Notes under the pieces: generated by a model
Seen by the model: the letters and a program-made list of their open reading frames with translations, nothing else
Database searches by the model: none
Told to the model about the DNA's origin: nothing
Translations under genes and position numbers: made by a program
From: a virus
DNA length: 40,355 nt
Reading direction: 5' to 3' (one strand)
Virus record (IMG/VR): IMGVR_UViG_3300031576_000147
Span: 1 to 40,355 of that record
In this document: piece after piece, positions 1 to 40,355 of the stretch
Numbering within the stretch: the stretch's first letter is position 1
Layout of the letters: each line of letters opens with the position of its first letter

Positions 1-320
1 GGCGGCGGACCCGGCGGCCTCGCCGGCCTCGGCGGCGGCCCGAGCGGCCCAGGCGGCCCAGGCGACGGACCCGGCGAGCTCGCCGGCCTCGGCGGCCCCA
101 GCGGCGGCCCAGGCGGCCCGAGCGGCCCAGGCGGCCCGAGCAGCGGCCTCGGCGGCCGCGGCGGCCCGAGCGGCCCAGGCGGAGGACCCGGCGGCCCCGC
201 CGGCCTCGGCGGCGGCCGCGGCGGCCGCGGCGGCCCGAGCGGCCCAGGCGGCGGACCCGGCGACCTCGCCGGCCTCGGCAGTGGCCGCGGCGGCCCGAGC
301 GGCCCAGGCGGCGGCTACGT
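1..320. repeat. Degenerate tandem repeats in the Ala/Trp/Arg gene (left end)
   Basis: GC-only DNA made of interleaved short units, such as ggcggcccgagcggcccagg, ggacccggcg and gccggcctcggcgg, encodes AAWAARAA and AEAGE.AGS on the minus strand. Positions 21-146 are identical to 40230-40355. Immediately before that, 1-20 do not match 40210-40229, and the right end appears to have an extra 39-bp unit. The assembly therefore probably broke in, or varies across, this repeat. Confidence 0.85.
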
Positions 321-702
321 CCACGATCTCTGGGAGCCCGGCGAGCCGCTCGGCCTGCTCGGTGATGCCCGCGGCCCGCAACCCCGCCGGTGCGAACACA
401 CGCACCGCGGTGTCGGCGGCCATGTAGGCCCGCCGCACCTCCACCTGTGGTGTTGCCGTCGTACCCACCAGACGCGGGATGTACGCCACAAGGCACTGAC
501 GCTCGGTGTCGCTCATCTCGTCGTTGAGGATCCGCACGTAGGCGGCGATGACCGGCGACGTGCAGGCCGGGTGGTCCGACCAGGGTTCGCCTGCCAAGGC
601 CGAGACCCACTCCATCACGCAGCCCCCAGCCTCAGGGCCTGTGTGGCATCCCCTGTCAAGGCTGAGCGTGTCAAGATCGATCGTGGGCGCTGGAGCCATC
701 AT
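1..702 (-). CDS. Trp/Ala/Arg-repeat phage protein, N-terminal part (continues at 40355)
   Basis: This is the 5' part of a gene that runs off the window start and continues on the minus strand from the window end. It starts at ATG 702, with an ATGA overlap on the upstream gene's stop. The first 120 or so residues are a globular domain of a type often seen in actinophages (LDRGCH, then ME..SALAGEPWSDHPAC, then PVIAAYVR.LND and PRLVGT). After LPEIVDVA it becomes alanine-rich helical repeats of the type AAWAARAA, alternating with AEAGE.AGS. Joining positions 21 and 40229, using the 126-bp terminal identity, gives an unbroken 306-residue protein; direct end-to-end joining is out of frame. The function is unknown. 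The Cys/His-containing head could be enzymatic or metal-binding, but nothing proves this. Confidence 0.75.
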   Translation of the reverse strand, partial: MMAPAPTIDLDTLSLDRGCHTGPEAGGCVMEWVSALAGEPWSDHPACTSPVIAAYVRILNDEMSDTERQCLVAYIPRLVGTTATPQVEVRRAYMAADTAVRVFAPAGLRAAGITEQAERLAGLPEIVDVAAAWAARAAAATAEAGEVAGSAAWAARAAAAAAAAAEAGGAAGSSAWAARAAAAAEAAARAAWAARAAWAAAGAAEAGELAGSVAWAAWAARAAAEAGEAAGSAA

Positions 703-1331
703 GCAACCTCCCGGGTCGCGAGCCACTCGATCGCCCGGCGAAGCGCCGGCAGCTCGGCGTTGGGTGCGTTGGAGGCCGTGTAGTGCTTACCCGTCGCCGT
801 CACGAGCACGCCGTGCACGGACAAGCCCGCGACACGGCAGCGCTCGAGCAGCTCCGTCCACGCGTCGACGCGCGTGCCTGCCCCCGGCCCCTCGTCGGTG
901 GGTGGTGGAGTCGCCCCGCCGGGGTTCGCGCCCAGCTCAGCGCCGCTCGCCGGAACAGCCGATGCAGCCCCGGAGGAAAGGGGTCCGCCGGTGGGCCCGG
1001 CGGGGCGCTCCACGTGATGGGTCGCGAGGCGGTAGCGCTCGTAGCGCCCGGAGTCGTCGCGGCCGAGGTAACGGATGCCGATCGCGTCACCGACCTGTGG
1101 GTCCTGGCGCATGATCTCTTCCCAGAGCACCTGGTGGAAGGCGTGCACACCCACCCACGCGCCGCTGGTCGTCTCGATCACGAGCAGCGGATAGTCCTTC
1201 GAGTGCTCAGACGAGCGTGTCGAGCGCGCCCGGAGCATCCCGACGACCTCCTCACCCGCAGCCTCGGGCTTCCACGGCTCGCCCTCGGGCATGTCGAGCA
1301 GCTCACGCACCGCCGCGATGGGATCGCTCAA
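699..1331 (-). CDS. Conserved phage protein, possibly OB-fold/ssDNA-binding-like, 210 aa
   Basis: The central block (about residues 44-105) reads DYPLLVIETTSGAWVGVHAF, then a stretch ending VGDAIGIRYLG and YERYRLA. This resembles a family of phage early proteins with a small beta-barrel look, but assignment to single-stranded DNA binding is only a guess. A Pro/Gly/Ala linker follows, then a second small domain (VDAWTELLERCRVAGLSVHG to the end) that ends in an amphipathic helix. Its ATG overlaps the upstream stop and its own stop overlaps the next start (ATGA), so it belongs to the coupled early operon. Confidence 0.7.
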   Translation of the reverse strand: MSDPIAAVRELLDMPEGEPWKPEAAGEEVVGMLRARSTRSSEHSKDYPLLVIETTSGAWVGVHAFHQVLWEEIMRQDPQVGDAIGIRYLGRDDSGRYERYRLATHHVERPAGPTGGPLSSGAASAVPASGAELGANPGGATPPPTDEGPGAGTRVDAWTELLERCRVAGLSVHGVLVTATGKHYTASNAPNAELPALRRAIEWLATREVA

Positions 1332-1606
1332 GCCGGGCCTCCGGCGAGGTCATCGGGTGGGATCACGCGCGGCACGATCAAGGTCGAGCGCTTCGCCGCC
1401 GCATCACCGGTCGCGATGAGCTGGGCACCGATCCGACGTGCCTCTTCCGGCGTGAGGAACCCGACGAACAGCCCAGCGAACGAGGCGATCTTGAAGATGA
1501 CGACCGGGCGCCCGTCTTCGAGCGCGGCAGGCTCGTAGGCGAACTGCAACGGCAGGGGTTGCGGTGTGAGTGCCGTCGGACCCGCGCCGTTCGGCGTTGG
1601 GCTCAC
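1328..1606 (-). CDS. Small conserved phage protein, 92 aa
   Basis: The start was chosen at GTG 1606 because it overlaps the stop of the upstream gene as GTGA; an in-frame GTG at 1624 would add six residues. The protein has a proline-rich N-terminus, then a compact domain containing GRPVVIFKIASFAGLFVGFL and a helix TPEEARRIGAQLIATG. That beta-strand-then-TPEEA-helix pattern is common in small actinophage early proteins of unknown role. No membrane segment or metal site is evident. Confidence 0.65.
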   Translation of the reverse strand: MSPTPNGAGPTALTPQPLPLQFAYEPAALEDGRPVVIFKIASFAGLFVGFLTPEEARRIGAQLIATGDAAAKRSTLIVPRVIPPDDLAGGPA

Positions 1607-1905
1607 GGCCGCACCCCCCTCCACACCGCGAGCGGATGAGCATGCAGCACCGCGCGCGTGGAGTTGCGGTAACCGACCTTCGTGATCACGCGCTCGCGCG
1701 CGAGTCGGGCGAAGATCGCGCCGGCGGCGTTCGGGTGATCACCCGGTGGGCCCGCTGCGCGGCGGACATCCTCGGCCGTGAAGTCGCCACCGCGCGAAGC
1801 AAGGACCCGGATCGCGTCGACCCAGGCAGCTTTCCACACGTCGTCGGCCAGATCCTCGGCGACGCGCATGCCCGCGAGCTTCAGCTGCTCGGCCACGATG
1901 GTCAT
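1603..1905 (-). CDS. Winged-helix-like phage early protein, 100 aa
   Basis: The start ATG overlaps the upstream stop (ATGA). Residues 40-95 contain DFTAEDVRRAAGPPGDHPNA, AIFARLARERVITKVGYRNS and TRAVLHAHPLAVWRG. This is recognisable as a family found beside replication genes of many phages and looks like a winged helix (a helix, a recognition helix, then a wing with a conserved Tyr-Arg-x-Ser-x-Arg). It is probably a DNA-associated early function; the exact role is unknown. Confidence 0.7.
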   Translation of the reverse strand: MTIVAEQLKLAGMRVAEDLADDVWKAAWVDAIRVLASRGGDFTAEDVRRAAGPPGDHPNAAGAIFARLARERVITKVGYRNSTRAVLHAHPLAVWRGVRP

Positions 1906-2558
1906 GTCGGCGACCTCCGCTCGACCGGCATGCGGGCGTGCCGCTCGATACGCGCCAAGACCACGGCCGCAGTCTCAGGATCCGCGGCACGACCCTCGGA
2001 GGATCGAATCGTGCGCGACAGCAGCTGGTGGTAGCGGGTGAGGCTGAACCCGAACCGCTTCCTGACGGCTCGGGCCTTCATGGCCACGTGGGCGGGGGCG
2101 GTGCGCTCGAAGGTGAGAAGTTCCAGGGGACTCGGCACGCTCGGGACCGGATCCGGGGCGCTATGGGACCCCTGATCCTCACCGAATGAGAGAACGGCAA
2201 AGCCCGATCGGCCAAATCGCCCACGCGCCGGATCCCCCAGATCGTCGCGGTGCTCGTGCGTCAGGGATCGCTCGGGTACCGCCTCCTCGAAACCGGAGCG
2301 GTCCTTCACGCCGCCCACCGCCGGTGTGAGGTAGTCGAGGATCGCGGCGACGAGATGGAGCTCGTGCGCCGAGATGTTCGCGAGGTGCAGCGCCGGCTGG
2401 TCACCGCCACGGGCCAGCTCGATCGTGATGGGCTTGGTGCGCATGGGCCCGTTGACGTCGGCGCCGAAGGCGACGGCTCCGGCCGACGCGGCCTCGACCG
2501 ACGCTGCAGCGCGCATACACGCCTTAACCACGCGGATCTCGCGGATGCCGTGGGTCAC
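1902..2558 (-). CDS. DUF3263-like protein with N-terminal extension, 218 aa
   Basis: The C-terminal 75 residues (LELLTFERTAPAHVAMKARA, then IRKRFGFSLTRYHQLL-like spacing, then AADPETAAVVLARIERHAR) match the pattern of DUF3263, a small actinobacterial and phage family that looks like a helix-turn-helix. The N-terminal 140 residues are unlike the usual short DUF3263 protein and contain an internal IELARGGDQPALHLANISAH segment. The start GTG overlaps the previous stop (GTGA). An internal GTG just before PSPLELL could start a standalone DUF3263 protein. DNA binding is an inference. Confidence 0.65.
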   Translation of the reverse strand: MTHGIREIRVVKACMRAAASVEAASAGAVAFGADVNGPMRTKPITIELARGGDQPALHLANISAHELHLVAAILDYLTPAVGGVKDRSGFEEAVPERSLTHEHRDDLGDPARGRFGRSGFAVLSFGEDQGSHSAPDPVPSVPSPLELLTFERTAPAHVAMKARAVRKRFGFSLTRYHQLLSRTIRSSEGRAADPETAAVVLARIERHARMPVERRSPT

Positions 2559-2567
2559 GTGGTGACC
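2553..2567. promoter_or_regulatory. 15-bp palindrome at a start codon
   Basis: GGTCAC-GTG-GTGACC is a perfect palindrome with 6-bp arms covering the GTG start of the DUF3263 gene. It could be a protein-binding site or could arise from coding constraint. No second copy was noticed. Confidence 0.3.
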
Positions 2568-2773
2568 TCCATCGTAGTGGTCGCAGGTGCCCCGGGTCTC
2601 CCCCCGCTAGCCTCATGCCCGCTGTTCGCGCACTCATCTATCGAGTCCGGGGCACCTGCGACGTCTTGGCCCCGCGCCTGGTACGAACCGTGCTCGCGCA
2701 CGTCTGACGCGGCGGTGAGGGAGGCAATCAGATCGTGGGCCGCCAGACGGCGCCGCACCTCGGCGGGCGTCAT
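2555..2773 (-). CDS. Hypothetical early protein, 72 aa, carrying a long inverted repeat
   Basis: The ATG overlaps the stop of the Cro-like gene (ATGA) and its own stop overlaps the next GTG, so it is in the coupled series. The N-terminus (TPAEVRRRLAAHDLIASLTA) looks like a real helical segment. The C-terminal half is low in predicted structure and is encoded over a 16-bp perfect inverted repeat, so only the first half looks protein-driven. The function is unknown. Confidence 0.5.
   Translation of the reverse strand: MTPAEVRRRLAAHDLIASLTAASDVREHGSYQARGQDVAGAPDSIDECANSGHEASGGRPGAPATTTMEVTT
2580..2662. repeat. Perfect 16-bp inverted repeat with 51-bp spacer
   Basis: GTCGCAGGTGCCCCGG at 2580-2595 is the exact reverse complement of 2647-2662. 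In the early transcript it would form a very stable stem about 110 bases after the Cro-like gene. There is no T-run after either arm, so it is not a canonical terminator. Possibilities are an RNA control element, a tiny mobile-element remnant or a recombination site. Confidence 0.8.
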
Positions 2774-2964
2774 GCGGCGGGCTCCTCGAAGAGATCGGCC
2801 AGGGAAGAACCGAGCGCCCGGGCGATTCGTCGAGCAGTCAGGAGACGCGGCTCGAACCTCCCCGCCTCGAGCTTCTGGATGGTGCTCGTAGTCACACCCG
2901 ACCGACGAGCAAGCTCCTCCTGCGTGATGCTCTGCGACCGCCGGACTTCACGCACACGATTCAT
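2770..2964 (-). CDS. XRE-family HTH regulator, Cro-like, 64 aa
   Basis: A short helix-turn-helix protein: about residues 14-50 contain ITQEELARRSGVTTSTIQKL followed by E.GRFEPR, the typical XRE scaffold, then RRIARALGSSLADLFEE. ATG 2964 was chosen over ATG 2994 because a -10-like TATTCT ends only about 8 bases upstream, which fits a leaderless or near-leaderless mRNA. It is the first gene of the leftward early operon and is divergent from the plus-strand HTH gene, so it is most likely the Cro-type early regulator rather than the prophage repressor. That role is inferred from position only. Confidence 0.85.
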   Translation of the reverse strand: MNRVREVRRSQSITQEELARRSGVTTSTIQKLEAGRFEPRLLTARRIARALGSSLADLFEEPAA

Positions 2965-2971
2965 CACGCGC

Positions 2972-2999
2972 AGAATAGTAGGTGTTCGGGACATAGCAA
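2972..2999 (-). promoter_or_regulatory. Candidate early promoter
   Basis: On the minus strand, -35 TTGCTA (2999-2994) and -10 TATTCT (2977-2972) are separated by 16 bp, just upstream of the Cro-like start at 2964. Each hexamer is an imperfect match to consensus. Confidence 0.4.
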
Positions 3000-3020
3000 G
3001 AACCGCGCGCAGAAAAGTCC

Positions 3021-3039
3021 GTCAAAAGGCAGGTTGACA
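3021..3039 (+). promoter_or_regulatory. Candidate operator overlapping a consensus -35 of the rightward promoter
   Basis: GTCAA (3021-3025) and TTGAC (3034-3038) form an inverted repeat in the divergent control region. The right arm is part of a perfect -35 hexamer, TTGACA (3034-3039). A good -10 is not obvious (CAAACT lies 18 bp downstream). It could be the operator for one or both HTH proteins. Confidence 0.35.
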
Positions 3040-3072
3040 AGCAGGGAACTACGCGCACAAACTTATGGGGTC

Positions 3073-3408
3073 ATGATCGAGCCGCGGGTCCAGACAGCCA
3101 AAGACATCATCGATGAGCTGACCCGCGACTATAGCGACCGGCTCCGAGCGGCAAGGAAAGCCGCGGGTCTCAGTCAACAGCAGCTCGCCACGGAACTCGA
3201 CACTTCATACAGCGCCGTCCAGAGTTGGGAGAGCTCAAGGGAGCCGCAGCTACCAAGTGGGCGCAACGTCTTGCGCATCCAGCTGCGGCTCGCGGTTCCC
3301 TTGTTGCCAGAGTCACCCGGTACCGTTGGCGACAGCGCTAAGGGCCGTTATCGCAAGGCCATGGACTCTCACCCTGTGATCGTGCCGCGTGGAGCACGTG
3401 CCGCCTGA
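3073..3408 (+). CDS. XRE-family HTH regulator, CI-like repressor candidate, 111 aa
   Basis: The HTH lies at about residues 22-52 (RLRAARKAAGLSQQQLATEL, then SYSAVQSWE). The start at ATG 3073 (GGGG just upstream) was preferred because the alternative TTG 3034 lies inside the TTGACA promoter element. The C-terminal 50 residues show no recognisable peptidase or dimerisation domain. It is divergent from the early operon and directly upstream of the integrase on the same strand, which is the usual place of a lysogeny repressor in compact actinophage immunity cassettes. Function is inferred from that context. Confidence 0.8.
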   Translation: MIEPRVQTAKDIIDELTRDYSDRLRAARKAAGLSQQQLATELDTSYSAVQSWESSREPQLPSGRNVLRIQLRLAVPLLPESPGTVGDSAKGRYRKAMDSHPVIVPRGARAA

Positions 3409-3581
3409 GCCATGGAGTCGAATCGGTGGACTTGAAGGACCTCCGATATCATGGGTTGCGCGTCTTTAGTTCCCGGGGCCCGACGGCAAGCCGACCGACG
3501 TTAGCCCTAGTCCCCGAAACGTCCGCTCGCCCGATTGCCCCGGCACACACCCCCGTCGTACAACGTGGCGGGGGTGACGCG
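3409..3581. other. Non-coding leader between regulator and integrase; possible attP area
   Basis: An open frame continues upstream of the integrase through this segment, but the encoded residues do not look like a recombinase N-terminus, and the good ATG with a purine-rich site is at 3582. Phage attachment sites often lie beside the integrase, so this interval or 4389-4441 are the first places to look. No tRNA-like core could be recognised with confidence. Confidence 0.3.
3548..3576 (+). promoter_or_regulatory. Hairpin that can hide the integrase ribosome-binding site
   Basis: CACCCCCG (3548-3555) pairs perfectly with CGGGGGTG (3569-3576). The 3' arm holds the G-rich Shine-Dalgarno-like sequence that ends 5 bases before the integrase ATG. 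In mRNA this would block ribosome access unless melted or bound. Confidence 0.5.
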
Positions 3582-4388
3582 ATGGGTGACACGGTGGCGC
3601 TGCTCGCCGAGTACAGGACGTGGCTGGCGGCCAGCTATGCTGCGCGGACGGTAGAGGGCTACGAGGGCACCATCTGGCGGTTCCTGCGCGCCACCGGGAA
3701 GCCCGCCGCTGAGATCACCGAAGCCGACGTTGCGAGCTACATCGAGCGCTATCCCTACCGCTCGGCCGCGAGACGCACCTACTACCAGGGACTCAAGACC
3801 TTCTACGACTGGGCGGCCCGCTCCGGGCACGTCTCATCCAACCCGGTCACAGGCATCCGGGCACCGTCGGTCGCGATGAAGGAACCCTCCGCGCTGTCGG
3901 CCAAAGAGCTGGCCGCCGTGTTGACGGCAGCCGCCCGGCGGTCATCCGTTCGCGCCGCGGCGCTGTCGTTCTTGTACTTCTCCGGCGCGAGGCTCGACGA
4001 GATGCTCCACGTCACCTGGGCCGACATCGGCGAACAGGGGGTACTGCTCCGCAAGACCAAGACCGGCAAGGAGCGCCGGATCCCGTGGTCCGACGGGCTC
4101 CGGCAAGCCACGGGAACGCTCCGAGACCACTTCGGCGATCACGAACGGATGCTCCCACGCTCGCACCAGACGGTGTGGTCGTGGGCAAAGACGGCCGGCG
4201 AGGAGGCTGGCGTGGCGCAGCGGGTCCACCCGCATCTGTTCCGGTCGACGGCCGCGACGACGATGCTCCGAGGCGGGGCCAGGGTCCATGCCGTGCGAAG
4301 CGTCCTCGGTCACGACAACATCCGCACCACGAGCCGCTACCTCGCCGACGACGAGGTGGACCGTGAGCAAGCGGTGGCGGTCCTGTAG
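3582..4388 (+). CDS. int: Tyrosine site-specific recombinase (phage integrase), 268 aa
   Basis: Integrates and helps excise the phage DNA. An N-terminal SAM-like core-binding domain (residues 5-85, LAEYRTWLAASYAARTVEGY) is followed by a C-terminal catalytic domain. The active-site set is visible: Arg137 in SGARLDE, Lys in KTKTGKERRIP (160-163), His218-x-x-Arg221 in HPHLFRS, His244 in LGHDNIRTT and the nucleophile Tyr253 in SRYL. It lacks the Arm-binding N-terminal domain of long integrases and so resembles short XerC/D-like phage integrases. It follows the HTH gene on the same strand, and its start lies under a hairpin. Confidence 0.95.
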   Translation: MGDTVALLAEYRTWLAASYAARTVEGYEGTIWRFLRATGKPAAEITEADVASYIERYPYRSAARRTYYQGLKTFYDWAARSGHVSSNPVTGIRAPSVAMKEPSALSAKELAAVLTAAARRSSVRAAALSFLYFSGARLDEMLHVTWADIGEQGVLLRKTKTGKERRIPWSDGLRQATGTLRDHFGDHERMLPRSHQTVWSWAKTAGEEAGVAQRVHPHLFRSTAATTMLRGGARVHAVRSVLGHDNIRTTSRYLADDEVDREQAVAVL

Positions 4389-4441
4389 ACGACGCGAATC
4401 CGAACTTGCCCGCGCCGAGCTTCTCGTGGTCGGATACATCC

Positions 4442-5041
4442 ATGGAGCCGACGAGGATCTGCCCGTTCTGCGCCGAGATCGTCAAGGCAGAGGCGGTTGT
4501 GTGCCGCTGGTGCGGTCGAGCCCTCGTCGACGAGGTCGCGGCGTCCACGAACGCTCCGACCGCAGCCGTCGCGGTGTGGGCCGGCCTCGGCTTCATCATC
4601 GGTGGCACGCTCCTTGCGGCTGCGATCCTCCTCCCCTGGATTCGCTTCGAGGCCGTGTCGTTCACCGCATCCGAGGTACGAGCGATCACCCTGTTCAGCT
4701 CCGGGGAGGCATACACCTTCACCGTTGTAGCTGGAGTGGTCTCCGCAGCCGCAGGCGTGGTCGCACTGGTCGGCGCCTACCGAGGACGAGCCCTTTACAC
4801 GTTGATGCTGTTCATCGGCGGTGGCGTGGCACTGCGCTACGTGATTTGGGCCGGCGACCTCGACACTTTCGCCGACGCAAACATCGGCGACATCGCCGAC
4901 CGGTTTGAGGTGGCGGCCAGCTGGTCGACCGGGCTCGGCTTCGCACTCGGCGCCGCCGGTGCCGTCGTCGTGGCCGTTACGGGGCTCGCGGGGAGTTGGG
5001 CGATGCAGCCCAGACGCAGCAAGCGCCCCCCGAGCCCGTAG
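4442..5041 (+). CDS. Zinc-ribbon membrane protein, 199 aa
   Basis: The first 25 residues form a zinc ribbon (CPFCAEIVKAEAVVCRWCG; two C-x2-C pairs). Four hydrophobic segments follow (about 40-65, 88-110, 118-135 and 165-190), so it is probably an inner-membrane protein with a cytoplasmic zinc knuckle. ATG 4442 was chosen because an upstream TTG at 4406 has no support. It is co-directional with the integrase and followed by terminators, at the edge of the lysogeny module. That is where phages often carry genes expressed in the lysogen, for example superinfection exclusion. That role is inference; such zinc-ribbon membrane proteins are also common in actinobacterial chromosomes. Confidence 0.75.
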   Translation: MEPTRICPFCAEIVKAEAVVCRWCGRALVDEVAASTNAPTAAVAVWAGLGFIIGGTLLAAAILLPWIRFEAVSFTASEVRAITLFSSGEAYTFTVVAGVVSAAAGVVALVGAYRGRALYTLMLFIGGGVALRYVIWAGDLDTFADANIGDIADRFEVAASWSTGLGFALGAAGAVVVAVTGLAGSWAMQPRRSKRPPSP

Positions 5042-5055
5042 GCCCGAGGGGCGCT
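5022..5055 (+). terminator. Stem-loop at the end of the lysogeny transcript
   Basis: AGCGCCCC (5022-5029) pairs with GGGGCGCT (5048-5055), with an inner GCC/GGC stem; the stop codon of the membrane protein lies in the loop. The tail, CTTGCT, is only weakly T-rich. Confidence 0.5.
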
Positions 5056-5100
5056 CTTGCTGCCATTCACCGTCCCACAACCTCGCCGTGTCGTTTCGAA

Positions 5101-5134
5101 GGGAGAGGCCCCCGATCACTCGGGGGCCTCTCCC
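5101..5134. terminator. Strong bidirectional terminator between convergent operons
   Basis: A perfect 15-bp stem (GGGAGAGGCCCCCGA at 5101-5115, reverse complement at 5120-5134) with a TCAC loop lies between the plus-strand lysogeny genes and the end of the minus-strand late operon. It is followed by TCATT on the plus strand and by TTCG on the minus strand. Confidence 0.8.
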
Positions 5135-5196
5135 TCATTGAGCTTCATCCAGGTCTCTTCGATGTTGCCACAGCCCAGCCCAGCCGGATACCAGTG

Positions 5197-5212
5197 TCCC
5201 CCATTCGGGGGA
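5197..5212 (-). terminator. Small hairpin after the late operon
   Basis: TCCCCC-ATTC-GGGGGA lies 12 bases beyond the stop of the last late gene. With the larger hairpin at 5101-5134 it would end minus-strand transcription. Confidence 0.4.
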
Positions 5213-5223
5213 TTCCTTGGCCG

Positions 5224-6486
5224 TCAGGTATTCGAGCCGCAGGTGATGCCGGCGAGCGAGCAGTTCAGCAGGCGGTCGCCGCCGAGGACGTTCCCCTCGA
5301 CCAAGATGTTGAACGGCACGTCATAGCCCACGCAGCACCCGGGCCCGTTCTGCTCCTTCGTCCCGCCCTCGGGTCGGCCATCGTCGCGGAAGTTGATCCC
5401 GGCCACCATGTTGCCGCCGAGTCGGTTGCCGCGGATGACGCAGGCCGTGGAGGCCGCAGGGCACGAGCTGTTCGTGGTGATCCCACCACCCGGCGACCCC
5501 GCCCCTTGCGGCCCGTAGGTCCCGTCGGGCAGGGCGCAAGCGGGACGCGGGTCAGGCCAGTAGGTCGGGGCGCAGTTGTTGAACATCACCGTGTTGTCGA
5601 GGACGAGAGCCGGTCCGCGCGAGACCTCGAAGTGAATGCCCTTGCGTGTTTGACCCAGGACCTCGTTGCCCTCGATCGTGACGGCGTGGCACTCCAGATC
5701 GCACCAGATGCCGTTGCCGATGTTCCGCTCGACCCGGTTGCCCCTGATGACCACGTCGTGTCCGCGAGCCACCTTGATCGCGGCGGCGCCCTGGCCGACG
5801 AACGCCGTGTCCCCGTTGTCATGGATCGAGTTGCCCTCGATCAGCAACGGTCCTCCGTCTTCGAGGCCGCACCCGATGCCGTTCTCGCCGTTGTGGTCCA
5901 GCTCGTTGCCGAGCAGGCGAGCACCGCGCCAGCACACGATCGCTGCGTCACCGAATCCCGACACGCGCAGGCCCTGGATGGTGACGTTCACCGCGCCGAT
6001 GCCTGCGCCCGTCTTCAGCATGATTCCATCGAGCACCGCGCCGACGGCGAAGATGTGGGCGGGACCGACGAGCGACTGACCGGTCTTCGGCCGCAGCGGT
6101 GCGGAGATGCCGAAGCTGCCGGAAAGGCACAAGGTCGCACCCGTGGGTGCGGCGGTGATGGCAGCCTGGACGTTCGCGCCCGATGCGACAGCGATACCCA
6201 CGCACGGACCGGGCGAGGGCGGAGATGGCGAAGGTGACGGGCTGGGTGACGGCGGCGGGGTCGTGGTGGGTGGTGGTGGTGTCGGTGACAGCGAGGCCTC
6301 AAGCTCGGCGATCCGGGCCTGAAGCGCTGCGAGCTCGGCGTCGGTCGCGGAGCGTTCGGCCGCAAGCGCCCCGTCGGTCGCGGTGCGGGCGTCACCGACC
6401 GTCTCGGCGCCGCTGACCGCGACCACCACGGCGGTGAGCGCCACCGCGGCGGCGAGCGTCACGGCCATGAGCCTCGGCGCCGTCAT
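5224..6486 (-). CDS. Membrane-anchored or secreted parallel beta-helix protein, 420 aa
   Basis: The start is ATG 6486, an ATGA overlap with the holin candidate. An N-terminal hydrophobic segment (about residues 6-27) is followed by a short Glu/Ala coiled coil (about 40-65), a Pro/Thr/Ser linker (PTPPPPTTTPPPSPSPSPSP) and then some 320 residues of right-handed beta-helix repeats. Typical rungs are VTIQGLRVSG, ARLLGNELDHN, LLIEGNSIHDN, VVIRGNRVERN and VTIEGNEVLG. There are about ten cysteines, several paired by spacing, which suits an exported protein. This fold is shared by pectate lyases, alginate lyases and phage tailspikes. No catalytic set could be identified. Being last in the late operon after lysis genes, it could be a depolymerase, a spike or a surface protein. 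Confidence 0.7.
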   Translation of the reverse strand: MTAPRLMAVTLAAAVALTAVVVAVSGAETVGDARTATDGALAAERSATDAELAALQARIAELEASLSPTPPPPTTTPPPSPSPSPSPSPPSPGPCVGIAVASGANVQAAITAAPTGATLCLSGSFGISAPLRPKTGQSLVGPAHIFAVGAVLDGIMLKTGAGIGAVNVTIQGLRVSGFGDAAIVCWRGARLLGNELDHNGENGIGCGLEDGGPLLIEGNSIHDNGDTAFVGQGAAAIKVARGHDVVIRGNRVERNIGNGIWCDLECHAVTIEGNEVLGQTRKGIHFEVSRGPALVLDNTVMFNNCAPTYWPDPRPACALPDGTYGPQGAGSPGGGITTNSSCPAASTACVIRGNRLGGNMVAGINFRDDGRPEGGTKEQNGPGCCVGYDVPFNILVEGNVLGGDRLLNCSLAGITCGSNT

Positions 6487-6710
6487 GGCGCCGCGGCCCA
6501 CACGAGCGCGCGGTTGATCACGACGTTGAGAGCCGCGACGCCGGCGGCGAGCGCCGCGGAGGTCTCCGGACCGAGGTCGATGTCGAGGAGCTGCTCTGCG
6601 CCGACGAGACCGAGGAACGTGGAGACCCCCACCTTCGCGGCCCAGATGAGCGTTTGCGTCCAGCTCGCGGGCGCGATCGTGCTTGCCACGGTGCGGACCT
6701 GATCGATCAT
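6483..6710 (-). CDS. Holin candidate, 75 aa
   Basis: A small protein with two hydrophobic segments (about residues 22-42, IWAAKVGVSTFLGLVGAEQL, and 50-72, SAALAAGVAALNVVINRALV) separated by an acidic turn (DIDLGPE). This fits class II actinophage holins, which let endolysin cross the membrane. It sits three genes after the M15-type peptidase, in an ATGA-coupled series. Holin function is inferred from topology and position, not from a specific family match. Confidence 0.65.
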   Translation of the reverse strand: MIDQVRTVASTIAPASWTQTLIWAAKVGVSTFLGLVGAEQLLDIDLGPETSAALAAGVAALNVVINRALVWAAAP

Positions 6711-7114
6711 GGCTGATCCTCCTTGGGTAGCCGAGCCTTCAGCTCGATGAAGTCGTTGATGAGCGGAGCGACCTCCTCGAGGTGGGTGCGCAGGTCGCGC
6801 CGCACCTCGTCGACGCCCTCGCCCTGGGCGATGAGCTGCGCCTCGATCGTCTCATTGTGCCGACGGATGCCCGACAGCTCGCGCCCTTGAGCGTCGATGC
6901 GCTTGGAGACGTCGTGGACCTGGCCTGCAACCACCTCGAGGAGACGGCCCTGCGCCTCGACCTGCTGAGTCGTTTGGACCCCGTTGGTCGGGCGGAGCTG
7001 GCGTGAGGCGTCGCTCGCTTCCCTGCGAGCGCCGCGGGCATAAAGCGTCGAGACGACGGTGCCCGCGAACACGAGCACGGAGCCGACCACCGCGACGATG
7101 CCCGCCTCGCTCAC
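6707..7114 (-). CDS. Single-pass membrane protein with coiled coil, DUF2746-like, 135 aa
   Basis: The start was chosen at GTG 7114, which overlaps the stop of the peptidase gene (GTGA). The longer frame from 7177 adds a basic, unlikely N-terminus. Residues 5-24 (GIVAVVGSVLVFAGTVVSTL) form a transmembrane helix, followed by a basic region and about 90 residues with coiled-coil heptads (EAQGRLLEVVAGQVHDVSKR and DEVRRDLRTHLEEVAPL). Membrane-plus-coiled-coil proteins of this shape, such as DUF2746, occur next to lysis genes of mycobacteriophages. It may be a second holin, a pinholin partner or a spanin-like protein. Confidence 0.65.
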   Translation of the reverse strand: MSEAGIVAVVGSVLVFAGTVVSTLYARGARREASDASRQLRPTNGVQTTQQVEAQGRLLEVVAGQVHDVSKRIDAQGRELSGIRRHNETIEAQLIAQGEGVDEVRRDLRTHLEEVAPLINDFIELKARLPKEDQP

Positions 7115-7860
7115 CTGTTCCCTCCGGCGCACGGCGGCACCCCGGTGTGCCACGCGCACGTGATGTGGACGTGCCATAGGTGCGTTCCCACCGCCGGCGT
7201 GTCGTCGTAGGGCCCGAGGCGCCAGCCGGGGGGGGCGGCCACGACCTCGGCACCGGCGAGCGAGCCGATCACCTGCACCGCGGGCATCAGGTCTTCGCGG
7301 GCCATGCGCACCGACCAGTCGGTGACATCGTCGTTGGCGACGCCCGCGGCCGGGTTCTCGGTCTCATCCGTCGCGTCACCCCATGCGTGCATCGACCACC
7401 CCCGGCCGCCGATGACGGGTGCCCCGGGGACCGAGCCGTACTGTTTGCAGGCGAACGCCCCGGCGTGGCGGACGCTCGGGAACCGGTGGTGCACGAGCGC
7501 CGAGCAGACCTCGGCACGTGCGGTGGCACCGGGAAGGTCAACCACCTTGACTTCTTCGGCGCGCACGGCAACGTCGATAGGAGACCCGCTCGGTGCCGCG
7601 AGCTGGAGCAGCTGGCCACCATCGAGCGAGACCAGCAACGAGGGGAGCTCCTCGAGGAGCTCGGCGCGCACCGCCACGCGCCAGTCGCTCCATGCCCCCG
7701 GCCCCCGGCGCTTGCGGACGGCGAGGCGTCCCGCGCGCGGGAGCAGCTCCGTGACCTGGACCACGGCGCTCGCACGTGTACGCAGGAGATCTGGCCCCGG
7801 AACGTCCCAGGGCTTCTGTGGCATGCGGACCTGGTAGCGGCGCAGGGTGCGCTCACCCAC
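7111..7860 (-). CDS. M15-like zinc peptidase, endolysin candidate, 249 aa
   Basis: Probably cleaves peptidoglycan cross-links (D-Ala-D-Ala or L-Ala-D-Glu type) at lysis. The motif SMHAWGDATD (156-165) fits the S-x-H-x2-G-x-A-x-D zinc signature of M15 peptidases, supplying His158 and Asp165. The downstream W-x-H motif, HLWHVHI (227-233), supplies the third ligand. Residues 1-110 are not part of the catalytic fold and could be a cell-wall or structural domain. The start at GTG 7860 is uncertain; ATG at residue 13 is an alternative. It lies between the minor tail genes and the membrane proteins of the presumed lysis cassette. A tail-associated hydrolase is a less likely alternative. Confidence 0.75.
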   Translation of the reverse strand: MGERTLRRYQVRMPQKPWDVPGPDLLRTRASAVVQVTELLPRAGRLAVRKRRGPGAWSDWRVAVRAELLEELPSLLVSLDGGQLLQLAAPSGSPIDVAVRAEEVKVVDLPGATARAEVCSALVHHRFPSVRHAGAFACKQYGSVPGAPVIGGRGWSMHAWGDATDETENPAAGVANDDVTDWSVRMAREDLMPAVQVIGSLAGAEVVAAPPGWRLGPYDDTPAVGTHLWHVHITCAWHTGVPPCAGGNR

Positions 7861-7904
7861 CTCTCGACGGCTCGGGGTTGTGAACGGCGGAACGGACGGA
7901 TCGG

Positions 7905-8147
7905 CTAAGGGGGGGTTGCCCAGACGATCCCGATGCCTCGCACCTGGACCCCGAGCTGCACGTCACCCGTGCACTCGAGTGACCAGCCGTCGCCGGCGAC
8001 GGCCTCGGTGACGTGGGTGTAGCCCTCGACCCGTCTCGCGTTGACCTCGTCGCCGCGCCGGAGCTCCACCGTGCCCTCCCCGGTCGCGACGAGCCCGGTG
8101 ACGGGGGCACCCGGTGCGATCTCGGCGTAGAGATCGGCGACGTTCAT
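7905..8147 (-). CDS. Small hypothetical late protein, 80 aa
   Basis: The ATG overlaps the upstream stop (ATGA). The protein is beta-rich (GEGTVELRRGDEVNARRVEG, then WSLECTGDVQLGVQVRGIGI) and acidic, with no hydrophobic segment. Position between tail proteins and the peptidase suggests a small structural component. No family was recognised. Confidence 0.6.
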   Translation of the reverse strand: MNVADLYAEIAPGAPVTGLVATGEGTVELRRGDEVNARRVEGYTHVTEAVAGDGWSLECTGDVQLGVQVRGIGIVWATPP

Positions 8148-8542
8148 GCCGCGGACCCAGCGACGGAGTACGTGAACGACGGCGTGGTGCCACCGATCGT
8201 GGACTTGGACCGCACGAACCGCGCGGCCGGCACGACCGCGCGCACGGTCGCGGCCGTCGTGAAGTTCGACGGCGCCGCCGCGACGTCACCGTAGACGACG
8301 CCGTTCGCCCCGATCTTCGCGAGCGTGTACCACACCGATCCGTCGTTGGACCCCTCGACCGTGACGAGGAGCGTCGGCGAGGTACCCGTAGCGGCGGTGA
8401 CGTCGACGATGAGCGCCATAGACGCCTTGTCGCCCAGCTCGACACCCGATCCGGTCGCCGACGCCGTCTCGGCGCTCGATTGCTTCAGCGTGATGTCGTC
8501 GCGGTTCAGGTACCGGTCCAGACCGCTCGAGAAGACTCCCAC
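8144..8542 (-). CDS. Small tail-region structural protein, 132 aa
   Basis: The start is GTG 8542, with AAGGGAG 7 bases upstream. The fold appears to be all-beta. It contains VEGSNDGSVWYTLAKI, the SNDG-x-W pattern seen in many small phage appendage proteins, and ends in TVRAVVPAARFVRSKSTI and a beta strand. It overlaps the next gene by 4 bases. A minor tail or fibre-associated role is inferred from position. Confidence 0.6.
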   Translation of the reverse strand: MGVFSSGLDRYLNRDDITLKQSSAETASATGSGVELGDKASMALIVDVTAATGTSPTLLVTVEGSNDGSVWYTLAKIGANGVVYGDVAAAPSNFTTAATVRAVVPAARFVRSKSTIGGTTPSFTYSVAGSAA

Positions 8543-8557
8543 GTGCTGCTCCCTTCG

Positions 8558-9355
8558 TTATGCAAGCCTCGTTCCCCAGCCGGCTTCCTCTACCTTTCGC
8601 GAGGCCACGACCTCTATGTACGCCTGGGTCGCTCGGGCCCGAGGAGCCGTCGAGGTGACGACTGCCTCGACGAGCGCTTGCGTGGTCCGCCCGATCTCGT
8701 TCGCGAAAGTGATGTCGTCGGAGAACTCGATCCACGGGCGGTTGGCAGTGGTCGTCGTCTCGTCTTCGGCCAGGTCTGTCGTCGGTGCAGACCCGAGGTT
8801 GAACAGCGCCTGGCGGTTGGTCGTGTGGCTGTTGTGTGACCGGTTGCCGATCTCGACGACGATGCGGTCACCCTCGCTGACCGCGAGGCTCGACAGCGTC
8901 GCAGGTGAGACGGCCGCGAGCGGGAACTTCCGGTTGGTGAGCGTCGTGACGGCGAACTCGCTGGACAGCGCCGAGCCATCTGCCGCCAGGAGCGTGCCGA
9001 TGACGCTCGACCCGTCTTCGGACACGACGCGGATGACGACCTGTGCACGGTAATCGGCGTCGGCGTTCTCCTCGCTCGTGCGGATCTGACCCTTGACGGT
9101 CCCGGAGATGGTCTGCGCGGCGAGTCTCGCCGAGATGAGCTGGACCCCCAGCACGTCGATCGGGTTGGTGGCGGAGACCTCGCGGGTGTCCTCTGATACG
9201 AGGGGCGTCGAGAACTGCGCGCCGGAGTGCGAGAGCCAACGGCGCACGGCGTCATCGGTGTCGCCCCAGGCTGCGTCGAACCCCGGTGAGATGGGTGGGT
9301 CCCCATACCCGAGGACACCCGACCCGGTGGACTCGGGGTAGAACCGCGTCACCAT
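8558..9355 (-). CDS. Minor tail/appendage protein sharing a domain with the upstream gene, 265 aa
   Basis: The ATG directly follows the upstream TAG. Residues of about 73-218 (AAQTISGTVKGQIR, VVIRVVSEDGSSVIGTLLAA, SPATLSSLAVSEGDRIVVEI and NRPWIEFSD) clearly align with about 307-453 of the 571-aa protein encoded next to it, so the two arose by duplication or domain shuffling. The N-terminus is distinct, and the C-terminus (RATQAYIEVVASRK) looks like a beta strand closing the fold. It is likely part of the tail tip or a decoration. No enzymatic motif is visible. Confidence 0.7.
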   Translation of the reverse strand: MVTRFYPESTGSGVLGYGDPPISPGFDAAWGDTDDAVRRWLSHSGAQFSTPLVSEDTREVSATNPIDVLGVQLISARLAAQTISGTVKGQIRTSEENADADYRAQVVIRVVSEDGSSVIGTLLAADGSALSSEFAVTTLTNRKFPLAAVSPATLSSLAVSEGDRIVVEIGNRSHNSHTTNRQALFNLGSAPTTDLAEDETTTTANRPWIEFSDDITFANEIGRTTQALVEAVVTSTAPRARATQAYIEVVASRKVEEAGWGTRLA

Positions 9356-11071
9356 CTACGTCGCCTTGGGTCCGAACTGGATGCTGTTAACCTTGGTGTT
9401 CGACCAGGCCGCCGCATCGGTGCCGTCCTCGTCCAGGACCGTCTCCTGATACTCCTCCGTCGTCTGCAGGCCCTTGGTGCCACTCGTTTGCTCCGCACCG
9501 CTCGTCTTGTAGACGTGTGCAGCCGTGCGAGAGCCGGGGTCGACCTTCTTCATGCGGGTCTTGAGCACGATGGGGCCGTCGACCGTGTACTCGGCACCCA
9601 CGTTTTGGAACTGGTAGAGATCGCGGTCACTCGTCGTAGCGGTCTCGACATAGGTCGCGCCGTCGTCCGGTGGCCACTCCTCGACGTGCTCCCAGTTGCC
9701 ATCGTCGGAAAGCGAGATGGCGTTCGAGAACTCGATCCATGGGTTGAAGGTCGTCCCGGTCTGGGTGTCGGATTCGGAGTCGGCGAGGTCGCCAGAGCTG
9801 CCACCGTCGCCGAGGTTCATCCTGGCGTCGTTGGCGTTCGTGCCCGTCTGGTGCTGACGGAACCCGTACTCGACGACGATCCGGTCACCCTCCGATGCGA
9901 CCACCGACGTCATGGTCGCTGGCGAGAGCGGATCTTGGGGGAACGTCTGGTTCGTCTCGGTGCCCACGGCCCACTCGTCTGTTAGTGAGCCCGTATCACC
10001 TGCGTAGAGTGTGCCGCGCACCGTGAGCCCGTCGTGCGACACGACGCGGACGACGAGCTGTGAGCGGGCATCGCGTGCAGCCGATGCCTCCGAGACCTGC
10101 ATCTGCATCTTGACCGTGCCCGAGACGGTCTGCGCCGCGATCGGCGGGGAGATGAACTGGCCCATCAGCGCGTCCTGGTCCTGCGCCGCGGAGAACCCGC
10201 CGTTGTGGGAGATGTCGGAGCCGATCGCGGTGCCGGAGCGATGCGGCGAGAGCACACCTTTGGCGAACGAGACGGCGTTGACGGAGCTGAGCACGTCCCA
10301 GAGGGCAGCCGGCGTGACCGTCACCGGCGACCGGTAGCCTGCACCGTTGTCGTTGTCCAGGTAGCCGTCGGTCGGGACGGTGTTCGTCGGGGTCGACCAG
10401 CGGGGGAAGTACCAGCGCTGCGCCGAGGCGACGGCCGGGTTCCACTGCTCGGCGTCGCCCTTGGCGACCGGGAACAGACCGAGGACGACCTTGTCGCCGA
10501 TCCGGGCGTTGTTCCTGCTCCCGGCGACCGAGTAGACGATGAGATCGTCGTATCGGAGGTCATCTGACGTGTCGAAGGCCTCGATCGTCGTCTGACTGCC
10601 GCTCTGGGTGTCCACGCCCGAGACGCTCAGCTCCGTCGCGGCAAGTCCATCGAGCCACACCTCGACCAGCGTCGAGGCCCCAACCGTCGCGTGCACCTCG
10701 ATGAGGTGATAGGCGACCGCAAGGGTCGTCGCCCCGGTTCCGACGACCGAATCGGCGGCGTTGCGAAGCTCGATCTTCCCGAGACTCGTGATCCGCACCC
10801 CAAGGGACTGCGTCGCATCGGGATGACGGAGCTTGAACAGCTCGTGGGCCGTGCTCGGGACCTCGACGCGCACAGCGAGGTAGATCTCGGCAGCCGCTCC
10901 TCCTGGGAACACCTTCCGACCGCCACCGAGGTCGTTGACCTTGAGCGCGGCCTTCGACCACGGCCCCGCGAGGGTGGTGAAGTCGATGACCGCGCCTATG
11001 CCACTGATCCCGACAGCACGTATGAGCTCCGGGCTCGCACCCTCGAAACCCTCGACCGCCAGGACGCTCAT
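9356..11071 (-). CDS. Large minor tail protein with LamG/lectin-like N-terminus, 571 aa
   Basis: The ATG overlaps the upstream stop (ATGA). The first 200 residues look like a concanavalin/LamG-type jelly roll: VRVEVPSTAHELFKLRHPDA, HLIEVHATVGASTLVEVWLD, then DLRYDDLIVYS. They are preceded by a glycine-rich start, VEGFEG. Residues of about 307-453 repeat in the next gene. The C-terminal segment (EEWPPDDGATYVETATTSDR to VDGPIVLKTRMKKVDPGSRT) resembles another small beta domain found in tail appendages. Carbohydrate binding to the host surface is plausible but inferred. Confidence 0.75.
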   Translation of the reverse strand: MSVLAVEGFEGASPELIRAVGISGIGAVIDFTTLAGPWSKAALKVNDLGGGRKVFPGGAAAEIYLAVRVEVPSTAHELFKLRHPDATQSLGVRITSLGKIELRNAADSVVGTGATTLAVAYHLIEVHATVGASTLVEVWLDGLAATELSVSGVDTQSGSQTTIEAFDTSDDLRYDDLIVYSVAGSRNNARIGDKVVLGLFPVAKGDAEQWNPAVASAQRWYFPRWSTPTNTVPTDGYLDNDNGAGYRSPVTVTPAALWDVLSSVNAVSFAKGVLSPHRSGTAIGSDISHNGGFSAAQDQDALMGQFISPPIAAQTVSGTVKMQMQVSEASAARDARSQLVVRVVSHDGLTVRGTLYAGDTGSLTDEWAVGTETNQTFPQDPLSPATMTSVVASEGDRIVVEYGFRQHQTGTNANDARMNLGDGGSSGDLADSESDTQTGTTFNPWIEFSNAISLSDDGNWEHVEEWPPDDGATYVETATTSDRDLYQFQNVGAEYTVDGPIVLKTRMKKVDPGSRTAAHVYKTSGAEQTSGTKGLQTTEEYQETVLDEDGTDAAAWSNTKVNSIQFGPKAT

Positions 11072-12936
11072 TCGTCAGCCTCCAAGATCAAGAACACGCC
11101 AAGGTTGGAACCGGGACGTGTCGATCCGACGGCGAAGACCTTGACGAACGCGGTCTCGTTGAGGTCGATGTAGGTGCGGCCGAAACCTGCGTCGCCTTCG
11201 ATGATCCACGAGGAGTCCTTGTGCGTGCCCGCCTCGATCCGCAAGCGCGTCTCGGTGGTGAACACCGCGATCGAGGTCCCCGCGTCGTCTTCGATGCGGA
11301 CGTTGATCTGCATCTCCGCACCGCCCGGCGTGCCGTCGTCCGGGTGCGTGGCAGCATCGTGGCGACCGCAGCGAGCGCGGACTCCAACGATGGTGTAGCG
11401 CCCATCGGCGGTCCAGCCCTGCGGGTACTGCTTCGCCTCGACGGTGTTCGTGACGTTGAACGGGACGGCGATGCGCTGTGAGCGTCCAGGCTTGACACCT
11501 ATGGCCGGCGCCCCGGCAGAGCTGTTCCCCGTGAGCGTCGCGGGTATCCAGGCAGACTTCTCACCATCGGAGTTGAACGACCGCACGCGTGCGTAGTAGA
11601 AGGGGCCGAGGTCGGTCTTCGGGATACGCAGCCGCGCCCGCTCGCCCTTGACGTAGCGGTCCCGGCGGTAGGACGAGGCGAAGGTCGGCGACGTCGACCA
11701 GTCGGCCTGGAAACCCTCGACGTCGACGGAGATCAGGTCGGGGTCGGTGGGATCGTCGGGCCCGACCCATTGCACCGGGACCGAGAGGTTGGCCTTGTCG
11801 AAGATCGTGACCGCCGTCGGTGACGGCGGGGCTTCGTTCCCGGGACGCTGCCACGAGGTGTACGCGGTCCAGGCCGAGCGCCGGTTGAACCGGTCGATCG
11901 TGCGGACGCGAGCCCGGAACCACCACCTCTTGTTGCGGACCGGGAAGCGCTGGCGAACGAACGTGTCGGCGTCGGCGTCCTTGGCGGGGCGTTTCCCCCC
12001 GATCTTGTAGTCGTCACCGATGACCCCGTCTTCGGAGATCTGCACCTGCCACGCGTAGGACGAGACGTCGGTCTCGTCGTCGGCCGGGGTGCCGGGGTAG
12101 TCGAAGTTCACGACCTCGTTCCACTGCAGCCGCCCCATCCAGCGAGCGCCGCGGGCCTTCTGGACCTTGTCGAAGTCGAGCACCAGGCCGGTCGGCGCCG
12201 GCGGCGTGGGGTCGGCGCCCGTCCAAGGGAGCAGCGGCGAGGTCCACGCCGACCAGTCACCGCGGCAGTCGTGATTGTCGACGCCTCGGACACGCGTCTG
12301 CCAGTACCAGGTGCGGGGCCGCGGCAGCTCGCCGGTGATGACGTGCAACCGGTCGTCGTCGTCGACGACGATCCCCGGGTCGGAACAGGCGGCTACGCCT
12401 GCCGAGCCCGTCACCTCGAACGTCGTGGTGTTCACGACGGTGACGACGGCGTAGGTGCCGTTGTAGGTCGACGGGTTCTTGCAGTCCTCGACCTTCGTGT
12501 TGTCACCCACCGCCAGGCCGTGAGGCTTGCGCGTCACGAAGCGGAAGATCGTCCCCGATGGGTTGGTCGCGGTCTCGAGCCCGACGCGGCGGGCAGGTGC
12601 CCGGCGGCGAAGGCGAAGACGCGTGCGGCCGTCCTCGGTCTCCACCGGCACCCCAGCGACGGTCGTCGCGCGGAGCTGCACCTCGTAGCGCGCCACACGC
12701 GTTGCGTGACCCTGGTCGTCGGTCGTGACCTCGTTGAACTTGACCTTGCCGGTGAAGCGCAGGTGCGTGCGGGCCTCGGTCGCTTGGAAGCTGAGCACGA
12801 CGCCCGTGGGGGTCGCCGGCGGGTTGCCGCAGGCGCGCTCGAGCCGCCGGATGGTCTTGCGGTCGACCTTCTCGATCGTGGCACCTGAGCCGGGCCGGAC
12901 GTAGCGCGCGACGGTCTGGGGATCGCGAGACGTCAT
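11068..12936 (-). CDS. Minor tail protein with fibronectin III-like repeats, 622 aa
   Basis: Several Fn3-like modules are visible, each opening with a P-x-P-T-G or P-T-A segment and carrying W-x-R-V-R-x-V-D or W-R-A-R-V-R-T-I-D strands: PPATPTGVVLSFQATE (about 35), PPAPTGLVLDFDKV (about 235) and PPSPTAVTIFDKAN (about 370). The C-terminal 150 residues form a separate beta domain (AIGVKPGRSQRIAVPFNVTN, VRIEDDAGTSIAVFTTET). Such Fn3-bearing proteins lie downstream of the tape measure in many siphoviruses as tail tip or receptor-binding adaptors. The ATG overlaps the upstream stop (ATGA). Confidence 0.8.
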   Translation of the reverse strand: MTSRDPQTVARYVRPGSGATIEKVDRKTIRRLERACGNPPATPTGVVLSFQATEARTHLRFTGKVKFNEVTTDDQGHATRVARYEVQLRATTVAGVPVETEDGRTRLRLRRRAPARRVGLETATNPSGTIFRFVTRKPHGLAVGDNTKVEDCKNPSTYNGTYAVVTVVNTTTFEVTGSAGVAACSDPGIVVDDDDRLHVITGELPRPRTWYWQTRVRGVDNHDCRGDWSAWTSPLLPWTGADPTPPAPTGLVLDFDKVQKARGARWMGRLQWNEVVNFDYPGTPADDETDVSSYAWQVQISEDGVIGDDYKIGGKRPAKDADADTFVRQRFPVRNKRWWFRARVRTIDRFNRRSAWTAYTSWQRPGNEAPPSPTAVTIFDKANLSVPVQWVGPDDPTDPDLISVDVEGFQADWSTSPTFASSYRRDRYVKGERARLRIPKTDLGPFYYARVRSFNSDGEKSAWIPATLTGNSSAGAPAIGVKPGRSQRIAVPFNVTNTVEAKQYPQGWTADGRYTIVGVRARCGRHDAATHPDDGTPGGAEMQINVRIEDDAGTSIAVFTTETRLRIEAGTHKDSSWIIEGDAGFGRTYIDLNETAFVKVFAVGSTRPGSNLGVFLILEADE

Positions 12937-13952
12937 GTGGCCGCGTCCAGGACCAGCTCGACGTAGGCCTTGTCGGGGTCCTCGAGCGACACCACACGTT
13001 CGACGATCTTGAGCGTGCGGTTGAAGGTCGCGAACTTCTCGGCCACGTTGACCACTACGGTGTCGCCCACCTCGTAGGTGCCCCAGGCGGGCCCGAACTC
13101 GTCGTCGAAGCTCACCCGGGCGCGAAACATCCCGCGCTTGCGCTGGCGGAGCGTCTCGTTGGCCTTCGCGGTGACCTCACGCTTGCGGTCGGTGTCGGAC
13201 AGCTCGACCACCCCGTGCAGGCGGTTGTAGGTGCTGATCGCGGCCCCGTCGGAGACCTCCGCCACGTAGGGGTTGCAGTCGTCGTTGCCGATCGCCGTCA
13301 CGTAGGACAGGGCCTCGGTCGCGTCTTCTTCCCAGTCCAGGACCACCTCGTTGGTCCCGGTGAACGTGATGCCACTGGAGGCGCCCCGCGTCGGGGACCA
13401 CGTGTTGAACACCTTGGTGGGGCTGATCTCGTAGTCGAAGCCATCGTCGAAGGCGGCCAGGTCTGAGATCGCGTCGCCGACGTTCGGCCGTTCGTTCGCG
13501 CAATAGCCGCGGTCACGCGCCCTCGACGAACCGGTGTGGGCTCCTTGGGTGAACCCGAGCGCGCCGTTGGCCTGGCCTTGGGTGTGGTTGATCAGGTTCC
13601 ACGCGATCTGATGCTGGTTGGTGTCGGCGTAGATCAGGTCCGACGTCACCAAGCGAGATCGAAGCGCCGAGAAGTAGCCGAGGCCACGTGCCGCCACCGA
13701 CTCGCGGTCCTGGGAGCTCCCCGACACCGCCCACACGTAACCGCCGAAGATCCTCGTGCCGTCGCGCTCGAGCCGGATCTCACGAGCACCGGGTGTCCAC
13801 TCGGAATACGAGGTGGTGTCGAACGGGAGGGTCACCTCGATGGCGCCTGGGGAGTTCAGGACCCAGCGGCACTCGAGGTCGCGGAACTTGACGTCGGCGT
13901 TGACGACCGTCGTGCCGTCGAGCTGATAGAGCTTCAGGGTGTAGGTGGCCAC
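12933..13952 (-). CDS. Minor tail protein, ReqiPepy6 gp37-like distal tail/hub, 339 aa
   Basis: Follows the tape measure with no gap (TAG then GTG). The N-terminus has the pattern of siphovirus baseplate or distal tail proteins: a beta-rich start, GAIEVTLPFDTT, REIRLERDGTRIFGGYVWAV and SVAARGLGYF. The middle and end contain NVGDAISDLAAFDDGFDYEI and YEVGDTVVVNVAEK. This layout matches the Gp37-like tail proteins of actinophages that link the tail tube to the tip. Assignment rests on pattern memory plus the conserved gene order. Confidence 0.75.
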   Translation of the reverse strand: MATYTLKLYQLDGTTVVNADVKFRDLECRWVLNSPGAIEVTLPFDTTSYSEWTPGAREIRLERDGTRIFGGYVWAVSGSSQDRESVAARGLGYFSALRSRLVTSDLIYADTNQHQIAWNLINHTQGQANGALGFTQGAHTGSSRARDRGYCANERPNVGDAISDLAAFDDGFDYEISPTKVFNTWSPTRGASSGITFTGTNEVVLDWEEDATEALSYVTAIGNDDCNPYVAEVSDGAAISTYNRLHGVVELSDTDRKREVTAKANETLRQRKRGMFRARVSFDDEFGPAWGTYEVGDTVVVNVAEKFATFNRTLKIVERVVSLEDPDKAYVELVLDAAT

Positions 13953-16178
13953 CTAGCCACCCCGCGTGGCGTATTCGATGTCGAGGTCACGGGCGAACCT
14001 GCGGCGCTCGAGCACGACGCTCGTCGAGCGCCTCTGGCGGCGGCCGGCACCTCCGTGGGGATGGGGCCCCTGGTCGTGCTGCGGGCCCCCAGCCCCTGTT
14101 GCCAGCAGCGCCAGCAGTGCCTGCTCTTCGATCCGTTGCGCCCGCGCGGCTCTCGCCGCCCGCAGGTGCGCGGCCTCGGTCTGCGCGACCTCAGCGTTGT
14201 AGTTCTTGGTTGGGCGCAACGCCGCAGCGAGCTTCTCCTTCAGGAGCTTCATGGCGCCTTCGAAGTAGCCCACCGCCAGGTAGTTCGCGAGGACCTTCTC
14301 CTCGGTGTCCGACAGTGGCGCCCCAAGCTCCTCAAGCGAGCCTATGAGCCCCGCGATCTTGCTCTTCTGGCCCGCCGTGATGCCTTGAGCCGTGCTGAAG
14401 GCGTCGCTCAGGGCCAGCACCGCGTCGGTCGAGAGGTCATGGCGCTTCGCGAGACGCAGTACGTCAGGCGCGAGGCCAGTGATGACGTCGTCGTAGGTGC
14501 TACCTGAGCGCGCAGCCGCACGGTAGGCACCGGCGTTCACCCGGACCTCGGAGCCCTGCTCGGCGAAGTGACGGTTCAGGAACGCCACGTCGGCGGCCAG
14601 CGCGCTCTCAGCATCCGCCACGCCATGGATGGCAACCCTGAGCTCGGGAGCTCGCGCCAGATACTCCTCGATCAACGCAAGCTCATCGGTTCGTGGCTCG
14701 TTGGAGATCGAACCGAACGCGAAGGCGGCACCGAAGATCCCGAGCGACGCCAAGCGCCCGAACCCGGCGATCCGTCCGAAGCCGCCGATCGGTACAGGGG
14801 TGGTCTTCCCGCCACCCGGTACCGGCGCCGGTACGGGCGCCCCCGTCGGGAGCCCACCTGGGACGGGGAAGCTCTTGATCCCGGCCCACTTGAGCAGCCA
14901 TCCCACGACCCCCGGGAGCTTCGTCGCGGCCTTCCCCATGAGCGTGACGGCGGGTCCGAAGACGCGCAGGAACGGACCCATCACCGCGGTGATGCCCGCG
15001 ATCTTCAGCGCAAGCTTCTTCGAGCCTTCCGAGAGCCCGTCCCACCAGTCGAGCGCTCGCTCGAAGGCGGGGATCACGTCATCGAGCAAGATCGGGATCA
15101 GGCGGTTGCCGACCTCGATGCCAACCTTCTTGAGCCTGTTGAGCGCGAGCGTGAACTGGAACGCCGGACCCTTGGCCTGCTCGGCGAAAGCCTCGGAGGT
15201 GCGGCCCGTCGCGGTGCCCATCGCCTCCATCACGCGACTGAGGTTCTTGCCGTCGTTGGCCGCGAGCGCCATGGCGCCTCGGGCAGCTCGGATCTCGGGG
15301 AAGAGCTTGAGCCACTCGTCCTTGTCATCACCGACGGTCCCCGAGAGCTTCGCAATCAGCCCGTCGAGCCCCTCGGCCTCCAGCGCGGCCTGGCCCGAGT
15401 TGTAGCCGAAGTCCTTGAGGGTGTCGGACATATCCTCCGAGGGCTTCAGGAGCGACCGCATCACGTTGTTCAGCGACGTCGCCGCCTCAGCCGCCGAGAT
15501 GCCCGACAGGGTCATCGCCGCCTGCGCGCCGACGACCTGCTCGAGCGGCACGCCGAGCTGCGACGCAGCACCGACGTAATCACCGAGGCTCGACGCGAGC
15601 TCCTCGAAGGTCAGGACACCTTTGTCCACCCCTGTGAACAGCACGTCGGAGACGTGGGCGGCATCCTCGGCCGCCAGGCCGTAGGCGTTCATGATCGCCG
15701 TGATCGCCTTGGCCGAGGTCCCCGTGTCCGTCATCCCGGCCGACGCTGCCCGGGCCGACGCCTCGAGCACCTTCAACCCCTCGGCGCCTTGGAACCCCGA
15801 CGACGCGATGTCGTACATGCCGTCGGCGAGGGTCTTCGCATCCTGCGGGAACCGGGTCGAGAGCTCGAGCACCTGATCGGAGAACTTCGCAAGCTCGCGC
15901 TCCGACACACCCATGATCGAGTTGACGTTCCGCATCGACTGGTCGAAGTCGGTCGCGAGCTTGGTCGCCGCGACACCGGCGCCGACGATCGGCAGGGTCA
16001 CCCACCGGGTCATCGACCGACCCACGCTGGTCATGCCCGCACCCACGGTCTGGATGGCACCACCGAGACGGCCGAGACCCGACTGGGTCGTGCGTGCAGT
16101 CGCAGAAAGCTGCTTCAGCGCAGCCTGGGCCGAGCGGGAGTCACCGACGACGATGACCTGGACGTTCTTGGTGGCCAC
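13953..16178 (-). CDS. Tail tape measure protein, 741 aa
   Basis: Sets tail length and is packed inside the tail tube. The start was chosen at GTG 16178, 8 bases after GGAGG. The family core is present: ALKQLSATARTTQSGLGRLG, then TKLATDFDQSMRNVNSIMG, DQVLELSTRFPQDAKTLADG, YDIASSGFQG and ALTLSGISAAEAATSLNNVM-like spacing. It is the longest gene of the window. The middle holds hydrophobic helices (LKIAGITAVMGPFLRVFGPA) and a Gly/Pro-rich linker (PVPGGLPTGAPVPAPVPGGG). The C-terminus is Ala/Arg rich. At about 0.15 nm per residue the tail would be roughly 110 nm. Confidence 0.93.
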   Translation of the reverse strand: MATKNVQVIVVGDSRSAQAALKQLSATARTTQSGLGRLGGAIQTVGAGMTSVGRSMTRWVTLPIVGAGVAATKLATDFDQSMRNVNSIMGVSERELAKFSDQVLELSTRFPQDAKTLADGMYDIASSGFQGAEGLKVLEASARAASAGMTDTGTSAKAITAIMNAYGLAAEDAAHVSDVLFTGVDKGVLTFEELASSLGDYVGAASQLGVPLEQVVGAQAAMTLSGISAAEAATSLNNVMRSLLKPSEDMSDTLKDFGYNSGQAALEAEGLDGLIAKLSGTVGDDKDEWLKLFPEIRAARGAMALAANDGKNLSRVMEAMGTATGRTSEAFAEQAKGPAFQFTLALNRLKKVGIEVGNRLIPILLDDVIPAFERALDWWDGLSEGSKKLALKIAGITAVMGPFLRVFGPAVTLMGKAATKLPGVVGWLLKWAGIKSFPVPGGLPTGAPVPAPVPGGGKTTPVPIGGFGRIAGFGRLASLGIFGAAFAFGSISNEPRTDELALIEEYLARAPELRVAIHGVADAESALAADVAFLNRHFAEQGSEVRVNAGAYRAAARSGSTYDDVITGLAPDVLRLAKRHDLSTDAVLALSDAFSTAQGITAGQKSKIAGLIGSLEELGAPLSDTEEKVLANYLAVGYFEGAMKLLKEKLAAALRPTKNYNAEVAQTEAAHLRAARAARAQRIEEQALLALLATGAGGPQHDQGPHPHGGAGRRQRRSTSVVLERRRFARDLDIEYATRGG

Positions 16179-16326
16179 CCGTTTCACCTCCCAGGGCGGC
16201 CGTCATCACCCCCCTGAACACCTCGAACTCGGCGTAGGTGAGCGCCGCGACGTCGCCCGGCGACCACCCGTAGAACCGGCAAAGCTCCGCCACCTGGATC
16301 AGGTGACGAAGCTCATCGGGTTTGGG
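16141..16326 (-). CDS. Tail assembly chaperone, -1 frameshift extension
   Basis: This frame is entered by a -1 slip from the upstream chaperone gene at CCCAAAC. It encodes PDELRHLIQVAELCRFYGWS, then PGDVAALTYAEFEVFRGVM, the expected T-like C-terminal half, and stops at 16141 inside the tape measure start. It has no start codon of its own with a ribosome site. The fused product would be the lambda gpG-T equivalent that holds the tape measure before tail tube assembly. Confidence 0.8.
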   Translation of the reverse strand, partial: PKPDELRHLIQVAELCRFYGWSPGDVAALTYAEFEVFRGVMTAALGGETGGHQERPGHRRR

Positions 16327-16640
16327 GACCCATCACCCTCCCCGTCGGCCAACAGCGGCAGCTCGTCGGGCACCATCTGCATGGCGTTGATGTCTCCGGC
16401 GGCCTTGCGGGCCTTCGCGCGCGGCAAGCCCTGGCGCCGGTAGCCGAGATAGGCGAGCGGCTCGAGCACGTCGATCGTCAGGACGCCGCTGGCGTGGAAG
16501 ACCGGGATGAGATCGACCCCGAACACCTCCCGCACCTCGCGAAGCTCTCCGATCGTGCAGGTCATCGGGTGGGGCACCTCGAGGGTCTCTACTGCCGTCG
16601 CTTCCTCGTCGTCCGTCGCTTCCTCGTCGGTCGTCGTCAT
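16299..16640 (-). CDS. Tail assembly chaperone (G-like), 113 aa
   Basis: The start is ATG 16640, with GGGAG 4 bases upstream. The N-terminus is very acidic and Thr/Glu/Asp rich, followed by a helical domain (TCTIGELREVREVFGVDLIP, then TIDVLEPLAYLGYRRQG). It lies between the tail proteins and the tape measure, the invariant position of the siphovirus tail chaperone. The gene ends soon after a slippery heptamer that allows the longer fused form. Confidence 0.8.
   Translation of the reverse strand: MTTTDEEATDDEEATAVETLEVPHPMTCTIGELREVREVFGVDLIPVFHASGVLTIDVLEPLAYLGYRRQGLPRAKARKAAGDINAMQMVPDELPLLADGEGDGSPNPMSFVT
16320..16326 (-). other. -1 programmed frameshift slippery site
   Basis: On the minus strand the heptamer is C CCA AAC in the frame of the chaperone, matching X XXY YYZ exactly. 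After slipping, translation reads CCC AAA CCC GAT GAG and continues in the downstream frame. Confidence 0.8.
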
Positions 16641-16656
16641 CGCTCCCGCTGTCCCC

Positions 16657-17106
16657 TCAGTCGGTGAAACCGCTCTTGATGAACAACCGCTCGAGCAGCC
16701 GCTCCACCCTGGGCGAAACGAGGCGCGCCGACTCATCAGCCGCCGGATAGACGTAGCGCCCCTCGGGGCGGAACTCGCGCCGAATCAGGTGCGCCACCGT
16801 ATGCGTGTGCCTCGAACCCTGGTGACGGATCGTGCCCCCGAAGTCGAGCCACCCGTAGTAAGGGACGCGTGCACCACCCGCCCGCACGCCGGCCCCGCGC
16901 TGCGTGGAGAACGTGCGGATCGACGAAGCCGCGGCGCCGGTCGAGGCGGTTGAGACGTCGGCGCGGAGCTTGTTCTGCGCGAGGTCGCGCACACCGCCCG
17001 CGACATCACCCAGCTCCGCGGTGAGTTCCGCGGGGAGCTTGGCGTCCACCGCGCCGAGCGCCAGACGCAGCTCGCGCAGCCCAACGACCTTGACGCCGGC
17101 GGGCAT
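16657..17106 (-). CDS. HK97 gp10-like minor structural protein, 149 aa
   Basis: The ATG follows the major tail gene stop directly. Features of the HK97 gp10 family are visible: an N-terminal helix pair (LRELRLALGAVDAKLPAELT), an A-x-N-x-L-R-A segment, then YYGWLDFGG and a tail with RYVYPAADESARL. The family acts at the head-tail interface or in tail completion. Here it lies after the major tail gene rather than before it. A terminator or completion role is inferred from the family. Confidence 0.75.
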   Translation of the reverse strand: MPAGVKVVGLRELRLALGAVDAKLPAELTAELGDVAGGVRDLAQNKLRADVSTASTGAAASSIRTFSTQRGAGVRAGGARVPYYGWLDFGGTIRHQGSRHTHTVAHLIRREFRPEGRYVYPAADESARLVSPRVERLLERLFIKSGFTD

Positions 17107-18066
17107 CTAGTCGGTCGTGTCGGTCGTGGTCCAGACCATCGTGACCGGCTCGGTCGCCGCCGGCGCCATCACCTTGAATCGCAGCGGCTGCCGGATCTCC
17201 TCGGGCCCATCGACGGTCGGCGTGTCGCCATCGGTCCGGATATTCGCCGTCAGCTGCAGCTTGTTGGCGATCGCGCCCTCGATGATCGAGCCGGTGAAGG
17301 TGAGCACGAGCGCCGCCATCGTGCCGTTCACGAAGCGGTTGTACGCGGTCATGGAGGTCCAGTCCGCATCGAGCGTCCCGGTCCCGTCGCGGAGGGCGGG
17401 CTCCGGCACGTCGCGGCGGAGCTTGGAGCCGAAGGCGTAGTCGTCTTCGTTCATGCGGTTGTCGAGGTCGAACGTGGCCTCTCGCACTGGCGTCGACACG
17501 GCGGCGACGGTGACCGCACCCTCGACGAAACTGAACGTCTCCAGCGTGGTCGGGTAGGTCGCGGCGACGAGCCCGGTCGCGGTGTCCTCGTCTCGGCCGA
17601 TGACGTCGAAGGTAGTCATGGCCAGCTCACCGACGCGGCAGCTCAGGTGGAACCCGTTGACCTTGCAGCCGAGGTAGCTGAAGGCCTGCACGGTCTGGTC
17701 ACGGAGCTCCCTGCCCACCTGGACCGTGAGCGAGTCCCCCACGAGGTCACCGAGCGTGTAGGTGTGATCGCGGCTGATCGTGCCACCGCCAGGCGTCGTG
17801 ATGACCGACGTGCCGAAGGCCGCCTTGAACAATCCACCCATGCCCTTGGACTGCAGCTCACAATCGACGGTGCCTGCGACGTTGGTCCGGCCTGCCTTCC
17901 AGCGGAGCTCGGACTCTACGCGCTGCCCCGCGCGCCAGCCCTGGGAGCTGATCCGCTCCCGTTCGGTGGTGAGCGTCTCGCGGATGAACTCGACGAACTT
18001 GTCGGGTGCGATGTAAGTGCCGAAGGTGGTTTCGGCCTTGTAGCCGAGCTGGGACTTCGCGGTCAT
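17107..18066 (-). CDS. Major tail (tube) protein, 319 aa
   Basis: Forms the tail tube. The start is typical of this family: AKSQLGYKAETTFGTYIAPD, then a kinked strand region FVEFIRETLTTERERI and SELRWKAGRTNVAGTV. Further on are SYLGCKVNGFHLSCRVGELA, with a repeat-like beta pattern, and an RMNEDDYAFGS loop. It is co-translated with the small upstream gene (ATGA) and precedes the gp10-like gene, tail chaperones and tape measure. Confidence 0.85.
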   Translation of the reverse strand: MTAKSQLGYKAETTFGTYIAPDKFVEFIRETLTTERERISSQGWRAGQRVESELRWKAGRTNVAGTVDCELQSKGMGGLFKAAFGTSVITTPGGGTISRDHTYTLGDLVGDSLTVQVGRELRDQTVQAFSYLGCKVNGFHLSCRVGELAMTTFDVIGRDEDTATGLVAATYPTTLETFSFVEGAVTVAAVSTPVREATFDLDNRMNEDDYAFGSKLRRDVPEPALRDGTGTLDADWTSMTAYNRFVNGTMAALVLTFTGSIIEGAIANKLQLTANIRTDGDTPTVDGPEEIRQPLRFKVMAPAATEPVTMVWTTTDTTD

Positions 18067-18236
18067 CGCTCAGCGTCCTCCTTGGCCGACCGAGCGGCCT
18101 TCGTCCATCCCTGCGCGAGCAGCTGCTCGGCCTGGGTCTTGTCGTCGACCTCGACCGGCACCCCGCGTGACGCCGTGAGGTTGCCGAAGGCAGGCACGAC
18201 CACCTCGTCGTGCGGTCCCGGATAGATCAGCTTCAC
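18063..18236 (-). CDS. Small head-tail region protein, 57 aa
   Basis: The start at GTG 18236 was selected because AAGGAGG lies 5 bases upstream; a longer frame from 18269 overlaps the previous gene without support. The sequence VKLIYPGPHDEVVVPAFG is followed by a strand-turn and a helix (TQAEQLLAQGWTKA). Small proteins of this shape, beginning with a beta hairpin and ending in QG.T.A or AQG-W-x-x, sit beside head completion genes in actinophages. Role unknown. Confidence 0.65.
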   Translation of the reverse strand: MKLIYPGPHDEVVVPAFGNLTASRGVPVEVDDKTQAEQLLAQGWTKAARSAKEDAER

Positions 18237-18247
18237 CTCTGCCTCCT

Positions 18248-18706
18248 TCACTCCAGTCGCGCGCTGCACTCGATGCCGACGAGCACCGCCGCGTCGGCGC
18301 CGCTCTCACGAGGCCCACAGTCGGCACCCTTGATCGGGCCGACCTTGGCCCACTGCAACGAGGGCCCGAGGTCGAGCTGGGGCTGGTCGGCGAGCGTGTC
18401 CTCCACCTCGGCCAGTAGAGCGAAAGCCTCCGCCTCCGCCTCCTCGGGACCGCCGCCGGGCTTCCAGACGTAGATGTATAGGTCGAGCTCGAACGTCTCG
18501 ACACGAGGCTTCCGCCCCGAGCGGATCGCCGCGATGTCGTGACGACCGGTCGTCTCGCCGAGCCACAGGGCGCTTCGCTCGAGGCGCGTGGCGGGCTGGG
18601 AATACGAGACCTGCATGCCCGCGAACGCGGCGGCGTCCCTGAACCGCTCAAGCAGGCGCGCCTTCACCGCGGGGATCATCGAGGCCACGGCGGCGGGTGG
18701 GCTCAC
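18248..18706 (-). CDS. Tail terminator/head-tail joining protein candidate, 152 aa
   Basis: The GTG start overlaps the upstream stop (GTGA). A helical N-terminus (MIPAVKARLLERFRDA) leads to a beta core (RVETFELDLYIYVWKPGG) and a helix with many Glu/Ala (EEAEAEAFALLAEVEDTL), ending with VLVGIECSARLE. This order is common to siphovirus tail terminators that cap the tube. It lies between the connector and the major tail protein, as expected. Confidence 0.6.
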   Translation of the reverse strand: MSPPAAVASMIPAVKARLLERFRDAAAFAGMQVSYSQPATRLERSALWLGETTGRHDIAAIRSGRKPRVETFELDLYIYVWKPGGGPEEAEAEAFALLAEVEDTLADQPQLDLGPSLQWAKVGPIKGADCGPRESGADAAVLVGIECSARLE

Positions 18707-19572
18707 CTCACCACCACCGCGGAGCCACGGCGGGTGCGGAGCACCTGGTCGACAGACGGCAGCCCGGTCGGACGATCGGGCCCCGCGATCGAGAGGTTGA
18801 AGGTACCCTCGCCTGTCGTCATCGAGAGCGACCGCTCTGACACGCCGCTGATGCTTCTCCGCACGCGGTCCGCGATCGCCTCCACGGCTGCGTCGCGGAG
18901 CTCCCCGTCGGGCTCGTCGTCGCCGTGGACGTAGCTGATCGCGACGTTGGACTCCCCGAGCGCGAAGCCGCCCTCGTAGCTGAGGCGGCCGCTCCGCTCG
19001 AGGTCGAGATCCGCAACGGTGAGAGCGGTGGCGCCGATGCTCACGGCCAGGAGACGTCGTGCGGGGCGGCGTTCCAGCTGCAAGATGGTCCCACCATCGC
19101 CGGAGTGGATCTCCCGCTCATACCGGAGCACGAACGCACGCTTGCAGAATCGCTCCGCGAGGTCCTCGAACCAGCGCCGTGCATCGACGAGGCGCGCATC
19201 AGGGAACCGCGCCAGGTCCTCCAGGCCCTCCTGGGCACGAAGCGCCTGGAGGTCGCAGTAGAACGCGCCGACGATCTCGTGATAGGTCACGAAGCTGTGG
19301 GCGACGCCGCTGAGGGTGACCGACCACGTCGCCGTATAGCGCTCGACCTCCGCGACGTCGGGCTGCGCCGGCGTCCACCGATAGAGACCGGTCGTCGATG
19401 CAGGCTTGGTCGTGGCCGCAGCCGTCGCGACCGCGGCGCCATTGGCGCGCACGACCGTCACGGTGGGCAGCGAGTCGGCGTCGGTCTCCTTCGCGTCGAC
19501 GTAGATCGTGAGCTCGAAGGCCTCGCGCACACCGCGCAGGACCCGCGCCCCGCCGGCGCGCCCCTCGATCAC
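18703..19572 (-). CDS. Head-tail connector/adaptor with N-terminal beta domain, 289 aa
   Basis: The N-terminal 100 residues form a beta sandwich-like domain (FELTIYVDAKETDADSLPTV to ERYTATWSVTLSGVAHSFVT). The rest has the helical pattern of gp6/gp15-type connectors: DARLVDARRWFEDLAERFCK, then FVLRYEREIHSGDGGTILQL and DGELRDAAVEAIADRVRRSI. Connectors seal the portal and recruit the tail. The N-terminal extension makes it larger than typical. The start GTG overlaps the upstream stop. Confidence 0.7.
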   Translation of the reverse strand: MIEGRAGGARVLRGVREAFELTIYVDAKETDADSLPTVTVVRANGAAVATAAATTKPASTTGLYRWTPAQPDVAEVERYTATWSVTLSGVAHSFVTYHEIVGAFYCDLQALRAQEGLEDLARFPDARLVDARRWFEDLAERFCKRAFVLRYEREIHSGDGGTILQLERRPARRLLAVSIGATALTVADLDLERSGRLSYEGGFALGESNVAISYVHGDDEPDGELRDAAVEAIADRVRRSISGVSERSLSMTTGEGTFNLSIAGPDRPTGLPSVDQVLRTRRGSAVVVR

Positions 19573-19811
19573 GACGTCGCCGCAGCCTTCGACTTCGCCG
19601 AGGTCTTACGAGCGGGCGTCTGAGCCGCGACGCCGTCGACCTCACGGGCGCCCTTGGGCACCGCCTTAGCGTCGGCGCGCTCGAGGTGTCCGTAGCGGCG
19701 GGTGAGCTCGTCGGCCCGGGCGGCAGAGACCTCGATCTCCTCGCCGGGCATCATCAGGAACCCCACGTTCACCCGGCGTGCACCGGTGTTGAGCTTGAGC
19801 TTCACACCCAC
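19569..19811 (-). CDS. Small late protein after the capsid gene, 80 aa
   Basis: The GTG start (19811) has GGAAGG 7 bases upstream. The first half is beta-like (VKLKLNTGARRVNVGFLMMP then GEEIEVSAARADEL), and the C-terminus is Lys/Ala rich and probably disordered. Its stop overlaps the connector start. It could be a capsid-associated or scaffold-derived component; no family was recognised. Confidence 0.65.
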   Translation of the reverse strand: MGVKLKLNTGARRVNVGFLMMPGEEIEVSAARADELTRRYGHLERADAKAVPKGAREVDGVAAQTPARKTSAKSKAAATS

Positions 19812-19850
19812 GGCGATCCCTTCCTTCCGACTCGAGCGATGCCCCGAACC

Positions 19851-19887
19851 CCTCGCAGGACCGAGGAGGGGCTCCCGACCTGCGAGG
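19851..19887. terminator. Hairpin between capsid gene and downstream genes
   Basis: CCTCGCAGG (19851-19859) pairs exactly with CCTGCGAGG (19879-19887), with an additional inner G-rich/C-rich pairing. There is no T-run on either strand, so it may only attenuate transcription or stabilise the abundant capsid mRNA. Confidence 0.4.
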
Positions 19888-19916
19888 AGGTCCGAGGTAT
19901 CGGCGCCTTGGGACTA

Positions 19917-21647
19917 TCAGGCGATGTTGAACAAGATCGCGGTGTCCTCGTTCGCCGCGGCGTCTCCCACGTGCTGGAAGTCCTCCCGCATGAAGGCGAC
20001 GACCACCCGCTGGAACGACTCGCGGTAGATCGAGTCGTCGACCTCGACGTCCATCGCCATCCGCTGCCCGATCGCCCACTCCGAGCGGTTCACGATCAGC
20101 AGGTAGCCCCTGTTGACCGTGACCGCGTCGTGGACACCCACGGCGTTCAGGTCCTCACGGCCGTACTCCGACGCGATGATCGGCGTGCCGTCGATCGCAC
20201 CCAGCTGACCGTTGAGGATGGTCGCTTGCGGCCCGAACACGTCGAGCGTCTTGACCTCCGCGAGGTCGAGCAGCTGGTAGTAGGTCCGCACGCCGCAGAT
20301 GATCGCGAGGTCGGCCGGGTTCAAGCCCCACTTGACCATCTTCTTCCGCGTCGAGCGGAGCAGCGCGAGCGTGACCGCGACGTTCACCGCGTCGGTGGAC
20401 GTCTGGGCCAGGGCCTTCTTGCGGAGACCGTCCCACGCCCACGAGAAGTGGGTCGAGCCGGCCGTGTTGGTGTCCGAGTCCTGGTGCGTGCCGTCGGCGT
20501 CACCGTCCAAGATCGCCTTCTCCTCGGCGTCGATGAACGCTCTGACGATCTTGTTCCGCACGTAGGGCAGGACCGCGATCGCGGAGTCGGCGTCGAGCGA
20601 GCGGCTGAACAGCACCCGGCCGCCCATGATCTCGGCGTCGAACTGCGTCTTCTTGGTGCCCGGGGTCGATGCGGTCACCTTGGTCGCGGCGTCCGCCGTC
20701 GGTTCGGCCACGCGGTACGCGGTGGCGTCCGCGCCTTCGATGGGCATCTCCCACGGGTTGGTCGGCGTGTTGATCTTCGCGAACAGGGGCGCGACCTTGC
20801 CGGCCGCGCGCACCTTCTCGTGGAGCTCCGAGCCGAGCCCGGTCGGGATGTACTCGATGCCCTCCGCCGTGGTCTCGGCGTCCATCGCACGCATGACCTC
20901 GTCGTAGCGCCGGCGCATCTGCTTCACGCCCTTGGCCGCTTCGAAGGCCGACCTCGCGGTCTTGGCCTCCTTGTCGACCATCAGTCCCACCAAGATCATG
21001 TCCGTCACCGTGGACTGGAACCGCCGGATCTTCGCCTGGTCCTCAGGCACGAACTCGTCGATCCGAGGTGCCACGACCTCTTCATCGTCTTGGTTTCGAG
21101 CACGGAGCGCCTCGACCGGGTTCCGCGCCCCGTAGGGACTCGGGTTCCACACGCCCGAGCGGGAGATGGTCCCCGCCGCAACGTCGCCAGCCGACGCCCA
21201 CAAGAGCTCGTCGAGGGAACGGCGTGCGGTGGGCGGCTCGGGCGCGAGCCCGTTCACCCGGATGGTGCCGAGCGCCGCACGGTCGATCTGGCGCTGGTGC
21301 GCCTCACCCGTGCGCTGCGTCGCCTCGGCCGCGGCGATCTCGGTGGATAGGGTGTCGTGACGCGTCACGAGCTCGTCGTGGCGCGTCCACTCTTCGGCGC
21401 TGAGCGCTCGGTTCTCGTCCTCGCGCGCGGTGCGCAAGATGTCGTCGATCTCGCTCAGGACCCGGCCACGATCGTCACGGAGATCCTGCACGGTCGTCGC
21501 CGGAGCGTCGGGCGGAGCCGGAGCGTCGGGCGGAGCCCCACCGGCGATGGGGAAGATCGGTCTGCCGTCTCGACGGAAGCCGAGCACAGGTCGGGCCCGG
21601 GCCTTGCGAGCGCGGAACCGGCCCACGATGGGTGCGCTGATACGCAC
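19917..21647 (-). CDS. HK97-fold major capsid protein with long N-terminal delta domain, 576 aa
   Basis: Builds the icosahedral head. The start was chosen at GTG 21647, 8 bases after AGGAGG; a GTG at 21656 overlaps that site. Residues 1-45 are basic. Residues of about 60-120 form a coiled coil (RDDRGRVLSEIDDILRTARE, TRHDELVTRHDTLSTEIAAA), like the HK97 delta domain that serves as a built-in scaffold and is removed by the protease encoded upstream. The capsid fold proper begins near residue 200 and includes FSRSLDADSAIAVLPYVRNK, AEEKAILDGDADGTH and INGTP-like TPIIASEYGR. The C-terminus (VAFMREDFQHVGDAAANEDT) fits the P-domain end. Confidence 0.9.
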   Translation of the reverse strand: MRISAPIVGRFRARKARARPVLGFRRDGRPIFPIAGGAPPDAPAPPDAPATTVQDLRDDRGRVLSEIDDILRTAREDENRALSAEEWTRHDELVTRHDTLSTEIAAAEATQRTGEAHQRQIDRAALGTIRVNGLAPEPPTARRSLDELLWASAGDVAAGTISRSGVWNPSPYGARNPVEALRARNQDDEEVVAPRIDEFVPEDQAKIRRFQSTVTDMILVGLMVDKEAKTARSAFEAAKGVKQMRRRYDEVMRAMDAETTAEGIEYIPTGLGSELHEKVRAAGKVAPLFAKINTPTNPWEMPIEGADATAYRVAEPTADAATKVTASTPGTKKTQFDAEIMGGRVLFSRSLDADSAIAVLPYVRNKIVRAFIDAEEKAILDGDADGTHQDSDTNTAGSTHFSWAWDGLRKKALAQTSTDAVNVAVTLALLRSTRKKMVKWGLNPADLAIICGVRTYYQLLDLAEVKTLDVFGPQATILNGQLGAIDGTPIIASEYGREDLNAVGVHDAVTVNRGYLLIVNRSEWAIGQRMAMDVEVDDSIYRESFQRVVVAFMREDFQHVGDAAANEDTAILFNIA

Positions 21648-21676
21648 TGATGCCACCTCCTGGTGTCGATGTTGGC

Positions 21677-22489
21677 TCAGGCGCTCATGCGCCTGCGCTG
21701 CGCCTGCTCGATGAGCAAGCGCTCGAGTGACGGCCCTTCCTCCGGTGGCGTACCGGCCGGCGTTGGGGTGTCACCACCTGCAGCCGGCCCCGTCGCCGAG
21801 GTGCTCGAGGCGGCCTCAGGCGGGGTGGACTGCAGACGTTGGATGAGGAGCTCACGCTCCTTGGGACTCAGCTGGTCCAGGCGCGCGATGATGGACTCGG
21901 CGCGGACCTGCTCGATCGTCGCTTCGGGATAGGCCGGGAAGGTGCACGGCCCGTACTCCTTGAGCGCGATGGTGGTGAACTCGACCAGGTCGAGGTCGTC
22001 TTCGGACTTGCGCGGTGTGAGCTTCGCGTCGAGGACCTCGCCCCTGAAGCTCTGACCACGGATCGACCCGTTGTTGATGAGCTCGATGATCTCATCGGCC
22101 AGAGGCGTCGCTGCGTAGCGGGTCACCGTCCACAGGCCCTTCGCGTCGGCCTTGAGCTCCAGGGGCGTGCCGAGCGGCATCGCGTAGCGCTCAGCCGGGT
22201 TGTGGAAGATGTCCATCCCGTGGTTGAACAGCACCTGGAAGTCGAGCCCGCGCTCACGAACCGTCTTGTCGAACGCCGAGCGGCCGATCTGCTCGAGGTG
22301 TGGGCCGAACGCGTCCTCGAACGGGTCGGGGTCGACGAAGTAGAACCCGTCGACCTCGAGGGAGACCCCGAACACCGCGGCGTAGGCCTCGACGGTACGG
22401 CCCGTCCCGTCGGAACGAACCGCGATGTGCTCGAGCGGGACGGAGCGCGTGAAAACGTGCGGCCGTGTGAGCGTCTTCTCAGGTGGCAT
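21677..22489 (-). CDS. HK97-type prohead protease (S78), 270 aa
   Basis: Removes the delta domain of the capsid protein after assembly. The fold markers are VEAYAAVFGVSLEVDGFYFV, then GRSAFDKTVRERGLDFQVLF followed by NHG, which holds the catalytic His, and later INNGSIRGQSFRGEV, where the serine of G-x-S-F is expected to be the nucleophile. The C-terminal 70 residues are Pro/Thr/Ser rich and likely flexible. It overlaps the portal gene by 11 bases and precedes the capsid gene. Confidence 0.88.
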   Translation of the reverse strand: MPPEKTLTRPHVFTRSVPLEHIAVRSDGTGRTVEAYAAVFGVSLEVDGFYFVDPDPFEDAFGPHLEQIGRSAFDKTVRERGLDFQVLFNHGMDIFHNPAERYAMPLGTPLELKADAKGLWTVTRYAATPLADEIIELINNGSIRGQSFRGEVLDAKLTPRKSEDDLDLVEFTTIALKEYGPCTFPAYPEATIEQVRAESIIARLDQLSPKERELLIQRLQSTPPEAASSTSATGPAAGGDTPTPAGTPPEEGPSLERLLIEQAQRRRMSA

Positions 22490-23738
22490 CTGCGCCCTCC
22501 GGGTTGCTCGTCGTGGGCTCGTCGCCGACTCGGCCCATGTTCAGCGGCGCCGGCACGAAGTCCAGACCTGCGATCTCGGGCAGGTTCTCCAGGCGCCGCG
22601 GCTCGCTCGGCGTCATCCACGGGTGAGCGCCGAGTGCCAGGCTGTAGCCCTCGTAGCGAGCCTTCGTGTCACCGCGGAGCAGCCCCTCGAGCTGGATCTC
22701 GACGAACGTCCGGGGTGCGACGAGGTCCGGGTCGAAGTTGATCCATTCCTCGAACCGCTCGGCCCACGGACGGATCGAATCCATTACCGACTCGATCGAC
22801 TGGTGCTCGATGTTCGTATACGTGGCGTGCTCGAGGTCGTAGAGCTTGTGCGGCACGATCCGCAAGAGCCGGGCCACCTCGATCACCCCGAACTTCCGCG
22901 CCGTGAGCAGCTGTGCGTCCTCGGCCTTGATCGAGATCGGCGTGTATGTGGCGCCATGGGACAAAACGCCGATCCGGTCCCGGTTCTTCAGGCCGCGGTG
23001 GAACCGCTCCCACTCGTCCTTCAGGGTGTCGGCCTCACCCTCGTCCATCTCCTGGGGGACCGACACGATGCCAGCAGGGTGCGAGGCGTTCGCGTAGTAG
23101 CTCTCGGCCGCCTCGTCGGTCGCCGCCACGATCCCGAGCGTCTTCGCGTGATTGCGGATCGGGTCGAGCCCGAAGGATCCGTCCGTCGACAGACCGGGGA
23201 TGTGGAAGATCTCCCGCGTCGTGAACGGCTGCTCCGATCCGTCGGCCATCTTGACGCCGAACATCTTGAACCCGTCAGTGCTCAGGCCGTACCGGACGGC
23301 GTCCGGGTGGAGCCGCCGAAGCCTCACGATCCGGTTGTTCTCGTCGCCGACCTTCCACGAGAACGCGTTGCCTCTGTGCAGCAGCGAGTACATAGCGAAC
23401 TCGACCCAGCCTGCCCAGGGGAGCTCGTCCGCGAGGCGCGTCTTGCTCTCCGGTCGCGTCATCCAGGGTCGGTCAGCGACCCTCTCACGCTTGGGGTTGG
23501 TGAGCGACCCGGCATCTTTGAACGTGTGGATCGGTAAGAAGGCGAGGGACTCCGCCAGGTAGCGCACACCCGAGTACCAGGCGCTGATCGCGAGAGCTCG
23601 TCGATCCGTGATCGAGATGCCCGTGCGCGAGACCTCACCCTGATTCTTCGCGATCAGCGCGCCGAACTCCTCGAGCGTGATCGGGTCCGAGCGCATCGCC
23701 TCGTGACGCGCGCTCACCCGATCGACGATCCGGGCCAT
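22479..23738 (-). CDS. Portal protein, HK97/SPP1-like phage portal, 419 aa
   Basis: Forms the dodecameric DNA gate at one head vertex. Recognisable segments are ISAWYSGVRYLAESLAFLPI, then LLHRGNAFSWKVGDENNRIV and LRRLHPDAVRYGLS. The family motif PHKLYDLEHATYTNIEHQSI precedes a region around TFVEIQLEGLLRGDTKARYE. Size and motif order fit the HK97 portal family. The ATG overlaps the upstream small membrane gene (TGATG) and the 3' end overlaps the protease. Confidence 0.92.
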   Translation of the reverse strand: MARIVDRVSARHEAMRSDPITLEEFGALIAKNQGEVSRTGISITDRRALAISAWYSGVRYLAESLAFLPIHTFKDAGSLTNPKRERVADRPWMTRPESKTRLADELPWAGWVEFAMYSLLHRGNAFSWKVGDENNRIVRLRRLHPDAVRYGLSTDGFKMFGVKMADGSEQPFTTREIFHIPGLSTDGSFGLDPIRNHAKTLGIVAATDEAAESYYANASHPAGIVSVPQEMDEGEADTLKDEWERFHRGLKNRDRIGVLSHGATYTPISIKAEDAQLLTARKFGVIEVARLLRIVPHKLYDLEHATYTNIEHQSIESVMDSIRPWAERFEEWINFDPDLVAPRTFVEIQLEGLLRGDTKARYEGYSLALGAHPWMTPSEPRRLENLPEIAGLDFVPAPLNMGRVGDEPTTSNPEGADAT

Positions 23739-23926
23739 CAGCTACCGGGCTTCCGGCGACCGTCGGTGAACCCGACCGCGGTGGCTGCCCACACCCACGA
23801 GGCCACGAAGATCACCCCGCCCGCCATCCACCCGAGGAGGTAGAAAGGGAGCGCCAGGACCATCTTGACGGCTTCGGCAGGTGAGATCTTTCGCCTCCGG
23901 GCTGCGATCCGCTCGGGCAGGCTCAT
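23738..23926 (-). CDS. Small membrane protein between terminase and portal, 62 aa
   Basis: A basic N-terminus (residues 1-17) is followed by two hydrophobic stretches (KMVLALPFYLLGWMAGGVIF and VASWVWAATAVGF) that could form a hairpin or one long helix. It overlaps the terminase stop (ATGA) and the portal start (TGATG), so it is tightly tied to packaging genes. A role in head assembly at the membrane is a guess. Confidence 0.65.
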   Translation of the reverse strand: MSLPERIAARRRKISPAEAVKMVLALPFYLLGWMAGGVIFVASWVWAATAVGFTDGRRKPGS

Positions 23927-25536
23927 CCGTCACCTCCGATGACCATCGCGATCGCGCGCTTGGGTTTGGTGCCGGCGTGCCACATCGCCCGGTCATACGC
24001 CATGACCGCAGCTACCGCGAGGTCGATCTTGCGCGGCGAGTCGCGGTGCTCCTTGGTGATGTAGGCCCCGTCGCGCGTCTCCTTCACCACGGCGTTGTGC
24101 AGGTGCCGCGAGAGCGCGGGGTGGCCGTCGTGTGAGAGTCCTTCACCGGTTACGACTGCGCCGTAGAAGCGCGCGCACGCCGGTGCCATCCGTTTCGGCG
24201 TCGACGTCGGGAACTCCACCACCGCGGAGCCGTAGCGGTCCACCCACTCACCGATCTCGTTCGTCCATCGGTGAGGGTCACACGCCATCTCGAGGATCTT
24301 GAACCGCTGGAACGCCCGGTTCACCCACGCGTCGACCTCGTGGCGGGGAACGACCCAGTCCTGCAACGCGTTCTCGGGCCGCTCCCAGACACCGAGCACC
24401 TCGAGGTGCCCGTCGAGCGTGCACCCGATCAACGCGCTCGCGTCCCGGCTGTACGATCCGTCGAAGCCCAGCACGACCGGCTCACCGTCTTGCAGCTGGC
24501 GGTCGACGCAGAGCTCGGCCCACTTCCCCGCCGGGAGCCACGAGCCCTTGGGTCGAACGAACTGGCCGAGGTGGTAGCGGCGGAACTCATGCTCGGCGAT
24601 CTGGTCGATCTCGTAGCGGGCGGCGACGCGCTCGATACCGATCCACGGGGCCGGGGGTGTCGCCTGCCTGATCGCCTGACGGAGCTGCACCGGGTCGTTG
24701 ATGTCCCAATGCTCGTCTGCCGCGTAGCGCACGTATAGGAACGTCGGGTCGACGATCTCGCCGCTCGCAACCTTCTCGCCGTAGGCGACGAGCTTGCCGA
24801 GGAGCGAGTCGGGCTGCGCGTCATCAGGTGTCGAGATGTTGAGCTCGAGACCCTCCGCGCGCTTGGTCAGCGAGTTGCCGATGACCAGGTGGACGCGGGC
24901 CTTCGCACCCTTCCACTCATGGAGCTCGTCGGCACCGAACGCGGTTGGGCGACCTCCGTCCTTGGTCCCCGCCTCGGCCGCGATCCGGAACAGGCGACCG
25001 GGACGCTCCTTCAGCCGGATCTCGGTCGAGAGCGCCTCCACGTAGGGGCGCAGTCCCGAGTCGACATGACCGGCCATGATGTAGGCGGCGCCGAATAGCT
25101 CCTTCGCCTGGTCGAACGACGCGGCGGCGATGGGTATGTTCGGCGATCGGCGAACCGTCGGTCGCCCCCGGTCGCCGAGTGTGGAGGGGCCCGCAAGCTC
25201 CGCGAGACCGACCGCCGCGATCAGTTCAGTCTTGCCCCAGCCTTTCGGGCCGACGAAGAGGCCGCGCCGCACGATCCGCCGGTGCGTGACGGCATCTACC
25301 AGATAGAGCCGGCGCAGCAGGAACCGCTGGAACGGCTCGAGCCGGAACGGCTGCCCGATGTAGTCGCCTTCGCCGTGGACGAGGTGACGCTCGATCCAGT
25401 CGCACGCGGTGGACCCCAGGTCGACGTATCTACCCTGGGGGGGCGGCGAGATCGCTGCTGGTCCTACCCTCGGCGGCGGCGAAGTCGATGACCTGCGGGG
25501 GCCTGGCTTGCGCGGCTGCGTCTTCGACTTCGTCAC
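23923..25536 (-). CDS. Terminase large subunit, 537 aa
   Basis: Packages DNA into the head using ATP and cuts the concatemer. The ATPase domain shows Walker A GPKGWGKTE (96-104) and Walker B TAFGADE (198-204). The nuclease domain shows the RNase H-like acidic residues Asp359 (LGFDGSYSRD), Asp420 (MACDPHRW) and Asp505 (KIDLAVAAVM). The GTG start at 25536 has GAGG 9 bases upstream and overlaps the small subunit gene by 107 bases, which is unusually long. Confidence 0.95.
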   Translation of the reverse strand: MTKSKTQPRKPGPRRSSTSPPPRVGPAAISPPPQGRYVDLGSTACDWIERHLVHGEGDYIGQPFRLEPFQRFLLRRLYLVDAVTHRRIVRRGLFVGPKGWGKTELIAAVGLAELAGPSTLGDRGRPTVRRSPNIPIAAASFDQAKELFGAAYIMAGHVDSGLRPYVEALSTEIRLKERPGRLFRIAAEAGTKDGGRPTAFGADELHEWKGAKARVHLVIGNSLTKRAEGLELNISTPDDAQPDSLLGKLVAYGEKVASGEIVDPTFLYVRYAADEHWDINDPVQLRQAIRQATPPAPWIGIERVAARYEIDQIAEHEFRRYHLGQFVRPKGSWLPAGKWAELCVDRQLQDGEPVVLGFDGSYSRDASALIGCTLDGHLEVLGVWERPENALQDWVVPRHEVDAWVNRAFQRFKILEMACDPHRWTNEIGEWVDRYGSAVVEFPTSTPKRMAPACARFYGAVVTGEGLSHDGHPALSRHLHNAVVKETRDGAYITKEHRDSPRKIDLAVAAVMAYDRAMWHAGTKPKRAIAMVIGGDG

Positions 25537-26032
25537 CGATCAGATCCTCGAGTCGCTTCATGCCCTCCTCGATCTTCAGACCGAGGGAGAGGCGAGCCTT
25601 GAGGTTCAGACCGAACCGGTCCTCGAGGGCGCGGATGTCGGTCTGGAGATCCTCCACATACCGGATCAGCGGGTTCAGCACAGGCTGTCCCTTCGACCCA
25701 GGCACGAGCCGGTTCGACACGCGCAGCTGCCGCTCGTTCCCGTCGGAGTCCGTGATCGTCTCGACGCGGCTGCGGCGGATCGCACGCTGGGCGCGCTCCC
25801 GTTCGTCGTAGAGCAGGGCGAGCTGTGTGAGCGACGTGATGTCGGTCAGCTTCACCATCCGCGAGAGCTCTGAGGACCAGTAGGTGACCCACCAGTCGCG
25901 CGTCGCCGTGAGGATGCCTGGGGGCGGAGACGGCACCGCAGCGGCGACCGGGCCGACGAGACGAGCGTCCATCGGTTTCGGCTTCTTGGGACGGATCCTC
26001 TGAGAGGCCGGCTTCTTCGTCGGACCGGGCAT
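25430..26032 (-). CDS. Terminase small subunit, P27-like, 200 aa
   Basis: Recognises the packaging site and delivers DNA to the large subunit. The N-terminus is basic and proline rich. The rest is helical: WWVTYWSSELSRMVKLTDIT, ALLYDERERAQRAIRRSRVE, NPLIRYVEDLQTDIRALEDR, then GLNLKARLSLGLKIEEGM. The last block (FGLNLKARLSLG) is the family hallmark of P27/terminase_4 proteins. An AAGGAGG lies about 16 bases upstream of the ATG, farther than usual. Confidence 0.85.
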   Translation of the reverse strand: MPGPTKKPASQRIRPKKPKPMDARLVGPVAAAVPSPPPGILTATRDWWVTYWSSELSRMVKLTDITSLTQLALLYDERERAQRAIRRSRVETITDSDGNERQLRVSNRLVPGSKGQPVLNPLIRYVEDLQTDIRALEDRFGLNLKARLSLGLKIEEGMKRLEDLIGDEVEDAAAQARPPQVIDFAAAEGRTSSDLAAPPG

Positions 26033-26141
26033 CTTGGGGAAAAACCGGACCTCCTTAGGGAAACGCTAGGCCATCCTCCGCAGCGTGCGAGTCGAGGGCG
26101 AAGCGGGGTTCAGGGCCTCAGCCCTTCGTGATTCTGCCCCC
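26033..26141. other. Intergenic region before terS; candidate packaging (cos) region
   Basis: This 109-bp gap is one of the few non-coding stretches in the late operon and lies between the HNH gene and terS, the classic place of cos in HNH-type siphoviruses. It has a GC-rich imperfect hairpin (AGGGC-TGAG-GCCCT) and the C-run tgcccccctaccctcc. No cohesive end can be deduced from sequence alone. Confidence 0.3.
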
Positions 26142-26459
26142 CTACCCTCCTAACCGTGCTCCCTTCGCTGAGTTACAGCGTCGGCAGAGCACGACAGGCT
26201 CCTGGTCTCGGCTACCGCCGCGCGACAGCGGCACCGGATGATCGCCGGTGAGATCGGCCGCCGCGCCGCACCTCGTGCACCACGGCTGCCGCTCGATAGC
26301 CGCGTTCACCCGCTCGTGCCATGACCAGTCGTATCCACGTTCAGTTGAGCTCGGGCGATGGCGCTCGCGAGGTGGAGGGTCGTGCTCGACGCAGTAGCTC
26401 CCCATCACGGGGATGCCGCAGGCCAGGCACGGGCGCCGCGCGATCCGCGAGGTGCGCAT
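26142..26459 (-). CDS. HNH endonuclease, 105 aa
   Basis: Two zinc-binding C-x2-C pairs (CTRC at 61-64 and CRRC at 92-95) frame the HNH core: GDHPVPLSRGGSRDQEPVVL (72-91), then CNSAKG (95-100). His74, in the DH pair, is the metal/activating residue. An additional CLACG zinc ribbon opens the protein (11-15). HNH proteins beside terS often help terminase cut cos DNA. The start ATG directly follows the upstream stop. Confidence 0.9.
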   Translation of the reverse strand: MRTSRIARRPCLACGIPVMGSYCVEHDPPPRERHRPSSTERGYDWSWHERVNAAIERQPWCTRCGAAADLTGDHPVPLSRGGSRDQEPVVLCRRCNSAKGARLGG

Positions 26460-26801
26460 TCAGCCAAGCTGCTCGGTGAACAGCGCCACGAGGTGGCGAC
26501 CCTCGGGGTAAGTCTGGATGGCGCCACCGCTGAACGTCACCTCCCACTCGTAATGGAAGGTGCCCGCTGTGGCGACCTGTGCGGCGGAGGGCGTGAAGCT
26601 CACCTTCCCGCGGGTACCGTCGGACCCGTCACCCACTTGGCTGTTGGTGGCCGCTGCCGCGATCTGAACGAGCCTCGAGCCCTTCCGCCGCATCAGGAAC
26701 CTGATCGTCGCGCTCGCGATGTTCACGGTCGCTCCGGTGCCGTCAAGCAGCGTGCCTGTGATGGCGGTCGTGTCTCCGGTCTTTCGGACGAGGTCAGCCA
26801 T
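26460..26801 (-). CDS. BppU-like N-terminal domain structural protein, 113 aa
   Basis: The start was chosen at ATG 26801, with AGGTGG upstream; a GTG at 26816 overlapping the previous stop is an alternative. The sequence DTTAITGTLLDGTGATVNIA, then SATIRFLMRRKGSRLV, AAQVATAGTFHYEWEVTFSG and QTYPEGRHLVALF follows the beta-sandwich pattern of BppU/baseplate N-terminal domains. It is probably a small decorating or tail-associated protein. Confidence 0.7.
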   Translation of the reverse strand: MADLVRKTGDTTAITGTLLDGTGATVNIASATIRFLMRRKGSRLVQIAAAATNSQVGDGSDGTRGKVSFTPSAAQVATAGTFHYEWEVTFSGGAIQTYPEGRHLVALFTEQLG

Positions 26802-26812
26802 CACCCACCTGC

Positions 26813-27733
26813 TCACACCCCCACACCGGCACCTACCGGTGTCTTCACGCGCGCACCATCAGGCGCCGAAGCCCCCGACCCCCTGACCCCTGCGACCGAG
26901 GTCGGACCAGCGACTGGGACACCGACGATACCCACGAGCACCGACGGCGCCGGTATCGACACCAAGGCCGCGACGGTGGCAGGACTCGCTGCTGCGGCAC
27001 CGAGCACCGTCGGCGCCGGCACGGCCGCGATGTTCGCGACCGTTGAGGGCGTGGCGGTGGCGCTGCCGGCGACGATCACCGTCGGAGCAGGAACCGCCGC
27101 GATGGCCGCAACCGTGGAGGGACCCACGATCGCGCCTGCCATCACGGTAGGTGCCGGCACCGATGCAGCGCCGGCGACCGTCGCCGGTGAGGCTATGGCA
27201 CCCGCGACGGTGGTCGGCCCCGGCACGGCCGCGGTGGCGGCAACGGACGCCGGTGCTGCGATCGCCGTCGCGGCCGTGGTCGGTGCAGGGACGCTCGCGG
27301 CCGCAGCGACGGTGGCGGGGGTCGAGCGCGTGTCCGGGATGGCCGTGGCGGCTGGCACTGCCGCAACTGCAGCAACGGTGGCGGGCGCTGTGATCGCCGC
27401 TGCGAGAACGGACGGGGCCGGCACCGATGCAGCCGCAGCGACGGTCGCCGGCGTGGTGATCGCGGTTGCACCGATGGTGGGACTCGGGACCGATGCGATC
27501 GCGCCCACGGTCGCGGGGGTGGGACGAGTGTCCGGGATCGCGGTCGCCGCTGGAACGGCGCCGATCGCCGCCACCGTCGCGGGCGTTGCGACGGCGTTGG
27601 CCTGGACCGTCGGTGCGAGGACAGACGCGGTCGCCGCAACCGTCACGGGTGTAGCGGTGGCATCGCCTCCGGCCCCCGCCTGTAGCTGCGCCCCGCCGGG
27701 TAGGAGCGGCCCGTAGATGTGGGCGTAGCTCAC
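26813..27733 (-). CDS. Tandem 22-residue repeat structural protein, 306 aa
   Basis: The start is GTG 27733, after GGGGG. A short N-terminus (SYAHIYGPLLPGGAQLQ) is followed by about eleven tandem 22-residue units of the form ATPATVAA.A.VPAPTV.A.A (residues 27-280) and a short tail. Two units carry the variant end PAATAIPDTR and are spaced exactly 66 residues apart, so blocks of three units were duplicated. Composition is nearly all Ala, Pro, Thr, Val and Ile without charge, which suits a beta-solenoid or extended fibre. It is likely a fibre or head/tail decoration. No similar non-phage family comes to mind. Confidence 0.8.
   Translation of the reverse strand: MSYAHIYGPLLPGGAQLQAGAGGDATATPVTVAATASVLAPTVQANAVATPATVAAIGAVPAATAIPDTRPTPATVGAIASVPSPTIGATAITTPATVAAAASVPAPSVLAAAITAPATVAAVAAVPAATAIPDTRSTPATVAAAASVPAPTTAATAIAAPASVAATAAVPGPTTVAGAIASPATVAGAASVPAPTVMAGAIVGPSTVAAIAAVPAPTVIVAGSATATPSTVANIAAVPAPTVLGAAAASPATVAALVSIPAPSVLVGIVGVPVAGPTSVAGVRGSGASAPDGARVKTPVGAGVGV
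26890..27655 (-). repeat. About eleven 66-bp tandem repeats in a structural gene
   Basis: The units encode ATPATVAA.A.VPAPTV.A.A and diverge at third positions, showing age or selection on protein. The approximate period of 66 bp is read from the protein alignment. Confidence 0.8.
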
Positions 27734-27743
27734 TGGCTACCCC

Positions 27744-28094
27744 CTACGCGACCTTGCGGACGCTCGCGGTGATGAGGCGATCCGTGCCTGTGATCTTCTG
27801 GAGGGTGAAGTCCCAGCCGTGGAGCAAGATGAAGCTCGGGCTCGCCCAGTCGTCGTCCGCCCCTTGCGCGTTGGTGAAGTCCTGGCGGAAGAAAGCTCGC
27901 TGCGTGTCGGCGCTCTGTACCTTCTCGTAGGCCCGAAACGCGAACACGTCACCGTCGGCAAGTGCATTCAGATCCAGGAACACCTGGTAGATGCCGTCGT
28001 CGGTGTTCACGTCCGGGCCCGCGGTGTCGGTGGTCAGGCTCCACTCGGTGGTCGTGATCGTTTCGCTCACTGCGAACGGTTCGGTGATTGCCAT
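27744..28094 (-). CDS. Small phage structural protein, 116 aa
   Basis: The start is ATG 28094, with GGAGAGGG 16 bases upstream. A beta-rich protein: EPFAVSETITTTEWSLTTDT, then DDGIYQVFLDLNALADGDVF and FRAYEKVQSADTQRAFFRQD. It ends in HGWDFTLQKITGTDRLITAS. The pattern resembles small proteins found with structural repeats of this kind in marine and soil siphoviruses. Not assigned further. Confidence 0.65.
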   Translation of the reverse strand: MAITEPFAVSETITTTEWSLTTDTAGPDVNTDDGIYQVFLDLNALADGDVFAFRAYEKVQSADTQRAFFRQDFTNAQGADDDWASPSFILLHGWDFTLQKITGTDRLITASVRKVA

Positions 28095-28117
28095 CGCCTA
28101 TGCCGCCCTCTCCGTCC

Positions 28118-28951
28118 TCACGCAACCCCGTAGATCCCGAAGTCCTTCGCCTCGGCGGACGTGAGCGCCTGCGCGCGGAGCTGCAACGTCGTACCCGCCG
28201 GAATGTGCGTATAACGCCCGATCTGCCCGTGACCAGGGCCGGCGGTTTCGGTCGTGTAGGCGTAGAACAGCCACTCATCGAGCCCAACGAGGGCCACCCC
28301 GCCGACGCCCAGGTCTGCCGCGATCACGTCGCTAAGCATCGTCACATCGACGTTGCCGCCGATCATGGGCACGGCGTAGCCCCAGTCGTACACCGTCGCC
28401 GAGCCGATCGTGGTGAAGCTTCCCTCCGAAGCCGTGCCAGGCGTGACGGCCGTTCCCTGTGACGAAGTCCCGGCGGCACCGAGGCCAACGCCCTCGACAC
28501 GACTGCCCGTCCAGTGGTCCCCACCACCGAGCAGCTCGATCATGCAAGTAACGGCAGTGGAGGTGCGAACAGAGCGGTGACGCGCCGAAAGCCTCGTGCT
28601 AGCGGGGATGCGGAGCGGGAACCCATACGTCTTGTTGTTCAGCCCCTGTCCGTCGAATACATTCGCCCACCCAGCGAGCAGGTCCGGGATGAGTATCTGT
28701 TCCGCCGCGGCGGCCCCCGCATAGATCGTGACGATGGAGTCCGTGTCGGTCGCCGTCGCGAAGTTGCTGTGGAACAGGATGTTAACCCAGTCCGTGGAGA
28801 ACGCCGTGGACGCGATCAACTCGGTGAAGGTCGCCGGGTAGTTGTGTGCGGTCGCGGCCGACGTGAGGACGGTTCCCCAGCTGGTGGCGGGCTGGCCCGA
28901 GAAATTAGCCTCGCGCCGCGTCCCGCGCTGCTTCGGCAGCAGGAGTGGCAT
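28118..28951 (-). CDS. Putative phage appendage/structural protein, 277 aa
   Basis: The ATG overlaps the upstream stop (TGATG). All-beta composition with repeated jelly-roll-like strands: FTELIASTAFSTDWVNILFH, IVTIYAGAAAAEQILIPDLL, then YGFPLRIPASTRLSARHRSV and a terminal VALVGLDEWLFYAYT. The sequence AAAEQILIPDLL is typical of a small family of phage structural proteins. Role inferred from the family and position. Confidence 0.65.
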   Translation of the reverse strand: MPLLLPKQRGTRREANFSGQPATSWGTVLTSAATAHNYPATFTELIASTAFSTDWVNILFHSNFATATDTDSIVTIYAGAAAAEQILIPDLLAGWANVFDGQGLNNKTYGFPLRIPASTRLSARHRSVRTSTAVTCMIELLGGGDHWTGSRVEGVGLGAAGTSSQGTAVTPGTASEGSFTTIGSATVYDWGYAVPMIGGNVDVTMLSDVIAADLGVGGVALVGLDEWLFYAYTTETAGPGHGQIGRYTHIPAGTTLQLRAQALTSAEAKDFGIYGVA

Positions 28952-29145
28952 CAGGCTTCACGCTCCATCAGAACATCCCCAACGAAGCGCCACCGATGCC
29001 CTACCAAACACGAAATCGTCTGATCGATGAAGAGATGCAGATGCCCTCCGACTATGCCATCCCGTTCGACATCCCCTGTCTCTGTGTAGACAGCCAAAGC
29101 TAGAGGAAGGTCGTCTATAGGACAGATGAACTCCCCAACTGCCAT
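28951..29145 (-). CDS. Small hypothetical protein, 64 aa
   Basis: The start is ATG 29145, with GGGGAG 6 bases upstream; a GTG three bases earlier is possible. The sequence VGEFICPIDDLPLALAVYTE is followed by a Gly-His-Leu-His motif and ISCLVGHRWRF. Cys and His residues (C, H-x-H, C and H) could bind a metal. It overlaps the next gene by TGATG. Unknown role. Confidence 0.55.
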   Translation of the reverse strand: MAVGEFICPIDDLPLALAVYTETGDVERDGIVGGHLHLFIDQTISCLVGHRWRFVGDVLMEREA

Positions 29146-29202
29146 CACACGCTCCCCGCTGTCTCGGTCAGCCAGCCGTTCACCAGCAGGGGCGGCATCG
29201 CT

Positions 29203-29892
29203 CTATGGCGTCAGGTCGATCGTGAACACGCCGAGGGAGTTGAACTGGATCGTGAACGTCCCTGCCGTCGATGTGAAGTCTGACCCGAAGGTCACCGCGA
29301 CGATCAGGTTGTTGCCCGCGAGCGCGTCTGCGTACAAGATCGCACCGCGTGCCGTGACCGAGGTCGGCGAGGCCCAGACCTGGTCGGCCATGTCGTACAT
29401 CAGGGTCCCGGCGGGCGACTCCGTCGTGGTCGGTGACACGATGGTCTGGCCGCCCGCGGTGTAGCCGGCGCCGGCGACCTCGTTGGTCACGGAATACGCG
29501 ACGTCGACGGAGAAGTCCGGGGTGAGGGTGTTGGTGTACATCGCCCACTTGTGCGAGGTGAGCGAGGTGTCGATGGCGAGCTGCGTGGCGTCGAGGACGT
29601 CGATGAAGTTGTCAACGTAGAGCCCCGAGACCGTGAACGCGCCGCCCGCGATGACGGGGCGCCGACCGCGGCGCATGGCCTCCAGACCGAACTCTGAGTC
29701 GCGCCGGACGATGCGGCGGCCGTCGGGCCAGACGATCCCACCGTCTGGCACGAACAACGTGGCACGCCGCGCGAGGGCCAAGGCGTCGACATGATCGTCC
29801 CAGTGCTCGGTCAGTGCGCCGCCGAGCTGGCCGTCGCGGTCATCGAGCACGGCGAGGCTGCGGGTGCTACCCCTGTGCCTTAGGTAGTTCAT
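29203..29892 (-). CDS. Phage structural protein with N-terminal basic segment, 229 aa
   Basis: The ATG overlaps the upstream stop (ATGA). The N-terminal 90 residues contain LALARRATLFVPDGGIVWPD and look like a small separate domain. The C-terminal part (NFIDVLDATQLAIDTSLTSH, then KWAMYTNTLTPDFSVDVAYS, EVAGAGYTAGGQTIVSP, ILYADALAGNNLIVAVTFGS) is a beta-sandwich family widely seen in phage tail or capsid regions. A minor structural role is likely. Confidence 0.7.
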   Translation of the reverse strand: MNYLRHRGSTRSLAVLDDRDGQLGGALTEHWDDHVDALALARRATLFVPDGGIVWPDGRRIVRRDSEFGLEAMRRGRRPVIAGGAFTVSGLYVDNFIDVLDATQLAIDTSLTSHKWAMYTNTLTPDFSVDVAYSVTNEVAGAGYTAGGQTIVSPTTTESPAGTLMYDMADQVWASPTSVTARGAILYADALAGNNLIVAVTFGSDFTSTAGTFTIQFNSLGVFTIDLTP

Positions 29893-30134
29893 AGGTGAGC
29901 TCCGGCCTTCAGCGCCACTGTGCCCACCGCGGGTGCGGCGTCACCAGGACCGGTCGGGACACGGTAGGTGTCGCGGAGGCTGCTCCGCGCCGCGACGACG
30001 TCCTTGCACGCCTGCTTGTAGCGCGCGATCGTCTTGGGTGTGCGGCTCGCGTGCAGCGCGTCGCGTGCAACCTCCAGGGTCTCGCAGAGCTTCGCCAGCG
30101 CAAGCTCTGCCTCGAGTCGATCGACGTCGCTCAT
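29889..30134 (-). CDS. Helical small protein, 81 aa
   Basis: ATGA overlap with the upstream gene; a longer upstream extension is rejected because of that coupling. Two long helices (DRLEAELALAKLCETLEVAR and TPKTIARYKQACKDVVAARS) are followed by a proline-rich tail. It could be a coiled-coil dimer. No family assigned. Confidence 0.6.
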   Translation of the reverse strand: MSDVDRLEAELALAKLCETLEVARDALHASRTPKTIARYKQACKDVVAARSSLRDTYRVPTGPGDAAPAVGTVALKAGAHL

Positions 30135-30373
30135 CGGTCCTGGTCCTTCCCTGGGTCTTCGGCGAGTGAGCAGCTCTGCACGATCGCTGCGCGCGGGATG
30201 TGGGTCACGGCGCGCCAGGTCCCGTCGGGGAGCTGCTCGGCGGCGATGGAAACGAACAGTGGGGTCGCGGCGACGACCCAACCCACGGTCTGCACGAGGT
30301 GGTCAGCCGGTGGCGCCGCGGCGTCATCGGAGCTGAACTCGAAGTGAGCGTCGCGCCAGGTCAGCTTCACCAC
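30131..30373 (-). CDS. First gene of the late operon, small phage protein, 80 aa
   Basis: The start is GTG 30373, with a G-run 8 bases upstream. It begins VKLTWRDAHFEFSSDDAAAP, continues DHLVQTVGWVVAATPLFVSI and ends DGTWRAVTHIPRAAIVQSCS. This strand order (TW.DAH at the start, TVG..V, and VTHIPR.AIV) marks a family of small phage proteins of unknown function. It sits directly after the intergenic terminator and promoter region. Confidence 0.65.
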   Translation of the reverse strand: MVKLTWRDAHFEFSSDDAAAPPADHLVQTVGWVVAATPLFVSIAAEQLPDGTWRAVTHIPRAAIVQSCSLAEDPGKDQDR

Positions 30374-30405
30374 CCGCGACCCCCTGGCAGACTCGGGATG
30401 CGAAA

Positions 30406-30436
30406 GAGGCGCGACCCCGTTTCGGGGACACGCCTC
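30406..30436 (-). terminator. Terminator hairpin at the end of the early operon
   Basis: GAGGCG and CGCCTC form the outer stem, with CCCCG-AAA-CGGGG as the inner stem; three T residues follow on the minus strand. It lies 48 bases after the last early ORF and 33 bases before the first late gene, and is nearly symmetrical on both strands. Confidence 0.65.
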
Positions 30437-30448
30437 CTAGATTCGCGA

Positions 30449-30477
30449 AATATGGCAGAGAGCCGGGGGTGGGTCAA
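30449..30477 (-). promoter_or_regulatory. Candidate late promoter upstream of the hairpin
   Basis: On the minus strand, TTGACC (30477-30472) and CATATT (30454-30449) are spaced by 17 bp. The predicted start (about 30442) lies just before the hairpin at 30406-30436, so transcripts would begin with the terminator stem. Confidence 0.4.
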
Positions 30478-30483
30478 GCACCC

Positions 30484-30561
30484 TCAGCGCAACGGGCGGG
30501 GGAGCCACATGGCGATCTGGACGCGGCTGAGCTGTCGGGCTGCGGCTTCGGTGAAGGTCAT
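30484..30561 (-). CDS. Very small early ORF, 25 aa
   Basis: ATG 30561 overlaps the upstream stop (ATGA) and encodes TFTEAAARQLSRVQIAMWLP ending in RPLR. The coupling pattern supports translation, but the size gives little assurance. Confidence 0.35.
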   Translation of the reverse strand: MTFTEAAARQLSRVQIAMWLPRPLR

Positions 30562-30902
30562 CGGTCCTCCCGTTCAGGGGGTGGGCGGAGGCCTTCGCGA
30601 GCCATTTCGGCGGACACGCACGTTCGACAGTGCTGCGCGGCTATCTCGCGTAGGGCCTCGCGCATCTTCACGTTCCAAGGGTCCAGCGCTTGAGCCTCCA
30701 CTCTGCGGCGGTCCTCGGTTGCGATCTCACCGACGGGGCCTGCGCCTCTCTCTCGGAGTTGTTCACGGAGGGAGGCGCCGTCGGCCTCGCTTTGTCTGTC
30801 GCCCAACAGCGTCACGGGGTCTTGGGGATGCTCCCTCCCCGTCCTCCCAAGGACGCCCCCGACTTCCTCACGAACACGCGACGACGATCCCGGGTCGTTC
30901 AT
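30558..30902 (-). CDS. Hypothetical early protein with C-x2-C, 114 aa
   Basis: ATG 30902 overlaps the upstream stop (TGATG). A charged, mostly helical protein rich in Arg/Glu, with a single HCRTC motif near residue 91 and an acidic/proline-rich end. A zinc-binding role would need more ligands. No family recognised; the composition resembles coiled-coil accessory proteins of phages. Confidence 0.5.
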   Translation of the reverse strand: MNDPGSSSRVREEVGGVLGRTGREHPQDPVTLLGDRQSEADGASLREQLRERGAGPVGEIATEDRRRVEAQALDPWNVKMREALREIAAQHCRTCVSAEMAREGLRPPPEREDR

Positions 30903-31228
30903 CACTCAGTCCTCCCGTTCAGGGGGGTGTGCCAGGGGTCGGGGCATCTTTGCTGCGGCCACGCCTCCATCGCGCAGGGGTAGGCGTGTCCATCGGGAAG
31001 CACGCACGACGGAGCGCGGCGACATTGACGGACGTTGCTCGTGCACGTCGGGCACCGTTCATGACGCATGAACGTCCGCCAGACAAGGTCGAGGGGTCGG
31101 GCTTTGCCGGTACGGCGCCGGTATGCCGCGCACGCCTGGCACTCCCCGCGGCGCACGGCAGGCCACCAGTCGCAGTTGGTGCAAGGCGCCGGGAGTCGCG
31201 CGTGGCGGGTGGCGGAGCTCGGACTCAA
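30902..31228 (-). CDS. Multi-cysteine zinc-binding protein, about 108 aa
   Basis: Start uncertain: TTG 31228, which overlaps the upstream stop (TTGA), or GTG 31264. Two zinc clusters are visible: CTNCDWWPAVRRGECQAC (C-x2-C ... C-x2-C), then HERCPTC followed by further Cys residues. It shares WWPAVRRGECQAC with the 32-residue ORF at 32819-32917, so they are paralogues. This type of short zinc-ribbon protein is widespread in actinophage early regions; the function is unknown but may be DNA or RNA binding. Confidence 0.65.
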   Translation of the reverse strand: MSPSSATRHARLPAPCTNCDWWPAVRRGECQACAAYRRRTGKARPLDLVWRTFMRHERCPTCTSNVRQCRRAPSCVLPDGHAYPCAMEAWPQQRCPDPWHTPLNGRTE

Positions 31229-31422
31229 CCTGAGACACCACCCTCGATCATGCGGCGAAGCCACCGACCGTATAGCGGTATCCGTAGCAGTTCCTCGACG
31301 ATCATCACGCGGCCGAGGCGATGGATGGCGCGGTTGAGTTCGAACAGCGCGTCCCGCGTGGTCGGCTCGAGCGGACCTTCCCGATCACAGACCTCGCACG
31401 GCGGCCACCGCAAGGGCATCAT
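31225..31422 (-). CDS. Small early protein with N-terminal C-x2-C, 65 aa
   Basis: ATG 31422 (or the adjacent ATG) has GAGGG about 11 bases upstream. Residues 7-13 hold PPCEVCD, and the rest is helical (TRDALFELNRAIHRLGRVMI, ELLRIPLYGRWLRRMI). Only one cysteine pair is present, so it may form an intermolecular zinc site or none. Its stop overlaps the next gene if TTG 31228 is used. Confidence 0.5.
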   Translation of the reverse strand: MMPLRWPPCEVCDREGPLEPTTRDALFELNRAIHRLGRVMIVEELLRIPLYGRWLRRMIEGGVSG

Positions 31423-31429
31423 CAGGCCA

Positions 31430-31837
31430 TCATCCCTCACCGAAGCCGGAGCCACGATCGGTGCGGCGCCCCTGCGCCGCGCGGGCCTCGGCCAGGTCGG
31501 CGTCTGAGGCCGTGCGCGGGAACCGCGCTTCGGGGCGCTCGCGGGGCTCGAGGCGCTCGAGCGCTCCCGCCAGCCGCCGCTCGATCTCGCGGAGCTGGTC
31601 GGAGACGCCACGCAGATCCCGGTCGGCACGGCGGAGCGCCGCCCGCATGGCACCGCGTGAGGTCGCGAGCTCGCCTGTCGGGTCGGTGGGAGCGCCGGTC
31701 GCGACCTTGGCCTCCTCGCGCACGACCCGGTCGTAGGCTGCGCGGTAGACCCACTCGTACTCGGTCGCGATCACCGTCACGAGAGCCCGGACATCCGCCA
31801 CGCGGGTACGCAGCTGCTGGGGCCTCGGCGCGCTCAT
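31430..31837 (-). CDS. Coiled-coil early protein, 135 aa
   Basis: ATGA overlap with the upstream gene. It is mostly alpha-helical with strong heptads (ATEYEWVYRAAYDRVVREEA and RRADRDLRGVSDQLREIERR). A long Glu/Arg-rich helix follows, then a flexible, charged C-terminus. It may be an oligomerising or DNA-associated accessory. No family could be named. Confidence 0.6.
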   Translation of the reverse strand: MSAPRPQQLRTRVADVRALVTVIATEYEWVYRAAYDRVVREEAKVATGAPTDPTGELATSRGAMRAALRRADRDLRGVSDQLREIERRLAGALERLEPRERPEARFPRTASDADLAEARAAQGRRTDRGSGFGEG

Positions 31838-32001
31838 CGACCTTCGCCACCAGCGGACGCCGCAGCGACACGCCGCCCGATCCACTCGGCGACCGGTACC
31901 GTGACGGCATCGCCGATGGCCCGGTAGCGCGGCGAGTCGGGTTTCGGATCATGCGTGGTGCGCGAGATCGCGAGGGACTCGAGGATGCTGGCATCGGTCA
32001 T
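31834..32001 (-). CDS. Orphan C-terminal segment of a C5-cytosine methyltransferase, 55 aa
   Basis: Residues 26-43 (RYRAIGDAVTVPVAEWIG) match motif X of Dcm-type methyltransferases, in which I-G-N-A-V is usual (here D replaces N). Nothing of the catalytic motifs (PCQ, ENV) is present upstream; the preceding gene is a lysozyme-like protein. ATG 32001 overlaps its stop (ATGA), so this small ORF is a true unit of the operon. It might be a decayed methyltransferase or an independently retained domain. Confidence 0.6.
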   Translation of the reverse strand: MTDASILESLAISRTTHDPKPDSPRYRAIGDAVTVPVAEWIGRRVAAASAGGEGR

Positions 32002-32477
32002 GCGGTCGACCACGCTCCCCAGCCCGAGGCCCTCACCATCTTGGCGGCTGCGATCGCGTTGGCGTGCGGATTGAACGCCGAGAGCTCTGGCCACTTGTCA
32101 CGGCGGTACCAGTCGCGCTCGAGGTAGGCCTCGACGCGGCCAGGCCAATACCGGCCCAGGTGCTGGAACAGGCCCCGGCAATCGGTCGCGCGGTTGTAGG
32201 CCCACGGGTACAGGCTCGACTCACGCTCGGCGATCACGACGGCGAACGAGGCCTCGGCGGGGGCGAAGCGGTCGAAGATGCAGCGGATCAGCCGGCGCAT
32301 CCGCCGCTGGCGGACCGCGACCGGGGTGTCGTGGGTGAGGGTCTCGCCGTAGCGCCAGCCGTCGCACGGACCCGACCACTGCCAGGCCGCCTGAGCTGGT
32401 GGACTCACCGTGAGCGATCCGATCGTGAGCAAGCTCGAACACAAGATCAGGGTGATGATGCGTCGCAGTGTTGTCAC
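31998..32477 (-). CDS. Secreted lysozyme-like/lytic transglycosylase protein, 159 aa
   Basis: A clear export signal (residues 1-31, hydrophobic core IITLILCSSLLTIGSLTV, predicted cut AQA-A) precedes a small muramidase domain. The segment SFAVVIAERESSLYPWAYNR holds a candidate catalytic Glu86, followed by DCRGLFQHLGRYWP, as in SLT/goose-type or Rpf-type lysozymes, and PHANAIAAAKMVRASGWGAW, which fits the usual helix after the active site. The Cys at 38, 66 and 100 suit an extracellular protein. It lies in the early operon, not with the M15 peptidase. The start GTG lies directly after GGAG, so it is uncertain. Confidence 0.75.
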   Translation of the reverse strand: MTTLRRIITLILCSSLLTIGSLTVSPPAQAAWQWSGPCDGWRYGETLTHDTPVAVRQRRMRRLIRCIFDRFAPAEASFAVVIAERESSLYPWAYNRATDCRGLFQHLGRYWPGRVEAYLERDWYRRDKWPELSAFNPHANAIAAAKMVRASGWGAWSTA

Positions 32478-32495
32478 CTCCGTCGGTCGTGGCCC

Positions 32496-32513
32496 GGCCC
32501 CACGGGCGGGGCC
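32496..32513. other. GC-rich hairpin in the gap before the lysozyme-like gene
   Basis: GGCCCC (32496-32501) pairs with GGGGCC (32508-32513) around a 6-base loop. No T-run, so probably not a terminator on its own. Confidence 0.3.
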
Positions 32514-32535
32514 AGGCTGCGTGCCGTGCGGTCGG

Positions 32536-32688
32536 TCAGTCTTTGGCGATCACCCCCGGCAATAAATCGGCGCCGCAGCCACCGCAGCGCGTTCGTCCCC
32601 AGGAGACCCACGCCGGGTCGAGCGGAGCGCCGCAGAGCTGGCACGTGTCCGTCGGGCGGTGCGGCATCGGGAACTCGATGACCGTCAC
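32536..32688 (-). CDS. Zinc-ribbon protein, 50 aa
   Basis: GTG 32688 overlaps the upstream stop (GTGA). C-x2-C at CQLC (16-19) and CGGC (35-38) form a zinc ribbon with a short linker (APLDPAWVSWGRTR). Small zinc-binding early proteins like this may modulate host transcription, but that is a guess. Confidence 0.6.
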   Translation of the reverse strand: MTVIEFPMPHRPTDTCQLCGAPLDPAWVSWGRTRCGGCGADLLPGVIAKD

Positions 32689-32840
32689 GGCGCCGTCGCC
32701 TCCCGGATCACCGCGAGCAGCTGGAGCTTCGCCGCCTCACGCTGGAGGTCGGTCGCCGACATCTCCGCGACGTCACCGACGAAGTTGTACGTGCTCGTGA
32801 TGAGCTCGTCGAGCCAAGCTATGGAGAACTCCGTGAGCAC
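32685..32840 (-). CDS. Small helical protein, 51 aa
   Basis: GTG 32840 has GGGGAG 8 bases upstream, so this start is chosen over the longer frame from 32945, which reads through the zinc-ribbon ORF in another frame. It is mostly helical (TEFSIAWLDELITSTYNFVG, then SATDLQREAAKLQLLAVIRE). Its 5' end overlaps the zinc-ribbon ORF by 22 bases. Confidence 0.5.
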   Translation of the reverse strand: MLTEFSIAWLDELITSTYNFVGDVAEMSATDLQREAAKLQLLAVIREATAP

Positions 32841-32917
32841 GCCTGGCACTCCCCGCGGCGCACGGCAGGCCACCAGCCGCAGCTGTTGCACCGCGGTGGA
32901 CGTCGGGTGGCGCGCAT
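32819..32917 (-). CDS. Zinc-ribbon micro-protein, 32 aa
   Basis: ATG 32917 encodes a short protein with CNSC and CQAC pairs and WWPAVRRGECQAC, almost identical in that core to the larger protein at 30902-31228. That shared core is the main reason to consider it real. No obvious ribosome site upstream. Confidence 0.5.
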   Translation of the reverse strand: MRATRRPPRCNSCGWWPAVRRGECQACSRSSP

Positions 32918-32938
32918 CACGCCCCCCCGTAGCAGCCT

Positions 32939-33364
32939 TCACCACGGGCGATCCCGCGCCGGCTCACGATGCAGCCCGAGTGTGACCGCCTGCCCATCAG
33001 CCCAGGAGTCGACGTCGGCTCGCCGGTACCGAGTGTGCCGCCCGATCCTGAGATATCGCGGGCCCTGGTCCTTGCTGGCCCAGACGGCCAGGGTCTTCGC
33101 TGGAACGTTCAGGTAGGCGGCGACCTCAACGCGGCTTAGAAGGCGATCGGCCGGTCCTGGTACCGCTGCGAGATCCGATGCTTCGATCTTGGCGGTCACT
33201 GCGGGTGTCACCGTCGACGCTGGGCGCGGTTTCGGCGCCGGGTCGCCCGTCGCCTTCTTCGAGCGCCCATGGCCCCGCGCCAGATGCACAGCCCGAGCGT
33301 GCACGCTCACGAAGCTGCGATCGCAGCCCTCGACCAGACACGGATACGTACCGGTACCTTCCAT
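32939..33364 (-). CDS. C2H2 zinc finger plus excisionase-type HTH protein, 141 aa
   Basis: ATG 33364 follows a very good ribosome site (AGGAGGA, 7 bases upstream). Residues 9-32 form a C-x4-C-x12-H-x4-H zinc finger (C9, C14, H27, H32), then a Pro-rich linker (PAPKPRPASTVTPAV), then an excisionase/MerR-like HTH_17 domain at 76-122 (LLSRVEVAAYLNVPAKTLAV, YLRIGRHTRYRRADVDSWAD). It likely binds DNA and could be a regulator or recombination directionality factor. The open frame extends upstream without stop through more zinc-finger sequence, so the real start may be earlier if a frameshift is corrected. Confidence 0.75.
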   Translation of the reverse strand: MEGTGTYPCLVEGCDRSFVSVHARAVHLARGHGRSKKATGDPAPKPRPASTVTPAVTAKIEASDLAAVPGPADRLLSRVEVAAYLNVPAKTLAVWASKDQGPRYLRIGRHTRYRRADVDSWADGQAVTLGLHREPARDRPW

Positions 33365-33606
33365 GGTGGAGTCCTCCTGGCCACCCGGGCGGTGGCCCAT
33401 GTCTTCGTGCGCAGCACGCTTGGCGCTGGTCGCGAACGCCTCGTGGCACCCAGGCTGCCTGCACCGCCACGCGTTCCCGACGGTGCCCGGCTCGACCGCG
33501 TGGACGTCGATGACGTGTCTGCTAGGACGCGCGTCGACGCGAACTCCCGGTCGCAGTTCGGCATCACGCAGGGGTAGACCTCGCTCACCCCGGTCCCCAC
33601 AATCAT
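33365..33606 (-). pseudogene. Frameshifted upstream zinc-finger segment
   Basis: Starts at ATG 33606 (ATGA with the preceding ORF). The first frame reads YPCVMPNCDREFASTRVLAD, then shifts. In the frame of the downstream gene it continues HVIDVH, then WRCRQPGCHEAFATSAKRAA and HEDMGH. Adding one base near 33515-33521 (a single C in GCAGACACGTC) gives two more C-x4-C-x12-H-x4-H fingers with exactly the spacing of the third. It is either a recent one-base deletion or a sequence error, and the intact product would be a three-finger, HTH-containing protein. Confidence 0.6.
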
Positions 33607-33716
33607 GCCGCTCCCAGTCGCGTGTAGATGCGTATGGAGACCCCGGGCGCCTCTGCGAATGCCTTGTCGGCGACGACGCGGACGATCCTGCCGTCGTCGG
33701 CGAGGAGACCGCCCAT
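33603..33716 (-). CDS. Small ORF, 37 aa, possibly part of a frameshifted gene
   Basis: ATG 33716 encodes GGLLADDGRIVRVVADKAFA and more, ending in GAA; its stop overlaps the next ATG. An open frame starts at GTG 33799 (NVSTWPVLSGGMLLHELWVS, then GDPVAQS) just upstream in another frame. If one base were missing near 33720 the two would join into one protein of about 65 residues. Confidence 0.4.
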   Translation of the reverse strand: MGGLLADDGRIVRVVADKAFAEAPGVSIRIYTRLGAA

Positions 33717-33806
33717 GACTGCGCGACCGGGTCACCCGACACCCACAACTCGTGCAGCAGCATGCCGCCGGAAAGCACTGGCCACGTGCTGACGTTCACG
33801 GGTGAG

Positions 33807-34469
33807 TCATCCCTCCTCGAACGATAGGAGCGAGAACCGCCCCCAGCCCATCTTGCGCGACGCGCCGATCCCGACCCATTCGCCCGCGTACACCAGCGCC
33901 GAGCGGAGCACTTCCGGACGCACCATCTCGGGGTTCGGGTCGAGGGTGCCGCTCGCGAGTACCTTGTCCGTCGCGGGAACCTCGGCAGGCGGCTCCGCGC
34001 CGACGTAACGGTTGACCCGCAGACCGCGCTGGTTCGAGAGCTTCGCTCCGGTGCCCGCGGACACCACCGCGAACCGCCGCCATTCGAGCGCCGCTTCCGC
34101 AGAGATGTCCGTGGTCCAGCCCGACGCCCGAAGGACGGTCCTGACGAGATCGGGGGGACAGGGGCGCCCAGCGGCACGGATCGTGTCGCACGTCGCCACG
34201 AGCATCGCATCGACGTTCGCCTTCGGGATCACGACCCGGCCGTCGGGGTCTGTGTGGAACGGCCGCTCGGCGAGGCGGACGAGGTTGTCGTAGTCGCCCA
34301 GGGTCATGCTTATGGTCTTGAGATGTTCTTCCAGCGCTTTGCGGCGGTTGGCCGAGGACCGGGCACGGTTCATGCCCGACTCCTTCTGGATGTTGATCAG
34401 TTGCTCCATCTCCGGCCAGTAGGGGTGGGCGATGTAGGAGTGCAGGTGGATCTGTAGTTCGATGCTCAT
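33807..34469 (-). CDS. RAMP-like protein with glycine-rich loop, 220 aa
   Basis: ATG 34469 overlaps the upstream stop (TGATG). The protein has a beta-alpha-beta-like start (SIELQIHLHSYIAHPYWPEM) and a long central helical region. Near the end is the glycine-rich loop GIGASRKMGWGRF (201-212), which fits the G-x-G-x5-G-x-G loop of CRISPR RAMP proteins (Cas5/6/7-type). No other Cas gene or array is present. The family seems to occur alone in phages and prophages; the role is unknown. RNA binding is inference. Confidence 0.6.
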   Translation of the reverse strand: MSIELQIHLHSYIAHPYWPEMEQLINIQKESGMNRARSSANRRKALEEHLKTISMTLGDYDNLVRLAERPFHTDPDGRVVIPKANVDAMLVATCDTIRAAGRPCPPDLVRTVLRASGWTTDISAEAALEWRRFAVVSAGTGAKLSNQRGLRVNRYVGAEPPAEVPATDKVLASGTLDPNPEMVRPEVLRSALVYAGEWVGIGASRKMGWGRFSLLSFEEG

Positions 34470-34651
34470 CACTGTGCTCCTTTCGGCGGCGTTGGCGTGG
34501 GCGCTGGCGTCGGCGTCGGCGAGGGCGCAGGCGTCGGCGAGGGCGTTGGCGTCGGCGTCGGCGGGGGCGTTGGCGTCGGCGTCGGCGCAGGCACAGGCGA
34601 GGGCGGAGGCGCCGGCGTCGGCGGAGGCGTCGGCGGCGTGGTCGCTCTCAC
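34469..34651 (-). CDS. Proline/threonine-repeat protein, 60 aa
   Basis: GTG 34651 overlaps the (restored) stop of the disrupted zinc protein gene (GTGA). Nearly the whole sequence is PTP/TPT/APS repeats (TPPTPPPTPAPPPSPVPAPT and similar), ending in PPKGAQ. It looks like a disordered linker or coat segment. The DNA is a hexanucleotide-type repeat, so length may vary. Confidence 0.5.
   Translation of the reverse strand: MRATTPPTPPPTPAPPPSPVPAPTPTPTPPPTPTPTPSPTPAPSPTPTPAPTPTPPKGAQ
34486..34640. repeat. GGCGTC-type short tandem repeat
   Basis: Six-base units based on ggcgtc (with ggcgtt, ggcgag, ggcgca variants) encode the Pro-Thr repeats of the small ORF on the minus strand. Such repeats expand and contract easily. 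Confidence 0.7.
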
Positions 34652-34671
34652 GCGTACTCCCTGCGGCGCCA
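34648..34671 (-). pseudogene. 3' end of the IS-interrupted zinc protein gene
   Basis: After the target duplication the remaining codons encode WRRREYA and a stop. Together with 37114-37335 they rebuild the 81-residue protein. Confidence 0.85.
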
Positions 34672-34679
34672 GCTCGAGG
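34672..34679. repeat. Target site duplication, left copy
   Basis: GCTCGAGG, repeated exactly at 37114-37121. The 8-bp length agrees with the IS1595 family. Confidence 0.92.
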
Positions 34680-34710
34680 GGGAACTATAAAGTTGACACA
34701 CGTAGCCTCC
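34680..34710. repeat. Left terminal inverted repeat of the IS
   Basis: Starts GGGAACTATAAAGT; the following bases (tgacacacgtagcctcc) align with the right end with a two-base gap. It contains the transposase promoter. Confidence 0.9.
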
Positions 34711-34721
34711 ACGTGTAAACT
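34693..34721 (+). promoter_or_regulatory. Transposase promoter in the left terminal repeat
   Basis: A perfect -35 TTGACA (34693-34698) and -10 TAAACT (34716-34721) are separated by 17 bp, and the ATG is 7 bases after the -10, so the mRNA is leaderless or nearly so. The spacer contains the inverted repeat ACACGT...ACGTGT, a possible operator. Confidence 0.7.
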
Positions 34722-34728
34722 CAGGGTC

Positions 34729-35685
34729 ATGGCAGCGACCAAGACCACCCGCCGCAACGACCCGAAGCGCCAGCGCTCGTCCGAGTCGCGCTACTCGCTG
34801 ATGGAGTTCGAGGCCGAGTTCCCAGACGACTCGGCGTGCATGGACTTCTTGGTGACCAAGCTCTACCCGGAGGGCATCCATTGCCCTCGCTGCGAGCGAG
34901 TGACCAAGCACCACAGGATCAAGGCGCGGACGGCGTATTCGTGCCAGTTCTGCGGCCACCATGAGTACCCGCTGAAGGGCACGATCTTCGAGGGATCGTC
35001 CACGTCGCTGCGGCTGTGGTTCTACGCGATGTATCTGATGGCCAGCACTCGATGCGGCATCTCCGCGAAGCAGTTGGAGCGCGAGGTCGGGGTCTCCTAC
35101 CCGACCGCTTGGCGCATGTTCCGGCAGATCCGCTCGATGCTCACGCAGGACGGCAACCCGCTCTCGGGGACGGTCGAGATGGACGAGACCTTCATCGGTG
35201 GGAAGCCTCGCGCGGGAGACATCCGCACCCGCAAGGACATCCGAACCTTCACCGAGAACAAAGCCAAGGTGCTCGGAGCCGTCGAGCGCGGCGGGCGCGT
35301 GCATGCGCAGGTCGTACCTAGCAGGAAGGCTTCCACCATCGTGCCGATCGCCAAGGCCCGGGTGCTGCCCGCGTCCACGATCTACACCGACGAGCTGAAG
35401 TCCTACCGCCAGCTCGGGCGCGAGGGCTACACGCACCAGCGGATCAACCACTCCGAGCGGGTGTACGTCCATGGCGACGTCCACACCCAGACCATCGAAG
35501 GATTCTGGGCACTGCTCAAGAACGGCCTCACCGGGGTCTACCACTCGGTCTCGACCGAGTACCTTCAGTCCTACCTGGACGAGTACGCGTTCCGCTACAA
35601 CAACCGGGCGATCACGGGTCGTCGCGGGATGTTCGACGCTTTCCTTTCGAGGATCGAGAAGGCTTCCCCGCAGACCGCTTCTTAG
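34729..35685 (+). CDS. IS1595-family DDE transposase, 318 aa
   Basis: Moves the element by cut-and-paste DNA transposition. The N-terminal zinc ribbon has C-x2-C pairs at C52/C55 (CPRC) and C72/C75 (CQFC). An HTH-like segment follows (LRLWFYAMYLMASTRCGISA). The catalytic domain has Asp152 (VEMDETFIGGKPR), Asp221 (YTDELKSYRQLG) and Glu257 (TIEGFWALLKNGL), the DDE set of the family. All visible key residues are present, so it is likely active. The start was chosen at ATG 34729 just after the promoter; a longer frame upstream runs through repeats. Confidence 0.95.
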   Translation: MAATKTTRRNDPKRQRSSESRYSLMEFEAEFPDDSACMDFLVTKLYPEGIHCPRCERVTKHHRIKARTAYSCQFCGHHEYPLKGTIFEGSSTSLRLWFYAMYLMASTRCGISAKQLEREVGVSYPTAWRMFRQIRSMLTQDGNPLSGTVEMDETFIGGKPRAGDIRTRKDIRTFTENKAKVLGAVERGGRVHAQVVPSRKASTIVPIAKARVLPASTIYTDELKSYRQLGREGYTHQRINHSERVYVHGDVHTQTIEGFWALLKNGLTGVYHSVSTEYLQSYLDEYAFRYNNRAITGRRGMFDAFLSRIEKASPQTAS

Positions 35686-35788
35686 CAGCCTTGTCGAACA
35701 CGTCGAACACGTCGGAGCGCTTAGGAACGGGTATCTCGTACCCCTGTTCCGTGCGCTGCGTGTCGCGCTTGCCATTCTTCTTCGGCAT
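35612..35788 (-). CDS. Small basic ORF antisense to the transposase 3' end, 58 aa
   Basis: ATG 35788 encodes PKKNGKRDTQRTEQGYEIPV, then PKRSDVFDVFDKAAKK and a Lys/Arg/Ser-rich tail, overlapping the last 74 bases of the transposase gene in antisense. The core (EIPVPKRSDVF) gives an impression of a family seen with such transposases, but this is memory and not a search. It may encode a regulator or a DNA-binding protein. Confidence 0.5.
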   Translation of the reverse strand: MPKKNGKRDTQRTEQGYEIPVPKRSDVFDVFDKAAKKRSAGKPSRSSKGKRRTSRDDP

Positions 35789-35806
35789 GACGTCTCCATT
35801 CTAAGC

Positions 35807-36637
35807 ATGAGTGATCCCGCCCACTACGACGCCTCGTGGCGTCTCAAACTCGACCGGGCGCAGGAGCATCTCCGTGACTTCCAAGACGAACTGTGGAGGT
35901 ACATCGACCGCGAGCCTTATGAGGCCCTTCTGCGGCAGGAGAGCAAGGCGAAGCCTGGCAGGCTGCGGGCCTACCTCCGCGTCACGGAGCAGCCCCCGGC
36001 TCGCCTGGCGATCTTGGCTGGCGACGCGATCCACAACACCCGCTCGTCCCTCGATCATCTGGCCGCGTCCATCGTGCCGAGCAAGAGGAGAAGCAAGGCC
36101 TTCTTCCCGATCGTGGGGGTCCCTCGTCCGGGGAAGATTCGTGGTGAGCCGACGCCCCGCGAACGTCAAGACCTCGAAACATGGGAGCGTTTCGACAGCG
36201 CGACCAAGGGCATGCCCGAAGAAGCGGTCACAGCAATCACGGACCTGCAACCGTTCAATCACGGCCCGGCCGCCGCACAAGGACACGTCTTGAGCGTCAT
36301 CAATCGGTTGGACAACGCGGACAAACATCGGCAGCTCCTCGTCATGGTTCCCGGTCTCACCAACGCCAACACGCAGATAGGCACGAGCGAGATGTCCGTC
36401 GGGACCCACCGATTCGCCCAGTTCGTGCAGGACGGCGCAATACTCACGGGGACCTCCTGGCTCGATGGCACCAAGCCACCGGAACTCGAAGTGCACGTGA
36501 AGGTGAGCGGTCGCATCGAGGTAGCCCTTGAAGTTCGAGGGACCGGGGAACACATAGCTGTCACAAGCATGGAGAGCTTCGTCGGGTACATCCGAAAGAC
36601 GGTGCTTCCCGAGCTGGAACCGTTCGCGAAGCCATAA
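35807..36637 (+). CDS. IS passenger gene, HEPN-motif-like protein, 276 aa
   Basis: Helical start (WRLKLDRAQEHLRDFQDELW), then a middle block GDAIHNTRSSLDHLAASIV, where R-S-S-L-D-H fits the R-x4-H pattern of HEPN domains. Later RLDNADKHR is a second conserved-looking motif. This family is common as hypothetical proteins in many bacteria. HEPN nuclease activity is a hypothesis only. The start ATG 35807 lacks a clear ribosome site. It is carried with the transposase and may act as a cargo or accessory. Confidence 0.65.
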   Translation: MSDPAHYDASWRLKLDRAQEHLRDFQDELWRYIDREPYEALLRQESKAKPGRLRAYLRVTEQPPARLAILAGDAIHNTRSSLDHLAASIVPSKRRSKAFFPIVGVPRPGKIRGEPTPRERQDLETWERFDSATKGMPEEAVTAITDLQPFNHGPAAAQGHVLSVINRLDNADKHRQLLVMVPGLTNANTQIGTSEMSVGTHRFAQFVQDGAILTGTSWLDGTKPPELEVHVKVSGRIEVALEVRGTGEHIAVTSMESFVGYIRKTVLPELEPFAKP

Positions 36638-36670
36638 CACCTAGCCCACCCCCCAGATAGGAGCGGCGCG

Positions 36671-37012
36671 ATGCTTGACCCGATCTACATCGCTGAACTT
36701 GCCCGCGACGGGTACATAGAAGGCCAGACGTTCACGAAGAAACGCATCATGGGTCCGGCCGTCCTGTTCCCGGAAGAGATGGAGGTGCGCCGAGGGGGCG
36801 CGCACGGCAGCGTGAAGGGCGCGTTGTGGCTGTTGCCCAGCGCCGCGCTCATCCAAGGCGCAATCAGCGTGAAGGGCTGCACCTTCGTTGACTGCACGTT
36901 CGAAAACATCGGCTGGGCAGCCGCGGACTTGGCCAACCTGGAGAGTCAGGTGGGCTGGATGTTCGATGGCGACGACACACGGCCTCAAGTGTGGTCACCC
37001 CACAACAACTGA
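36671..37012 (+). CDS. IS passenger gene, small conserved protein, 113 aa
   Basis: ATG 36671 has AGGAG 8 bases upstream, so it is translated efficiently. The sequence RIMGPAVLFPEEMEVRRGG is followed by GALWLLPSAALIQGAISVKG and CTFVDCTFENIGWAAADLAN. The C-T-F-x-D-C-T-F strand pattern is like a short beta-helix rung and occurs in small uncharacterised proteins. It follows the previous passenger gene by 33 bases; they likely form one transcript. Confidence 0.65.
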   Translation: MLDPIYIAELARDGYIEGQTFTKKRIMGPAVLFPEEMEVRRGGAHGSVKGALWLLPSAALIQGAISVKGCTFVDCTFENIGWAAADLANLESQVGWMFDGDDTRPQVWSPHNN

Positions 37013-37079
37013 CCCTTGGCGCGACTCACCCGGATAGCGGTACACCCATCGTGAATCGGCGGGGCAAGCGGCTCATGCT

Positions 37080-37113
37080 CCGAGGCTATACGTGTAGCCA
37101 CTTTATAGTTCCC
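37080..37113. repeat. Right terminal inverted repeat of the IS
   Basis: Reads ACTTTATAGTTCCC to the element end on the plus strand, the inverse of the left end. A palindrome GGCTA-TACGTG-TAGCC lies just inside. Confidence 0.9.
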
Positions 37114-37121
37114 GCTCGAGG
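37114..37121. repeat. Target site duplication, right copy
   Basis: GCTCGAGG, identical to 34672-34679. Confidence 0.92.
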
Positions 37122-37335
37122 CGTGAGGGCACGTCGCGAAGTGGGAGCGGTGCAGGTCCATCCCCACAGGCCCGCCGGGGGCCTGCCAGACCCGGATGAG
37201 CTGGTCGCCACGGTCGGAGAAACCGAGCATCTCGACGCGGCCGCCGGGATCGATCTCGGCGTTGACGGGCATCGACTTGCCCGCTTCGGTCCGGCACCAC
37301 ACGATCGCGTGACCGCAGTTCCGGCATCGGCTCAC
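37114..37335 (-). pseudogene. Zinc-binding early protein gene cut by the IS
   Basis: ATG 37335 overlaps the helicase stop (ATGA). It encodes CRNCGHAIVWCRTEAGKSMP, then VNAEIDPGG and HRSHFATCPH, a common small phage zinc protein in which the first Cys pair and the later His/Cys cluster bind the metal. After codon 74 the frame enters the IS and stops at 36985. Without the IS the protein is 81 residues, and its TGA overlaps the GTG of the next gene. Confidence 0.88.
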
Positions 37336-38606
37336 GCGGCCTCCTTCGTGGCTTCCCGGAACCGCAGGCGCACCGGGTCGAACACGAGCGGCACCATCCC
37401 CGTCGGTCCGTGCCGGTTCTTCGCGACGATCATCTCCGCGGTGTAGGAGGCCTTGTCCACGTCACGGTGGATGAGCATCACGACGTCGCCGTCTTGTTCC
37501 AGCGCGCCCGATTCCCGCAGGTCCGCGAGGCGCGGGCGTAGGTCGGGGCGCTTCGTCGACTCACGGTTCAGCTGCGACAGCGCGAGGACGGGCACGTGCA
37601 GCTCCTGTGCCAACAGCTTGAGCGAGCGCGACACGCCGGCGAGCTGCGTGGCACGCGTCTCGTCGGCGAGCGTCGCCGGGGTCGGCAACAGCTGCAGGTA
37701 GTCGACCACTACGAGGCGGAGGTCTCGGGCCGCGAGGTCTCGGGCCGTCGTCATCACCTGCGCGATGGACGTCGCCGCGCCGACGAAGTGAAGCGGCCAC
37801 CCCTGGACGACATCTTCGCCGAGAGCTGCGATCAGGCCGCCCGTGTGCTCGGCTGAGCCCGGTCGGCCCACCAGACCCGTGCGATCGGTCACCAGACGCG
37901 TGATCACCTCGCGCCCGGTCATCTCGAGCGAGACGAACAGCACGGGGTTGCCCACGTCCAGCGCCAGGCGTGCCCAGTTGCCCGCGATCGCGGACTTGCC
38001 GACCGAGGTCCGTGCGCCGAGCACGTAAAGGCGCCCCGGCATCATCCCGCCTCCGAGGGCGCGATCGAGCCCGGCAAGGTGCGTCGGGACCGCACCGAGA
38101 CGGGCGTCGTCCTCGAGGCCTCGGAGCGTCTCGTCGACGAGCTCGGCGAGCGTCATCTCTGCGCGGGGGAGCTCGGCGCCTGCGTCACGAAGCAGCGCCT
38201 GGGCACGCGCGATGACCTCCGAGGGGTCGTCGAGCTCGGACAGCTCGTGCAGGTCGGTCCCGAGGCGCCGGACGCGGCGGAGCATCGCGAGGGAGCGGAG
38301 GTGCGTCGCGTGGCCCGGCGCGGCGCCGGCGATGCCCAGCTCGTGACGGTGCGAGAGCAGGTCCACGGCGGCGTCGGTATGGCCGGCGCGGCGGAGTTCG
38401 CGCGCGACGAGCACGGGGTCGGCCACGTCACCGCGCGCCGTCGTGGACTCGACCACAGCGAGAGCGGCGGACGCCGCGGCGTCGGAGAGATCGTCGGGGC
38501 GGACGCGGTTGAGCACATGGCCCACCACCGAGGGATCGGTGCAGCACGCGAGCACGACGCCCCACTCGAGCCCGCTGTCGGCCAGCGGCTTCACGCGGGC
38601 GTCCAT
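37332..38606 (-). CDS. dnaB: Replicative DNA helicase, DnaB-like, 424 aa
   Basis: Unwinds DNA at the replication fork. The N-terminal domain (LADSGLEWGVVLACC, PSVVGHVLNRVRPDDL) is followed by a linker and the RecA-like core: Walker A GARTSVGKSA (198-207), FVSLEMTGREVITRL, Walker B VVVDYLQLL (299-307), LALSQLNRE and the arginine-finger region ADLRESGALEQDGDVV, then IVAKNRHGPTG. It overlaps the upstream winged-helix gene (16 bases at ATG 38606; GTG 38594 overlapping the stop is an alternative). Confidence 0.93.
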   Translation of the reverse strand: MDARVKPLADSGLEWGVVLACCTDPSVVGHVLNRVRPDDLSDAAASAALAVVESTTARGDVADPVLVARELRRAGHTDAAVDLLSHRHELGIAGAAPGHATHLRSLAMLRRVRRLGTDLHELSELDDPSEVIARAQALLRDAGAELPRAEMTLAELVDETLRGLEDDARLGAVPTHLAGLDRALGGGMMPGRLYVLGARTSVGKSAIAGNWARLALDVGNPVLFVSLEMTGREVITRLVTDRTGLVGRPGSAEHTGGLIAALGEDVVQGWPLHFVGAATSIAQVMTTARDLAARDLRLVVVDYLQLLPTPATLADETRATQLAGVSRSLKLLAQELHVPVLALSQLNRESTKRPDLRPRLADLRESGALEQDGDVVMLIHRDVDKASYTAEMIVAKNRHGPTGMVPLVFDPVRLRFREATKEAA

Positions 38607-39406
38607 TCGTCGAGCGGGCGCATGTACGCCGGGAGGTCGGCCACGTTCGTCGCCTGGGAGGTCTCGTCGCCCCACAGGCGGCGGAGATCGGGGAGGTTCG
38701 TCGCGAACGAGATGACGCCCGAGGACGCGCGCCGGCGGATCGAGTCGTCGCGGTGTCGCGCCGCCCACCCGTGCAACCGGCGAAGCTCTTCGGGCTCCGC
38801 GTCGGCGAGACGAGCGAGCTTCACCGCGCGGTTGCGCCGCCCCCGGTCGGGGTGCGGCGCCGGCGGTGGCTCGCCGTAGAGGTCGACGAGCACGTCCCAG
38901 ATCTCGTCGGGCTGACGGGCATGAGATGCACTAGGGGACGTGGTGACCGGTGGTCGCACTGAAGTTCCGTCAGGAACTTCAGAACCAACTTCAAGAACCA
39001 CTTCCGTGAGGTCACCATGGCCTGTCCGTCTACCGGACGTGGTGACCGGTGGACCAGCGGACGTGGTGACCGGTGGTGACGATGCGAGGGCCAGGATCGG
39101 CGCCAGATCGTGCACCCAGCTGGACAGCTCGCCTCCTTGGCGCCGCCGCCGCGACACCCGGTTGATCACTCCCACCTCGACGAGCACCGCAACCGCTCGC
39201 CTGACCCCGCGATACGACAAGCCCGTGTCGTGGGACAAGCGGGCGAGCGAGACGTGAGTCGCACCGTCGGAGGGGTCTGCGTAGCCGGCCATGCACACGA
39301 GGACGAGGCGCTGCGCCGAGGCGCTCACCTTCGCGCCGGCGAGCGGACGGTCGGCGAGGGTCACCTCCCACGAGGCATCCATGTAGGCGAGGGCGCGCCT
39401 GGTCAC
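38591..39406 (-). CDS. Winged-helix replication protein, 271 aa
   Basis: Likely binds the phage origin and loads the helicase. The GTG start overlaps the upstream stop. Residues of about 30-95 form a helix-turn-helix of the phage initiator type (AQRLVLVCMAGYADPSDGAT, SLARLSHDTGLSYRGVRRAV, then AVLVEVGVINRVSRRRRQGG). A variable, proline- and threonine-rich linker follows, then a C-terminal helical domain (EIWDVLVDLYGEPPPAPHPD to FATNLPDLRRLWG) like DnaD or helicase-loading domains. An origin may lie within or near this gene, but no iteron set was seen. Confidence 0.75.
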   Translation of the reverse strand: MTRRALAYMDASWEVTLADRPLAGAKVSASAQRLVLVCMAGYADPSDGATHVSLARLSHDTGLSYRGVRRAVAVLVEVGVINRVSRRRRQGGELSSWVHDLAPILALASSPPVTTSAGPPVTTSGRRTGHGDLTEVVLEVGSEVPDGTSVRPPVTTSPSASHARQPDEIWDVLVDLYGEPPPAPHPDRGRRNRAVKLARLADAEPEELRRLHGWAARHRDDSIRRRASSGVISFATNLPDLRRLWGDETSQATNVADLPAYMRPLDEWTPA

Positions 39407-39714
39407 GACGCTGGACCCCCGTTCTTTTGTTTAGCCCTGACGCTCTCGCTGACGTTGGTAGCTCGGGTGGGCTTGACCGCTTGCCCGCGGTCCTCGACGC
39501 TCTGTGAGCCTCCTGTGCGCCCCAGACTCGGGATCACGCGCTGCCCGACGACACGCACGTGCCAGACGCCGTCGGTGAGCACGAGCCCGCGGCGGCGAAG
39601 CGCAGCGTCGGAGCGGCAGCGCCACCCATCGCGCCGGGACAGGTGACGGTCGTGACCGGTCACACCGCCGAACCGACGGCCGCAGTCCGAACACTCGATG
39701 GATCGGGCGCTCAT
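39403..39714 (-). CDS. FDXHR-type zinc-binding phage protein, 103 aa
   Basis: The ATG overlaps the upstream stop (ATGA). IECSDCGRRFGGVTGHDRHL has C-x2-C and a H-x2-H pair, and is followed by CRSDAALRRRGLVLTDGVWH. This corresponds to the FDXHR zinc-binding phage family, with GHDRH in place of FDxHR. The C-terminal part is basic and disordered. The role is unknown, and the family is common in actinophage early regions. Confidence 0.75.
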   Translation of the reverse strand: MSARSIECSDCGRRFGGVTGHDRHLSRRDGWRCRSDAALRRRGLVLTDGVWHVRVVGQRVIPSLGRTGGSQSVEDRGQAVKPTRATNVSESVRAKQKNGGPAS

Positions 39715-39902
39715 CGCGAACGCAGCTCCTGATCGGACGGGAAAGGGTAGGTCTCACGCTCAAGCTCGCGGATGCGCCATCTGGCAGAACGCAGGGCCTC
39801 CTGAGCCTCGGTGGCCCGCCGGGCGACGAGCACCACGCCGAGGACGAAACCGGCTAGGCCAGCCAGCATGCAGGCGAGCACGATGAGCAGCGCCGTGATC
39901 AC
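39711..39902 (-). CDS. Small membrane protein, 63 aa
   Basis: The start was chosen at GTG 39902 because it overlaps the previous stop (GTGA), with GGAGAGG 11 bases upstream; GTG 39914 is an alternative. One transmembrane helix (ALLIVLACMLAGLAGFVLGV) is followed by a charged helix (EAQEALRSARWRIRELERE). Confidence 0.65.
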   Translation of the reverse strand: MITALLIVLACMLAGLAGFVLGVVLVARRATEAQEALRSARWRIRELERETYPFPSDQELRSR

Positions 39903-39994
39903 CGAAGCGCCCACCTCTCCAGGCGCTCGAGCGCAAGGAGCAGCAGGGTGGCGGCAGCGGGGGTGGCCAGAGCCGCGAAGCGCAGCCCCGTCAT
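39899..39994 (-). CDS. Short membrane peptide, 31 aa
   Basis: ATG 39994 overlaps the stop of the repeat gene (ATGA). The sequence TGLRFAALATPAAATLLLLA is hydrophobic, with a charged end (LERLERWALR). Real expression is supported only by the overlaps on both sides. Confidence 0.5.
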   Translation of the reverse strand: MTGLRFAALATPAAATLLLLALERLERWALR

Positions 39995-40355
39995 GCTTCG
40001 GCCTCGATCAGCCGGTCGACGAGCCTGAGGGCTTCGTCCCAGGCCTCGGCGGCCCGAGCGGCGGCCTCGGCGGCCGCGGAGGACCCGGCGGCCCGAGCGG
40101 CCCAGGCGGCCCAGGCGGCCCAGGCGGAGGACCCGGCGGCCCGAGCGGCCCAGGCGGCCCAGGCGGCCCAGGCGGAGGACCCGGCGGCCCCGCCGGCCTC
40201 GGCGGCGGCCCGAGCGGCCCAGGCGGCCCCGCCGGCCTCGGCGGCGGCCCGAGCGGCCCAGGCGGCCCAGGCGACGGACCCGGCGAGCTCGCCGGCCTCG
40301 GCGGCCCCAGCGGCGGCCCAGGCGGCCCGAGCGGCCCAGGCGGCCCGAGCAGCGG
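39991..40355 (-). CDS. Trp/Ala/Arg-repeat phage protein, C-terminal part
   Basis: The 3' end of the gene that begins at 702. The repeat AAWAARAA and GSSAWAAWAAWAARAA continue, then the protein ends in AEAWDEALRLVDRLIEAEA. The stop overlaps the next start (ATGA). It joins the left part in frame only through the 126-bp identity. Confidence 0.75.
   Translation of the reverse strand, partial: AARAAWAARAAWAAAGAAEAGELAGSVAWAAWAARAAAEAGGAAWAARAAAEAGGAAGSSAWAAWAAWAARAAGSSAWAAWAAWAARAAGSSAAAEAAARAAEAWDEALRLVDRLIEAEA
40041..40355. repeat. Degenerate tandem repeats in the Ala/Trp/Arg gene (right end)
   Basis: The same GC-only repeat type as at the left end; 40230-40355 equal 21-146. Two nearly identical blocks encoding GSSAWAAWAAWAARAA lie between about 40080 and 40180. 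Confidence 0.85.

Follow-up and report, generated by a model that had tools for sequence, protein, structure and literature searches.

A phage gene for a C2H2-type zinc-finger array and an HTH domain, divided between two frames

RESULTS

The locus and its source record

The window, i.e. the whole stretch of DNA analyzed here, is a complete IMG/VR record (IMGVR_UViG_3300031576_000147; 40,355 bases, GC 68%). On its minus strand it carries a gene with C2H2-type zinc fingers and an HTH_17 domain, preceded directly by a remnant of a RusA gene and, further upstream, by a RAMP gene with an array of hexamer repeats. The features of this neighborhood are as follows, in the direction of reading.

34635-34487, minus strand: CGCCNN array of 25 units, just upstream of the RAMP gene
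33807-34469, minus strand: RAMP gene with a predicted Cas7 fold (AlphaFold and structure match), 0.2 kb upstream of the finger gene
33603-33716, minus strand: C-terminal fragment of RusA, with coding signal above it in another frame
33604-33606, minus strand: ATG start of the frame-0 part (MIVGTGVSEVYPC...), from the ORF reading; it overlaps the stop of the RusA-like remnant as ATGA
33307-33606, minus strand: frame-0 ORF as recorded; after the break it has no finger and the coding signal is lost
33500-33570, minus strand: finger 1, a single base short of an unbroken frame; its C-x4-C pair belongs to frame 0, its H-x4-H pair to frame 1
33518-33540, no strand assigned: interval of the break if the Phe and the first His of finger 1 are both kept (ligand pattern and coding signal)
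33392-33463, minus strand: finger 2, C-x4-C-x12-H-x4-H, intact (ligand pattern)
33269-33340, minus strand: finger 3, C-x4-C-x12-H-x4-H, intact (ligand pattern and best stretch in Pfam)
33373-33378, minus strand: AGGAGG, Shine-Dalgarno-like, 8 bases ahead of an internal ATG
32939-33364, minus strand: ORF from the internal ATG at 33364, with finger 3 and the HTH domain, 141 aa (ORF reading)
32990-33139, minus strand: HTH_17 DNA-binding domain (MerR/BldC/excisionase-like), from Pfam, NCBIfam and PDB searches

PHROG matches on the minus strand include terminase, portal, protease, capsid, tape measure, minor tail, DnaB-like helicase and replication initiator genes, and a tyrosine integrase lies at 3426-4388 on the plus strand (PHROG/profile matches); the window was therefore read as a temperate tailed phage. 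Judging by its base composition and by the organisms to which weak matches point, it probably infects an actinobacterium. Both ends of the window (1-312 and 40047-40355) consist of GGC-rich repeats. A copy of the final 126 bases stands at position 21, which would fit a circular record or one with terminal repeats.

The RusA fragment was recognized in a 37-residue ORF (Pfam E-value 0.011) and in a 42-residue open frame (PHROG E-value 5.9e-4); the N-terminal part of the resolvase was not found for this fragment. A promoter scan gave no promoter, and a terminator-like site is absent at the finger gene.

A finger array divided between two frames

Read on the minus strand from the ATG at 33606, frame 0 gives MIVGTGVSEVYPCVMPNCDREFASTR..., the front half of finger 1 with its C-x4-C pair and Phe. 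Frame 1 of the same strand (codons that start at positions p for which p mod 3 = 1) gives ...HVIDVHAVEPGTVGNAWRCRQPGCHEAFATSAKRAAHEDMGH...CLVEGCDRSFVSVHARAVHLARGH..., which supplies the H-x4-H pair of finger 1 and fingers 2 and 3; it continues into HTH_17 without a stop up to the one at 32941-32939. The division of the finger gene between two frames, observed earlier, is confirmed.

In the record, 35 bases separate Cys2 and His1 of finger 1 (pattern at 33570). On the two strands of the 40-kb record, this is the only place where the Cys/His pattern lacks a single base between Cys2 and His1; ∼0.03 occurrences would be expected per strand (from 400 first-order Markov sequences). The end of this pattern is 36 bases ahead of the first of the two intact C-x4-C-x12-H-x4-H copies, which start at 33463 and 33340 (∼0.02 expected per strand). 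The coding signal changes accordingly: ahead of the break, GC content at third codon positions amounts to 0.96 in frame 0, and behind it to 0.89 in frame 1; the frame favored by codon usage changes at the same place.

A preliminary description of this DNA had proposed that restoring one C near 33515-33521 would give finger 1 the spacing of its neighbors and fuse all three fingers to an HTH domain. The spacing across the break is indeed C-x4-C-x12-H-x4-H, as in fingers 2 and 3, and the fusion was borne out by frame 1, which runs unbroken from finger 1 H-x4-H into HTH_17. The site proved less definite than claimed: spacing alone permits any place between Cys2 and His1, and retention of the Phe and the first His narrows it to about 33540-33518 and not to 33515-33521. 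A scan of the whole record for frame breaks was not used for counts, as it marked ordinary gene overlaps as shifts and left the finger gene unflagged.

Resemblance of the fingers to the classical C2H2 type

Zinc fingers of this kind are common in animals and plants and scarce in bacteria. Each finger of the array comprises 24 residues from the first Cys to the last His, with a eukaryotic-like spacer of 12 residues; fingers 2 and 3 fit the ligand spacing C-x2-4-C-x12-H-x3-5-H as they stand, finger 1 only across the break. A sequence search of fingers 2-3 against PDB returned nine matches at E ≤ 1 (the best one, ZNF410, with E-value 6.7e-5), all of them C2H2 zinc-finger proteins.

At the protein level, the front half of finger 1 aligns with finger 3 with score 58 (none of 500 shuffles reached it; best shuffle 34) and with finger 2 with score 36 (again none of 500; best shuffle 28). 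Similarity of the DNA is at shuffle level for fingers 1 and 3 (389 of 500 shuffles reach the score) and for fingers 2 and 3 (441 of 500), and weak for fingers 1 and 2 (51 of 500). Being alike as protein and not as DNA, the fingers appear to be old copies whose silent sites have diverged, with both halves of the gene under protein-level constraint until recently.

Two observations count against a classical array. The gathering score of PF00096 is missed (17 versus 25.2 bits, with finger 3 as the best stretch), and Arg occupies in fingers 2 and 3 the position, three residues before the first His, where a classical C2H2 finger has Leu. An AlphaFold model of fingers 2-3 with the HTH domain, built from a single sequence, was uninformative (mean pLDDT 39.6). 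We describe the array as resembling the classical C2H2 zinc finger and do not claim Pfam membership; the fingers would be expected to bind zinc and DNA.

With classical C2H2 proteins (PF00096; ZNF410, TFIIIA, ZIC3, GLI) the phage array has in common the spacing, a Phe four residues after Cys2 and the tandem arrangement. It differs from them in the Pfam score, in the Arg for Leu in fingers 2 and 3, in the fusion to a bacterial HTH domain and in the linkers, which have 12 and 17 residues, whereas classical linkers are short and of the TGEKP type. The bacterial regulators Ros/MucR also have C2H2 ligands, described as a single motif with a 9-residue spacer in a larger fold (PMC9779718); the phage protein has three fingers, with spacers of 12 residues rather than the nine given for Ros. 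AFV1p06 of an archaeal virus is, like the phage array, a virus-encoded finger of eukaryotic type; it is described as a single finger in 59 residues, with Glu as the fourth ligand (PMC3541406), and an HTH domain is not mentioned in the part of that source consulted.

Homologues of the fused protein and rarity of finger arrays

Searches for homologues of the finger-HTH protein confirmed none of two candidate stretches in viral_contigs and none of 51 in genome_contigs. All matches among phages (10 records) and plasmids (4 records) were to the HTH part only, and fingers 2-3 alone gave nothing in phages at E-value 5. Thirteen virus records with related terminase, helicase or RAMP genes (5 + 8; L004 and L006 were left out of the terminase/helicase set of five) had no finger-HTH match at E-value 1. 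An HTH_17 scan of 16 other virus records with finger patterns gave no hit at the finger position, as judged by coordinates, and none of the papers listed by literature searches on C2H2 zinc fingers in phages dealt with a phage finger-HTH protein. The fused form was thus not seen intact in the collections searched, which counts against the reading that we prefer.

Arrays of C2H2 fingers had been called rare in bacterial viruses, and the counts agree: two pair patterns found three contigs in viral_contigs (2 + 1: L046, L047 with three fingers, and L064) and one pair pattern found none in genome_contigs (84,980 species). These patterns are strict, with several codons fixed, and undercount, so that the figures are lower bounds. 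Single fingers with spacing of the C-x4-C-x12-H-x4-H type are not rare in phage contigs: single-finger patterns gave 29 + 8 stretches, among which ∼13 distinct proteins with an open frame and a plausible finger were recognized by eye, the remaining stretches having short or odd frames or being copies of each other. A six-frame Pfam search for zf-C2H2 was discarded as evidence, since it missed the fingers of the window itself and matched 11 of 14 control genomes.

Two or three C2H2 fingers in one frame were seen in other phage proteins, at 6421-6615 of L047, 9372-9545 of L064 and 711-878 of L046. L047 (IMG/VR 2887729895_000001) resembles the window gene in that the fingers number three, with C2H2 spacing, and the virus contig is rich in GC (63%); its triple-finger ORF differs in being open in one frame and in lacking HTH_17, which lies ∼5 kb away.

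HTH domain and putative function

The HTH_17 domain scores above the Pfam cut-off (38.5 versus 27 bits) and matches the PHROG excisionase; its score for the excisionase family TIGR01764 is below the NCBIfam cut-off (23.7 versus 28.8 bits). The closest PDB matches are RdfS (8dgl), a recombination directionality factor (RDF), which is the best with E-value 9.2e-5, and the entries 6ama and 6amk, both annotated as putative DNA-binding proteins and presumably BldC. All three have an HTH like that of the window protein; the solved chains comprise only 71-91 residues and are not known to contain fingers.

In its unbroken form the gene would encode a phage DNA-binding protein in which three C2H2-type fingers precede an HTH_17 domain of the excisionase/RDF-BldC type. 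Its fingers would bind zinc and add DNA contacts, while the HTH domain suggests a recombination directionality factor or a regulator, in a temperate phage with a tyrosine integrase of its own. A recent loss of one base inside finger 1 would then prevent synthesis of the full-length protein. The gene downstream of the break need not be silent: the internal ATG at 33364, placed as it is behind a Shine-Dalgarno-like sequence, could still yield a product with finger 3 and the HTH domain if this putative start is used.

Cause of the break

Half of a finger in another frame than its partner is not expected to last, from which we infer that the break is either recent or not real. A three-finger C2H2-HTH DNA-binding protein of the phage, recently broken by a one-base loss in finger 1, is the best explanation that we can offer, and we give it an even chance of being right. 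The RusA fragment just upstream, with a frame change of its own, suggests local decay and argues for such a lesion.

The main competitor is an error of consensus or assembly, in which case the phage makes an intact three-finger HTH protein. Such an error would look identical to a lesion in the record. It would explain why neither half of the gene has decayed, coding character being kept before and after the break, and the second apparent one-base loss ∼190 bases upstream is what a locally poor consensus would give. On the other hand, the break interval has no homopolymer of four or more, and those structural and replication genes that could be named align with their families over long stretches, each in a single frame. 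We hold this explanation to be a serious possibility, albeit a less probable one, and favor the putative recent lesion.

It is very improbable that frame 1 alone constitutes the gene, with a start far upstream (e.g. GTG at 33799) and the front of finger 1 in frame 0 as a chance reading. Frame 1 does lack a stop between 33900 and 32941, but the best coding signal lies outside it at about 33705-33640 and about 33600-33525, and the frame-0 part both completes the metal-ligand pattern and scores higher against finger 3, as protein, than any of 500 shuffles.

A programmed −1 frameshift, one of the causes raised in the preliminary description, by which ribosomes would join the frames and make a short and a fused product, is the least probable cause: the offset has −1 sense and both frames are open through the region, but there is no in-frame X XXY YYZ heptamer in 33606-33307, no homopolymer of four or more at the break, no unusual structure in the downstream RNA (z = +0.48; 131 of 200 shuffles equally or more stable) and no early stop in the unshifted frame after the site. 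A second phage C2H2 gene (L036), whose finger and upstream half are likewise in different frames, may seem a parallel, but its linker differs from those of relatives by several indels and not by one base. The finger of L036 is C-terminal (1145-1216); in the relatives L032 and L016 a single frame covers both parts. With slippery heptamer, homopolymer and unusual downstream structure all absent, a real lesion or a sequence error is left.

A RAMP gene and hexamer repeats next to the finger gene

The gene at 34469-33807 has no Pfam or PHROG match and only weak Cmr6/Cas6 matches in PADLOC. Eight relatives with 34-65% identity were found in phage contigs (L048-L055) that have, within the stretches fetched, little else in common with the window. 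An AlphaFold model from the nine sequences (pLDDT 89.8) matches Cas7/Csm3 RAMP proteins; the best PDB match is a chain of a type VII CRISPR complex (E-value 8.8e-6), and the structural comparison gave Z 12.6 with 152 residues aligned and rmsd 4.5. A glycine-rich loop, G.GA.RKMGWGRF, is invariant in all nine sequences.

In the array of 25 units just upstream, each of the first four positions of CGCCNN is constant in 24 or all 25 of them, and the final two vary. CGYCNN period-6 or related arrays occur near the RAMP gene in all eight relatives, often on both sides; they are strong in L048, L049, L050, L052 and L055 and weak in L053 and L054.

In VIPR, a recently described RAMP system of phages, GGY/NN repeats with a period of 5 act as guides, and the preprint on it allows ‘a related consensus’ for the repeats (PMC13142463). 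The window locus is similar to it in having a RAMP-fold gene, with the glycine-rich loop by which VIPR is recognized, beside tandem repeats with two variable bases per unit; it differs in the repeat itself, which is CGYC/NN with period 6 instead of 5. As far as sequence and structure model go, the locus looks like a period-6 relative of phage VIPR systems.

The finger-HTH protein might then be an accessory (vap-like) DNA-binding factor of the RAMP/repeat-array system. Its gene lies on the strand of the RAMP gene, 0.2 kb downstream, and the accessory genes of VIPR types II, VI and VII are, according to the preprint, predicted DNA-binding proteins (PMC13142463). None of the eight records with a related RAMP gene has a finger-HTH match, so that the link between the fingers and the RAMP gene is only a lead; HTH_17 was found in three of these records, and in the two inspected the HTH_17 protein lacks fingers and is encoded ∼2.3 kb upstream of the RAMP gene. 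We regard such a role as unlikely, and the fuller proposal, that a three-finger C2H2-HTH protein serves as DNA-binding accessory factor of a phage-borne hexanucleotide-repeat relative of VIPR, as more doubtful still. L049 and L050 share, at about 5440-7960, a run upstream of the RAMP gene with an HTH_17 protein, two ParB-like genes (by eye) and small ORFs.

DISCUSSION

A paper of 2013 (PMC3541406) put the share of C2H2 fingers among bacterial genes at 0.003%. The finger-HTH architecture of the window gene is probably genuine and unusual: a tandem finger array joined to an HTH of bacterial recombination proteins and regulators is a domain combination that we did not meet in the homologue and HTH_17 searches. 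The neighboring RAMP gene and hexamer array may outweigh the finger gene in importance. If the accessory role were true, a eukaryotic-style finger array would work beside a minimal RNA-guided RAMP. The architecture bears on whether multi-finger reading of DNA arose outside eukaryotes and archaea.

Follow-up and report, generated by a model that had tools for sequence, protein, structure and literature searches.

The segment between positions 34680 and 37113 of this phage contig is, as judged from its sequence, an intact IS1595-family transporter IS. Between its ends it carries, besides the transposase gene, a divergent pair of genes encoding a small basic peptide and a 276-aa protein of what we call the RxxLD/DKH family. 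According to our comparisons, elements of one IS1595 clade (transposases ~47% or more identical to the present one) combine a transposase with a small gene encoded on the other strand and with a slot for variable cargo. The RxxLD/DKH family fills this slot more often than any other cargo seen, and wherever it does, the small gene lies divergently upstream of it. Phages and bacteria alike have repeatedly received this unannotated gene pair from a single group of very small transposons. We give a probability of roughly 0.45 to the reading that the RxxLD/DKH gene and the small gene make up a two-gene unit, toxin-like or anti-phage, that this clade carries; the pair is compact and offers a candidate for a new unit of either kind that can be tested.

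The element and its place in the phage genome

The element spans 2434 bp and is bounded exactly as the first-pass annotation had described it. The terminal inverted repeats match at 14/14 positions (GGGAACTATAAAGT at 34680-34693 on the + strand and its reverse complement at 37100-37113 on the − strand), and the 8-bp target duplication is equally perfect (GCTCGAGG at 34672-34679 and at 37114-37121). In the window, by which we mean the whole stretch of 40,355 nucleotides that was analysed, there are nine exact 14-bp inverted pairs at most 5 kb apart, and identical outer 8-mers are found only at 34680-37113. An 8-bp target duplication is a trait of the IS1595 family (PMC8101967), and the element combines it with inverted repeats tipped by GG.

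The transposase gene (34729-35685, + strand) is intact and encodes 318 amino acids that match PF12762 (DDE_Tnp_IS1595; E 1.4e-45), PF12760 (N-terminal zinc ribbon; E 8e-10) and NF033547 (E 9.4e-63). Both features expected of an IS1595 transposase are present, a DDE domain with its D, D and E and an N-terminal zinc ribbon, and the catalytic residues D152, D221 and E257 as well as the zinc-ribbon cysteines C52, C55, C72 and C75 are invariant in alignment A4. Together, the ends, the duplication and these domain matches bear out the initial description of an intact, cargo-bearing IS1595-type element in a phage, and the perfect duplication around an intact element makes the recent insertion proposed at the same time probable. 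A predicted promoter for the transposase (TTGACA-17 nt-TAAACT, 34693-34721, + strand) overlaps the left end and is the sole promoter-like match in 34600-37200; most related elements have TTGAC immediately inward of their left end. Since this promoter stops just 7 nt before the ATG, the transposase mRNA is probably leaderless.

Besides the transposase gene, two + strand ORFs and one − strand ORF lie inside the ends. Transporter ISs (tIS), a known kind of element, have been defined in PMC9330008; the present element carries cargo without a transposition role as they do, although its small − strand gene might still act in transposition.

The element occurs once in its record, a virus contig of 40 kb from IMG/VR. 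The phage genes of this contig include those for an integrase, terminase, portal, major head, tape-measure, replication-initiator and DnaB-like helicase protein, and the terminase is ~34% identical to terminases of phiC31-kind Streptomyces phages. From this gene set and the terminase likeness, the element resides in a temperate phage whose host is probably an actinobacterium. A second copy of the very same element was not found in its own record or among the relatives reached, so that its hopping between phage and host is something we infer rather than observe. An empty insertion site was not found in related phages either: relatives of the left-flank gene are present and the two flanks are never adjacent. 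When the flanks are joined without the element they read as a short ORF ending CPHASSWRRREYA-stop, of which only the last residues are changed by the insertion, and a short phage ORF (MSRCRNCGHAIVWC..., window 37113-37335) now extends into the element and comprises 116 aa. To the left of the element, the hexamer CGGCGT is repeated ~25 times with 74% matches in window 34487-34635, just upstream of gene 33810-34469(-); similar C-rich tracts precede the homologue of this gene in two viral contigs (L172 and L175).

The 276-aa cargo protein and its recurrence

The 276-aa cargo protein (35807-36637, + strand) was placed in the RxxLD...DKH family by alignment A3 and a 48-row set. It has zero matches in Pfam, NCBIfam, PHROGs and PADLOC, no relative with a solved structure was found, and scans of the viral contigs with the single 276-aa or 113-aa protein returned nothing; members of the family were reached solely via alignment searches of viral contigs and genomes. 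G72, R79, L82, P101 and D172 are invariant in 48 members, H174 is kept in 47/48, the position between D172 and H174 is K or R, and position 83 is D, replaced by E in three. Of the two motifs first read from the sequence, R-x4-H stands as to its R (R79, 48/48) and falls as to its H, since H84 is present in just 32/48 members, while D-K-H-R survives as D-K/R-H at 172-174. The constant core of the family is thus R79-x3-D83 plus D172-K/R-H174, and the constancy of these polar residues (R, D, D, K/R, H) despite ~25% identity suggests that the protein is an enzyme.

Two AlphaFold models of the family (pLDDT ~80) are in part helical, the helices being interspersed with strands, and a viral model, A0A514TZW7, matches the predicted fold with an E of 3e-10. 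R-x4-H is positioned on a long predicted helix, as would be convenient if the 276-aa protein were an RNase toxin of the HEPN ribonuclease superfamily, and the R is present in every member. However, the HEPN motif is a conserved R-x4-6-H with a polar N, D or H after the R (PMC3710099), whereas in the RxxLD/DKH family the H is dispensable in a third of the set and the residue after R is mostly S, A or T. No HEPN family was matched, and Foldseek with the two models yielded no PDB match at E<0.001. With a motif that is not strict and neither a family nor a fold match, we rejected HEPN membership, which we regard as very improbable.

How often the family travels with a transposase was assessed in 396 genomes from the phylum of Acidimicrobiales genome G001. 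The family occurs in 31 and the transposase in 24 of these genomes; both are present in 12, compared with 1.9 expected (P ~8e-9), and at 10 loci in the 31 carrier genomes the family gene lies beside an IS1595 transposase, compared with ~0.02 expected. Among near-full-length transposase copies that are at least 51% identical, 8/11 carry the family. At least six viral contigs, the present one included, have a family gene together with an IS1595 transposase (L004, L023 and L207 are additional contigs of this type). Full elements with the family gene, both ends and an exact 8-bp duplication were found on viral contigs (L003, L038) and in genomes (L034, L084, L094, L095); at L101 the ends match at 13/14 positions and the duplication is near-exact, and at L091 the ends match at 14/14 positions and the duplication is absent. 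When same-ended elements devoid of passenger genes were sought, the single element whose 14-bp left end is identical, L084 in genome G098 (transposase 65-67% identical), turned out to have kept the family gene and the small gene and to be without the 113-aa ORF.

The recurrence of the same pair in related elements of both phages and bacteria makes it probable that selection maintains the cargo, and it fits the earlier suggestion of a selected trait. Neutral hitch-hiking, in which the ends would have enclosed host genes by chance that await loss, could account for the wide variation of cargo among elements and for the frameshifted 113-aa gene of L101. We nevertheless consider it improbable, and difficult to defend in the case of the 276-aa gene, since the RxxLD/DKH family recurs far above chance and maintains constant residues. 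Transposases up to 76% identical are accompanied by family cargo that is just 23-34% identical, which points to fast change or exchange within the family. A single origin of the IS-borne members was discarded, the tree being too divergent and forcing at least four changes. Most family members outside these elements are without both transposase and small gene. Sequence searches also recovered gene 32 of the Gordonia phages ZiggyZoo and Samba, located near the integrase/repressor region; in ZiggyZoo (L171), a cultured phage, a serine integrase and a repressor are encoded nearby.

Other cargo is frequent. Many IMG/VR viral contigs contain IS1595 elements that measure 1.8-3.7 kb and are flanked by exact 8-bp duplications (L003, L006, L007, L009, L012, L013, L015, L016, L018, L038); their cargo comprises DUF6338, DUF3800, N6 methylase, trypsin-like and membrane-like proteins. 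Among IS1595 relatives in genomes (L148, L157, L162, L163) we observed a HigBA-like pair, Fic, a DNA methylase (weak Mrr match) and PemK.

The small antisense gene and the 113-aa ORF

The small gene (35612-35788, − strand) encodes a basic peptide of 58 aa with the core motif ...G(Y/L)EIPVPxxxxxxxxLxK... and shares 74 bp with the 3′ end of the transposase gene; because this conserved gene overlaps the transposase on the opposite strand, standard annotation likely misses it. An 18-bp gap (35789-35806) separates its start codon from that of the divergent 276-aa gene. Within the gap lies the ribosome site of the small gene, GGAG; no such site can be recognised for the family gene. In many loci the gap sequence is conserved as (CAT)nGTnyCTCCattCTA, and the two starts are usually ~15-30 bp apart. 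In a profile search, each of the 21 first-set loci with both genes had the small gene immediately before the family gene and divergent from it, and viral contig L207 provides one more. Variation at the three codon positions is 0.45/0.38/0.60, with the third highest, in columns that lie partly within the transposase overlap. The small antisense ORF noticed at the outset is a real gene. A small gene in a fixed place beside a larger one (21/21 loci) is reminiscent of type II toxin-antitoxin systems, whereas the co-directional operon of such systems is not seen here, the two genes being divergent.

The distribution of the small gene follows the transposon. Within the 1.22 Mb profiled, each match (E<=0.05) either lies at most ~1 kb from a transposase that is at least 47% identical to the present one or adjoins a family gene, and 0/36 loci with a transposase below 47% identity have one, counts that are descriptive because the profile was trained on some of the counted sequences. 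The identity of the small gene tracks that of the transposase and not that of the cargo (Mantel r 0.41, p 0.02, 8 elements). Furthermore, the gene, or its motif as a tail, is found beside different cargo in viral loci L202, L205, L206 and L208, the motif forming the C-terminal tail of another small protein in L208. These four loci rule out an exclusive partnership with RxxLD/DKH cargo, and together with the clade-limited matches they lead us to view the small gene as part of the make-up of the transposon clade, not as cargo-specific. All this, and the fact that the gene overlaps the 3′ end of the transposase gene in most elements, would suit a regulator of transposition or a partner of the transposase, whose transcript, running antisense into the transposase 3′ end, may lower expression; RxxLD/DKH would then simply be the most frequent occupant of a general slot. 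We hold this to be rather unlikely, since the divergent placement by the family gene persists where the pair is inverted relative to the transposase (L095) and where no transposase is in view (L082, L093, L096, L105). It is also kept at L003, where a DUF6338 gene separates the pair from the transposase. The strictness of the divergent pairing slightly favours an antidote role over that of a transposition regulator.

In more distant IS1595 relatives (L160, L162, L163, L165, L020) we observed a tail resembling ERFExLLRKLVSVPKxELDxRE, encoded antisense to the transposase either as a small ORF or at the C-terminal end of cargo that is itself unrelated, for example the trypsin-like protein of L165. 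It corresponds to no Pfam family.

The 113-aa ORF (36671-37012, + strand) has its own AGGAG ribosome site, starts 33 bp after the 276-aa gene and is optional cargo. Its relatives occur in 10/396 genomes, beside a related transposase just at L101 and L154. L101, with a frameshifted relative after the family gene, is the sole other such element with the same gene order; at L154 the relative (32% over 84 aa) accompanies a more distant IS1595 transposase. A related transposase was present at none of ten other loci examined. An obligate partnership was dismissed, given that elsewhere the relatives are without such a transposase. Thus, of the proposed co-occurrence of three genes, the 276-aa family and the small gene remain (21/21) and the 113-aa ORF drops out, the steady partner of the 276-aa protein being the small antisense gene and not, as initially supposed, the 113-aa protein. 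The L154 relative (L154:5916-6236) has a weak pentapeptide-repeat match (6e-4), and its match to the model of the Hailong effector HalA (1.6e-5) is far below the cut-off.

Proposed function and known systems

In the toxin-like or anti-phage unit that we propose, the RxxLD/DKH protein would be an enzyme, most likely an effector attacking RNA or nucleotides, and would act as a toxin or abortive-infection factor, with the small basic peptide as its regulator or antidote. Of the two genes, whose 5′ regions overlap, only the small one shows a ribosome site; it could consequently be the better expressed of the two and restrain the effector. Such a unit might maintain element-bearing replicons in a population, or shield prophage hosts from rival phages, and the 113-aa protein would be an optional extra. 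The occurrence of PemK, a HigBA-like pair, Fic, DNA methylases and DUF3800 as other cargo of IS1595 relatives points toward such a unit. Counting against such a unit are the zero family or fold matches to any enzyme class, a small gene that also accompanies different cargo and tracks the transposase in identity, and the absence of both transposase and small gene from most family members outside these elements. More tentatively, the clade-constant small gene may link the transposon to interchangeable cargo and, when combined with an RxxLD/DKH effector, constitute a mobile toxin or anti-phage unit on phages.

Transporter ISs of the IS1595 family were reportedly treated by Siguier et al. in 2009 (Res Microbiol 160:232, cited in PMC12561309). 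The present element shares with them the transposase domain, the zinc ribbon, the GG tips, the 8-bp duplication and the presence of cargo between the ends; it differs by its undescribed divergent two-gene unit and its location in a phage genome. The RxxLD/DKH and small-gene pair had no description in the open-access papers searched, a set to which the 2009 article does not belong. With the HEPN toxins (PMC3710099), the likeness is confined to a motif resembling R-x4-H that many RxxLD/DKH members have on a long helix; the constants of the family are R-x3-D and D-K/R-H, and a fold match is absent. Gene 32 of ZiggyZoo and Samba belongs to the same protein family and is likewise phage-borne but, unlike the present gene, has no annotated transposase alongside. 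Toxin-antitoxin pairs are documented cargo of Tn3-family transposons, where a small two-gene unit is likewise located beside transposition genes and has been acquired repeatedly (PMC7157771). Those are known type II pairs positioned by the res site, whereas here the genes are divergent, belong to no known family and have a putative function. Transporter ISs and toxin-antitoxin cargo of transposons are therefore already known, and it is the cargo pair that is new here.
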